A stretch of DNA of 47,006 nucleotides from Chloroflexota bacterium. Lineage in GTDB: Bacteria; Chloroflexota; Chloroflexia; Chloroflexales; Roseiflexaceae. Positions 1 to 47,006 of the stretch are shown one piece after another (position 1 is the first letter of the stretch; each line of letters starts with the position of its first letter). The DNA lies in the NCBI GenBank assembly GCA_013388755.1, contig JACAEQ010000071.1:1-47006 (forward strand), written 5' to 3'. A model generated the notes under the pieces. That model saw only the letters and a program-made list of their open reading frames with translations. It made no database searches and had not been told where the DNA came from. A program made the position numbers and the translations under genes.

Positions 1-1869
1 AACCTCCCCGGCGGCGGCGCGCACGGCGGCGAACTGGCGTTCACTCTCCACATATACCAGCGATACGGAACTGCCGGGTAGAATATCGTGGAACTGATTG
101 AGCAGGACGGATCGCCAGGCGGTATCGAGCTCTTCCTGGCGATCCGGGCCGCCACTCGTCACGGCCCAGGCATTGAGCCATTCCGCCTCACGCAACAGCA
201 GCTCTGCCTGGCGATTGTTGTGTTTGACCCGCGCCTGGCTGGTATACGTCCCGCGGTGATACTCGAGGTACAGCTCGCCAACCCAGGTCGGCACCTGCGG
301 GTTGTGCCATGTGCGGTTACGCAGGCGCTGAAAGTACTGCTCGATGCGTCCGGGGCGCACGACGGGAAAGCCGGGAAGATCCGCCATCACGCGCGCGAGT
401 TCGAGCATTTCCTCGGTCGGGCCGCCGCCGCCGTCGCCATAACCGTAGATATAGAGCACCTCGTCATTGACCGCTTTCTGGCGATAATGATTCCAGGTGC
501 CATACACCTGGGCGGGCGTCATATCGCCGTTGTAGGTATAGAACTGTGCCTGGGTCGGGTCTGGCCTGGGGGGATCAGCCGTTGCTGTGACGAAATGCGC
601 CAGCACTTCAGAGCCGTCAATGCCGCGCCAGCGGAAGGTATCGCACGGCATGCGGTTGAACTGGTTCCAGCTGATCTTGGTCGTCATGAAGCACTGGATG
701 CCTGCCAGCTTCATAATCTGCGGCAGCGCCGCCGAATACCCGAACACGTCGGGCAGCCACACGACATGGTCAATCGGGCCGAACTCGTCATCAAAGAAGC
801 GCATGCCGTGGATGACCTGGCGCACCAGCGACTCACCACTGGTGACGTTGCAGTCCGGCTCGAGCCACATTGCGCCGACCGGCTCGAAGCGTCCTTCGGC
901 GACGCGCTGGCGCAACCGCTCATACAGCTCCGGGTCGTCCTGTTTGAGGAACGCGTAGGTTTGTGGCTGGCTCATGCTGAAGTGATACTCGGGGTAGCGT
1001 TCCATCAAATGCAGTGTCGTGGCGACAGTGTGCGCGACTTTCTGGTGCGTGCGCCAGAGCGGCCAGAGCCAGGCGACATCCATGTGGGCGTGGCCGGTGG
1101 CGAGGATCGTCGGGCGCTGGCCGGGTTCGAGATTGGCGGTGAGCGTCTCGCGCAGGAACGTCAATGCTGCGCCGGCAGAGATCGCAAAACTCTCGCTCTG
1201 CCACCCGTCGCGCAGATCGAGCAGATTGTAGGCACGATTGATCCGGTCGAGCAGGGCATGCTTTTCCGGGTCGCTGTCGCGATAGGTGCCGATCGCCTCG
1301 AGCACGGCATAGAGTGTCACCGCGAGGCGCCCGATCGTCTCATCGCGCAACTGGAGCTCGAGCCCGCCAAACGGATGTGCATACGGCGCGTAGCAGCGAA
1401 TCAGCAGATCGTGCTGGCCCTCGTGGGCGCTCTCGGGAAGCAGTACGGCCGGGTGCGGCTCATCAATTCCGGCCAGGGTGCGCCCGTCGAGGTAGGCAAT
1501 GCCTTCGACGCTTGCCTGCCCGTGACCTTCCCAGTGCAGGCGCACCATGACCTGGCGACCACGCCACTCGTCCGGGATACGGATGGGCGCGCGCAACCAG
1601 TGATTATGGCCGCCATCAACCGGCATGCCCCAGGGAAGGCGTTCTGCCGGCCGTTCGGGATCGTGTGGATCGCCGCCCCAGTGCTCGCCGGGGCGCAACG
1701 GGCGCCAGGCAGGATCGTCACGCGGTGGAGCGGGAGCCATCGCATTGTCGGGTGGGGCGCCGGGTGCCGGGCACGTCATGACGTGATCGATGGGGCGCGT
1801 GGCGCGGATGGCAGCGGCGCGAATCTCGTCCAGGCGCGCTTTGAGTTTCTCGACGGTGAAGAAGAGCAT
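1..1869 (-). CDS. GH38 alpha-mannosidase, 3' end outside window
   Basis: Retaining alpha-mannosidase of glycoside hydrolase family 38, hydrolysing terminal alpha-mannose from oligosaccharides; no signal peptide is visible, so probably cytoplasmic. The open frame covers 623 codons and is cut by the left window edge, so the C-terminal beta domains are missing here. The N-terminal about 250 residues form the usual ancillary domain. The catalytic domain begins with GHAHMDVAWLWP (His262 and Asp264 match the family's zinc ligands), and WLPDVFGYSAALP carries the expected nucleophile Asp374. The ATG at 1869 is supported by an AAGGAG nine bases upstream. It follows three ABC-importer genes on the same strand after a 148-base gap, so it may process the imported sugar. 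Family assignment is secure; exact linkage specificity is not readable. Confidence 0.93.
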   Translation of the reverse strand, partial: MLFFTVEKLKARLDEIRAAAIRATRPIDHVMTCPAPGAPPDNAMAPAPPRDDPAWRPLRPGEHWGGDPHDPERPAERLPWGMPVDGGHNHWLRAPIRIPDEWRGRQVMVRLHWEGHGQASVEGIAYLDGRTLAGIDEPHPAVLLPESAHEGQHDLLIRCYAPYAHPFGGLELQLRDETIGRLAVTLYAVLEAIGTYRDSDPEKHALLDRINRAYNLLDLRDGWQSESFAISAGAALTFLRETLTANLEPGQRPTILATGHAHMDVAWLWPLWRTHQKVAHTVATTLHLMERYPEYHFSMSQPQTYAFLKQDDPELYERLRQRVAEGRFEPVGAMWLEPDCNVTSGESLVRQVIHGMRFFDDEFGPIDHVVWLPDVFGYSAALPQIMKLAGIQCFMTTKISWNQFNRMPCDTFRWRGIDGSEVLAHFVTATADPPRPDPTQAQFYTYNGDMTPAQVYGTWNHYRQKAVNDEVLYIYGYGDGGGGPTEEMLELARVMADLPGFPVVRPGRIEQYFQRLRNRTWHNPQVPTWVGELYLEYHRGTYTSQARVKHNNRQAELLLREAEWLNAWAVTSGGPDRQEELDTAWRSVLLNQFHDILPGSSVSLVYVESERQFAAVRAAAGEV

Positions 1870-2017
1870 GGTGCCGAACTCCTTGGTCCAGAACGAACGC
1901 GGCCCATCATACCACGTAACCGTGCATCGTTCTGCCGGGAGCGCGGGTCGTCGCAGATCGCTGGTTGCGACATGGCGATGGTCGCTGCCGGGGTATTACC
2001 CACATGCGCGGCGCCGG

Positions 2018-3148
2018 TCACGCATACGGGTCGACCGCGTCGCGCAGACCATCGCCCAGGAGGTAGAGACAGAGCGATGCGAGCACAATCGAGCCCAGCG
2101 GAATGAGTAACCAGGGATAGAGGGTAACGGACTTGATCTGCTGTGCATCCTGAAGGAGCACGCCCCAGCTGACGGCGGGTGGCAGCATTCCCAGGTTGAG
2201 GAAGCTCAGAGCCGTTTCGGCGGCAATCGCGCCGGGTACGGCGAAGGACGCCACAACAATGATATGGCTCAGCGCATTGGGAATCATATGCGTGGTAATG
2301 ACTCGCCAGTGCGATGCGCCAGCGGCAATCGCCGCCGCAGTATAGTCGGCATTGCGATAGCTGAGGACCTTGCCGCGCACCTCGCGTGAAAAGCCGGTCC
2401 AGGTAATCAGCGCGAGGATCATCGTAATCAACAGATACCGCTGCACGACCGGCATATTGACCGGCAGTGCCGCGGCGATCGCAACGAACAATGAGATAAA
2501 TGGGAAGGTCTGGATGAGCTCAATCACACGCTGAATGATATTGTCGATCCAGCCGCCGAAATAGCCTGATGCTGTACCGACAATCGAGCCGATCACCATG
2601 CTGATCAGGACACCGAAGAAACCGATTGTGAGCGAAACCTGCGCGCCTTTCACCACCCGCGAAAACACATCGCGCCCCTGGCGGTCGGCGCCCCAGAGGA
2701 ACACCTTGATCGAAGCATCGCCGGGCGACTCGACGCCAAACAGGTGCAGGTTACTCGGAATGAACCCCCAGAGCAGATACATACTACCGTTCACGAACCA
2801 GCGGATGGGATAGGTCGTATCTGGATCGGGTAGATAGATAATCTGAAAGTTTGCCGAGTCGACGACCTGTCTCATGCCCTGTATTGCAGGGCCGCCATTC
2901 ACCCAGACGATCGTGGAGGGCTGGGCGTACTGGTGGCTCGCATCAATCTCGTTCGGATCATATGGCGCGACAAAATCGGCGAAAATTGCCACAAGATACA
3001 ACACAATCAACACAGCCGCCCCGACGATCGAGAGCCGGTTTTTCTTAAAGCGGCGCCAGATCAGTTGACGTTGCGACAACTGGCCGACGTCCTCGGGCTT
3101 TCTGGCTTTACTTACCTGAGGCTGCGTGTCTTTTGCGATTGTCGCCAT
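2018..3148 (-). CDS. ABC importer permease, DppC/OppC type
   Basis: Inner-membrane permease of a family-5 (peptide/nickel/oligosaccharide) ABC importer, 376 residues. The N-terminal cytoplasmic stretch (about 35 residues) is followed by one membrane segment (SIVGAAVLIVLYLVAIFADF), an extended extracytoplasmic insert (about residues 60-155) and the conserved five-helix permease domain. The coupling loop around YTAAAIAAGASHWRVI is the EAA motif that contacts the ATPase. The insert is longer than in typical E. coli DppC. ATG at 3148 is preceded by GGGAAG. It lies 19 bases after the DppB-type gene, so they are co-transcribed. No ATPase gene is present in the visible operon; it may be shared or lie beyond the left edge. 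The substrate is inferred to be an oligosaccharide from the neighbouring mannosidase. Confidence 0.9.
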   Translation of the reverse strand: MATIAKDTQPQVSKARKPEDVGQLSQRQLIWRRFKKNRLSIVGAAVLIVLYLVAIFADFVAPYDPNEIDASHQYAQPSTIVWVNGGPAIQGMRQVVDSANFQIIYLPDPDTTYPIRWFVNGSMYLLWGFIPSNLHLFGVESPGDASIKVFLWGADRQGRDVFSRVVKGAQVSLTIGFFGVLISMVIGSIVGTASGYFGGWIDNIIQRVIELIQTFPFISLFVAIAAALPVNMPVVQRYLLITMILALITWTGFSREVRGKVLSYRNADYTAAAIAAGASHWRVITTHMIPNALSHIIVVASFAVPGAIAAETALSFLNLGMLPPAVSWGVLLQDAQQIKSVTLYPWLLIPLGSIVLASLCLYLLGDGLRDAVDPYA

Positions 3149-3167
3149 ATAGCTTCCCTACACAGAT

Positions 3168-4154
3168 TCACTCCAACCGCACCCGCGGATCGACCCATGC
3201 CAGCAGCAGATCGGCGATCAGATTGCCAAGCAGTAGCATAACGCACTGCATCATCAGAATTGTAATACCGAGATACATGTCGGTCGACTGCAGTGCACGT
3301 AAATAGAGCGCGCCAAGCGTCGGTAGATTGAGAATGATACCGGCGAGTGCATCGCCGACAACGATTGCGGGCAGCAGGTACCCGATGCTCATCACGAGGG
3401 GATGAACAGCGTTGCGTACCGCGTGCTTCCAGATCACGGTACTCTCCTGGAGCCCTTTGGCGCGCGCGGTCTGCACATACTGAGCATTAAGTACGTCAAG
3501 CAGGTTGGCGCGCATCACGCGTGTCAACCCCGCCGTGGCCGATGCACCCAGCACGATGACCGGGATCCAGAGATTGCTCAACAGGTTCGTGAATTTTGCA
3601 AAGCTCCAGGATGCATCAATATACTGCGGCGAGAAGAAGCCCAGTCCAACATCCTGGCGCAAAACCAGAGCAGCAAAGACCATCAGTATCAGCGCCAATG
3701 CAAAGTTAGGAATGGCAATGCCGAGAAACTGCACGAATGTAATGAGATAATCGGGAATGCCACCACGGTTCGTGGCAAGATAGACGCCGACCGGGATAGA
3801 GATCAGCCAGGCAAACAGCGCCGTGCCAAATGTCAGGCCAAATGTGATGGGCAGGCGTTGCGCGATGATACCAGCCACGGGCGTGTCTGTCTCAAACGAC
3901 GTGCCAAAATCGCCCTGAACCGTTCGTGAAACCCATTTCCAGTATTTGATATGGAGCGGATCATCAACGCCGTAACGCCGTTTCAGTGCCTCGATCTGGT
4001 CCTGTGGTACATTACCGCCCTGGGCGCGCAATTGATCTATCTTGATATCAACGATCGACCCCGGCGGCAATTCGATCAGAAAGAAACCGATGAATGACGC
4101 CAGGATCATGGTGATCACCATATAGACAACGCGCCGGGCAAGAAACGCAGCCAT
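3168..4154 (-). CDS. ABC importer permease, DppB/OppB type
   Basis: First permease of the same family-5 ABC importer, 328 residues. The N-terminus MAAFLARRVVYMVITMILAS is the typical first membrane helix of DppB/OppB proteins, followed by the periplasmic domain (GDFGTSFETDTPV region) and then the multi-helix permease core. The EAA-type coupling loop is at YVQTARAKGLQESTVIWKHAVRNA. The C-terminus LLLAWVDPRVRLE is the classic ending of this family. The start at 4154 has an AAAGG-type ribosome site. It pairs with the DppC-type gene 19 bases downstream and sits about 100 bases after the binding-protein gene, with a palindrome in that gap. Confidence 0.92.
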   Translation of the reverse strand: MAAFLARRVVYMVITMILASFIGFFLIELPPGSIVDIKIDQLRAQGGNVPQDQIEALKRRYGVDDPLHIKYWKWVSRTVQGDFGTSFETDTPVAGIIAQRLPITFGLTFGTALFAWLISIPVGVYLATNRGGIPDYLITFVQFLGIAIPNFALALILMVFAALVLRQDVGLGFFSPQYIDASWSFAKFTNLLSNLWIPVIVLGASATAGLTRVMRANLLDVLNAQYVQTARAKGLQESTVIWKHAVRNAVHPLVMSIGYLLPAIVVGDALAGIILNLPTLGALYLRALQSTDMYLGITILMMQCVMLLLGNLIADLLLAWVDPRVRLE

Positions 4155-4183
4155 ACTGGTACCTTTGTTATGATCAGCGGTCA

Positions 4184-4236
4184 GGGATCAGGGTCAATGA
4201 GCATATCGATTTCATTGCGCTAACCCCCCTGATCCC
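4184..4236 (-). promoter_or_regulatory. Intercistronic inverted repeat between binding protein and permease genes
   Basis: Perfect 10-base arms GGGATCAGGG (4184-4193) and CCCTGATCCC (4227-4236) with a 33-base loop lie in the 99-base gap between the binding-protein stop and the permease start. On the transcript this can form a stem at the 3' end of the binding-protein message. Such structures in importer operons commonly protect the upstream message and keep binding protein in excess over permease. There is no obvious U-run, so a simple intrinsic terminator is less likely. The function is inferred. Confidence 0.45.
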
Positions 4237-4253
4237 TAACCCTTAACCCTCCA

Positions 4254-6473
4254 CTACGTCGTATGTTTCGACGGATCGTCCCAATACCAGCTTTCCGGGT
4301 CATAAACTGCCGGCGTGGGGTGGATCCACGGATCGGTGAAGCCGCCAAGCGCCAGGTCGCTCTTGTCCGGCACGTTCATCAGGCCGCGCTTCTTGATATA
4401 CACGCGATCGAAGTTAGCGACTGAGCCCTGGACGTATGGCCCGTTCTCAACATGGATCTTGATCATTTCCCAGACCATCTGGGTACGCTTCATGAAATCA
4501 GGCTCAACCTTGGTCTTGTCGTAGATTTCATGCAGCCTGCCAATCACCGGGTCATACACATCATCGGTCGGCACGATACGTGCTGGCGTACGCTCCCACG
4601 GTGATTTGTCCAGGTCTTCCTTTTCGGTCGCAGTACCGCGCTGCTGATACCCCTGGCCATGCAACGGTGCCCAGCGCTCGGGTTCGATTGGTACCAGCCA
4701 CTGTGGATAGACCAGGTGATTCGGCCCGTCGCCAATGCCCCAGTCGGCGTTACTCTGGAGCCTGCCGCCGAACCAGTCATCACGGCGGCCCTGTGTTGGC
4801 ACCGGGGTCAACGTTGCCTTGATCCCGATCTGCCCCCAGTCGCGGATCATCTGCTCATTCTGCGCGATAGTCAGCTTGCTGGTGTTGGCCGCCACGACCA
4901 GCAGGATCTCTAGCGGCGAGCCGTCGGGGAAGGTGCGCAGACCGCCAGCGCCGGCTTTGACGCCGATTTCGTCAAGCAGCGCCTTCGCCTTTTCCTGGTC
5001 AAAGGCCACGTAGCTGTCACGCCACTCGCGATAGCGCGCATTCGCCTTGTCCGGGTTGCCCTTGTCGTCAATGTTGTACTCGATCGCCTTCGGGCTGAAT
5101 GTACCGGTCGTCTGCTCGCCGGTATCGAAATACTGAGTCTTTTGCAGCTCAGCGCGGTTGAAGCCGAGCGACAGCGCCTGGCGGAACCTGGGATTGCGGA
5201 TGAGTTCGCGCCATTTGGCATCGTTGTAGTCATAGCTGAAGAAGAACGACGTCCCTGAGCCGGATCCGCTTTCCCAGAAGCGAACCTCGTAGTCTCCGGC
5301 ATCGGCACCCTGGCGCAGGTTGGGGATATCTTCGAGTGCCAGGATCCAGTGGTGCGTCCAGTCGCTCTTGCCCTGGATGACATTCAACTTCTCGACCTCG
5401 CTGTTCTGGAAGGTGGTCGAAACGATGCGGTCGATATACGGCAGTTGATTCCCCTCGGCATCAACGCACCAGTAATAGGGATTGCGCGAGTAGACACCAC
5501 GGACGCCTTCTTCAAAACTGTCACACTTCCAACCGGTCATCGTCGGCGTGTCCGGATTGGTGACGAAGCGAACCCGCTTGGTGTGCTCATCCCAATCCTT
5601 ATACTTATCCGGGCTGAGCACCGGGTTGAACTGCTCCATGTGATGGCGCGGCGCCATCCAGCGTGGACCGATGCCGGCGTTGACCCACATCGCCAGGCGA
5701 TCGGCGGTCAGCGGCGCAGGGGCGTCGAACTTCATGGTCAGTGTATAGTCGTCGACTTTGATCAACTGCGCCAGCGTACCTGCACCTGAGCGACCCTCGT
5801 CCGGTGGCGGCTCAATCGGTTTCAGGCCGGCAGGAAACTCTTTCTCCTTGCCATTGCCGCCGACCATATACTCCCACCAGTACAGAATGTCGTCGACCGT
5901 CCACGGCTGGCCGTCGGACCACTTCAGCCCTTCGCGGAACTTGAAGGTCCATTCACTGGTGTCGGCGTTGGCTTCCCAGCTCTCCGCCAGGCCCGGCCCG
6001 ATCTTCAGGCCGTCGTCGAGCCAGCGCAGGATAGAGTGGCCATACTGGCTCTCCTGCACAATCGTCGCCATGCCGTCGGGGCCCCACGAGTTGGTGAAGT
6101 TCATGGTGCCACCATAGTTCCCCACGTTGACCCATTTGTGCGGCACGACGTATGGATTCTTCGGCAGGCGCTCGTCAACCGGTGGTAGTTTGCCGGCTTC
6201 GACCAGTTTTGTCAGTTCGGGAGATTCCTTGAACTTGCTGACAACCTGCGGTACGGCGGTTGCCTGGGGTGGGGTCGTTGGCGGAATGGCGACTGTCGCC
6301 GCAGGCGCGGTGGTTGGTGCGGGTGCGGGCGCAGTGGTTGGTGCGGGCGCGGGCGCGGCGGTTGGCGCCTGGGCGGGCTGGCCGCCGCCGCAGGCGGCAA
6401 TCGCGGTACTGGCGGCAGTGACGGCCGAGATGGTGAGAAAGCTTCGCCGGCTCAGTTTGCGTACCCTTGACAC
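4254..6473 (-). CDS. Family-5 substrate-binding lipoprotein of ABC importer
   Basis: Extracytoplasmic solute-binding protein (SBP_bac_5 type), 739 residues, larger than the roughly 530-600 usual for DppA/OppA but in the range of oligosaccharide-binding members. The N-terminus has a twin-arginine-like motif (SRRSFL) and a lipobox ending AIAAC, so it is probably a Tat-exported lipoprotein. An Ala/Pro/Thr-rich linker (about residues 30-75) leads to the ligand domain. Typical family stretches include ESWEANADTSEWTFKFREG and WSDGQPWTVDDILYWWEYM. The start is GTG at 6473 with AAGGAGG five bases upstream. It is the first gene of the importer/mannosidase group. An oligosaccharide ligand is inferred from the GH38 neighbour; a peptide ligand cannot be excluded. 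Confidence 0.92.
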   Translation of the reverse strand: MSRVRKLSRRSFLTISAVTAASTAIAACGGGQPAQAPTAAPAPAPTTAPAPAPTTAPAATVAIPPTTPPQATAVPQVVSKFKESPELTKLVEAGKLPPVDERLPKNPYVVPHKWVNVGNYGGTMNFTNSWGPDGMATIVQESQYGHSILRWLDDGLKIGPGLAESWEANADTSEWTFKFREGLKWSDGQPWTVDDILYWWEYMVGGNGKEKEFPAGLKPIEPPPDEGRSGAGTLAQLIKVDDYTLTMKFDAPAPLTADRLAMWVNAGIGPRWMAPRHHMEQFNPVLSPDKYKDWDEHTKRVRFVTNPDTPTMTGWKCDSFEEGVRGVYSRNPYYWCVDAEGNQLPYIDRIVSTTFQNSEVEKLNVIQGKSDWTHHWILALEDIPNLRQGADAGDYEVRFWESGSGSGTSFFFSYDYNDAKWRELIRNPRFRQALSLGFNRAELQKTQYFDTGEQTTGTFSPKAIEYNIDDKGNPDKANARYREWRDSYVAFDQEKAKALLDEIGVKAGAGGLRTFPDGSPLEILLVVAANTSKLTIAQNEQMIRDWGQIGIKATLTPVPTQGRRDDWFGGRLQSNADWGIGDGPNHLVYPQWLVPIEPERWAPLHGQGYQQRGTATEKEDLDKSPWERTPARIVPTDDVYDPVIGRLHEIYDKTKVEPDFMKRTQMVWEMIKIHVENGPYVQGSVANFDRVYIKKRGLMNVPDKSDLALGGFTDPWIHPTPAVYDPESWYWDDPSKHTT

Positions 6474-6655
6474 TGATACCTCCTTGTAGCATCTACGTCT
6501 TGCTCGTCCATTGAGCGGATGTGGCGCTGGAGAGGTCGTTACAGGCAGCGGTTGGGGGGTCTGCCTTCACCAGTCTGTGAAGCACATCAGGGGGTATGAT
6601 CTACATAGCCACCTCCTCGTGGGTGAAGTCAGGCTGCAACTGGGAGAACTGGAGA

Positions 6656-6784
6656 CGATACTTTTCAAATACGCCCTTCGCCCCCACCCCGGCCCTCCCC
6701 CGCCGGGGGAGGGAGTCCGGCTCACCCCCCGCCAGCGGGGGAGGGATCGGGAGCGGTGCGTAGAGCCTTGTGTGCAAGGTATTG
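6656..6784 (+). mobile_element. Palindromic MITE-like element, copy A (degenerate)
   Basis: This is an about 129-base non-coding element related to the copies at 6935, 10849 and 30182. The left end reads CGATACTTTTCAAATACGCC, a variant of the CAATACCTTTCAAATA end of the other copies; the right end is GCAAGGTATTG. The interior is the shared C-rich/G-rich pair of arms (6670-6755). The flanking bases 6646-6655 and 6784-6793 match at only 7 of 10 and are offset by one base, so any target duplication is eroded. With copy B it makes up much of the gene-free stretch 6474-7073. The rest of that stretch holds the upstream region of the binding-protein gene and nothing else I can recognise. Confidence 0.75.
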
Positions 6785-6934
6785 AAACAGAGATGAGGGC
6801 AATTTTACATTTTGGTGTTCTATTTGTCAATGCGTCTTGCAAGAGTAAGTGTTCACACTTCTCCCGGGTGCGCACAGTCACTATCACGAGTGCAGGAGCT
6901 GGCGCAGGCCGGCTTTGCCCCGCAACTTTAGAGA

Positions 6935-7070
6935 CAATACCTTTCAAATACGCCCGTCATCCCCACCCCGGCCCTCCCCCGCCGGGGGAGGGAGTCCGAC
7001 TCCTCCCCCCGGCGGGGGGAGGTCGGGTGGGGGGCGGTGCGGTACATAACGCCTTATTTGAAAGGTATTG
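6935..7070 (+). mobile_element. MITE, copy B, with perfect 10-bp target duplication
   Basis: This 136-base element begins CAATACCTTTCAAATA and ends TATTTGAAAGGTATTG, giving 16-base perfect terminal inverted repeats. The interior is a second palindromic layer of C-rich (6960-6990) and G-rich (7010-7042) arms. It is flanked on both sides by the same 10 bases, ACTTTAGAGA (6925-6934 and 7071-7080), the signature of transposition. It has no coding capacity, so mobilisation would have to come from a transposase elsewhere. Confidence 0.88.
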
Positions 7071-7073
7071 ACT

Positions 7074-7440
7074 TTAGAGATCCTCCCAAATGCCATACTG
7101 CGCTCGTTCATCCTCGATGAAATCGCGCAGCAGGCGGCCACGCAGGTGCGCTGCTGCATCGCGCCAGTCGAGCTGCCAGATTCGTGCGGTGGCATCGGCG
7201 CTACAGGTCAGAATGTGGCGGTTATCCAGCGCGAATGATGCGCCATACACTGCGCCTCTATGCCAGGTGAGGCGCCGACGACCAGGTCGGTATGGCGGTC
7301 AGGACGTGTAACAGCTCGCCAGTGACTGCATCCCACAGCCGCGCGGTGCGATCACTGCCGGTCGTGAGGATCAGGCGCCCGTCAGGCGAGACCGCCATGC
7401 CCCAGATGCGGTTCTGATGGCCGGGCAGGGCAGGTGAGGT
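7074..7440 (-). pseudogene. WD40-repeat protein remnant
   Basis: The minus strand encodes the last WD40 blades of a beta-propeller protein, but in pieces. One frame reads HQNRIWGMAVSPDGRLILTT then GSDRTARLWDAVTGELLHVL. The next expected start, RHTDLV, is in another frame near 7285. The last repeat (GAVYGASFALDNRHILTC, then SADATARIWQL) and the tail ending YGIWEDL are in a third frame. At least two frameshifts and loss of the N-terminus make it a pseudogene. Its TAA stop (7074-7076) lies inside the 10-bp target duplication of MITE copy B, so the element landed exactly at the end of this gene. The upstream edge abuts a fragment of another repeat at 7447. Confidence 0.78.
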
Positions 7441-7446
7441 ATAAAT

Positions 7447-7475
7447 GACATCCAGCCATCCGTTCTTCGGATAGG
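7447..7475 (-). repeat. Fragment of the CCTATCCGAA repeat family
   Basis: On the minus strand this reads CCTATCCGAAGAACGGATGG followed by CTGGATGTC. It closely matches the end of the repeat at 43623-43700, and its first ten bases match the outer arm of the repeat at 10709-10843. Only one end of the repeat is present. It separates the WD40 remnant from the next gene. Confidence 0.55.
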
Positions 7476-7487
7476 CAGTACGGTTCT

Positions 7488-8285
7488 TCAGGGCGATGGC
7501 GTGGCCGTTGCGGTGATGGCGCTGCGCGCTGTAGGTGTAGCTGTTACCGCTGGCAACGCCGTTGCCGTATCGGCGACCGCCGGCGTGGCCGTTATATCGG
7601 GTGAAGCGGCAGGCAGAGGCGTGGCGGTTGGTGCAGCAATCACCGTGATCGCTGGCTCAGGCGTTGCAACTGGCCGCGAGCTGCCGAGGTCGAGCGCCGT
7701 GTCGCCGGCAATATCACTCAGGCGTTGCAGAAATCGCTCGATCCGTTGCGAACGCCGGTCGAGATCCTGGAGCAGGGCCATGCGGCCGGCTTCGGCGGTT
7801 GCAAAGGCCGTCACCTGGTCACGGCTGGCGCGTGCGTCGGCCACCAGCGTGGCATTCTGGCTGACGACCGAGGTCAACTGGTCGCGAATCTGCGCACGCA
7901 GTGCGCTCATATCCTCGACTGCGGCACGCACCTCGCCGAGGACCTCACGATCGTCACTGGTGCGGCGCGATAGGTCGGCGACTTCGGTCGCCAGCGCCTC
8001 GGCTCTGTTTGCCAGCGCGGCATTGCCGGCTTCCAGTGTGGCCATGCGCGCCTGCGCGGCAGCCAGTTCGGCGCCGGTAGCGGGTGTGAAACCGGCCCAC
8101 AGCAGGGCACCCGCCGTGGCCGTGAGGGTAATGGCGGTTGTGATAATGACGACCAGCAGCGCGGCCAGCAGGCGCGCGAGAAAGCTACCGCCGCGTCGTG
8201 GTGTTGTTGGCGGGCCCTGCGACGGCACGGCAGGCGTGGGTGCCGCAGGTGTGCTGGACGTGTCTGTATCGGGAGGTGTCGTCAT
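7488..8285 (-). CDS. Membrane-anchored coiled-coil protein, unknown function
   Basis: I do not recognise a named family. The 265-residue protein has a Pro/Thr/Ser-rich cytoplasmic N-terminus (1-33), one hydrophobic segment (about 35-66, FLARLLAALLVVIITTAITL region) and a long heptad-like stretch (about 72-190) rich in Ala, Glu, Arg and Leu that should form a coiled coil. A low-complexity Ala/Thr/Pro tail, probably extracytoplasmic, follows. The start at 8285 lacks a strong ribosome site, but the gene lies only 21 bases after the PGRP-like gene on the same strand, which suggests translation from a shared message. A structural role in the envelope, perhaps with the preceding secreted protein, is a guess. 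Confidence 0.75.
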   Translation of the reverse strand: MTTPPDTDTSSTPAAPTPAVPSQGPPTTPRRGGSFLARLLAALLVVIITTAITLTATAGALLWAGFTPATGAELAAAQARMATLEAGNAALANRAEALATEVADLSRRTSDDREVLGEVRAAVEDMSALRAQIRDQLTSVVSQNATLVADARASRDQVTAFATAEAGRMALLQDLDRRSQRIERFLQRLSDIAGDTALDLGSSRPVATPEPAITVIAAPTATPLPAASPDITATPAVADTATALPAVTATPTARSAITATATPSP

Positions 8286-8306
8286 ATTCAGCGTGTGAGC
8301 AGGTGC

Positions 8307-10694
8307 TCAATCTCCCGCCACGCCGAGCGCCGTCTCGCCACCCCGGCTGCCAGCCGCTGCCGGGGGGCCGGCGTACACCGAGCGTTCGACAACCACCGGC
8401 TGTGTTGCGCGTAAAGTTGCTGTTATTGACGTCTGATTCGGGAAGAGCTCGTGAACCGCCATCGTGTAGCGTGAGCCGGGCGGCATCACCAGCGCGCGGC
8501 TGGCGCTGGTTCCATCCGCCAGGATGAACGCCACTTCGATTCGCGCCTGGCCGCGCGCCGGATTGCTGATCAAGAGGAACTGCTGATAGTCGCCGCTGGT
8601 GCGGCCGTCAGCGAAGCTCCATGTATAGGCCGGCGCCGTCGCCCCCGGCCCGGCGGTTCCTGCTGCACCATCACGCCAGTAGAGCGCGCGCTCGGCCGCC
8701 ACTGGCCGGTCAGACACAATCGTCGTGGCAACACCGAGCTCCGGCACGACCTCATTGACATTGATCGCCAGGCGTGCCATTGGCGGGATGGCATAACGCC
8801 GCGCCAGCGATGTGCCATCGGCGGTGAGGAAGCGTACCGTTACATTGGCGCGTTCGCCGTTCGGGTTAAGCACCAGGAGCGACATGCGGAACGGTGGCGC
8901 GGTGGTGCCTTCGGCAAAGTACCACGCCCGCGACAGCTCAGTGATACCCGGTGCCGTATGAACACCGCCACTGGTCAGGCTGCTACCCGGGCCGAAGATC
9001 ATCGTCCGTTCGGCGACAACTGGCTGGCTGGCGATCACCCGCATGCCGAACGACGCCTCTGGCAGCAGGTCGCCAAGGATCACCACTGAGCGCTGGCGCG
9101 GCGGCAATGTGATCGGCTGATCCTCAAACGGCGGGTAGATGAAGGTTGTCCCATCATTCTGGATGAGCAGAACGCGTGCCGTCACCGATTCATGCTGCGG
9201 ATTGAACAGCAACAGGAAGGTGCGCCGGTCGCCTTCCGTCGATCCTTCGGCGAAGTACCAGACCCGCGATGTGCGCGTGACCCCCGGCAGCACGGTCATG
9301 TCGTTGCCGAAGTCCATGAAGCGCTCGGCAATCACCGGCGCATTGGCCTCGATGATTGCCGGAGCATCAGGGGCATCATTAAACACCTGATTCACGACCA
9401 GATTCTCGCGTGCGCCGGGTGCAACCGTCGTCTCACGCACCACCTCCGGCCCCGGCTGGCGCAACATAATGAACCGCACCGTTGCAGGCGCCGTTCCCGG
9501 GTTGAACACTGCCAGGCGTTCTTCATAGTCGCGCGGATTACCTTCTGCGAAATACCAGCGCGAGCGAACGGTCGCGCCGTCGGCAGCGCGCCGGATCTGT
9601 GGCAACGCATTGCGGAGCGCGCCTGACGGGTCGCCGGCTCCGGGGGCCACGTCGCTATGGGCGGCAATCGCCGGTGTGACCACGCTGGCGCCGCTGACCG
9701 CGACCACGCGCTGGCCGGTTGGCGCGATGTTGTAGGCCTCGCCGAGCCAGGCCAGCAGGCGATGCAGCGCGTCGAGTTGCGCAGTGGCAGGCGCGGCGTC
9801 ACCGATCAGTGCTACATGAACGGCTGCCCCACCGCTCAGTTCGGCCACGGTTGCGGTCGGCCCACCGCTGCGCCCTTCGAAGATTGCGCCGTCACGCCCG
9901 ATCACATAATGGTAGGCGATGTCGCTCAGGCCGAGTGTGGTTTCTTGATACGCTGCAAGCGCGCGCAGGAATGGTAACGGATCGTCAATCGTGTCAGCGC
10001 CGACCTGATGGAGCACGATCCCTTGCGGTGCAGCACGCGGCCCACGATAGGCGCGCGGATCGCCGCCGGCCCAGCGGTCGCTGGTGTAGACCAGCGGCGG
10101 CGGCGTCAGGGTCGCCGGCCCGGCGACAGCCGAAACCGGGCCGACGGCGCGCGGTGGCCCGGCCATGGTATTGAAATAGGTGATACTGATGTCGCTCAGC
10201 AGCGGCGAGGCATTGGCTGCGGTACTGCTGAGCGTGACGTTAAACTGTACCACACGCGTATCAGGCGGCAATGAGCGCACCGCCTCGGCAGCCAGCGCAT
10301 CCGGCGTTGCCCTGGCGCGCAACTCGCCGGCAACGATCGGCTGCCACGCGCCGAATTGCCCGTCGCCGGTGTTACCACGAACCTCAAGCGACAGCGACGT
10401 ACCGGGTGGAACGTCGGCGTGCCAGACAACACCGACGGCATTCAGCGTGGTTGTGGTCGAGATCGGCTCAGAGAGAAACGTGCCGCGGGTTGCGCCGTCG
10501 CTCAGGCGCAACTCGCCGTCGGCATTCGCGATCACCTGCACGCCGCTACGCGTGCCGCGTTGCCAGTCGGCAGCGGTGCTGAAGACGATCTTACCGGACT
10601 GCACCGGTGCCTGAGCGGTGACCCGCGACGGCGGAGCGAGGAAGATCGAACCAGCCAGAACGGCCACTCCAACCAGACGCAACGCATGGTGCAT
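8307..10694 (-). CDS. Secreted PGRP/amidase-like protein with four WYFAEG repeats
   Basis: Secreted protein of 795 residues with a signal peptide (1-28, ending VTAQA). Residues about 30-190 form a beta-rich domain. About 205-370 resembles a peptidoglycan-recognition/N-acetylmuramoyl-L-alanine amidase domain (APQGIVLHQVGAD; IAYHYVIGRDGAIFEGR; AIAAHSDVAPGAGDPSG). Four repeats of about 100 residues follow, each opening WYFAEG or WSFADG (near 380, 480, 590 and 690) and containing a FNP motif. Family amidases use two His and one Cys to hold zinc. Here both His seem present, but the usual Cys position near PGAGDPSG holds no Cys, so catalysis is uncertain and it may bind rather than cut the cell wall. 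The ATG at 10694 has GAGGAG upstream. It heads a pair with the coiled-coil protein. Confidence 0.82.
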   Translation of the reverse strand: MHHALRLVGVAVLAGSIFLAPPSRVTAQAPVQSGKIVFSTAADWQRGTRSGVQVIANADGELRLSDGATRGTFLSEPISTTTTLNAVGVVWHADVPPGTSLSLEVRGNTGDGQFGAWQPIVAGELRARATPDALAAEAVRSLPPDTRVVQFNVTLSSTAANASPLLSDISITYFNTMAGPPRAVGPVSAVAGPATLTPPPLVYTSDRWAGGDPRAYRGPRAAPQGIVLHQVGADTIDDPLPFLRALAAYQETTLGLSDIAYHYVIGRDGAIFEGRSGGPTATVAELSGGAAVHVALIGDAAPATAQLDALHRLLAWLGEAYNIAPTGQRVVAVSGASVVTPAIAAHSDVAPGAGDPSGALRNALPQIRRAADGATVRSRWYFAEGNPRDYEERLAVFNPGTAPATVRFIMLRQPGPEVVRETTVAPGARENLVVNQVFNDAPDAPAIIEANAPVIAERFMDFGNDMTVLPGVTRTSRVWYFAEGSTEGDRRTFLLLFNPQHESVTARVLLIQNDGTTFIYPPFEDQPITLPPRQRSVVILGDLLPEASFGMRVIASQPVVAERTMIFGPGSSLTSGGVHTAPGITELSRAWYFAEGTTAPPFRMSLLVLNPNGERANVTVRFLTADGTSLARRYAIPPMARLAINVNEVVPELGVATTIVSDRPVAAERALYWRDGAAGTAGPGATAPAYTWSFADGRTSGDYQQFLLISNPARGQARIEVAFILADGTSASRALVMPPGSRYTMAVHELFPNQTSITATLRATQPVVVERSVYAGPPAAAGSRGGETALGVAGD

Positions 10695-10708
10695 GGTGTC
10701 TCCTCGTA

Positions 10709-10843
10709 AGTACCTATCCGAAAACCCATGGGCATGCTGTCATTGCGAGGAGCGCCAGCCACGAAGCAATCGACCGGCGCGAGAGGAGATTGCTTCGCTC
10801 GCGCTCGCAATGACAGTGACCATCTGGTGTTCGGATAGGCACT
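10709..10843 (+). repeat. Nested inverted-repeat element of the TGTCATTGCGAG family
   Basis: Outer arms AGTACCTATCCGAA (10709-10722) and TTCGGATAGGCACT (10830-10843) match with one mismatch. Inner arms TGTCATTGCGAGGAGCG (10738-10754) and CGCTCGCAATGACA (10809-10822) form a second stem. The interior contains two copies of GAAGCAATC/GATTGCTTC type sequence. It is non-coding. Relatives lie at 7447, 43623 and 46269. It occupies the 5' flank of the PGRP-like gene, so it may separate that gene from its promoter or contain it; no clear promoter is visible. Confidence 0.7.
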
Positions 10844-10848
10844 AAGGG

Positions 10849-11010
10849 CAATACCTTTCAAATAAGCTCATCGCCCCCACCCCGGCCCGCCCCCGCGCCC
10901 CCACCCCGGCCCGCCCCCGCTGGGGGCAGGAGTCCGACTTCTCCCCCCGGCGAGGGGGGAGGTTGGGTGGAGGGCTGTGCGGTGCAGAACGCCTTATTTG
11001 CAAGGTATTG
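10849..11010 (+). mobile_element. MITE, copy C, with perfect 10-bp target duplication
   Basis: This 162-base member of the CAATACCTTTCAAATA...TATTTGCAAGGTATTG family is flanked by the identical 10-mer GCACTAAGGG (10839-10848 and 11011-11020). It is longer than copy B because a 24-base C-rich unit is tandemly duplicated (10873-10896 and 10897-10920). The left target duplication overlaps the right arm of the neighbouring inverted repeat, so this copy inserted at the end of an older repeat. The remainder of the gap to 11119 shows no recognisable gene. Confidence 0.88.
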
Positions 11011-11119
11011 GCACTAAGGGCAGGCATACAACGATCAGGAGCGACGACACACCCTGCGCGACGCCGCTGCACGGCTCCTCAGGGAGCTGTCATCCGGTAC
11101 GAACGACTGCTACCTGGTA

Positions 11120-13174
11120 TCACTCCTGCGTTGCAGGGTTCAGCGCATCCAGGTGGTAGATATTCGTTGAGTCGTACAGGATCCAGCCGGCACTCACAGG
11201 ATACTCCTCAACCGCGCGGATCTGCGCGCGAACCTCGCGTGGCCCATACTCGACCAGCAGGCTATCCGGCACCCAGATCAGTGTGAAATCCTGCAGCCAG
11301 GGGCGCAGGAGCGCACGCTTATCTTCGATCTGTTGCAGGCCCGCAATCATCGAGGCCTTGATCACCTCATACGGGTATTTTGCCGGGTTATCAAAGCCAA
11401 ACTCGCCAGGGCTGAAATGCGATGGGTATACCATCGGGCTGATGTAGTCGGTGTGCTCGGCCATGATCCGCAGGTTCTGGCCCAGCAGTTGCGATGGGCG
11501 AAAGGCAGTGTAGCCGAAGACATCAACCGAGAAGAAGGCACCCGCGCCATTAATCGCCCGCTGTGACCGCCGGAGCACTTCCGCGATGTTTGCCCAGCGT
11601 TCCTCGGGCGTACCCTCACGTGAGAGTTGCAACCGGTCCCTGTCGGTTGGCGAGAACTCCAGCGACGGAAAGCGGATGTAATCGTACTGGATCTCATCGA
11701 ACCCGAGCAACGCTGCTTCCACCGAGATCTGGATATTGTACTCCCAGACATTCTCGTTCCACGGGTCGAGCCAGGCGTAGCGAATACTCGGCGCCGGGTA
11801 GTCATAGAAGATGCCGCCCGTCGTACGATCCTTCGCCGCCCACTCCGGCCGCGCTTCGGCGAGCACATTATCGTGGCTGAACATATGCACGCGGGCGATC
11901 GTGTAGATGCCGCGGCGTTTTGCCTCATCGAGGATCTTGCGCAGGTCCATGTACGGTTTTGACGTGCCAAGCTCGCGTACCAGCGGTACCTGCGAATCAT
12001 AGTACACCAGGCCCAGGTCGTCGCGCAGATCCGACTTGACATCAATCACGATCGCGTTCAGTTCCGTCTGGTCGATCGCGTCAAAATAGCTCATCAGCAG
12101 GTTCCAGCGTGACGCAACCGCCGCTGTGACATAGAACGCCCGGGTGTAGAACGGCTCCAGTTCGATGGTTGCCGGCACGTTACCGGGCTGCAATTCAATA
12201 ATCGCCTTGCGGTAGCCGGGGGCGAGCACCTGGAGATACCCCTGCTCGGGAATACCGTCGATGGTGAACGCCCCGTCCGTGCTATTGTCGATCCGCGCCA
12301 GCGCCACATCACTGCTCTGCAGGTTCACCGTCGCGATAATAGTTGCATTGCGGATCGGCTGCTTCGTCTGGCTGTCGACGAGGGTTGCCTTGAGCGTGTC
12401 GGGGCGCAGACTGGCATCAAGCCCGGTCGTCCGGTCGATTGGCTGGTCGAGGGTGGCATACCCCTGCGCACTGATCCTGACCGTCGCCCTGACCGGCACA
12501 CCCTCGATCACATACTGCCCGTCGGGGCCGGTGAGTGCGGAGAGGTCGCCAACAGCGACGGTCGCGCCGGCGATGGGCTGATTCGTATACTGGTCGGTGA
12601 TCGTGCCGCGGAGGGTGTCAGGGCGCAGTGTACTGTCGAGTGTCGTTGCGCGCGACACATCGTTGACGAACGGAGCGTACCCGGTAGCGATGATGGTCAC
12701 GCTGAAGCGTTCAGGCACACCGGTCAGCGTGTAGCGTCCATCAGCGGTCGTGGTCGCGCTGATCGTGTCGGAAACGCGTACCAGCGCGCCATCAATCGGA
12801 GCATCGGTATACAGGTCAGTAATCCGGCCGGTGAGCGTATTGGGGCGAATCTGCAGCGTATCGAGCGTGACCGCCGGCGGTTCAGGGCGCTCAAGTTGCG
12901 GCTTTGCCGAAAGGTCGACGGTCAACGGTTCATAGCCGCTTGCCGCGATGGTGATGGTGTCGCTGGTACTCCAGCGGCTGATCTGGTACGTTCCGTTGGC
13001 GTCGGTCGTCACCTGGCTCTCGCCAATCGTGAGCGTTGCCACGACTGGCTTACCGGTGTAGGCATCGGTAATCGCACCGGTCAGGGGAACGGCCGGCCGG
13101 CCGCAGGCCGCAAGCGTCGCCAGCGCGAGGGCTGCCAGCGCCACGCGTAACAGAAGGCCGATCGATATTCGCAA
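11120..13174 (-). CDS. Lipoprotein with four carboxypeptidase-like repeats and a DUF4015 glycosidase-like domain
   Basis: Exported lipoprotein of 684 residues (signal peptide with lipobox LATLAAC). Four consecutive carboxypeptidase-regulatory-like beta domains cover about residues 28-335, each opening with G-x-I/L-x-D plus YTGKP/YTDAP/YTNQP/TKQP and containing TGPDGQY-type turns. Residues about 340-684 match the putative glycoside hydrolase family DUF4015 (TIM-barrel): NAIVIDVKSDLRDDLG, GIYTIARVHMFSHD, GFDEIQYDYIRFPS and DYISPMVYPSHFSPGEFG; the acidic residues in DEIQYDYIRFP are likely catalytic. The substrate is unknown. The start is TTG at 13174 with AGAGGT eight bases upstream. A strong promoter-like sequence overlapping a palindrome lies 70-100 bases upstream. 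Confidence 0.87.
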   Translation of the reverse strand: MRISIGLLLRVALAALALATLAACGRPAVPLTGAITDAYTGKPVVATLTIGESQVTTDANGTYQISRWSTSDTITIAASGYEPLTVDLSAKPQLERPEPPAVTLDTLQIRPNTLTGRITDLYTDAPIDGALVRVSDTISATTTADGRYTLTGVPERFSVTIIATGYAPFVNDVSRATTLDSTLRPDTLRGTITDQYTNQPIAGATVAVGDLSALTGPDGQYVIEGVPVRATVRISAQGYATLDQPIDRTTGLDASLRPDTLKATLVDSQTKQPIRNATIIATVNLQSSDVALARIDNSTDGAFTIDGIPEQGYLQVLAPGYRKAIIELQPGNVPATIELEPFYTRAFYVTAAVASRWNLLMSYFDAIDQTELNAIVIDVKSDLRDDLGLVYYDSQVPLVRELGTSKPYMDLRKILDEAKRRGIYTIARVHMFSHDNVLAEARPEWAAKDRTTGGIFYDYPAPSIRYAWLDPWNENVWEYNIQISVEAALLGFDEIQYDYIRFPSLEFSPTDRDRLQLSREGTPEERWANIAEVLRRSQRAINGAGAFFSVDVFGYTAFRPSQLLGQNLRIMAEHTDYISPMVYPSHFSPGEFGFDNPAKYPYEVIKASMIAGLQQIEDKRALLRPWLQDFTLIWVPDSLLVEYGPREVRAQIRAVEEYPVSAGWILYDSTNIYHLDALNPATQE

Positions 13175-13243
13175 GACGTTCTACCTCTTCCTGGTGTGAT
13201 TGCAGCTGTACGATTGTAGGTCGCGACAGGGTTGACTGCGCGT

Positions 13244-13273
13244 ATGATAAAGGCTTGACAGTGCATTGTCAAG
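13244..13273 (-). promoter_or_regulatory. Sigma70-like promoter overlapped by a palindrome
   Basis: On the minus strand a perfect -35 box TTGACA (13267-13272) is followed by a 17-base spacer and a -10 box TATCAT (13244-13249), pointing at the DUF4015 gene with a leader of about 60 bases. The -35 box is one arm of the perfect inverted repeat CTTGACA-GTGCAT-TGTCAAG (13254-13273), whose other arm falls in the spacer. This geometry suits a repressor operator, though a coincidental palindrome of two TTGACA boxes is possible. The rest of the 512-base gap to 13686 holds the upstream region of the catabolic operon. Confidence 0.6.
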
Positions 13274-13470
13274 CGTCGCGGTCCGGTGAAGCGCCCTGTA
13301 CGGGACTGTAAGGCATGGTGTGTGGTCGGGAGCGCCGGGGCGGGGTCATCAGGAGACAGGTCGTGGCTCACCATGCAGCCCCTGGCCCTACCGCGCCACG
13401 ATTGCAGCATTGCCCGGGTCACAGCAACCTTTCCAACATGATCTTTCGACAAATCAAGACGCTGTTCGGC

Positions 13471-13484
13471 TATAACGAATACTG
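13471..13484 (+). promoter_or_regulatory. Candidate -10 region of the aromatic operon
   Basis: TATAAC at 13471 lies 216 bases before the monooxygenase gene and has no good -35 box at the normal distance, so it would need an activator. The same CTATAACGA...ATACT pattern appears at 24400 upstream of the SARP regulator. An 8-base inverted repeat CGATTGGT/ACCAATCG (13501-13508, 13543-13550) just downstream is a possible operator. All of this is weak evidence. Confidence 0.22.
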
Positions 13485-13686
13485 ATCTGGAAGGCTGGCG
13501 CGATTGGTGGTAGCCTTTAGCCATCACGACAACTTCAACTCAACCAATCGTCTCCGCGCACATACTTCGCATCCGCAATGCACGTAAGGAGGTGACGCAG
13601 AGCCGCGAGGCAGGCGGCTACGGCTGGTGTTCCCATTCCACTGAACGGCGTCAATGGAGATAGTGCGAGCGAAGGGAGGTCAACGA

Positions 13687-15252
13687 ATGACCGTCGAAAC
13701 GGTAGAGCAAACGACACTGCCCCTCACCGGCGAGGAGTACCTGGAAAGTTTGCGGGATGGGCGCGAAATCTGGATCTATGGCGAGCGTGTCAACGATATC
13801 ACCACCCATCCGGCGTTCCGCAACGCAACCCGCATGGTTGCCCGCCTCTACGATGCACTGCATGACTCTGAGAAGCAAGGGGTGCTGACCTGTCCGACCG
13901 ATACCGGCAGCAGCGGCTTTACGCACAGGTTCTTCCGCGCATCACGCAGTGCGGAAGATCTGGTTGGCGCGCGCGATGCAATTGCCGAATGGGCGCGGTT
14001 GACGTATGGCTGGATGGGGCGCAGCCCTGATTACAAAGCCGCCTTTCTGGCAACGCTCGGCGCAAATGCGGAGTTCTACACCCCCTATCAGGAAAATGCA
14101 CGCCGCTGGTACCGCGAGTCGCAGGAACGGGTGCTGTATTTCAACCATGCGATCGTCAACCCGCCAATCGACCGCAACCGCTCCCCGGATGAAGTCCGTG
14201 ACGTGTACATGCACGTCGAGCGCGAGACCGATGCCGGGTTGGTCGTCAGCGGCGCCAAGGTGGTCGCCACCGGCTCGGCGCTGACCCACTACAATTTCAT
14301 TGCCCACTACGGTCCACTGCCGATCAAGAGCAAAGAGTTCGCCCTGATCTTCATCGTGCCGATGGACGCGCCGGGCGTCAAACTGATCGCCCGCCCGTCG
14401 TATGAGATGGCAGCGGAGGTCATGGGCAGCCCATTCGATTATCCGCTTTCGAGTCGCCTTGATGAGAATGACTCGGTGATGGTCTTCGACCAGGTGCTGA
14501 TCCCCTGGGAGAATGTCTTTGTTTATGGTGATGTTGAGAAGGTGAATGCCTTCTTCCCGCTCTCCGGCTTTATTCCGCGCTTTACGTTCCACGGCTGCAC
14601 CCGCATGGCGGTGAAACTCGACTTCATCGCCGGTCTGTTCCTGAAGGCCATTGAGGCAACGGGGGCGAAGGATTTCCGCGGCGTTCAGGCGCGTGTCGGC
14701 GAGGTGCTTGCCTGGCGGAACCTGTTCTGGGCGATCAGCGATGCCATGGCGCGCACGCCGATTCCCTGGAACGATGGGGCGGTGCTGCCGAATCTGGATT
14801 ACGGTCTGGCGTATCGCGTCTTCGCCACTGTTGCATATCCGCGCATCAAGGAACTGATCGAGAATGATGTCGCCAGCGCGCTCATCTATCTCAATTCGCA
14901 CGCCGTCGATTTCAAGACGCCGGAAATACGCGGCTACCTGGATAAGTATCTGCGCGGGTCGAACGGCTATTCGTCACTGGATCGTGTCAAACTGATGAAG
15001 TTGCTGTGGGATGCGATCGGTTCGGAGTTTGGCGGGCGACACGAACTCTATGAGCGAAACTATGCCGGCAACCACGAGAACATTCGCCTGGAGGTGTTGC
15101 TGACGGCGATGGCAACTGGTGCGGCCGATCGCTACAAAGGGTTCGCCGATCAGTGTCTCAACGAGTACGATCTCGATGGCTGGACGGTTCCCGATCTGAT
15201 CAACCCCGACGATGTAAATGTCGTGATGCAACGGTTCGGTACCAGGCAGTAG
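13687..15252 (+). CDS. hpaB: HpaB-type flavin-dependent phenol/4-hydroxyphenylacetate monooxygenase, oxygenase component
   Basis: Oxygenase subunit of a two-component FADH2-dependent aromatic hydroxylase that ortho-hydroxylates a phenol, 521 residues, the usual HpaB length. Family features run throughout: the N-terminal [20 protein letters not shown], the central [20 protein letters not shown] and the flavin-binding beta domain with [20 protein letters not shown] and [19 protein letters not shown] start it at 13687 because GGGAGG lies eight bases upstream; an earlier in-frame ATG at 13654 has no such site. It opens the operon and is served by the reductase at 19096. The downstream enzymes make catechol-pathway products, so the natural substrate is more likely phenol or a simple phenol than 4-hydroxyphenylacetate. 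That substrate call is inference. Confidence 0.93.
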
Positions 15253-15280
15253 GAGTTCCTGCAAAGAAGGAGGACGGACC

Positions 15281-16288
15281 ATGACTGACCACAAAGAACC
15301 GATCTTTGATGTCGCACAACTGGCGCACGTCGAAATCCTCACACCAAAACTGAACGACACCCTCTGGTTCTTCAAAGATCTGCTGGGCCTGGAGGAAACC
15401 GAACGTTCGGGCAGATCGGTCTATTTGCGCGCGTATGAGGACTATTACCACCATAGTCTGAAGGTCACCGAGGCGGATCAGCCCGGTCTGGGGCATGTCG
15501 CCTGGCGGGTAACGTCGCCACAGGCGCTTGAGCGCCGGGTGCAGGCGGTTGAGGCGGTGGGTCTGGGGCGCGGCTGGATCGACGGCGACTGCGGGCATGG
15601 GCGCGCCTATCAGTTCACCACTCCCGATGGGCATATGATGGAACTGTTCTGGGATGTGGAGTATTTCCAGGCGGCCGAAACGATGCGCACCGAACTGCTC
15701 AATCGTCCGCAGAAGCGCCCGTTGCGCGGCGTACCGGTGCGCCGGATCGATCACGTCAACCTGCTGTGCCAGGATGTCACGCCCAACAAGCAGTTCCTGA
15801 TGGATCAACTCGGTTTCCGCCTGCGCGAGCACATTATTCTGAACGACGGCACGGAAGCCGGTGCGTGGCTCAGCGTCAGCCCGCTCGTTCACGAAGTCGC
15901 CACCATGCGCGACGCAGCCGGTGCACGAGGGCGCCTGCACCACATCTGCTACTGGTACGGCATCCCGCAGCACCTCTCGGACATTGCCGACGTGTTCTCC
16001 GATTATGGTATTACAATTGAAGCCGGACCGGGCAAGCACGGGATCAGCCAGGCGCTCTTCATGTATGTGTTTGAACCGGGCGGCAACCGCGTTGAACTGT
16101 TCGGCGATGCCGGGTACCTGATCTTCGATCCGGACTGGAAGCCGATCACCTGGCACGAGTCGAACCTGGCGAAGGGCATCATCTGGTTTGGTTCGCCGCT
16201 GCCTGCCGAGTACTTCATGTACGGCACGCCGCCGGTGCAGAAGGATACCCAGGAGCGTGCCGAGGAAGAGCTGGTCGGGGCGAACTGA
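15281..16288 (+). CDS. dmpB: Extradiol (catechol 2,3-) dioxygenase
   Basis: Fe(II) extradiol ring-cleavage dioxygenase of the vicinal-oxygen-chelate fold, 335 residues. There are two repeated domains; the C-terminal one carries the metal triad: His158 (RRIDHVNLL), His220/His221 (RLHHICYW) and Glu272 (NRVELFG). The final segment ([22 protein letters not shown]) also resembles catechol 2,3-dioxygenases. It cleaves the catechol made by the HpaB-type enzyme next to the hydroxyl pair, giving 2-hydroxymuconic semialdehyde. AAGGAGG precedes the ATG at 15281, 28 bases after the previous gene. Homoprotocatechuate 2,3-dioxygenase is the main alternative; the lower-pathway genes argue for catechol. Confidence 0.92.
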
Positions 16289-16333
16289 TCGTCTGCTCCT
16301 GGTAGAGATCGAGGGACGCGGGGGGGGCGGCGG

Positions 16334-17167
16334 ATGACCACCCGCGCCCCTGCTACTCGATCCGGTGCGATTGACGAAAGCGTGGTTGCCATGATCCAGA
16401 CGCTCCAGAAAGCCGTCGAAGTGTTGAGTCTCTTCTCGCCTGCCCATCCTGAATGGACGGTCGGTGACATTGCCCGTGTGCTCGCACAGCCAAAATCGAG
16501 CACCTCCGAGTTGTTGAGCAGCATGGCGGGGCAGGGATTGTTGCGCCGCACCGGTCCGGGGCGGTACCGTCTGGGGTGGCGCCTGCTCGAATTCGGTCAG
16601 ACCCTGCTCAAGACGACCGAGTTCCGTGCCGAGGCGCGTCAGGTGATGGAAGAGGTCGTGGCGCGCCGGGGCGAAACCATGCACCTGGCGGTTCTGGAAA
16701 ATGGTCAGGTGATCTATATCGAAAAACTCGAAGGAACGCATGCTGTCCACATTTCGCTGTCGGGGGTCGGTGCGCGTCTGCCGGCGCACTGTAGTGGTGT
16801 TGGCAAGGTGTTGCTCGCGCATGCGCCGTGGAGCGAGGTGGCGCAGATTCTCGAACAGCAGGGCATGCATGCATTCACGCCCAACACCATCACCACCCCG
16901 GAAGAACTGGCGCGTGAACTGGATCATGTGCGGCAGCGCGGCTATGCGTGCGATCAGGAAGAAGTTTCGATCGGTCTGTGTTGCGTTGCCGCGCCGATCT
17001 ACAACTTCGAAGGGCGTGTGATCGCAGCGATGAGCATTTCGCTGCCGACGCATCGCTTCCAGGCGCAGCGTACCAGTTATGTTGCTCTGACTGTAGAGGC
17101 GGCTCAGCGTGTCTCCGAAAACCTGGGCTACCACAGAGGAATGCCTCGATGGGCAATGAAACGATAA
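16334..17167 (+). CDS. IclR-family transcriptional regulator
   Basis: DNA-binding regulator of the IclR family, 277 residues. A winged helix-turn-helix covers about residues 20-80 ([40 protein letters not shown]), followed by the effector-binding GAF-like domain ([56 protein letters not shown]). IclR members often control aromatic degradation and sense a pathway intermediate. It lies inside the operon: 45 bases after the dioxygenase and overlapping the next gene by 19 bases, so it would be transcribed with its presumed targets. A shorter start at Met20 (16391) is possible. Whether it activates or represses cannot be told. Confidence 0.93.
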
Positions 17168-18066
17168 AGGTTGCCATCCTCGGCTCCGGCAATATCGGAA
17201 CCGACCTTCTGTACAAACTGCTCGATCATCCCGGTGCGATGGAACTTGTGCTGCTGGCAGGGATCGACCCGCACTCCGAAGGACTGGCGCGTGCGCGCGA
17301 TCTGGGTGTGGCGACCAGCGATCAGGGTATCGCGGCAGTGCTGGAACGACCGGAGATCCAGATTGTTTTCGATGCGACCAGCGCGAAAGCGCACGTGCGC
17401 CATGCGAAACTGTTGCGCGAAACCGGGCGGATTGCGATTGACCTGACACCGGCGGCGCGCGGACCATATGTTGTGCCGCCGGTCAATCTGACGCAGCACC
17501 TCGATACACTGAATGTCAACCTTATCACCTGTGGCGGTCAGGCGACCATTCCGCTCGTGTACGCGGTGAGCCGCGTGACGCCGGTGCGCTATGCCGAGAT
17601 CGTCAGCACGGTCGCCAGTCGTTCAGCAGGACCGGGCACACGCCAGAATATCGATGAATTCACCTTTACCACGGCGCACGGTCTGGAGGTTATCGGCGGC
17701 GCGCAGCAGGGGAAGGCAATCATCATTCTCAACCCGGCGGAACCGCCGATCCTGATGCGGAATACGGTCTATGCCATCCCGGCAGGCGATTTCGACGCGG
17801 CGCAGGTGCGCGACTCCATTGAGGCGATGGTTGCCGAGGTGCAGCAGTATGTACCGGGATACCGGCTCACGAACCCGCCGGTCTTCGATATGCGCGAAAC
17901 ACCATGGGGACGCATGCCGGTCGTGACGGCATTGCTGGAAGTCGAGGGGGCGGGCCACTCTCTGCCGCCCTATGCCGGGAACCTGGATATCATGACCGCC
18001 TCGGCGCGGCGGGTTGGCGAGGTGTTCGCACAGCAATTGCTGAGTCGTCGGGAGGTGCTCGTATGA
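17149..18066 (+). CDS. dmpF: Acetaldehyde dehydrogenase (acylating)
   Basis: NAD- and CoA-dependent acylating acetaldehyde dehydrogenase, 305 residues, last step of the meta-cleavage pathway: acetaldehyde to acetyl-CoA. The Rossmann motif GSGNIGTDL is at residues 11-19, the catalytic Cys128 sits in [20 protein letters not shown], and [16 protein letters not shown] is a family signature. The start at 17149 (MGNETIKV) has AGAGGA upstream and overlaps the end of the IclR gene. A much longer open frame begins earlier but is not family-like. The stop overlaps the aldolase start as ATGA. Members form a channelling complex with the aldolase encoded next, which fits the overlap. Confidence 0.95.
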
Positions 18067-19079
18067 AGGCTCCCCGCCTGACCGATACGACCCTCCGTGA
18101 TGGATCGCACGCGCTGGCGCACACCTTTACCCGTCAGCAGGTGCGCGATATTGTTCGCGCGCTGGATCGCGCCGGTGTGCCGCTGATCGAAGTGACCCAC
18201 GGCGATGGGCTGGCCGGTTCATCACTCCAGTACGGTTTTTCGCGCGTGCCGGACCTCGATCTGATTGCCGAAGCGCGCGAGATGGCAGAACGGGCGCGTA
18301 TTGCTGCGCTCCTCCTCCCCGGTATTGGCACACGCCGCGAATTGAAGGCTGCCGTCGAACGCGGTGTTCAGGTGCTGCGAATTGCAACTCAGTGCACAGA
18401 AGCGGACATCAGCGAAGAGCACTTCAAGATGGCAAAGGATATGGGGCTGGAAACGGTCGGCTTCCTGATGATGTCGCATATGAGACCGCCTGAGTTGCTT
18501 GCGGAGCAGGCACGTCTGATGGAGTCGTATGGCGCCGATTGTGTCTATGTGGTGGACTCGGCGGGCGCCATGCTGCCCCACGATGCAGCGGCGCGCATCC
18601 GGGCGCTCAAGGCGACGCTCTCGGTGCAGGTCGGCTTCCATGCCCACAATAATCTGGGATTGGGGATTGGCAACACCCTGGCTGCGCTGGAGGCGGGCGC
18701 AGACCAGATCGATGGGTGTCTGCGCGGGTTGGGCGCCGGTGCAGGCAACGCCGCCACCGAAGTGCTGGCGGCGGTGCTCGACCGGCTGGGGATCAATCCT
18801 GATCTCGATGTACTGGCGCTCATGGATGCCGCCGAGTATGTGGTGGCGCCGATCATGCCATTTCAGCCCTTCCCCGACCGCGATGCGGTCACAATCGGGT
18901 ATGCCGGGGTCTACTCGACCTTTCTGCTGCATGCCAGGCGGATCGGAGAACGGCTGGGCGTCGATCCGCGCGCCATTCTGATCGAACTGGGACGGCGTCA
19001 GACGGTTGCCGGGCAGGAAGACTGGATTCTTGATGTGGCGCTCGACCTGGTGCGCCAGCAGCAGACCGCGCCAGCATGA
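18063..19079 (+). CDS. dmpG: 4-hydroxy-2-oxovalerate aldolase
   Basis: Divalent-metal pyruvate aldolase that splits 4-hydroxy-2-oxovalerate into pyruvate and acetaldehyde, 338 residues. The N-terminal [17 protein letters not shown] provides Arg12 (stabilises the pyruvate enolate) and metal ligand Asp13; [20 protein letters not shown] provides metal ligands His193 and His195. The C-terminal helical domain, which docks the partner dehydrogenase in this family, is present. The start at 18063 is set by the 4-base ATGA overlap with the dehydrogenase gene. A longer in-frame extension to 17904 lies inside that gene and is not credible. Confidence 0.95.
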
Positions 19080-19095
19080 ACGTGTGGAGAAACGC

Positions 19096-19641
19096 ATGAC
19101 CACATCAACCGACATCGCGCCTGTCGCGTCTGTCTCGTTCGACTCGCGCCAGTTCCGTGCGACGATGGGCAAATTCGCCACCGGTGTCACGATTGTGACC
19201 ACGTACCATGAAGGGCAGTCGCACGGCATGACGGCAAACTCGTTTCTGTCGGTATCGCTCGATCCGCCGCTGGTGCTGGTATCGGTTGCCACGCGCGCCC
19301 GCCTGCGTGCCCTGCTTGCGCCGGGATGTCAATATGGCGTGAGTGTGCTGGCGGATGACCAGGAGGGGCTGAGTCGTCACTTCGCCGGGCGTCCAATCGA
19401 AGGGCTGCACATTCCTTTCGTCTGGAAGCATGGCGTTCCACTGATTGATAATGCACTGGCGCACGTGATTGCTCGCGTGGTTGATGCGCATCCGGCGGGC
19501 GATCACACTCTGTACATCGGTGAGGTCGAGTATCTTGCGAACCGTGACGGATCGCCGCTCCTGTTCTTCGCGGGCAAGTATGGGCGGATGGAGACGATCA
19601 GCGACGCCGGGACGGAAGGTCCATTCTGGTATCTCTGGTAG
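19096..19641 (+). CDS. hpaC: HpaC-type flavin reductase
   Basis: Small NAD(P)H:flavin oxidoreductase of the HpaC/PheA2 class, 181 residues, that supplies reduced flavin to the HpaB-type oxygenase at 13687. Family marks are the N-terminal FRATMGKFATGVTIVTTY, the flavin-binding GMTANSFLSVSLDPPLVLVS and the C-terminal HTLYIGEVEYLANRDGSPLL followed by F-x-x-G-K-Y. The ATG at 19096 has GGAGA five bases upstream; a longer frame starting inside the aldolase is rejected. It is separated from its oxygenase partner by four genes but is in the same transcription unit. Confidence 0.94.
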   Translation: MTTSTDIAPVASVSFDSRQFRATMGKFATGVTIVTTYHEGQSHGMTANSFLSVSLDPPLVLVSVATRARLRALLAPGCQYGVSVLADDQEGLSRHFAGRPIEGLHIPFVWKHGVPLIDNALAHVIARVVDAHPAGDHTLYIGEVEYLANRDGSPLLFFAGKYGRMETISDAGTEGPFWYLW

Positions 19642-19653
19642 TGGGAGCGTCTC

Positions 19654-19866
19654 ATGCTGGTAGTGCGGGTAACGATGGTCGAAGGGCGAACGGCGGAACA
19701 GCGGGCGATGCTGATGCGGCGTCTTTCGGAGTGCGCCGCGCGTCATTTCGATCTGCCCCTGGAAGAAGTGCGCCTGGTGATCTATGAGGTTCCAAAGACG
19801 CACTGGGGCGTTGGTGGGCGGTCACTGGCGGAGCGTGAGGGGGCAAGCCATGGAACTGAGCGCTGA
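19654..19866 (+). CDS. 4-oxalocrotonate tautomerase-like subunit lacking Pro1
   Basis: Seventy-residue tautomerase-superfamily subunit. Counting from the residue after Met, it carries Arg11 (VEGRT) and Arg39 (EEVRLVIYEVP) exactly where canonical 4-oxalocrotonate tautomerase has them, plus the THWGVGG loop with Trp50 in place of the usual Phe. However residue 1, the catalytic N-terminal proline in the family, is leucine (CTG codon at 19657-19659). Pro1 is the general base, so this chain alone should be inactive or do something else. A partner subunit with Pro1 is encoded at 22837. Its end overlaps the decarboxylase gene by 17 bases, and a GTGGGAG site precedes the start. Probably one half of a hetero-oligomeric tautomerase (inference). 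Confidence 0.88.
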   Translation: MLVVRVTMVEGRTAEQRAMLMRRLSECAARHFDLPLEEVRLVIYEVPKTHWGVGGRSLAEREGASHGTER

Positions 19867-20584
19867 TGCGCTGGCGCTGCTGGAAGATGTGCGCGGGGCG
19901 CGCGCGAGTCGGCGCACGATTGTCAGTCGCGGCGGTGCGCGTGGTGTCGATCTTGCCGCTGCATATGCGATCCAGGCGGCACTGGGCGAAGGAGTGCCGG
20001 TCAAAGGGTACAAACTGGGGTTGCTCAGCCCGGCGAAGCAGGCGCAGATGGGCATCGATTCTCCAATCTACGGGCGAATCTATCCCACGATGATGCTTGA
20101 ACATCCGGTACGCCTGGCTCGTTTCATTCAGCCGCGCGTTGAACCGGAGCTTGCGGCGGTGCTGCGCGCACCGGTGATGCCGGACGCCACTCCCGGCGCG
20201 GCGGCAGCGGCGATCGGCGGATGGTTTCTGGGCGTCGATCTGCTCGATAGTGTGTGGGAAGGGTACCGCTTCAGCGCCGCCGAAGTCGTTGCCGATAATA
20301 GTTCAGGCGGCGGATTTCTGATCGGCGCTCGCCTGATCGACCAGCAACCCAACGGTGTCTTGCGCCTCTATCTCAACGGAACGCTGCGCGCTGAAGGCGA
20401 TCTGCGAGCGCTTGGCGATCTGCACGAGCGCCTGTGCTGGCTGGCCACAATGGTCGGCGGGTTGAGCGCCGGGCAGGTGGTATTCTTCGGTTCGCCGGCT
20501 GCCGCGACGCCTGCCGAACCGGGGGTGCTGGAAGTTATCGGCCCGGGCGCAGACTGCCTGATTGCACGATTGGAGGCTGAGTGA
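19850..20584 (+). CDS. dmpH: 4-oxalocrotonate (2-oxo-3-hexenedioate) decarboxylase
   Basis: Metal-dependent decarboxylase of the hydratase/decarboxylase (MhpD-like) family, 244 residues, converting 2-oxo-3-hexenedioate to 2-hydroxypenta-2,4-dienoate. Diagnostic stretches are VKGYKLGLLSPAKQAQMGID, SPIYGRIYPTM and the acidic metal site RVEPELAAVL with a further acid in GVDLLDS. I call this one the decarboxylase and the paralogue at 22020 the hydratase from their resemblance to the two subfamilies (KGYKLGL versus GRKIGLTS); the pair could be the other way round. In known systems they form a complex that protects the unstable dienol. ATG at 19850 follows a GTGAGGGGG site. It overlaps the genes on both sides. 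Confidence 0.85.
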   Translation: MELSADALALLEDVRGARASRRTIVSRGGARGVDLAAAYAIQAALGEGVPVKGYKLGLLSPAKQAQMGIDSPIYGRIYPTMMLEHPVRLARFIQPRVEPELAAVLRAPVMPDATPGAAAAAIGGWFLGVDLLDSVWEGYRFSAAEVVADNSSGGGFLIGARLIDQQPNGVLRLYLNGTLRAEGDLRALGDLHERLCWLATMVGGLSAGQVVFFGSPAAATPAEPGVLEVIGPGADCLIARLEAE

Positions 20585-22038
20585 TGGAGCACCCATCGTT
20601 TCATGTGCAACACTACATCGACGGTGCGTTCGTCGAGGGAACGCACCGCTTCGAGATTTTTTATCCTGCGACGAACCAGGTGATCGGCAGTGCGCCGGAG
20701 GGTCGGGAAGACGAAGTCGATGCGGCTGTGCAGGCGGCGACTCGGGCGTTTGCATCGTGGGGACGCGCTGGCGCCGCTGAACGGCGGCGTGCGCTGCGGG
20801 CGTTCGCCGATGCCATTCGCGCGCACACCGCAGAGCTCGAACTGATCGAAAGCTGGGATGTCGGCAGACCGATCCGCGAGAATCGCGCCGGGTATGTGCA
20901 GCGTCTCGCCGCCAATATCGAGTTCTTCGCCGATGTTGCCGTGACCCACGGCAGTGAAGCGTACCCGATGGATAGCGGCTACGTCAACTACGTGCTGCGT
21001 CAACCGGTCGGCGTGGCGGCGCTGATCACCCCCTGGAACGTGCCAATGCTCCTGGCGACCTGGAAGATCGGTCCGGCGCTCGCCTTTGGCAATACTGTTG
21101 TGCTCAAGCCTGCCGAGTTCACTCCCATCGGCGCATGGAAACTGGCGCAGATTGCGCACAGCGCCGGTCTGCCGCCGGGGGTCCTCAACGTCGTCCACGG
21201 GTTCGGCCCTGAGTCGGCGGGGGCGTTGCTGACGCAGCATCCGGGGGTGCATCTCATCTCATTTACCGGCGAAAGCGGCACCGGCAAGACGATCATGGGC
21301 GTGGCGGCGCGCACATTGAAGCGTCTGTCGTTCGAATTGGGCGGCAAAGGCGCGAATATCATTTTTGCCGACGCCGAGCTGGAGCGGGCTGTGGCGATCA
21401 GTCTGCGGTCGTCGTTCTTCAACCAGGGTGAGTTCTGCCTGGCCGGGCCGCGATTGCTCGTCGAGCGCCCGATCTACGACCAGTTTTTGCAGCGCTTCAT
21501 TGCCGCCACACAACAGTTGCGCGTCGGCGATCCCATGGATCCGGAAACGACGGTTGGGGCGCTGATTGCGCCGGAGCATCTCCAGCGCGTCAGCAATTAC
21601 ATCGACATTGCACGCGGCACGCCGGCGGAGATCGTGCTGGGCGGCGACCGACCCGATCTGCCGGCGCCCTTCAATCGTGGCAACTTCCTCAATCCAACGA
21701 TCATCGTCGGTGTTCAGCCACAGGATCGCGTATGCCAGGAGGAAATCTTCGGTCCGGTCGTGACGGTCGCGCCATTCGATGGAGAAGACGAAGCCATTGC
21801 AATCGCCAACGGTGTCGCGTATGGTCTCTCGGCAGTCGTGCAGACGCGCGACGTGGGGCGCGCCGTGCGCGTTGCTGGCGCCATCAATGCGGGGACCGTC
21901 TGGGTCAACGATTTCTTCGTGCGTGATCTGCGCGTTCCATTCGGCGGCATGAAGCAGAGCGGCATTGGGCGCGAGGGTGGGCATGACAGCCTGGAGTTCT
22001 TCACGGAGGCGAAGACCGTATGCCTGAGCAACCAGTAG
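20584..22038 (+). CDS. dmpC: 2-hydroxymuconic semialdehyde dehydrogenase
   Basis: NAD-dependent aldehyde dehydrogenase, 484 residues, oxidising the ring-cleavage semialdehyde to 2-hydroxymuconate (4-oxalocrotonate enol). It has the full family set: LITPWNVPMLLATWKIGPAL, cofactor loop FTGESGTGKTIM, general base Glu251 (LSFELGGKGAN), catalytic Cys285 (NQGEFCLAGPRLLVE) and EEIFGPVVTV. The C-terminus PFGGMKQSGIGREGG is typical of the HpaE/DmpC branch. The ATG at 20584 shares one base with the previous stop (TGATG) and has GGAGG upstream. No hydroxymuconic semialdehyde hydrolase gene is present, so this dehydrogenase commits flux to the oxalocrotonate branch. Confidence 0.94.
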   Translation: MEHPSFHVQHYIDGAFVEGTHRFEIFYPATNQVIGSAPEGREDEVDAAVQAATRAFASWGRAGAAERRRALRAFADAIRAHTAELELIESWDVGRPIRENRAGYVQRLAANIEFFADVAVTHGSEAYPMDSGYVNYVLRQPVGVAALITPWNVPMLLATWKIGPALAFGNTVVLKPAEFTPIGAWKLAQIAHSAGLPPGVLNVVHGFGPESAGALLTQHPGVHLISFTGESGTGKTIMGVAARTLKRLSFELGGKGANIIFADAELERAVAISLRSSFFNQGEFCLAGPRLLVERPIYDQFLQRFIAATQQLRVGDPMDPETTVGALIAPEHLQRVSNYIDIARGTPAEIVLGGDRPDLPAPFNRGNFLNPTIIVGVQPQDRVCQEEIFGPVVTVAPFDGEDEAIAIANGVAYGLSAVVQTRDVGRAVRVAGAINAGTVWVNDFFVRDLRVPFGGMKQSGIGREGGHDSLEFFTEAKTVCLSNQ

Positions 22039-22823
22039 GCGGTATCGACAGCGATGCGATGGCGCGGCAACTGGATGCCGCCTGGGAGCGACGGCAGCCG
22101 ATTGCCCCGCTCAGTGAGACGATCGGTCTGACGCCGGATCATGCCTATGCCGTTCAATCGCGCTGGACAGAACTGCGTCAGGCGCGCGGCGAGCGCGTCG
22201 TCGGGCGCAAAATCGGGTTGACCAGCCGCGCTATCCAGCAGCAACTGGGCGTCAACGAACCCGACTATGGCAGTCTGTGGGAGTCGCGCTACTTCCCGGC
22301 TGCCGATGGGCATGTCGATGTACCGGCAGATCTGTTTGTGCAGGCACGTGTCGAGGGTGAACTTGCCTTTCTCATCGGACGTTCGTTGCGTGAACCGGGG
22401 GTGACCCTGCAGGATGTGCTGGCGGCGACTGATGCAGTTGCCGCTACCATTGAAATTGTGGACAGCCGGATCGCCGACTGGCGTATCAAACTGGCGGATA
22501 CCGTGGCGGATAACGCATCGTATGGCGGATTTACGCTGGGACCGTGGAGTCGTGTGGTGCGCACGGCGGACCTGCGCACGGTGGGCATGCTGCTGCACCA
22601 CAACGGTGAACCTGCGGTTCAGGGGATCGGTGCAGCGGCGCTGGGACATCCGGCGCGCGCGGTTGCGTGGCTGGCGAACAAACTGATCTCATTCGGGGTG
22701 AGCCTTGAACCTGGCGACATTGTGCTGTCCGGTTCGCTCGGTCCGGCCATCCCGATTCGCACAGGCGATGTGTTCACCCTTGAAATGCACAGCCAGCCGC
22801 CGCTGAGCATGCGATTCGTTTAG
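22020..22823 (+). CDS. dmpE: 2-oxopent-4-enoate hydratase
   Basis: Hydratase of the MhpD/DmpE family, 267 residues, adding water to 2-hydroxypenta-2,4-dienoate to give 4-hydroxy-2-oxovalerate, the aldolase substrate. Typical stretches are VVGRKIGLTSRAIQQQLGVN, EPDYGSLWES, the acidic metal site ARVEGELAFLIG with EIVDSRIADWRIK, and GDIVLSGSLGPAIPIRTGD near the C-terminus. It overlaps the dehydrogenase gene by 19 bases, indicating translational coupling. It is paralogous to the decarboxylase at 19850. Confidence 0.9.
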   Translation: MPEQPVGGIDSDAMARQLDAAWERRQPIAPLSETIGLTPDHAYAVQSRWTELRQARGERVVGRKIGLTSRAIQQQLGVNEPDYGSLWESRYFPAADGHVDVPADLFVQARVEGELAFLIGRSLREPGVTLQDVLAATDAVAATIEIVDSRIADWRIKLADTVADNASYGGFTLGPWSRVVRTADLRTVGMLLHHNGEPAVQGIGAAALGHPARAVAWLANKLISFGVSLEPGDIVLSGSLGPAIPIRTGDVFTLEMHSQPPLSMRFV

Positions 22824-22836
22824 GGGAAGATGGGCA

Positions 22837-23052
22837 ATGCCACTCCTTGAAGTACTCTACGCCGGCGAAGAACCGTTGTCACAGGATTGCAAGCGTGCTT
22901 TCGCGCGCGAAGCGGTCGCCATCTTTCACGAGGTGCTGGGGACGCCGCCGGGCAGGCTACGCCTGGTCATTCATCAGCTGAAGCCAGACGATAGTCTGGG
23001 ATTGCTGGACGATGGCGACGGGGGTGAGGCGGCGCAAGGAACTGACCGGTGA
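22837..23052 (+). CDS. Tautomerase-superfamily subunit with Pro1 but no Arg11
   Basis: A 71-residue protein starting MPLLEV, so removal of Met would expose the catalytic Pro1 of the 4-oxalocrotonate tautomerase fold. The segment RLRLVIHQL aligns with the family's VRLVI strand and supplies the Arg39 equivalent (Arg41 here). The Arg11 region reads AGEEPLS, with no arginine, and the C-terminal loop is acidic (DDSLGLLDDGDGG) rather than the HWGVGG of the partner at 19654. It is thus the complement of that protein, which has Arg11 but no Pro1. GGGGAAG precedes the start, 13 bases after the hydratase. It is the last gene of the operon. Confidence 0.85.
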   Translation: MPLLEVLYAGEEPLSQDCKRAFAREAVAIFHEVLGTPPGRLRLVIHQLKPDDSLGLLDDGDGGEAAQGTDR

Positions 23053-23128
23053 GTGTGATATTCTGGTAGAATAGACTGTACGGTTCACTAGTGTTCGTTC
23101 ACCATCCGCGCTGTTTGCCACGGAGTGT

Positions 23129-23270
23129 GGGCGAGACGCGCGCACCTGATTGTCACTTATGCGGGCGAGACGCCCGCGTACCCAGCGTTGCGCGCGTACC
23201 TGGTTATCACTTATGCGGGCGAGACGCCCGCGCACCCAGCGTCGCGCGTGGGGGCGAGACGCCCGCGCAC
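23129..23270 (+). repeat. Direct-repeat cluster built on GCGGGCG-AGA-CGCCCGC
   Basis: Two near-identical units of 54-base period (TCACTTAT at 23153 and 23207) each hold the perfect palindrome GCGGGCGAGACGCCCGC and then ACCCAGCGT. Partial copies occur at 23129 (variant) and 23251. It lies 80-200 bases after the catabolic operon. It is non-coding: the open frames through it give only repetitive Arg/Ala/Pro peptide. The remainder of the 774-base gap up to 23826 contains the weak frame at 23461 and nothing else recognised. No terminator with a T-run was found. Confidence 0.75.
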
Positions 23271-23460
23271 CAGTGCCATGGGGAGCGATAACTGCGCGCT
23301 GTCGAACATGGGGGGCACGGCATGCCGTGCCCCCTCTGTCTCATTCGGAGTCGATGACTATATCCGGTTTGCGCGATGAGCGAACAGATTTTCCTTGCCA
23401 GACTGATAGGCGTTTGAAAATCCCCGAACTCCACTTTTCGTTGTTTCTGATCACGCATTG

Positions 23461-23649
23461 CTATTTTGGCCTTTCGATTCCTGAGACATAACCAGCCTTC
23501 TCGATCACTCGACTATACTGAATTCTCCATTGAAGCGCACTCGAGATGGTGAGATAGCCAATCTCAGGAGGATTGGAAAGGATTTCATCAGCTATCGCTG
23601 AAGCCTCGATCTCATCTGCTGGAAGTCTGCGCTCTTCGATGAATGTCAT
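23461..23649 (-). CDS. Small hypothetical protein, possibly a gene remnant
   Basis: An unrecognised 62-residue frame, acidic, containing EERRLPADEIEASAIADEIL and an Ile-rich middle. It has no strong ribosome site. Its frame stays open for about 25 codons upstream of the ATG (reading ...LRRILENEGNRDDI) until a TAG, which suggests a truncated longer gene. Codon composition is less G+C-rich than in the neighbours. It is isolated on the minus strand in a repeat-rich gap. It may be a relic and may not be expressed. Confidence 0.3.
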   Translation of the reverse strand: MTFIEERRLPADEIEASAIADEILSNPPEIGYLTISSALQWRIQYSRVIEKAGYVSGIERPK

Positions 23650-23826
23650 AATATCATCCCTGTTCCCCTCATTCTCAAGGATTCGGCGAAGACCTGTCGT
23701 TGTTTGAAAGTCTGCCGTCCGAATCTATGTCGGCGCTCCAACCTGACTCTCACTATGATAGAATTGCATGACTGTATCCGGGAACCGGATATTGAGGCGC
23801 GATCATGACTGAGAGGAGGCGACAGC

Positions 23827-24350
23827 ATGCGGTTGGCAGGCAGGCGAATCGCTATTCTGCTGGCTGAGGGAGTGGAAGACCTTGAGTTTTACGTTCCAAT
23901 GATGCGCTTGCAGGAGGAAGGCGCCGAGGTGGTGGCGGCTGGTCTCGATATGCGCCCGGTGCGCGGGAAGAACGGGCTTGAGATTACGCCCACTGCCACG
24001 ATTGCGGATCTGCGCGCCGATGATCTCTTCGCGCTGGTGATTCCCGGCGGATGGGCGCCAGATAAACTGCGCCGCTATCCGGCGGTGACCGATCTGGGCG
24101 GGCGATGGACGAAGCCGGCAAGGTGATCGGGATCATCTGTCATGGCGGGTCGGTCGCCATCTCGGCGGGGATTGTTCGTGGTCGCCCGGCGACCGGTTCA
24201 ACCGGAATCAAGGATGATCTGATCAACGCCGGGGCCACCTGGGTCGATGCAGCAGCCTTGCGCGATGGGCATCTGGTCTGGGGGCGGGTGGTCGCCGATA
24301 TTCCCGCCTTCTGTCGTGAACTGGTGGCGGCATTGGTGGAGCGGGCGTGA
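23827..24350 (+). pseudogene. PfpI/DJ-1 family protein broken by a single-base frameshift
   Basis: Together two frames encode a roughly 174-residue PfpI/DJ-1-type protein (class I glutamine amidotransferase-like fold; family members include intracellular proteases and glyoxalases). Frame one (23827-24126) has RRIAILLAEGVEDLEFYVPM and LVIPGGWAPDKLRRYPAV. Frame two (24105-24350) continues AMDEAGKVIGIICHGGSVAI, with the nucleophile Cys in ICHGG. Restoring one base near 24096 would give the expected ...TDLVRAMDEAGK. The ATG at 23827 has a perfect AGGAGG. As written, the product would lose its catalytic cysteine. The break could be a sequencing error or a recent mutation, since the rest is undecayed. 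Confidence 0.82.
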
Positions 24351-24462
24351 CGGTGTGGATCATCCACTCGTCGGTGGCAAAGGTGGCAGACAGGACGTTC
24401 TATAACGATAGATACTACCAGTTTCATTGATAAGCGGCTCACCCGCGTTTCGAGAATCGCTC

Positions 24463-27400
24463 ATGGCATCGATCCCGCCTTCTTTTCGCATTATTCTCCT
24501 GGGTGATATTCGCTTCGAGGTTGCAGAGGCACATACGGTTTTGCCACAGCGCGAGAGTTTGCGCTGCCTGGCAGTGCACCTGGCGCTCCAACCTCGTCAG
24601 CCGCTTGCGCGCAAACAACTGGCGTTCACCCTCTGGCCCGACGATGATCCCGCCAGTGCACTGGCAAACCTGCGCCGTCATCTGCATCTGTTGCGCACGC
24701 TCCTGCCGCCTGTCGCCCGTGAGTGGCTGGTTGTTTCGAGCCAGCACGTTGTCTGGAATGCTCCGCCTGACTGCTATGTCGATGTGCATGCGTTCGAGCG
24801 CGAATGGGCGACTGTGCAGGACATGGAGGCTGCCGCCGAACTCTATCGTGGTGAACTGGCGCCGGGCATCGACACCGACGACGATATTCTCGTTCGACGT
24901 GAGGAGTTGCGGCAGCGCTACCTGGCGCTGCTGCGATCACTGGCGCACGCCTGGATGGAGCGCGGCGATTGGGATCGCGCCGGGCGGTGGGCGCGCCGGT
25001 TGGTGACGCACGAGCCGTGGGACGAAGACGCAGTGCGCCTGGCGATGACTGCTATGGCGCGTGCCGGCAACCGCACCGCAGCGCTGGACATGTACCAGAC
25101 GCTGGCGCGCGATCTGCAACGTGAGTTGCACGTCCAACCGGCGCCGGAGACGACTGCGCTCTACCACGATATCCTGCACCGCCGCCTGACGTGTGCCACG
25201 CAGCCTGATCGATCAACCGTTCCCCTGTTTATCGGTCGCGCCGATGAACTCTGCCGGTTAACCGATCTGATGCGCAGCGCTGTGCAGGGGCAGGGACGGA
25301 TGGTGTTCGTCTCAGGTCAGCCCGGCGTGGGCAAGACATCACTGGTGCAGGAGGCGATCCGGAGGTTTGTCGATCTGAACGAAGCGCAACCGGTGCATGT
25401 GTTCTACGGGTATTGTCAACCAATGAGCAATGCCCGCGATGATCGCCCGTATGCACCGTGGCGACATATCCTGACCGCAGCGGCGACACACCTTGCCCAA
25501 AGCGCGGGGAGCGCCGCAGAGTGGCTCAGTCGCCTGTTGCCGCTCGTCCCTGATCTGGCGGCGCTGCGTCCTGAACTGATCGCGCCGTCTCAACCGGATG
25601 ACGCCGCGCTGTGTTCCGCCATACGCCGGAGTGTGCAGGCGCTCGCACTGCGCCGACCACTGTTTCTGATCATTGAGGATGTGCACTGGATCGATACCTG
25701 GTCGCTCAATGCGCTGATCGATCTGGCTGATGTCTGTCTCTCGCTCCCGCTGCTGATCATTGTCACCCACCGATCCGGTTTCATCACGCCCTCGTTGTTG
25801 TCTGCCAAACGAACCCTGCGCCGTCAACGTTGCGCGTTCGACCTCCATGTCCAGCCATTCACGCCGTCTGAAGCCAACCGCTTGCTGGAACAGGCGCTCG
25901 GAAGCGCCATTGATGCCGCGACGCTCGAAGAGATCAGGCACTATGCTGGCGGCATACCCCTCTTTTTGCGCGAGGCGATTGACAGTCTGCGCGAATCGCA
26001 GCAGCGGCGTCTGTCGAAGGAAAAGGGTCTGGCGGGATTGCGTGATTCGCTCAGGCTGCGACTGCGCGATATTGGCGAGCGCAACCGTCATATGCTGGAA
26101 GCGGCGGCGATCCTGGGTTTCTCGTTCGCCGATGACGAATTGCGGCAGATGCTCAACTGGTCGCCGTCGGCGTATGCATCGGCGCTGGACGACCTGCTCG
26201 CCCGCCGGTTGTTGATCGATACGGTCACTCACGGCAGCGATGAGTACACTTTTTCGCACCATCTTATCCATCGTCTGATTCTGAGCGACATTCCTGCCGA
26301 ACGAGCCGCCCACCTCCATGAACAGGCTGCCCGCAGTCTGGAACAGGTGCATACCGGTCACCCTGGATATGCTGCCAGGATCGCTACGCATTACGAGACG
26401 GCAGGGTGTGCGCTTGCAGCAGCGCGTTTCTGGATGGTGCATGCCCGCGAGAGCACTGATCTGGCGGCATTCGATCAGGCATTGAAGTCCGTTGCGCACG
26501 CCGAATCGCTGCTGGCGGGAACGAGTCGTGAGGTGCGCGAAGTGCAGGCGCAGGCTGCCGTGCAGCGCGGGGTGATTGCACTGCATCGGGGCGAGACGGC
26601 GTCGGCGCTCAGTTTGTTGCAGCACGCAATCGAGCGGAGTCGTGAGTTTCCTTCGCTCTATATGTACGCGCTGGTCACCTATGCCTACGCGCTCTACACC
26701 CGCGATCACGCCGAAGAAGCGTATGCAACTGCGTCGCAGGCGCTCGAACTGGCAACGTTGTTGCACGACACCGCCAGCATCGTGCGCGCGCTCAATATTC
26801 GCGGCGTCAGCGCCCTGATGCTTGGTCGGGTGCGTGACGCTATCGAGGACTTGCAGCATGCGTGCGCCGGCATTGAGCAGATGCGTCAGGATGACGCCAA
26901 TCTCCGCAGTGTGGTCGCACAGACGACGCAAAGCCTGAGTCACCTCGGAACGGCGCTGGTCTTCGCTCAGGAGTACGCACAGGCGCGCGAGATACTCGAT
27001 CAGACGGTTGCGATGGCGCAGCACAGCGGTCTGCGCCGATTAGAAGCGGCTGCACTGACCATGATCGGTCAGATGATGCTCAACTGCGGTCGCTACAACG
27101 ACGCGCTTCAAATCTATACCCGATCAATCGACGTGGCGGGCGAGTCGTACAAACCCGGCATGTGGGGGAAATATGCCGGGCGTGGCTGGGCATATGTGAG
27201 AATGGGCGAATGCGCCGCAGCCCGTCAGGATTTCACACTGGGTTTACAGGTCGCAGAACAGGTGAACAGCCAGTACGGGACGCTGCTGATGCAGACCTAC
27301 CTGACCTTCGTCGATCTTGCGCAGGGGCGCATGCCCGCAATGTCACTGACGCACCTGGCAGCGCTCGCCGGCGACGCTCAGATTCATCCGGTCGTGTATA

Positions 27401-28014
27401 TCGCCAGTTTGCTGGCGGGTCATCTCTGGCGCCTGCTGGGGGATCCGCACCGGGCGGCGGAAATGCACGAACGCGCATTACAGGCGGCATGCGCAGCGAA
27501 CGTGCCTTCATTTGTGCTACACTCCCGCGCTCAGCAGGTCTGTAACCGGTTGCTGGCTGCGCCCGACGCTGCCGGATTTGCCGGGTCGGACGAGATCATC
27601 GAGCAGGCGCGGTGCGCCGACGAACGCCCGATTCAATCGCTTGGATGGCTGGCGCGCGCTGGCGGTCTGTTGCGACTCGGTCGGCTGGATGAAGCCATGC
27701 TGTCAGCAGAGCGGGCGGTGACCATCGCGCGCACGTGCCCTGATGCGCCCCTGATCGGCGAGGGGTTGACGCTGTTGACACAGATCCGGTCTGCTGCCGG
27801 TCACGCCACAGCATGCGATGCAGCACTGGCTGAAGCGCAGTCCATCGCCGAACAATCCTTTGCTCCGCTCGCCATTCCCCTGAATATGCCGCAGGCGCAA
27901 GCATTGCGCAGGATGTGCCTGGAGGTTCTCCTCCCGTCAAGCGCGCAATGCTTATCCGCAAGCAATCAACCGGCAGTCATTGCCGTTCTCCGGAAACGCC
28001 GTGCAATTTCGTAA
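24463..28014 (+). CDS. SARP-type BTAD/AAA/TPR transcriptional regulator
   Basis: Large signal-transduction ATPase of 1183 residues. Residues 1-95 form an OmpR-like winged helix (LARKQLAFTLWPDDDPASAL, then ANLRRHLHLLR). About 100-240 is a bacterial transcriptional activator domain (WDRAGRWARRLVTHEPWDED; TAALDMYQTLARDLQRELHV). An AAA/STAND ATPase follows with Walker A GQPGVGKTS near 286 and Walker B LFLIIEDVHWID near 401. The C-terminal half (about 700-1150) is made of TPR-like helices. I prefer ATG at 24463 over the upstream TTG (24427), although neither has a clear ribosome site. It lies downstream of the catabolic operon and the broken PfpI gene; a link to either is unproven. Confidence 0.88.
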   Translation: MASIPPSFRIILLGDIRFEVAEAHTVLPQRESLRCLAVHLALQPRQPLARKQLAFTLWPDDDPASALANLRRHLHLLRTLLPPVAREWLVVSSQHVVWNAPPDCYVDVHAFEREWATVQDMEAAAELYRGELAPGIDTDDDILVRREELRQRYLALLRSLAHAWMERGDWDRAGRWARRLVTHEPWDEDAVRLAMTAMARAGNRTAALDMYQTLARDLQRELHVQPAPETTALYHDILHRRLTCATQPDRSTVPLFIGRADELCRLTDLMRSAVQGQGRMVFVSGQPGVGKTSLVQEAIRRFVDLNEAQPVHVFYGYCQPMSNARDDRPYAPWRHILTAAATHLAQSAGSAAEWLSRLLPLVPDLAALRPELIAPSQPDDAALCSAIRRSVQALALRRPLFLIIEDVHWIDTWSLNALIDLADVCLSLPLLIIVTHRSGFITPSLLSAKRTLRRQRCAFDLHVQPFTPSEANRLLEQALGSAIDAATLEEIRHYAGGIPLFLREAIDSLRESQQRRLSKEKGLAGLRDSLRLRLRDIGERNRHMLEAAAILGFSFADDELRQMLNWSPSAYASALDDLLARRLLIDTVTHGSDEYTFSHHLIHRLILSDIPAERAAHLHEQAARSLEQVHTGHPGYAARIATHYETAGCALAAARFWMVHARESTDLAAFDQALKSVAHAESLLAGTSREVREVQAQAAVQRGVIALHRGETASALSLLQHAIERSREFPSLYMYALVTYAYALYTRDHAEEAYATASQALELATLLHDTASIVRALNIRGVSALMLGRVRDAIEDLQHACAGIEQMRQDDANLRSVVAQTTQSLSHLGTALVFAQEYAQAREILDQTVAMAQHSGLRRLEAAALTMIGQMMLNCGRYNDALQIYTRSIDVAGESYKPGMWGKYAGRGWAYVRMGECAAARQDFTLGLQVAEQVNSQYGTLLMQTYLTFVDLAQGRMPAMSLTHLAALAGDAQIHPVVYIASLLAGHLWRLLGDPHRAAEMHERALQAACAANVPSFVLHSRAQQVCNRLLAAPDAAGFAGSDEIIEQARCADERPIQSLGWLARAGGLLRLGRLDEAMLSAERAVTIARTCPDAPLIGEGLTLLTQIRSAAGHATACDAALAEAQSIAEQSFAPLAIPLNMPQAQALRRMCLEVLLPSSAQCLSASNQPAVIAVLRKRRAIS

Positions 28015-28106
28015 TTCGGCATCATTGCGATAGGGACGCTCACTTCCAGGGATTCTGGCACGTCCCTGCGCTGCCACATCCGTTTCAGGCATCAGGGCAC
28101 CCGCAT

Positions 28107-28243
28107 GCCCTTTCTCATCGTGTGAGAGAAGGGGCGTAGGATGCTTACAGGAGTAGGTTTTTCGGGAAGCCCCTGCGTTCCTTCTCTCGTTTTGGGCTTC
28201 AGGACGACCAAAATCTCCCTTCTCCCACAAGGGGAGAAGGGAG
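28107..28243. repeat. Two intergenic hairpins
   Basis: A stem with arms CCCTTTCTC and GAGAGAAGGG lies near 28107-28136. A perfect 12-base stem CTCCCTTCTCCC (28215-28226) / GGGAGAAGGGAG (28232-28243) has a 5-base loop. Both fall in the 371-base gap after the SARP gene. Neither is followed by a clear T-run on the plus strand, so I do not call a terminator with confidence; they resemble dispersed REP-like repeats. The rest of the gap shows only a weak promoter-like TTGAGG at 28289. Confidence 0.5.
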
Positions 28244-28385
28244 TTGGGGGAGAGAGGTAAAAGCCCGCAGGAACATGGTGAGGACGTTTTGAGGACGATC
28301 GATTGTTATGATACAGATCGCCTGGATCTGATCGCAGACCAGATTATTACCGTTCGTGTCATTCAACCAGTTCAGAGGTGCTTTC

Positions 28386-29429
28386 ATGCAACGAACCGCG
28401 CATCCCTTGCTACTCCTGATTGCCGTCCTGTTCATCAGTTCCGCCTGTACGTCCGGCGGCGGCGCTGGCGCTCCCACGCAGCCGCCAGCAGGTAACGCCA
28501 CCACGCCCACGCAGCCGCCAGCAGGTAACGCCACCACGCCCACGCAGCTGTCGTCCGCTGCCTCTCCCGCTCCAACCCGGGCGCCCGTCGCTGCCGGTCC
28601 AGTCGATCCCCGGACAAGCGAACCGTGCGCCGTTTTGAATGCGGAGGCCATGGCAGGCATCGTCGGTTCATCGTTGATCACGGCCGTTCCCCTCAAATCT
28701 GGATTTATCCTCACCTGTTCGTATGAATTTGGCGACCAGAAACGGATCGATTTCGAGATGGACCTGCTCAATCCTGGCAAAGAGGCCTACGACAGGGTGA
28801 TCGCATCACAGGCGACATTAGGCGCTACGGTCGAGCCGGTCAATCTGGGCGACGTCGCTGCGGTGACAGAACGCAGCGGCGACGTCTCGCTGTACATGGT
28901 GGTCAACGGCTGGTATGCCGTGTTGTACGGGTACGGCATCGAATGGCAAACCGTGATTGATATTGGTCGGCTGCTGACGGATCGAGTGATTGCGTTCACG
29001 CCAGCATCCCTGGGTGACCTTGTGCCGACGCCTGTTCCCCAACCCGGTACACTGATCGGGATGGAGGTCATGATCGAAGCGCCCGAAGAGATGGCGGGAG
29101 TAACCACACTGGAGAGCCTGAAGATCGTCTCAATCGCAGGATTTGCCATGTGCTCATCCACACCATTAGCAGATCCCTTCATTGTCACGTTCATTGCGCC
29201 GCCTGGTCAGGATCCGCCGACGCCAGTCGGCTCCTTTAGTCTCGTGGTCAACGGCGGAGTCACGGTGAACCAACCAACTCCGGCAAGAATCGATGTCGGT
29301 CTCGGCCGATCTGATGCTGCCGAAATGCGGGGCGGCGAGGGGACAGTCGTTGTCGCGGTCGATGGAAAGTCAGGAACCTTCGAGGCTGGCCAAATCAAGG
29401 GGCGGTGGACATGCACGGTCTCTGAGTAG
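28386..29429 (+). CDS. Putative lipoprotein with DUF3558-like domain
   Basis: Exported lipoprotein of 347 residues with lipobox LFISSAC. A linker contains a perfect tandem duplication (11-residue unit with TQPPAGNATTP; DNA period 33 bases, 28473-28547). Residues about 75-205 resemble the DUF3558 type of surface lipoprotein (SEPCAVLNAEAMAGIVGSSL ... LTCSYEFG), including the paired cysteines. Function is unknown. A further beta-rich C-terminal part (about 225-347) reads like an Ig-like or lipid-binding domain but is not assignable. I start at 28386 because AGAGGTG precedes it and the signal peptide begins there; the frame stays open upstream to 28356. Confidence 0.75.
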   Translation: MQRTAHPLLLLIAVLFISSACTSGGGAGAPTQPPAGNATTPTQPPAGNATTPTQLSSAASPAPTRAPVAAGPVDPRTSEPCAVLNAEAMAGIVGSSLITAVPLKSGFILTCSYEFGDQKRIDFEMDLLNPGKEAYDRVIASQATLGATVEPVNLGDVAAVTERSGDVSLYMVVNGWYAVLYGYGIEWQTVIDIGRLLTDRVIAFTPASLGDLVPTPVPQPGTLIGMEVMIEAPEEMAGVTTLESLKIVSIAGFAMCSSTPLADPFIVTFIAPPGQDPPTPVGSFSLVVNGGVTVNQPTPARIDVGLGRSDAAEMRGGEGTVVVAVDGKSGTFEAGQIKGRWTCTVSE

Positions 29430-29565
29430 CGGTCTGGTGAAGGGTGGAGCGCTGATCGTTCATCCAACCGCTGCGTTGGCGTAGCGCCGATCTCCGGCAA
29501 AGCAATGCGGATCGGTGCTGCGCTGTCTTTGAAGAACGCCAGACGCTCATGCGTCGAATCGGCTC

Positions 29566-29895
29566 ATGAACTATGCCGACAGTGGAAACGGCGGCGAATG
29601 TGTGGGCATGCTCAGCGGCACCAACAATAATAATCTCATCGATGATAATGTCAACGCCTGCGGTCTGACCGACAGCGTGAATGGCAATATCATTGCGGCG
29701 AACCCCAATCTCGGCACGTTGACCGGCGCGCCTGCCTACTTCCCGCTCACCCCGGGCAGACTGGCAATTAACGCTGGCGATAACGCTACCCGCGCATCCA
29801 CCGATCAGCGCGGCGTCTCCCGTCCGCAGGGCGGCAGGTGCGACATCGGAGCGTTCGAGGTGGGTATCGTGTCGTTGCCTCTGGTCGTCCGGTAG
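29566..29895 (+). pseudogene. C-terminal fragment of a choice-of-anchor Q / parallel beta-helix protein
   Basis: The 109-residue frame reads as the tail of a long secreted beta-helix protein: NNNNLIDDNVNACG, NPNLGTLTG, PLTPGRLAINAGDNAT, STDQRGVSRPQGGRCDIGAF, then a short hydrophobic end. These are the standard closing motifs of choice-of-anchor Q proteins, normally many hundreds of residues long with a signal peptide. Here the upstream 130 bases contain no helix repeats and no ribosome site, so the N-terminus has been lost and it is a relic. Confidence 0.72.
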
Positions 29896-30181
29896 TTCGG
29901 CGGCAGGGATGTGGGAGGCTGTCGCGCCCGTCACCTGTTGCACGTCGAAGGCGCGCTTGGTTGACCAACCCGCAGGGCTTGCCTGACCTCAGGCAGAGCT
30001 TATGGTCTTTGAAGAAATAATCCGCCATAGCCCACGCAGGCCGGCTTCGCCTGTGCCTGGCCGAGGGCTTCAGCCCGCCGGTGTGGACTTAACGATCGTT
30101 GTACCGCCTCTGCGGGTGGTGAAGCGTCGGCGCCGGCCGCCGCCCGGCGCGCAGCGCCTCATGAACATTCAGTACTAAAAC
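29896..30181. other. Gene-free stretch with short palindromes
   Basis: I see no gene here. It contains several short palindromic motifs of the type common between genes in this window (GCAGGCCGGCTTCGCCTG near 30038; CTTCAGCCCGCCGG near 30069, repeated in part at 30330). It joins a beta-helix gene relic to a MITE copy. Confidence 0.45.
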
Positions 30182-30316
30182 CAATACGTTTCAACGAAGC
30201 CCGGCACCCCCCCACCCCGGCCCTCCCCCGCTGGGGAGGGTGTCCGACTTTTCTCCCCGGCGGGGAGGTTGGGCGGGGGGCTGTGCGGTGCGCAAATCCT
30301 TATGTGACAGGTATTG
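30182..30316 (+). mobile_element. MITE, copy D (older)
   Basis: This 135-base element has ends CAATACGTTTCAACG and TATGTGACAGGTATTG, matching the family with several mismatches, and the same C-rich/G-rich interior arms. Flanks (30172-30181 and 30317-30326) match at only about half of the positions, so the target duplication has decayed. It is in the same orientation as copies A-C. Confidence 0.75.
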
Positions 30317-30467
30317 TTTCTAACCTTCATCAGCCCGCCGGCGTGAGCGTTCGGTCGACCGGATGTCATGCTTCATCAATCGCCGGCGCGATCATCCAGT
30401 ACCGCGAGGGAAGCCAGAAGATGACATCGGGGATGACCCATGCCCGTACCTCGGAGGCCCCGGCACA

Positions 30468-30941
30468 TCAATTGCTTGCAAGTGAAACGATTAACTCCTT
30501 CACACTCGCGTCCGTCGGTGATGTCAGCATAATCACCGTTACGTTCTGCTGACCCTTCTGCCAGTTGGCCGTCTGGAACATGCTGTTCCCCTGGTTCGCC
30601 TGCTCCATGATGCCGCTGACCATGCTGTTGGTGCCCCAGCCGGCAGCCTTCAGTTTCTCGTCATAGAAAGCTTTCACGGCGTTCCAGTCTGTTTCGGGCG
30701 GCAGGCGGTACCCCTGCTGTTCGACTTTCCCGCCGACGCCGAGCTGACCGCGTAGCGCTGCATCGGTAGCATTGTTCTGTGCCAGCGTATCGGCCAGGCG
30801 GCTTTCGCCTGGCTGAAGCGCCGTCGCGCCCGGATAGGCCGGGATGTCGCTGAGCGTCGCCGGGCTGGCGCCGCAGGCCACGAGCGCCAGGAGCGCCAGC
30901 AGGGTTACGATGGTTGCGAGTGATTGGATGAAGCGTGGCAT
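30468..30941 (-). CDS. Small lipoprotein, unknown function
   Basis: Exported lipoprotein of 157 residues: signal peptide with lipobox LALVAC, then a soluble domain of about 130 residues. The domain opens SDIPAYPGATALQPGES and contains ETDWNAVKAFYDEKLKAAGW, a pattern seen in small Chloroflexi lipoproteins that resemble the DUF4440/sensor-accessory type only loosely; I do not name a family. The start at 30941 is fixed by AGAGGAGG seven bases upstream; a longer frame to 31049 is basic and lacks a ribosome site. It lies 43 bases after the small gene at 30985-31254 on the same strand, probably as a two-gene unit. Confidence 0.75.
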   Translation of the reverse strand: MPRFIQSLATIVTLLALLALVACGASPATLSDIPAYPGATALQPGESRLADTLAQNNATDAALRGQLGVGGKVEQQGYRLPPETDWNAVKAFYDEKLKAAGWGTNSMVSGIMEQANQGNSMFQTANWQKGQQNVTVIMLTSPTDASVKELIVSLASN

Positions 30942-30984
30942 GAGCGTCCTCCTCTTGTGTAACGATTTCCGTGCCCTCGCGCGT

Positions 30985-31254
30985 TTATTCTTGTAGCGCA
31001 TGCACCGCCGCAAGCCCCAGTGTCGGTGGATCATCATCGCCGATAGCAACCAGCACCTGCGCGCCCGGTCGAATCCAGCGTGCCCGGGCTATTGGCAGTA
31101 TTGCGCGAACCGTCGTGCGGAACGGGTCCTGCCCCCTGGGCAGCACATCAAGCAACAGGTCGACGGTCACCATGCCTGCCTCTCGCCCGGCGACGATCCG
31201 TTGTTCGATCACGACAGCGACTGCGGTTCCGGCTGCGGGTTGATGCTCGGTCAC
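30985..31254 (-). CDS. Small hypothetical protein, 89 residues
   Basis: Unnamed small protein. It has a beta-strand pattern (TAVAVVIEQRIVAGREAGMV; FRTTVRAILPIARARWIRPG; AQVLVAIGDDDPPTLGL) like the short barrel modules that follow membrane or SHOCT proteins in actinobacteria and Chloroflexi. The start is probably GTG at 31254 (VTEHQPAAG), with GGGAG seven bases upstream; GTG at 31299 is an alternative. It lies upstream of the lipoprotein on the same strand and diverges from the XRE regulator. No cofactor or catalytic motif is visible. Confidence 0.5.
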   Translation of the reverse strand: MTEHQPAAGTAVAVVIEQRIVAGREAGMVTVDLLLDVLPRGQDPFRTTVRAILPIARARWIRPGAQVLVAIGDDDPPTLGLAAVHALQE

Positions 31255-31373
31255 GGTGCTCTCCCGGGTGGTCAGCAATGGTACGCATTCGTTGTACACC
31301 CACCGCCCGCGGCGCGGAAGATCATGAGCGATACAGCGACCGATACAACCGTTTGTGAACCATTGTTGAGTCT

Positions 31374-33776
31374 ATGGATCCTGACGCGAATACCACTATG
31401 AGCAGCCAGCAAACCTTTGGTCAGCGGGTGCGCCAGCAGCGACACCGGCTCAGGCTGACGCAGGCCGAACTTGCCGAACGTGTCGGCTGTTCCGAGATTA
31501 CGGTCCGGAAGATTGAGGCTGGTGAACGCACACCGTCGCGGCAGATTGCCGAGTTGCTGGCGCGATCGCTCGAGATCGCGGCCAACGAACGCGATGCGTT
31601 CCTGGATTGCGCCCGCGGGCAACCGGCCCCTCGCGAGGCACCGCGCCGCCCACCACTGTCGCTCGCGCGACTGCCGGCGCCGATCACGCGCTTGCTTGGC
31701 CGTGACGCCGATGTGACGACGGTCTGCCGGCGACTCCAGGATACCGGCGTCCGGCTCGTGACGCTGGTCGGCCCACCGGGTATCGGTAAGACGCGCCTGA
31801 GCCTGCAGGTTGCTGCATTGCTCCAGGGTCACTTTGCCGATGGCGTCGTCTTCGTCCCGCTGGCGCCGGTTGGCGAGCCTGAACTGGTGCTTGACACGAT
31901 CGGCCAGGCACTGGGGGTCACCGAAGCGACCGGCGAGCCGCTCTTTGACCGCCTGTGCGCATTGCTGGAGGGGTACAGGTTACTGCTGGTGCTCGACAAT
32001 TTCGAGCATGTCTTGCGGGCGGCCGGGGATCTTGCGCGGCTGCTCGAAGCCTGCCCGCAGCTCACGGTGCTGGCGACCAGTCGCGCGGCGTTGCTGGTGC
32101 GTGGCGAGCAGGTGGTTCCTCTGGCGCCGCTGGCATTGCCGGCGCTGACGTGGCCGCTCGAGCCGGAGGCAGTGGTACGAGCGCCGGCAGTCGAATTGTT
32201 TGTCGAACGCGCCAGGGCGGTTGCGCCTCACTTTGCGCTGACCACCGACAATGTGGCGGCGGTTGCCGCAATCTGTGCCCGCCTGGATGGTCTGCCGCTG
32301 GCGATTGAACTGGCCGCGGCGCGCACCCGCCTGCTCGCACCGCTGGCGCTGCTCGAACGTCTCGGCCAGAAATACCTGCTCCACGGCGCGGGCCCGCGCG
32401 ATCTGCCGCCGCGCCATCAGACATTACATAACGCGATTGCGTGGAGCTATAATCTGCTGACGCCTGCCGAACAGCGACTGTTCGCGCGTCTTGGCGTGTT
32501 CATCGGCGAGTACGACCTGGCGGCGGTTGAGGCCGTCTGCGGTGATGATGAGTTCTCCGGCGTGCTCGAATTACTCGGCGCGCTGGCGGATCATAGCCTG
32601 GTGCGTGTCGCGGAGGGACCCGGCGGTGCCATGCGGATCGGGATGCTGGAAACCATCCGCGAGTTTGCGCTGGAACGTCTCGGCGAATCTGGCGAACTCG
32701 CCGCCATGCGCGTGCGCTATGCGCGCCACTACCTCGCGCTTGCCGCGCGCGCCGATGGCGAACTGAATGGCCCGGAGCAGGAACGCTGGCTTGACCGCCT
32801 GGAGCGCGAGCATGATCACTTTCGCGCCGTGCTGGCATGGGCAACGCATGGAGAGCGATTCGGCGAGGCGGGAGCGCCGGATGGTGGCATGGCCAGGTTG
32901 CCGGGCTGGCAACTGGCCGCGCGACTCTGGCGCTTCTGGTATACGCGCTGCCATCTGAACGAAGGCCGTCGCTGGCTGGCGGCATTGCTGGCGACGGATC
33001 AGGATGACGCGCCATCGCCTGAACACGCGCGCCTGTTGCTTGGCGCCGGGGTGCTGGCGCGCGCCCAGGGCGATCTGGACGAAGGGCGCCGCCTGATTGA
33101 CGCCAGTCTGGATGGGGCTCGGCGTGACGGTCTGCCGGCCGATGTGGCGCTGGCGTTGTACCACCGCGGCGTTGCTGCGTTTGATGGCGGTGAGGCTGGC
33201 GCAGCCATTCGTGATCTCGAGGAATGCCTGGCGATTCAGCGCCAACAGGGTGACGTAGCAGGGATCGCAAGCACGCTGAACGGCCTGGGCAGCGTGCTGA
33301 TTGGTCACGACGACGAACGCGCCGTGGCCCTGCTCGATGAAAGCGTCCGGCGCCAGCGCGCGCTCGGCAACCGGCGCGGCGAAGCCTTCACGTTACACAG
33401 CCTGGGACTGGCCGAGTTGCGCCGCAACAATCACGCCGCTGCCGCGAGCCATTTTCAGCAGGGGCTGGCGTTGTTCAGATCGCTTGGCGACGATATCGGC
33501 ATCGCCGACTGCCTGGCCGGACTGGCCGCGGTTGCTGGCGCACAGGCGCAGCGGGATCGCGCCGGCCAGTTGTGGCGCGCAGCTGAGGCCCTTCGGGAAC
33601 GGATTGCGGCGCCGCTCGCAACCGCCGAACGCGATGTCTACATGCGCTACCTTGGCGGCATCACGGCGCTACCTGCGTCGCCTGAGGATCCGGTCGAGGA
33701 GCTGGTGGCGCGGATTCTGGCGGTTGACCGCTATCCCACGCCTTCCGCCGCAGGCGCAACCAGTTGCCATGCATGA
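31374..33776 (+). CDS. XRE-type HTH / NB-ARC ATPase / TPR regulator
   Basis: STAND-class regulator of 800 residues. An N-terminal XRE/Cro-type helix-turn-helix covers about residues 14-70 (GQRVRQQRHRLRLTQAELAE; GCSEITVRKIEAGERTPSR). An NB-ARC-type ATPase follows with Walker A GPPGIGKTRL near 133, Walker B YRLLLVLDNFEHV near 205 and the sensor stretch DGLPLAIELAAAR near 308. TPR-like helices extend from about 480 to the end. These proteins typically couple nucleotide state to DNA binding after the TPR part senses a ligand. Start at 31374, with 31398 (MSSQQTF) as an alternative; neither has a strong ribosome site. Its stop is 64 bases from the convergent sugar-permease gene, so that importer is not in its operon. 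Confidence 0.88.
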   Translation: MDPDANTTMSSQQTFGQRVRQQRHRLRLTQAELAERVGCSEITVRKIEAGERTPSRQIAELLARSLEIAANERDAFLDCARGQPAPREAPRRPPLSLARLPAPITRLLGRDADVTTVCRRLQDTGVRLVTLVGPPGIGKTRLSLQVAALLQGHFADGVVFVPLAPVGEPELVLDTIGQALGVTEATGEPLFDRLCALLEGYRLLLVLDNFEHVLRAAGDLARLLEACPQLTVLATSRAALLVRGEQVVPLAPLALPALTWPLEPEAVVRAPAVELFVERARAVAPHFALTTDNVAAVAAICARLDGLPLAIELAAARTRLLAPLALLERLGQKYLLHGAGPRDLPPRHQTLHNAIAWSYNLLTPAEQRLFARLGVFIGEYDLAAVEAVCGDDEFSGVLELLGALADHSLVRVAEGPGGAMRIGMLETIREFALERLGESGELAAMRVRYARHYLALAARADGELNGPEQERWLDRLEREHDHFRAVLAWATHGERFGEAGAPDGGMARLPGWQLAARLWRFWYTRCHLNEGRRWLAALLATDQDDAPSPEHARLLLGAGVLARAQGDLDEGRRLIDASLDGARRDGLPADVALALYHRGVAAFDGGEAGAAIRDLEECLAIQRQQGDVAGIASTLNGLGSVLIGHDDERAVALLDESVRRQRALGNRRGEAFTLHSLGLAELRRNNHAAAASHFQQGLALFRSLGDDIGIADCLAGLAAVAGAQAQRDRAGQLWRAAEALRERIAAPLATAERDVYMRYLGGITALPASPEDPVEELVARILAVDRYPTPSAAGATSCHA

Positions 33777-33840
33777 TTGCCGCGACCTCCGCCACGGCAT
33801 ACCCCCGATCCGTCATCAGCAGTGCGGGCCTGTTGCGGGA

Positions 33841-34803
33841 TCACTGCCGGAAGCCGCGCTGGCGGCCATAGATCGAAATCATCAGCAGCAAGGTCACGCC
33901 GAGCACCATGCGGCGGATTGACTCCGGTTGCTGCATGGTCGTCAGCAGGCTGGTGATCAGGGTCAACACCAGTGCGCCGGCCATGGCGCCGGCGTAGCTC
34001 CCCTTCCCGCCTGAAAGGAGCGTTCCACCGACAGCGACGGCCGCGATGGATGGAAAGAGGAACGGGTCGCCGATGCGGATATGGACGACGCCAGTATTGC
34101 CGACCACCAGGAAACCGCCAAGCCCGGCGAGCATGCCGGAAAGCGCGTAGACGCCCAGGACCATACCGGTGACATTGACGCCCGACAGTCGTGCGGTGGT
34201 ACGATTGGTGCCGATGGCAAACAGATGTTTGCCAAACCGGGTGCGTTCCAGCAGCAGCCACATCAGGGCGCCGAATGCCGCCCAGATCAGGATCGCGCCT
34301 GGAATGCCGAGCACGACCGGGCGCGCAATGAGCCGGGTCATGATCGGGGCAATGGCGCCGCTGACATTACCCTGGGTGAGAACCAGGATCAGCCCGCTCA
34401 CGACGCCGGCCATGCCCAGCGTCATCACCAGCGGCGCGACCTTGAGAAACGCCACGCCCACGCCGTTCACCAGGCCGATCGCGCCGCCGATGACCAGCGC
34501 CGCCAGCAGTGCCGGCAGCACCTGCGCGTCCTGCCCGTTGACGATTGTGTAGGTCAGAATGGCGGTCAGCGTCACCACCGCGCCTGCCGAGAGATCGATC
34601 CCCTCGCCGCCACTGATAATCACCAGCGTCTGGCCGGCAGCAATCACTCCCAGGAATACCGAGAGGCGCACAATATTGATCGCCTGCGCCAGAGCAATGT
34701 CGGGATTGTTGCCGAAGCCGTTGGGGAGCAGGCCACTGAGCAGGAACAGAACGATCGCCAGCAATACGGCCGCCAGCGGCGGAGAGATCGTCAGGCGCCT
34801 CAT
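33841..34803 (-). CDS. Sugar ABC importer permease, RbsC-like (second)
   Basis: Inner-membrane permease of the carbohydrate uptake transporter-2 class, 320 residues with about eight to ten hydrophobic segments. Family signatures include GGEGIDLSAGAVVTLTAIL, LVNGVGVAFLKVAPLVMTLG and FAIGTNRTTARLSGVNV, ending with GGTLLSGGKGSYAGAMAGAL. The start at 34803 (MRRLTISPP) overlaps the upstream permease stop as ATGA and has AGGAG upstream; a longer frame to 34887 is not family-like. It is the last gene of the operon and forms a heterodimeric channel with its neighbour. Confidence 0.93.
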   Translation of the reverse strand: MRRLTISPPLAAVLLAIVLFLLSGLLPNGFGNNPDIALAQAINIVRLSVFLGVIAAGQTLVIISGGEGIDLSAGAVVTLTAILTYTIVNGQDAQVLPALLAALVIGGAIGLVNGVGVAFLKVAPLVMTLGMAGVVSGLILVLTQGNVSGAIAPIMTRLIARPVVLGIPGAILIWAAFGALMWLLLERTRFGKHLFAIGTNRTTARLSGVNVTGMVLGVYALSGMLAGLGGFLVVGNTGVVHIRIGDPFLFPSIAAVAVGGTLLSGGKGSYAGAMAGALVLTLITSLLTTMQQPESIRRMVLGVTLLLMISIYGRQRGFRQ

Positions 34804-35768
34804 ACGTTTCTCCTGCGCACCAGGTTGATGATGCCGGGCATCGCCAGCGCCAGCACGATAATGGCGGCGTTGACAAAGGTCTGCCACCAGGTTTCGACGT
34901 TGGCAAACGAGATGATATTGCGCACCAGGCCAAGAATGACGGCGCCCATGATCGGCCCGGCGATGCCGCCTGCGCCGCCGCTGAGTGGCGTACCCCCGAT
35001 GACGGCTGCCGTGATAGACGACAGGGTCAGCGGATCGCCCACCTGCGCATTGCCGGAGCCAGTCAGCAGCGTGATGGCAATCCCGCCGAGCGCCGCCATG
35101 AGCCCTGATACGACATAGGAGCTGAACTGTACGGCGCGCACCGGTACGCCGGTTTCGTAGGCCGCATCCGGCTTGCCGCCGACGGCGTACAGATACCGGC
35201 CGTAGCGTGTCTGACGCACAAGGGCCCAGGCAGCGAGCGTGAGCGCGATCACATAGAGTGCCAGCGGCAGCCCGAGCAGAATCGTCTCGCGATAGAACGC
35301 CGTAAAGAGCGAAGGAACGCCACCCCCCGGGTTGGGCAGAATGAAGAGCGCCAGTCCGGCAAAAAGAAAACTACTGGCAAAGGTGGTGATAATCGGCTGC
35401 AAACGCAGGTAGGCCACGAACAGGCCATTGAATGCGCCGGCGCCCATGCCGACGAACAATGCCGCGCCCATCATGATCGTTGCCGTGCCCGGGTCGCCAT
35501 TGATCCCGATCTGCGTGGCGAGTAACGCATTCACCACCGATACGATCGCGCCCACCGAAATGTCAATCCCGCCGCCGATCATCACAACCGCCTGCCCGAT
35601 GGCGACCAGGATCAGCGGGAGAAACACGCGCATGTTGCTGTTCAGCGTCGCCGACGCAACCAGGTTGGGCTGCAGCAAGATATTGACCGCCAGGGCGATG
35701 ATCAACAGCAGGAGCGCAAACAGGTACGGATTACGATAGGTGACGTCCTGCCAGCGCGATCGCCTCAT
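34800..35768 (-). CDS. Sugar ABC importer permease, RbsC-like (first)
   Basis: Paralogous RbsC/MglC-type permease, 322 residues, multi-pass. It carries GGGIDISVGAIVSVVNALLA, FNGLFVAYLRLQPIITTFAS and YAVGGKPDAAYETGVPVRAV, then GGTPLSGGAGGIAGPIMGAV, all typical of the class. Both stop and start overlap the flanking genes by four bases (ATGA), which is strong evidence for translational coupling with the ATPase and the second permease. Two different permeases, rather than a homodimer as in the ribose system, point to a heterodimeric channel. The sugar is unknown. Confidence 0.93.
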   Translation of the reverse strand: MRRSRWQDVTYRNPYLFALLLLIIALAVNILLQPNLVASATLNSNMRVFLPLILVAIGQAVVMIGGGIDISVGAIVSVVNALLATQIGINGDPGTATIMMGAALFVGMGAGAFNGLFVAYLRLQPIITTFASSFLFAGLALFILPNPGGGVPSLFTAFYRETILLGLPLALYVIALTLAAWALVRQTRYGRYLYAVGGKPDAAYETGVPVRAVQFSSYVVSGLMAALGGIAITLLTGSGNAQVGDPLTLSSITAAVIGGTPLSGGAGGIAGPIMGAVILGLVRNIISFANVETWWQTFVNAAIIVLALAMPGIINLVRRRNV

Positions 35769-37285
35769 GGCGTCGCCTCCTGGCGCGTTGCGCCGAGGCT
35801 TGCGGCAATCAGGTTGGTCGCCGTCAACGTGGCACCCGCCAGTTCCGAACTGATCTTCCCGTCATGCATCACCAGCACCCTGTCGCACAGACCGATCAAT
35901 TCATCATCATCGCTGCTGTAGAACACGATCGTTGTACCTTCGTCGCATAGTTGCGCCAGCAGCCGGTAGAACTCAGCCTTGGCGCCGACATCGATTCCCC
36001 TGGTCGGGTCATCGAGCAGCAGGAAGCGCGGGTTGCGCAGCAGCCACTTGCCGATGACCACCTTCTGCGCGTTACCGCCTGAGAGCCCGCTGACCGGCTG
36101 ATCCAGGCCGGCCATGATCAGGTTGAGCCGTGATGCAACGGCGCCGGCGGTGCGCCGCGCGCGCTCCATCTGTAACGGGAAGCCATAGTCGCGCCATGAC
36201 GGGATCTGGAGATTCTCCAGGATCGAGCGAATCGCAAGCAAACCTTCACGGCCGCGTTCCCCTGGAACGAGCGCCAGGCCGCGGGCCATCGCCTCGCGCG
36301 GATGGGAACAATGTACCGCCTGGCCATCGAGCGTGACCCGCCCGCTGTACGGCAGGCTACCGAAGAGCGCCAGCAGCAGGTCGCGCTGTCCCTGACCCTT
36401 CAGCCCGCCGATCCCCAGCAACTCCCCTTCGTGCACCTGCAGGCTCACCCCGTTGAGTTCAGCGGTGCGCAGATCATCAACCTGCAACGAAACACGGCGG
36501 GTTGCCAGTTGTTCCGCCGAGGGGCGGGCGCGTTGCGCGACGCTTGCGACGGCCGCCTCCTCGACCATCAACGCCACCAGGTCGCTGGCGGTCGCGTCGG
36601 CCATCGCGCCCTCGCCGACGGTGCGCCCGTTGCGCAGCACGGAGTACCGATCGGCAATCTGCACAATCTCCGCCATGCGGTGCGAGACGAAGACGATCGC
36701 CTTCCCCTGCTCCTTCCAGTGCGCCACCAGTTCGAACAGCCGCTGTACCTGGCGGCTATCCAGGCTGGCGGTCGCCTCATCCAGGATCAGCAGGCGTGGG
36801 TTGATACTGACGGCCTTGAGGATTTCGACAATCTGCTTTTCATCAGGGAGGAGTGCCTGCACCGGAACATCAGGCGCCAGGTCGGAGCGAAACGTGCCGG
36901 CGAACAACGCCAGGAGATCGGCGGTGCGCCGCTGTTCCGTTGTGCGATCGATCAGGCCGCGCCGCAGCGGCTCACGCGTCAGCCAGATATTCTCCGCCAC
37001 CGTCATCTGCGGCACCAGGCTGAGTTCCTGGAACACCGTCGAGATACCGGCGTTCGTCGCGGCACGCGGTGAGGCAAACCGCATGGGGCGGCCATCCAGG
37101 AGTAGTTGCCCGCTATCGGGGGCAACTACTCCATTCATCACCCTGGTGAACGTGCTCTTGCCGCTTCCGTTCGCACCGATCAGGGCGAGCACCTCGCCGG
37201 CGCGGATCTCCAGGTTCGCTTCATCCAGAGCAACGACGGCACCATAGCGCTTGGTGATATTGCGAGCGGAAAGCGACACCGCCAT
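35765..37285 (-). CDS. Sugar ABC importer ATPase, RbsA/MglA-like, two fused ABC domains
   Basis: Cytoplasmic ATPase of 506 residues with two ABC modules, as usual for CUT2 importers. Module 1 has Walker A GANGSGKST (37-45) and Walker B LLILDEATASLD, but the signature motif that should read LSxGxxQ is LLPDEKQ. Module 2 has a degenerate Walker A region (GIGGLKGQGQRDLL), normal for this class, an intact signature SGLSGGNAQK and Walker B FLLLDDPTRGID. Thus one composite ATP site looks complete and the other degenerate on both sides. It starts three bases after the binding-protein stop and overlaps the first permease gene. Confidence 0.93.
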   Translation of the reverse strand: MAVSLSARNITKRYGAVVALDEANLEIRAGEVLALIGANGSGKSTFTRVMNGVVAPDSGQLLLDGRPMRFASPRAATNAGISTVFQELSLVPQMTVAENIWLTREPLRRGLIDRTTEQRRTADLLALFAGTFRSDLAPDVPVQALLPDEKQIVEILKAVSINPRLLILDEATASLDSRQVQRLFELVAHWKEQGKAIVFVSHRMAEIVQIADRYSVLRNGRTVGEGAMADATASDLVALMVEEAAVASVAQRARPSAEQLATRRVSLQVDDLRTAELNGVSLQVHEGELLGIGGLKGQGQRDLLLALFGSLPYSGRVTLDGQAVHCSHPREAMARGLALVPGERGREGLLAIRSILENLQIPSWRDYGFPLQMERARRTAGAVASRLNLIMAGLDQPVSGLSGGNAQKVVIGKWLLRNPRFLLLDDPTRGIDVGAKAEFYRLLAQLCDEGTTIVFYSSDDDELIGLCDRVLVMHDGKISSELAGATLTATNLIAASLGATRQEATP

Positions 37286-37288
37286 AGG

Positions 37289-38410
37289 TCACTTCACAAA
37301 GAACTGCTGCACCTCTGCGTCGGTCATGATGCCATCGAGCAGGTAGGTGGCCGGCTTATCTTTGCAGACCGTCGTGAAGACTTCCTGGAAGTTCTCTTTG
37401 GTGACAATCACCGGCACCGGGATGACGAACGACAGGCCGTTGGCGCCACCGAGTTTGCTCTTATCTACCTGCTTGCCCTGCAGCATGTTGACGGCGATGC
37501 GCAGGCCGGTGGGCGAGACGCCCGGTGGATTGGCGACGGCAATGGTCTCGAAGTTGGGGTCTTCCTTCAGGCGCTGATCCCACAACTGGAGGAACTGGCA
37601 GCGCCCCTCGCCGACCACAACCGGGAACTTCGATGGGTTGGCCGCCAGCACCGCCTGCATCGCGCCGATCGCCATGCCGTCTTGCGTCCAGTAGCCGTCG
37701 AGGTTGGGGAACGACGCGAGGAAGTTTGACATAACCTGCTGGCCGGTGGCCTCGTCCCACTTGCCGGTATCGCGCGCCAGCACCTTGATGTTGGGATACT
37801 CCTTCAACACCTCTTCAACGCCGTCCATCCGGGCGACGTTGGCCGGGTGGCCCGGGAAGCCTTCGATCAGGACGATGTTTCCCTGCCCGCCAAGTTTTTC
37901 GGCCAGCCATCTGGCTGAGATCCTGGCCCATTCCTTCTGGTCAATGCCGACGTTGTAGACGTTGGGCGTGTTCAGCTCCTGATCCACCGAGATGACGATG
38001 ATGCCCTTGCTGACCGCCTCCTGGAGCGTATCGTTCAGGCCGTTGACGTCGCTGGGGTTGACCAGGATGGCATCAACGCCCTTATTGATGAGATTCTGCA
38101 GTTGCTGGATCTGCCCGGCGACATCGGTATCGGCGCTCTCGATGACCAGTTCATTCGTGATGCCCGCGTCCATGTACTCTTTGTTCACGTCGATCAACGA
38201 CTGGATCATCTGGGTGCGGTATTCGCTGCTGATGAAGGGATTCGAGATGCCGATCGTGAATTTCTTGCCGGCAGGCGCCGCCGGAGCGGTCGTTGGTGCC
38301 GCCGCCGGGGCAGTGGTCGGCGCGGCTGCGCCGGGAGCTCCGCCGCATGCGGCGAGCGTGGCGGCGATGGTGAGCAGGAGTGCGAACGTTGCGAAGTATC
38401 GGCGCGTCAT
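37289..38410 (-). CDS. Sugar-binding lipoprotein, RbsB/periplasmic-binding type
   Basis: Solute-binding lipoprotein of 373 residues for the CUT2 importer. Signal peptide with lipobox LAAC, an Ala/Pro/Thr linker (about 22-48), then a type I periplasmic-binding fold: TIGISNPFISSEYRTQMIQS, INKGVDAILVNPSDVNGL, GIIVISVDQEL and GNIVLIEGFPGHPANVARMD. The C-terminal lobe contains DGYWTQDGMAIGAMQAVLAA. The ligand is a monosaccharide or similar small polyol by family; the exact one cannot be read. ATG at 38410 has a strong AAGGAGG. It is the first gene of the operon, with a 183-base gap containing a short palindrome upstream. Confidence 0.93.
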   Translation of the reverse strand: MTRRYFATFALLLTIAATLAACGGAPGAAAPTTAPAAAPTTAPAAPAGKKFTIGISNPFISSEYRTQMIQSLIDVNKEYMDAGITNELVIESADTDVAGQIQQLQNLINKGVDAILVNPSDVNGLNDTLQEAVSKGIIVISVDQELNTPNVYNVGIDQKEWARISARWLAEKLGGQGNIVLIEGFPGHPANVARMDGVEEVLKEYPNIKVLARDTGKWDEATGQQVMSNFLASFPNLDGYWTQDGMAIGAMQAVLAANPSKFPVVVGEGRCQFLQLWDQRLKEDPNFETIAVANPPGVSPTGLRIAVNMLQGKQVDKSKLGGANGLSFVIPVPVIVTKENFQEVFTTVCKDKPATYLLDGIMTDAEVQQFFVK

Positions 38411-38495
38411 GGCCTGATCCTCCTTGCTGGTTCAGATGCGGCTGACAAACGCAATGCAGGTATGCCCGGGGAAAGCCTCCTTTCGGAACGCAGTA

Positions 38496-38513
38496 CTGTC
38501 CTGGCGTGGACAG
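38496..38513 (-). promoter_or_regulatory. Candidate operator upstream of the sugar importer
   Basis: A perfect inverted repeat CTGTCC-TGGCGT-GGACAG lies 86 bases before the binding-protein start. It is the only palindrome in the 183-base gap between the ASPIC gene and the importer. No convincing -35/-10 pair was found next to it. It could be an operator or chance. Confidence 0.3.
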
Positions 38514-38593
38514 GTTCGGTGGAAGGTGTCAGCGCGGCTGATTGTAGATCAGAGTGCCGGAAACGGCAAACGGTGGAGAGGGGGGATCCTCGA

Positions 38594-39970
38594 TCAAGGA
38601 TGTGGCACGCGCAGCAGGGTATTGGGGCGCGGCGCGGTGATCGTTACCGTCGCGCCGTCGGGCCAGCGTACCTCGACCTGCTCGACCTGCGGCGTGCTGC
38701 CGAGGCCGAAGTGCGCCACCGGCTCCATCTGGCACAGGTAGCCACTGCCGGCATCAATGGCCCGCAACTGGCGCGCGCCGCCGGCGATCAGCGTGACGAC
38801 CGCGCCGCGCGCCGGGGCTCCCTGTGCCGTCAACGGCAGCACGCGCAGCCACGCGTTCTGGTTCGCCGCCGTGTGGAACAGGCTCAGTGGTTGCGTATCG
38901 GCCTCGCCGTGCGCGACCAGTAGCTCCAGCCGCCCGTCGCCATCGAAGTCGCCGACGGCCGCACCGGTGCCGAGGCCGCCCGGCTCGAGCGCGTCGCCCG
39001 GATCGCGCGCGACCCAGGAGTCGCCGTGGCGCGCAAACAGGCGATTCGGCTGACCGATGTTATTGAAAAAGATCTCCAGCGTGCCATCATTATCGAAGTC
39101 GGCGGCGATTACCGTGCGCACGCGCGACGGTTCGGCCATCTCGCGCGGCGCAGCATCCACGAACAGCCCGCCCCACTTCTGCAGGAAGAGGCGATGCGGC
39201 CCTTCCCAGTTGCCATAGACCAGGTCGAAGCGCCCGTCGCCATCGAAGTCGCCGGCGGCAACCCCGCGGCCATGCTCGTGGGGGTCGGGCAGGCCGGCGC
39301 GGCGCGCAATCTCCTCAAAGGCGCCATCGCCGCGGTTGGCGAACAGGAAGTTGGCGCCATTTTCATTCACGGTGAAAATATCCATGCGCGTCGTCACCAG
39401 CGGCAGCGCAACGACGCCGCGCCCGCCGGTGGTGAAGCTCAGCCCCGCGGCGCTGGCCATATCCTGCAATTCACCAAAGCGGTCGAGTTCATACAGGCGG
39501 AACGGCCCGCCATAGTTCGCCACGAAGAAACCGTAGCGCCCGGTACCCAGCCGGTCAACGACCGCAACCGAGCGTCCGGCCGTCAGGTTCAGCGCCTCCT
39601 CATTCTGCGGCAGTTCGAACAGGTCGATCCAGTCGCCGTCGCTGCGGGCAAACAGCCGGTCGCCAAAGCGCTTGCGCCCGGCAAACGTGTCGGTATTCAG
39701 TACATAGATCTCCTCGCGGCCATCGCCATCAAGGTCGCCGGCAGCCACGCCGATCGCCTGGCGGCGCGCATCGGCCAGCGTCGCGGGTGCGATGTCGTCG
39801 AATCCGGAGCCGTCCCAGCGCAGGACGCGGTTTGGCCCGTCAAAGCCGGCCACGAAGCACTCGAAGGCGCCATCGTTATCAACATCGGTAACGGCGACGC
39901 CATAGTGGAGGCGCGGCGGATTATGGCGAATCAGGCTGCTCTGATTGATAAACATGGGCGATGGCGTCAT
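38594..39970 (-). CDS. FG-GAP repeat protein with C-terminal ASPIC/UnbV domain
   Basis: Beta-propeller protein related to CRTAC1/ASPIC proteins, about 458 residues. Successive FG-GAP-type calcium-binding repeats read VTDVDNDGAFECFVAGFDG, AAGDLDGDGREEIYVLN, AAGDFDGDGRFDLVYGNWEG, AADFDNDGTLEIFFNN and VGDFDGDGRLELLVAHGE; the DxDxDG loops should each bind calcium. The last about 70 residues (NAWLRVLPLTAQGAPARGAV ... VEVRWPDGATVTI) form an ASPIC/UnbV domain. No signal peptide is evident from Met at 39970, unusual for a family that is normally secreted; the frame stays open to 40033 but gains no signal sequence. It lies upstream of the sugar importer on the same strand. Confidence 0.85.
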   Translation of the reverse strand: MTPSPMFINQSSLIRHNPPRLHYGVAVTDVDNDGAFECFVAGFDGPNRVLRWDGSGFDDIAPATLADARRQAIGVAAGDLDGDGREEIYVLNTDTFAGRKRFGDRLFARSDGDWIDLFELPQNEEALNLTAGRSVAVVDRLGTGRYGFFVANYGGPFRLYELDRFGELQDMASAAGLSFTTGGRGVVALPLVTTRMDIFTVNENGANFLFANRGDGAFEEIARRAGLPDPHEHGRGVAAGDFDGDGRFDLVYGNWEGPHRLFLQKWGGLFVDAAPREMAEPSRVRTVIAADFDNDGTLEIFFNNIGQPNRLFARHGDSWVARDPGDALEPGGLGTGAAVGDFDGDGRLELLVAHGEADTQPLSLFHTAANQNAWLRVLPLTAQGAPARGAVVTLIAGGARQLRAIDAGSGYLCQMEPVAHFGLGSTPQVEQVEVRWPDGATVTITAPRPNTLLRVPHP

Positions 39971-40286
39971 TGCATGTTCTGGATGGCGGATCGGGCGCGG
40001 CGCACAGGCGACCGAACCTCTGCGGCACCACATAGCGCATACCGCGCGCCTGCGAAAATAGTACCACGGAATACCACATCGTGCGCTGCCGCCTGCATGA
40101 GGAATCGCCCACCACGCCTCCAGGGAGAAACCCGGGTGTCAGGGCACCGTGCCACCCACCCCGCTGCGTACCACACAGGTCGCACGGTTCGACATCAGGC
40201 ACGCGCATGCACAGATGACAAAAATGACAAAAATGACATCTTGATTACAGCTCACGTTTTATGGCGTCCAGAAGGGTTCTATCGCA

Positions 40287-40315
40287 TTGACAACCACCGC
40301 CTGAAACCCTAGGAT
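40287..40315 (+). promoter_or_regulatory. Sigma70-like promoter for the MalT-like gene
   Basis: A perfect -35 box TTGACA (40287-40292), a 17-base spacer and a -10-like TAGGAT (40310-40315) sit about 50 bases before the ATG at 40366. The rest of the divergent 395-base gap holds a run of TGACAAAAA direct repeats near 40217 and no gene. Confidence 0.55.
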
Positions 40316-40365
40316 CGTGGCGTACCACACGCACGGTCAACGACACAATCCCTGGCGAGGCGCCC

Positions 40366-42861
40366 ATGGCGTTGCGTTTCCAGCAAAAGCTGATCGTTCC
40401 GTCTGCCGCGCGACCGCTGATTGCGCGGCCACAATTGCTGGCCCAGCTCGACCATGCGATTCGCAGTAAGCGTGTCATTGCGCTGTCGGCGCCGGCCGGC
40501 TGGGGCAAAACGACGGCGCTGGCCCAGTGGGTCGAGCAGAGCGGTATGCCGACCGGCTGGTACACCCTCGACAGCGCCGACCGCGATCCACAGTTATTTC
40601 TCGACTACCTGTTGCATAGCGTGGCAGATTACGTTCCTGCCGCCGGGGAGATCGTCGCGCGCCTGGCGGATACGACTCCCCAGGGGCTGGCGGATGTGAC
40701 GCAGCAGGTGGCGCTGGCGTTCGCCGACGCACCGAAGCATTTTGCCCTGGTTCTCGACGATTTCCACGTGCTCGACGACGACCAGGCGCAGCCGATACCC
40801 GGCGCGTCGCTGGTGCTCGCCTTACTGGCTTCGATTGCCGAGTATGCCACAAAATGCCACCTGGTGTTTGCGTCGCGCACCCTCCCGGCGCTCCACGGCC
40901 TGGTGCGCATGGTGGCCCAGCAGCGCGCCGCGGTCTTCGACTATAGCGCGTTACAGTTCAGCCGTGCCGAGACGCAACGGCTCGCCGGTATGACCGCCGG
41001 CATGACCCTGTCCGACGAAGCGGCCGAGCAACTCACCGCCTCACTGGGCGGCTGGGTCACCGGGATCGTACTCTCGCTCGACCAGAGTTCCGTTGACGGC
41101 GCCGGCTGGCAGAGCGGCGGCAACCCCGCCGGTGAGCGACCGGCGACGGCCACGCAGCGCGAGGCCTTCGTCGAGACGGATACCGGCCAGGTGTATGCCT
41201 ACTTTGCCGAGCAGATCCTCGCACCGTTACCGCCTGACCTGCAGCGCTTCCTTGAAGACACCAGCGTGCTGGAGGATCTATCGCCGCGCCGTTGCGACCT
41301 GTTGCGCGGCAGCGATGACTCGGCCGAATACCTGGACGATGTCAGGCGACGCGGGCTGTTCGTCTCCAGCCGTGCCGGCTGGTTGTCGTACCACAGCCTG
41401 TTCCGCGACTACCTGCGCTCGCGCCTGGCGCGCGACTCGCAGCGCCGCCGGATGTTGCTGCGCGCCGCTGGCGACCTGTACGCCACCGAGGAAGAGGTAG
41501 AGCGCGCACTCGACTGCTACCTCGCCGCCGGGGCCGACCAGCACGCGATCGACCTGCTGCGCGCGGCGGTGCCGCGGTTGCGCCAGCGTTCGCGCCAGAC
41601 GACGTTGCTCGCATGTTTTGAACGTCTCCAGCGACTGGACACCGCTGGCGAGTGGGCCAGGGGAGGGGAGACAGCGCTCCTGCCCGGGCGCACCTCGCGC
41701 CTGTTGCCGCTGCCACCTGACCTGTTACTGGCCGAAGCGCGAGTCTACAGTGACCTGGCACTCTGGGAACGCGCCTACCTCGCGTTGCAACTCGCCGAGA
41801 CCGTCGGCGACGCCCTGGTGCGGGCCGAGGCGCGGATCCTCCACGCCGACATTCTCGTGCTGCAGGGAGAGTATGCGCGCGCGCAGGCAACGCTCGAGGA
41901 GATTGACCCGGAGCAACTGATCGAACGATTGCGCCTTGCCTACCACGTCACCGCCGGGCGCACCTATATCGTCTCCGGCGAGATTGCCGCCGCGGTGAAC
42001 GAACTCGAACGCGCCCACACACTCGCGCCGGCGCTCAGCGACGTCGCCGAGGACCCCAGTTCCCTTGCCGACATCTACGATAACCTCGGGTGGGCCTATG
42101 CCACACAGGGAGATCGCCAGGCCGCCATCCGCTACCTGAAGCGCGCCGATGCCTGCTGGCAGGCATCGGGCAATCACGGGCGGCGGGCACTGACCCTGAA
42201 CAACCTGGGCATGATGGCCATGGAAGAGGGCCGGTTCGCCGAAGCGCGCGCCGCCTTCGACGACGGCCTGGCGATCGCGCGCCAGACCGGGCGTCGCCGT
42301 GATGAGACCGCACTGCGTTGCAGCCTGGCCGAACTCGACATGCTCGAAGGCGACCTTGAGCAGGCGGTGGCGCGCTACACCGAAGCGCATGCGCTCGCGG
42401 TGCGTCTGGATGTCGCCAGCAGTATCGAAGCGGCAGCCGCGGGCGCGCTCTGGGGCGCGGTGCTTGCCGGCGATCTGGCGCTGGCGCAGGCCTGGCACGA
42501 TGTCGCTGCGGCGATCGTCGCCCCGGCACAGCCGGAAGTACGGGGCCGGCTGGCGCTGGCGCGCGCCATGCTGGCGCTGCTACAGCCGCGGCCCGATCCA
42601 GGGTACCTTGGCGGGCTGGCAGCGGAAGCGACGGCCCGCGAGGCATACCTGAGCGAGTCGGAGCGCGCCTATGCCGCACTGTTGCGTGCCGAACTGGTCT
42701 TCGCCCGCGCCGGCTGGCACCGCGCCGCCGCGGAGTGGGACACCTTCGCCGCGCGCGCCGCCTCCCTGCCCGAGTCGCTGATACTACGGTTCGTCGCACC
42801 GCACCGCAAGCTCTTCGAAGCCGCCGCGCCCCATGCGCCGCTCGCCAGCCGCGTGCTCTAG
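40366..42861 (+). CDS. MalT-like STAND ATPase/TPR protein, ended by an in-frame TAG
   Basis: N-terminal 831 residues of a large ATP-dependent regulator. Walker A APAGWGKTTA lies at 42-51 and Walker B FALVLDDFHVLDDD near 126. The MalT-type sensor region (HLVFASRTLPALHGLVRMVA; GGWVTGIVLSL) follows, then a winged-helix-like part near 300-345 and about 450 residues of TPR helices. MalT/SARP proteins of this layout carry a DNA-binding domain at the C-terminus; here the frame stops at TAG (42859-42861). The same frame then continues without any other stop through a complete SARP-type domain to 43572. As written, the product would lack a DNA-binding domain. A promoter-like sequence lies at 40287. 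Confidence 0.87.
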   Translation: MALRFQQKLIVPSAARPLIARPQLLAQLDHAIRSKRVIALSAPAGWGKTTALAQWVEQSGMPTGWYTLDSADRDPQLFLDYLLHSVADYVPAAGEIVARLADTTPQGLADVTQQVALAFADAPKHFALVLDDFHVLDDDQAQPIPGASLVLALLASIAEYATKCHLVFASRTLPALHGLVRMVAQQRAAVFDYSALQFSRAETQRLAGMTAGMTLSDEAAEQLTASLGGWVTGIVLSLDQSSVDGAGWQSGGNPAGERPATATQREAFVETDTGQVYAYFAEQILAPLPPDLQRFLEDTSVLEDLSPRRCDLLRGSDDSAEYLDDVRRRGLFVSSRAGWLSYHSLFRDYLRSRLARDSQRRRMLLRAAGDLYATEEEVERALDCYLAAGADQHAIDLLRAAVPRLRQRSRQTTLLACFERLQRLDTAGEWARGGETALLPGRTSRLLPLPPDLLLAEARVYSDLALWERAYLALQLAETVGDALVRAEARILHADILVLQGEYARAQATLEEIDPEQLIERLRLAYHVTAGRTYIVSGEIAAAVNELERAHTLAPALSDVAEDPSSLADIYDNLGWAYATQGDRQAAIRYLKRADACWQASGNHGRRALTLNNLGMMAMEEGRFAEARAAFDDGLAIARQTGRRRDETALRCSLAELDMLEGDLEQAVARYTEAHALAVRLDVASSIEAAAAGALWGAVLAGDLALAQAWHDVAAAIVAPAQPEVRGRLALARAMLALLQPRPDPGYLGGLAAEATAREAYLSESERAYAALLRAELVFARAGWHRAAAEWDTFAARAASLPESLILRFVAPHRKLFEAAAPHAPLASRVL

Positions 42862-43572
42862 GCACTCCGCCGCCCGGCGCCCAGCCGCTGGCGCATCACC
42901 GCGCTGGGCGGTTTCGAATGCCTGGTTGACGGCAAGCCGGTCGATCTCTCCCAATTGCACCGCGCGCTCCTGGTGCGGCTGCTCGATGCCGGCCCGCAGG
43001 GGCTGGCGGTCGAGCGGTTGTGGGAAGCAGTATGGGGCGACGACGAAATCTCCATGCCGGCGTTGCACCAGGCGCTGCGCCGGCTGCGCGTACAGACCGG
43101 CCTGGCGGCGTCGGCGCGTGAAGGATCGGTCGCGATCCGTTCCGGCTGGCAGGGGATCGAGTATGACGTGCGCGAACTGGAGCGCGCGCTGGAAACGCCG
43201 ACCCAGCGCGATTCGGTGCAGCGCGCTGCAGCGCTCTACCGCGGCGAGTTCCTCCCCGGCGCGCCACTGAGCGCCGCGCTGTGGGTCGACAGCCGGCGGG
43301 CGCATCTGCAACAGCGCTACCTTGACGCGCTCGAACAATACGCGCGCGCCGTCGAGCGCGAGTCGCCGCAGCAGGCCATCCACTACTACCAGCAGGTCCT
43401 GCAGATCGACGGCTGCCGCGAACACACGGCGGCGCAACTCATGCGCCTGGCGGCACGCTACGGCAACCGCACCCTGGTGACCGCCACCTTCGAACACCTC
43501 AAAGGCGCGCTGCGCGCCCTCGGCGCAACCCCTGAACCGGCGACGGCCGCGTTGTACCAGCAGTTGACGTAA
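42862..43572 (+). pseudogene. SARP-type wHTH/BTAD domain separated from its gene by one TAG
   Basis: This is in the same reading frame as the MalT-like gene, directly after its TAG, with 236 open codons. The first about 100 residues form an OmpR-like winged helix (RWRITALGGFECLVDGKPVD; LHRALLVRLLDAGPQGLAVE; LWEAVWGDDEISMPALHQAL). The rest is the transcriptional activator domain (AAALYRGEFLPGAPLSAALW; DALEQYARAVERESPQQAIH), ending AALYQQLT. No ATG/GTG start with a ribosome site lies upstream of the winged helix; the first in-frame TTG (42955) would remove its first strands. So it is either the detached end of a nonsense-mutated gene or is expressed by readthrough. The sequence shows no decay apart from the stop. 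Confidence 0.8.
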
Positions 43573-43622
43573 CCGGTGCGCCAGTGCCACCCCGCTACCG
43601 CCTCGGTCCACTCCGATACCCT

Positions 43623-43700
43623 CGGAGCAATCTCCTGACGCGCCGGTAGAGTGCGTCGCTTCGCTCGCCCTGACATCCAGCCAGCCGTTTTTCGGGTAGG
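43623..43700 (-). repeat. Copy of the CCTATCCGAA / TGTCATTGCGAG repeat family
   Basis: On the minus strand it reads CCTACCCGAAAAACGGCTGG, then CTGGATGTCAGGGCGAGCG, an ACCGGCGCG core and GGAGATTGCTCCG. It parallels the left part and core of the repeat at 10709-10843. It sits in the 359-base gap between the SARP domain and the NusG-like gene. The remainder of that gap shows only a possible -10 (TATAGT, 43894) without a clear -35. Confidence 0.6.
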
Positions 43701-43931
43701 CGCAACGTGATGAAGGCGGGATGCCCTCGCTCCCAGGAACAGTGTGCACACGCTCCACGCGGGGAGCTGTTCTCGTGGCGCAGGGCAGTGGGCGCCGGCG
43801 CCCCGGAGCCGTTCTTACCGTGCCGTTACACGCACAGGCGTAGTAATTGAACGGTAGTTCATTCCTTCCGAAAAGCGACACATGGTGGAATGCTATAGTC
43901 CAGCTTGACCACGAATGAGCGAGTGAGAGCT

Positions 43932-44438
43932 ATGGAACCACGCTGGTACGTCTTGCGCAGCAAGCCGCACAAGGAAGACATCCTTTACCGGCACGCGACG
44001 GCGCAGGGATACAGACTCTTCTATCCACGCATCCCTGTCCAACGGGTGAACCCTCGCGCGCGACCGGTGGTTCCCTACTTCCCGGGCTACATGTTCGTCC
44101 ATGTTGCGCTCGCCGCGATCGGCGGTGCCACCTTCGCATACATGCCGAACTCCCTGGGCCTGGTTAACTTCGATGGCGTGCCGGCCGCGATTGACGATGC
44201 GATCGTGAATGCGATTGATGGGCGGGTTGCAATGATCGTCGCCGCTGGCGGCGAGACGTTCCTCGGGCTCAACGCCGGCGACCCGGTTGTGATCACTGAT
44301 GGGCCGCTGGCCGGCTACGAGGGCATCTTCGATACCCGACTCCGTGGCAGCGATCGCGTGCGCGTGCTGCTGACGATGCTGAACGACCAGACGGTGCGGG
44401 CGGAGTTGCACGCCGGGCAGATCCGGCGCGCGGCGTAA
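43932..44438 (+). CDS. NusG-family transcription antitermination paralogue (RfaH/LoaP-like)
   Basis: Specialised NusG paralogue, 168 residues. The NGN domain is recognisable: RWYVLRSKPHKEDILYRHAT at the N-terminus, PRIPVQRVNPRARPVVPYFP followed by GYMFVHV. A KOW-type C-terminal domain follows (LNAGDPVVITDGPLAGYEGI, then VLLTMLNDQTVRAELHAGQI). General NusG genes usually sit with secE and ribosomal proteins; this one precedes a polysaccharide chain-length/kinase gene, the position typical of RfaH/LoaP-type factors that help RNA polymerase through long polysaccharide operons. Start at 43932 with a GTGAGAG site; an upstream ATG at 43905 is possible. The operon-specific role is inferred from position. 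Confidence 0.85.
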   Translation: MEPRWYVLRSKPHKEDILYRHATAQGYRLFYPRIPVQRVNPRARPVVPYFPGYMFVHVALAAIGGATFAYMPNSLGLVNFDGVPAAIDDAIVNAIDGRVAMIVAAGGETFLGLNAGDPVVITDGPLAGYEGIFDTRLRGSDRVRVLLTMLNDQTVRAELHAGQIRRAA

Positions 44439-44511
44439 TGTGCCCGGCGCTGGAGCACCGGTGTCCGGGTGACTGATGGACGGCGCGGATTGGCGTCACG
44501 GTGCACGCACC

Positions 44512-44607
44512 GGCGCTCGACATGGCAATGGCCTGTCGTAATGGCGGAGCGTGCCCGGAGTGGCGCTCGACATGGCGATGGCCTGTCGTAATGGCGGAGC
44601 GTGCCCG
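44512..44607 (+). repeat. 46-bp tandem duplication
   Basis: Two copies of a 46-base unit beginning GGCGCTCGACATGGC (44512-44557 and 44562-44607) are separated by four bases and differ at one position. They lie between the NusG-like gene and the Wzz/kinase gene and contain no gene. The duplication extends the kinase frame upstream as an artefact (44551 start), one reason to prefer the start at 44626. Confidence 0.8.
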
Positions 44608-44625
44608 CCGGCAGATGGAAACGAC

Positions 44626-46131
44626 ATGGTGCACTATCTCTCGATTGCAAAGCGCTGGTGGTGGTTAATCGTCATCTTGACAGTTCTGGGAGCCGCCGCC
44701 GGCTATGTGCTGAGCCAGCGCCAGATGCGGATGTACCAGGCCGAAATGACCCTGCTGGTTGTCGCTAGCGTGCCCAGCCCGGAGATCGCCGAACGCCTGA
44801 TCCCCGATTCGCGCAACTCGCTGGTGAAGACATATCGAGAACTGCTCCTCAAGCGACCCGTGCTGGAGCAGGTGATTGATGAACTCGGACTCAAGACGAC
44901 TCCTGAGAAGTTGATGGAGCGCCTGGCGATCAGCGATGTACGCGACACGCAGCTCCTCGTTTTGAGCGCCCAGGACCCTGACCCACGGCAGGCCGCTGGT
45001 ATCGCCAATGCGATTGTGGCGGCCTTCAACCAGCAGGCGGGCGCGCTGCTGGCCAACCCGTACGCCGCCGGCCGCAGCGGGCTGAGCGTCGTCGAGGCCG
45101 CAACCCCGCCTCTCGAACCGATCGGGCCGGGGCCGGTACGCACCATCGGGATTGCGGCGCTGGTCGGCCTGCTGCTCGCGGCAGGTTTCATCTTCGCCGT
45201 CGAGTATTTCGACACGCGGATCCGGCTCGAGGCGGACGTGGTGCAACTGACGGGTCTGCCGACGATTGTCGAGATTGGCTTTCTGGAGGGGCGCAAACCG
45301 CACGAGCGGATGGTCACGCGTCTCGCGCCTGCCTCGCGCGCCGCCGAAGTCTACCGCATGGTCCGGCTGATGCTGGAGACCGGCGCTGGCGAGCGGCCAA
45401 TCCGCACGCTGATCGTCACCAGCGCGGATGCAGGCGAGGGAAAGAGCCTGACCGCCGCCAACCTCGCCGTCGCTCTGGCCCAGACCGGCCTGCGCACCAT
45501 CCTGATTGACGCCAACCTGCGCCGGCCAATGGTCCACGAGCTGTTCCAGCAGCAGAATGTGCGTGGTGTGACGACGGCGATGGGCTCGGATGGTCTGGCG
45601 ACCGCCTATGAGCACACGGTGGAGAGTGATGTGGAGAATCTCCGGCTGCTATTGAGCGGACCGCAGCCAGTGCCGGGCCAGCTCAATGCTGCACGCCTGC
45701 TCACCCCGAGCCGCGTACTGGTGCTGATCGACCAGTTGAAGGCGCATGCTGATGTGCTCGTATTCGATAGCCCGCCGGTGCTTGAAGTGATCGAGACGAC
45801 GCTGCTGGCGCGTTCGTGCGACGCCTCGCTCGTTGTGGTAGAGGCGGGGCATACCCGTGCCGATGAGTTGCTGCGGGCGCGCGAGGCCCTGGCCCGCTCG
45901 CGCGTTGACGTACTGGGGGTTGTGTTGAACCAGGCGGAACGCCCGGCAGTCGGGCTACTTAACGCCCCCGAGCAGGAGCAGCGACTGCTCGCAGCGCCCG
46001 CGAACCACGAGCGCCACCCGGCCCTGTCACCCAACGGCGAACATCCACAACTGGCGGCGCTGCAGATGGGAGGGTCCAGCGAGAAGAACAGTGTGTCCGG
46101 CAGCAGTGATCGCCGGCGCAACGTCGCCTGA
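44626..46131 (+). CDS. Polysaccharide co-polymerase with BY-kinase-like ATPase domain (Wzz/CpsD fusion type)
   Basis: Inner-membrane protein of 501 residues for exopolysaccharide chain-length control or export. Two membrane helices (about 10-28 and 173-195) bracket a Wzz-type extracytoplasmic domain, with a Pro/Gly-rich motif before the second helix (TPPLEPIGPGP). The cytoplasmic part is a BY-kinase/ParA-like ATPase: Walker A SADAGEGKSLTAANLA (about 266), Walker A' ILIDANLRRP (about 292) and Walker B DVLVFDSPPV (about 378). BY-kinases end in a Tyr-rich tail that is phosphorylated; this C-terminus (about 440-501) has no tyrosine. Start at 44626 (MVHYLSIAKRWWW); upstream in-frame starts fall in a tandem repeat. 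Confidence 0.9.
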   Translation: MVHYLSIAKRWWWLIVILTVLGAAAGYVLSQRQMRMYQAEMTLLVVASVPSPEIAERLIPDSRNSLVKTYRELLLKRPVLEQVIDELGLKTTPEKLMERLAISDVRDTQLLVLSAQDPDPRQAAGIANAIVAAFNQQAGALLANPYAAGRSGLSVVEAATPPLEPIGPGPVRTIGIAALVGLLLAAGFIFAVEYFDTRIRLEADVVQLTGLPTIVEIGFLEGRKPHERMVTRLAPASRAAEVYRMVRLMLETGAGERPIRTLIVTSADAGEGKSLTAANLAVALAQTGLRTILIDANLRRPMVHELFQQQNVRGVTTAMGSDGLATAYEHTVESDVENLRLLLSGPQPVPGQLNAARLLTPSRVLVLIDQLKAHADVLVFDSPPVLEVIETTLLARSCDASLVVVEAGHTRADELLRAREALARSRVDVLGVVLNQAERPAVGLLNAPEQEQRLLAAPANHERHPALSPNGEHPQLAALQMGGSSEKNSVSGSSDRRRNVA

Positions 46132-46268
46132 CCGCCACTTCACGCCAGGTTGCGCCGCCATCCCGAACCCCGGGCCTGTCGAAGGGCCTGGTTCGTAGGG
46201 CGAGGGGTCTGCCGTGCGACACATGTGTCGGCTAGCAGCGATTTGTACTGCTTCGGAAAGTTAGCGCA

Positions 46269-46352
46269 CCTCGTTGCCTGCATGTCAGTGCGAGCGAAGC
46301 GACGCAATCTCCTCGTTGCCTGCATGTCAGTGCGAGCGAAGCGACGCAATCT
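46269..46352 (+). repeat. 42-bp tandem duplication of a GTCAGTGCGAG hairpin unit
   Basis: Two perfect 42-base copies (46269-46310 and 46311-46352), each with GTCAGTGCGAGCGAAGCG, are followed to about 46428 by sequence that can pair with them (GAGATTGCTTC near 46367, GCGCAATGAC near 46418). The core resembles the repeat at 10738-10822. The 359-base gap between the kinase and the fusion-protein genes contains this repeat and no gene or obvious promoter. Confidence 0.75.
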
Positions 46353-46490
46353 CCTCGTCAAACGCTGAGATTGCTTCAACCACGCTGTGCTCGCTGCAGG
46401 GTGTCGCTGACGCTCCGCGCAATGACCGTTCCGTGGGCGAAGGTGCATCAACACGATGAAGCAGTACGGCTATTCGCAACAAGAAGCATT

Positions 46491-47006
46491 ATGCGCCGAT
46501 TAAAACACTCCCTCCTGGTGACCATCGCGGTACCCCTGATCAGTCTGGCGGCCTATCTGCTCGGTGGATGGCCGGTTGTAGCCACGCTGCAATCCACCGC
46601 GCCGGCTGCCACCGGGGCGCGTTCCGCTGCTACACAGGCGGCCCCCACCGTACCGCTGGTTGTTGAAGGCGCGGTCGTGCCGGTACAGCGGGTCGCATTG
46701 AGCGCGCCGCTTAGCGGCATTGCGGTGGCGGAGGTCCTGGTGCGCGAAGGCGACACGGTCGCGCCGGGCGTTCCGCTCCTGCGCCTGGACACGCGCGATC
46801 TCGAACTTGAGGTAGCCGAGGCGCGCGCGGCCCTGAAGCGCGCGCAGGCAGGATACGACCAGCTCGCCGTCGGGGCTGCGCCGGAAGAGATTGCCGCCGC
46901 CGAGGCCCGGCTCGAAGAAGCGCGCGCCAGGCTGCAACAGGCGCAGGGGCAGGTCACCTCCGCGGATGTCGCCGCGGCGCGCGCCAGGCTGGAGCAGGCC
47001 CGCGTG
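46491..47006 (+). CDS. HlyD/RND-type membrane fusion protein, 3' end outside window
   Basis: N-terminal 172 residues of a periplasmic adaptor (membrane fusion) protein. A single membrane anchor (about 7-25, SLLVTIAVPLISLAAYLLGG) is followed by the first half of a biotinyl-lipoyl-like domain (VEGAVVPVQRVALSAPLSGI, VLVREGDTVAPGVPLLRLD) and then a coiled-coil hairpin rich in Ala, Glu and Arg (AEARAALKRAQAGYDQLAVG, repeats of EARLEEARARL) that runs off the window. Such proteins pair with ABC or RND pumps; the neighbouring Wzz/kinase gene suggests export of polysaccharide or a linked product. ATG at 46491 has only a weak ribosome site. Confidence 0.88.
   Translation, partial: MRRLKHSLLVTIAVPLISLAAYLLGGWPVVATLQSTAPAATGARSAATQAAPTVPLVVEGAVVPVQRVALSAPLSGIAVAEVLVREGDTVAPGVPLLRLDTRDLELEVAEARAALKRAQAGYDQLAVGAAPEEIAAAEARLEEARARLQQAQGQVTSADVAAARARLEQARV

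Follow-up and report, generated by a model that had tools for sequence, protein, structure and literature searches.

What does a single in-frame stop codon mean when the coding sequence on both sides of it is undecayed? The question is raised by a large regulator gene in the window analyzed here, a 47,006-nucleotide stretch that is an entire contig (C9) of the 5.08-Mb, 145-contig draft assembly of a Chloroflexota bacterium of the family Roseiflexaceae. The original prediction reported a lone TAG parting frames of 831 and 236 codons, and offered a recent nonsense mutation, a sequencing error, or regulated readthrough in explanation. Its coordinates proved exact and the two frames are indeed the same one; read through the TAG, that frame runs for 1068 positions with a single stop. 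The features of the locus are as follows:

38594–40033, minus strand: divergent FG-GAP/ASPIC-UnbV gene, a syntenic anchor common to the window and Roseiflexus
40366–42858, plus strand: ATPase and TPR part, starting at ATG 40366; 831 codons, with the Walker A motif APAGWGKTT; now the whole predicted product
42859–42861, plus strand: in-frame TAG, lying within the interdomain linker and found in the window genome alone among its relatives
42862–43572, plus strand: winged-helix and BTAD part, 236 codons (42862–43569) in the same frame, followed by TAA at 43570–43572

A MalT-like regulator interrupted in its linker

The assignment to a MalT/SARP type was supported by the domain content of the two parts. 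Pfam TPR families match the 831-codon part above cut-off, while AAA_16 and TPR_MalT match it below cut-off. The NCBIfam MalT model likewise matches residues 7–423 below its cut-off, and the N-terminal ATPase of the regulator matches that of Escherichia coli MalT (PDB 8bob) over residues 8–392. The gene therefore has the architecture of a MalT-like STAND protein, in which a TPR region comes after a MalT-type ATPase, with the MalT and AAA_16 models falling below their curated cut-offs and TPR above. In the 236-codon part, BTAD was found above cut-off (E 2.6e-12) and Trans_reg_C below it (E 1.4e-4), giving the winged helix followed by BTAD that is also seen in SARP regulators such as AfsR and the small SARPs.

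The DNA-binding domain of MalT itself is a LuxR-type HTH, whereas the Pfam search found no such domain at the C-terminus of this regulator, which ends instead in the winged helix and BTAD. These two domains come last, after the ATPase and TPR; the domain order of AfsR is the reverse, with the winged helix and BTAD placed ahead of the ATPase/TPR region. The window genome contains no other close copy of the gene, and a search of the literature on Roseiflexus and MalT pseudogenes returned nothing relevant.

One way to account for the arrangement is a functional split: the truncated ATPase/TPR protein would work, and so would a winged-helix/BTAD protein resembling a small SARP and translated from a start of its own. 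The break does coincide with a domain boundary, small SARPs are examples of winged-helix/BTAD regulators of similar size that stand alone, and in one related genome (G010) an IS3-type integrase runs in frame, at the linker, into the C-terminal part. The linker comprises about 25 of the 1068 codons and would be struck by a random hit only about 2% of the time, a placement that counts against a nonsense mutation and that a split would likewise predict. Against a split stands the absence of a usable start. As had been predicted, the downstream part lacks one ahead of the winged helix: the first in-frame ATG, GTG or TTG past the TAG is TTG 42955, 31 codons on and already within that domain, and neither of the two ATGs close by, at 42833 and 42918, is in frame. 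We regard a split of this kind as very improbable.

The junction in related genomes

Among 40 related genomes, full-length and uninterrupted orthologues occur in four Roseiflexus-genus genomes (L006/L035 of strain SKYG45, L007, L008/L037, and L009/L036), each 73–74% identical to the regulator end to end. A contig scan recovered three orthologues, all already among these four. They share the length, the domain order and the upstream FG-GAP neighbor of the interrupted gene. They differ in having sense codons (GAC, ACA, GCG, and GCG) in the TAG column, which lies in a linker that is poorly conserved and variable in length. They also differ in carrying an alpha/beta hydrolase gene between the regulator and the FG-GAP gene; that hydrolase is absent from the window genome. 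It persists in the sister genomes G009 and G012 despite the loss of the regulator there (see below), which argues against any simple link between the two genes. The FG-GAP gene is present in all six Roseiflexus-genus genomes and adjoins the regulator or its remnant, so the locus is orthologous.

The search extended to 158 genomes of the class, where no internal stop was found in more distant relatives, and none of the 16 distinct relatives that could be aligned at the junction carries a stop there; all are open through it. One of these, the G010 locus (L011), is uninformative on the natural junction because its frame upstream of the linker comes from the inserted transposase. Whether relatives keep the TAG had been proposed as a check, and the answer goes against readthrough. 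Since the TAG occurs in this lineage alone, the only genome of its genus, conserved regulated readthrough was rejected, and an evolved two-product gene is not supported. Of the three options first offered, a nonsense mutation and a sequencing error fit the comparison, while regulated readthrough does not, given the sense codons of the relatives.

The prediction that both halves are undecayed also held up. Identity to the orthologues is 83–86% in the C-terminal part versus 70–71% in the N-terminal part, and the same inequality is seen among the orthologues themselves. An in-frame match of this level to four orthologue C-termini shows that the 236 codons are no chance open frame. On the window branch, nonsynonymous change in the C-terminal part was 0.063, against 0.071 expected from the N-terminal part; the C-to-N ratio of dN was 0.88 of that among Roseiflexus (bootstrap 95% interval 0.50–1.44), and the 95% upper bound on any excess in the C-terminal part was about 0.026. 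Unconstrained evolution could thus only have occupied about the last 3% of the branch, an estimate tied to a branch dS of 0.9 that is rough and saturated. A long-standing split with decay was rejected on the same lack of acceleration in the downstream half. Either the stop arose very recently, then, or it is not real, or the downstream part continues to be made.

The first of these readings is the one we prefer. It is probable that a dispensable regulator recently acquired the TAG by nonsense mutation, leaving an incipient pseudogene of an ordinary kind, with the undecayed state of both halves as a point against it. The ancestral gene would have encoded the full-length regulator (ATPase, TPR, winged helix, and BTAD), as in Roseiflexus, and in the window lineage one of the codons of the poorly conserved linker would recently have mutated to TAG. 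Translation would then stop after residue 831 and yield a sensor/ATPase protein without the DNA-binding end, and the gene would have only just begun to turn into a pseudogene. Three elements of this account are inferred: the reality of the base, efficient termination at it, and the inability of the shortened protein to do its original job.

Base error, termination and readthrough

The main rival to a nonsense mutation, itself unlikely, is a single-base consensus or assembly error in a gene that is intact in the living cell. Such an error would explain two undecayed halves, and the fragmented draft of 145 contigs is the kind of assembly in which it might occur. Nevertheless, no other coding frame broken by a lone stop was accepted in the 707 kb that were scanned (14% of the window genome), which argues against a high error rate while still allowing for one wrong base. 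The scan screened codon usage, and genes that are short or unusual would escape it. Its initial version was too loose, with many shadow-frame matches, and was superseded by a hexamer screen with frame competition. The remaining candidates, assessed by eye apart from L112, were separate genes or neighboring genes that start near the stop. L112, at 11475, was rejected as a split gene: its aldehyde ferredoxin oxidoreductase is complete, and the DUF1952 frame that comes after it is a separate one. The independent losses of the regulator in sister genomes, described below, also weigh against an error, as they make a real mutation plausible.

If the base is real, the TAG should terminate translation. 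In the same 707 kb, TAG ends 93 of 334 long ORFs (TGA 172, TAA 69), and no CUA anticodon was found among the 45 tRNAs of the window genome. On these grounds, reassignment of TAG or a changed code was rejected.

Newly evolved readthrough is a separate matter. In this case, the TAG would be fixed in the species, with most ribosomes stopping and a few continuing to give both an ATPase-only and a full-length form. The intact coding constraint downstream is consistent with this, and the literature describes in-frame stops as widespread among bacterial genes and often under constraint, with readthrough as the interpretation (PMC7918605). The regulator resembles those genes in having a single in-frame stop with coding constraint on both sides; it differs in that its TAG, known from one genome in the genus, has no sign of upkeep across strains or of readthrough. 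On account of that report the idea is kept, as an improbable one. Apart from the stop being shared with no relative, the common use of TAG as a terminator and the CUA tRNA that was not found speak against it, as does the predicted RNA folding, which was not unusual relative to shuffled sequence either after the stop (z −0.73) or around it with the upstream flank included (z −1.31). There is a similarly slim chance that the TAG is both fixed and used, such that efficient termination would give the ATPase/TPR protein, with the DNA-binding part coming from occasional readthrough or from a hidden start, making a newly evolved two-product regulator.

Loss of the regulator elsewhere in Roseiflexaceae

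The history of the gene in sister genomes bears directly on the preferred reading of a nonsense mutation. At the syntenic place in G012, a 100% complete genome of the same Roseiflexus genus, only fragments corresponding to about residues 13–110 and 158–273 are left (L038:7356–7978); their frames differ, and a large deletion comes after them. In G009, the syntenic place holds only scraps of about residues 6–69 and 376–399 (L052, reverse strand, about 2974–3228). With the regulator reduced to remnants at the same place in two Roseiflexus genomes, the gene is dispensable and repeatedly lost, and the differing deletion endpoints suggest that the two losses were separate events.

In G010, the winged-helix/BTAD part fused to the integrase (rve, HTH_21) lies at L011:616–2220 (G010:C1041), and this is either a gene-breaking insertion or a chimeric assembly. 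The regulator has been broken or lost several times in Roseiflexaceae.

Downstream gene order differs among the genomes. In G015, two ABC-transporter genes come after the regulator, with DUF5317 and histidine-kinase genes after those. The latter pair often follows the regulator (L035:4513–10316; G010:C283:1369–4764; G013:C269:4006–6685; L114:2665–4895), is also lost in G012 and G009, and is kept or lost along with the regulator across genomes; these genes may form a regulatory set. The idea that the regulator became useless through loss of these neighbors was rejected, as the DUF5317/histidine-kinase block is intact in the window genome, on a separate contig (C122). Immediately after the regulator, the window (43905–46131) carries instead a NusG-domain gene of the specialized antiterminator type and a Wzz/tyrosine-kinase-like gene, which suggests that an exopolysaccharide locus was moved beside the regulator by a rearrangement in the window lineage.

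The importance of the finding is limited: a large regulator has apparently been caught at the start of gene loss, and two other Roseiflexaceae genomes have lost the gene from the corresponding locus. Should the TAG instead turn out to be fixed and read through, the gene would offer a regulatory stop codon of new origin, along with uninterrupted relatives to compare it with.
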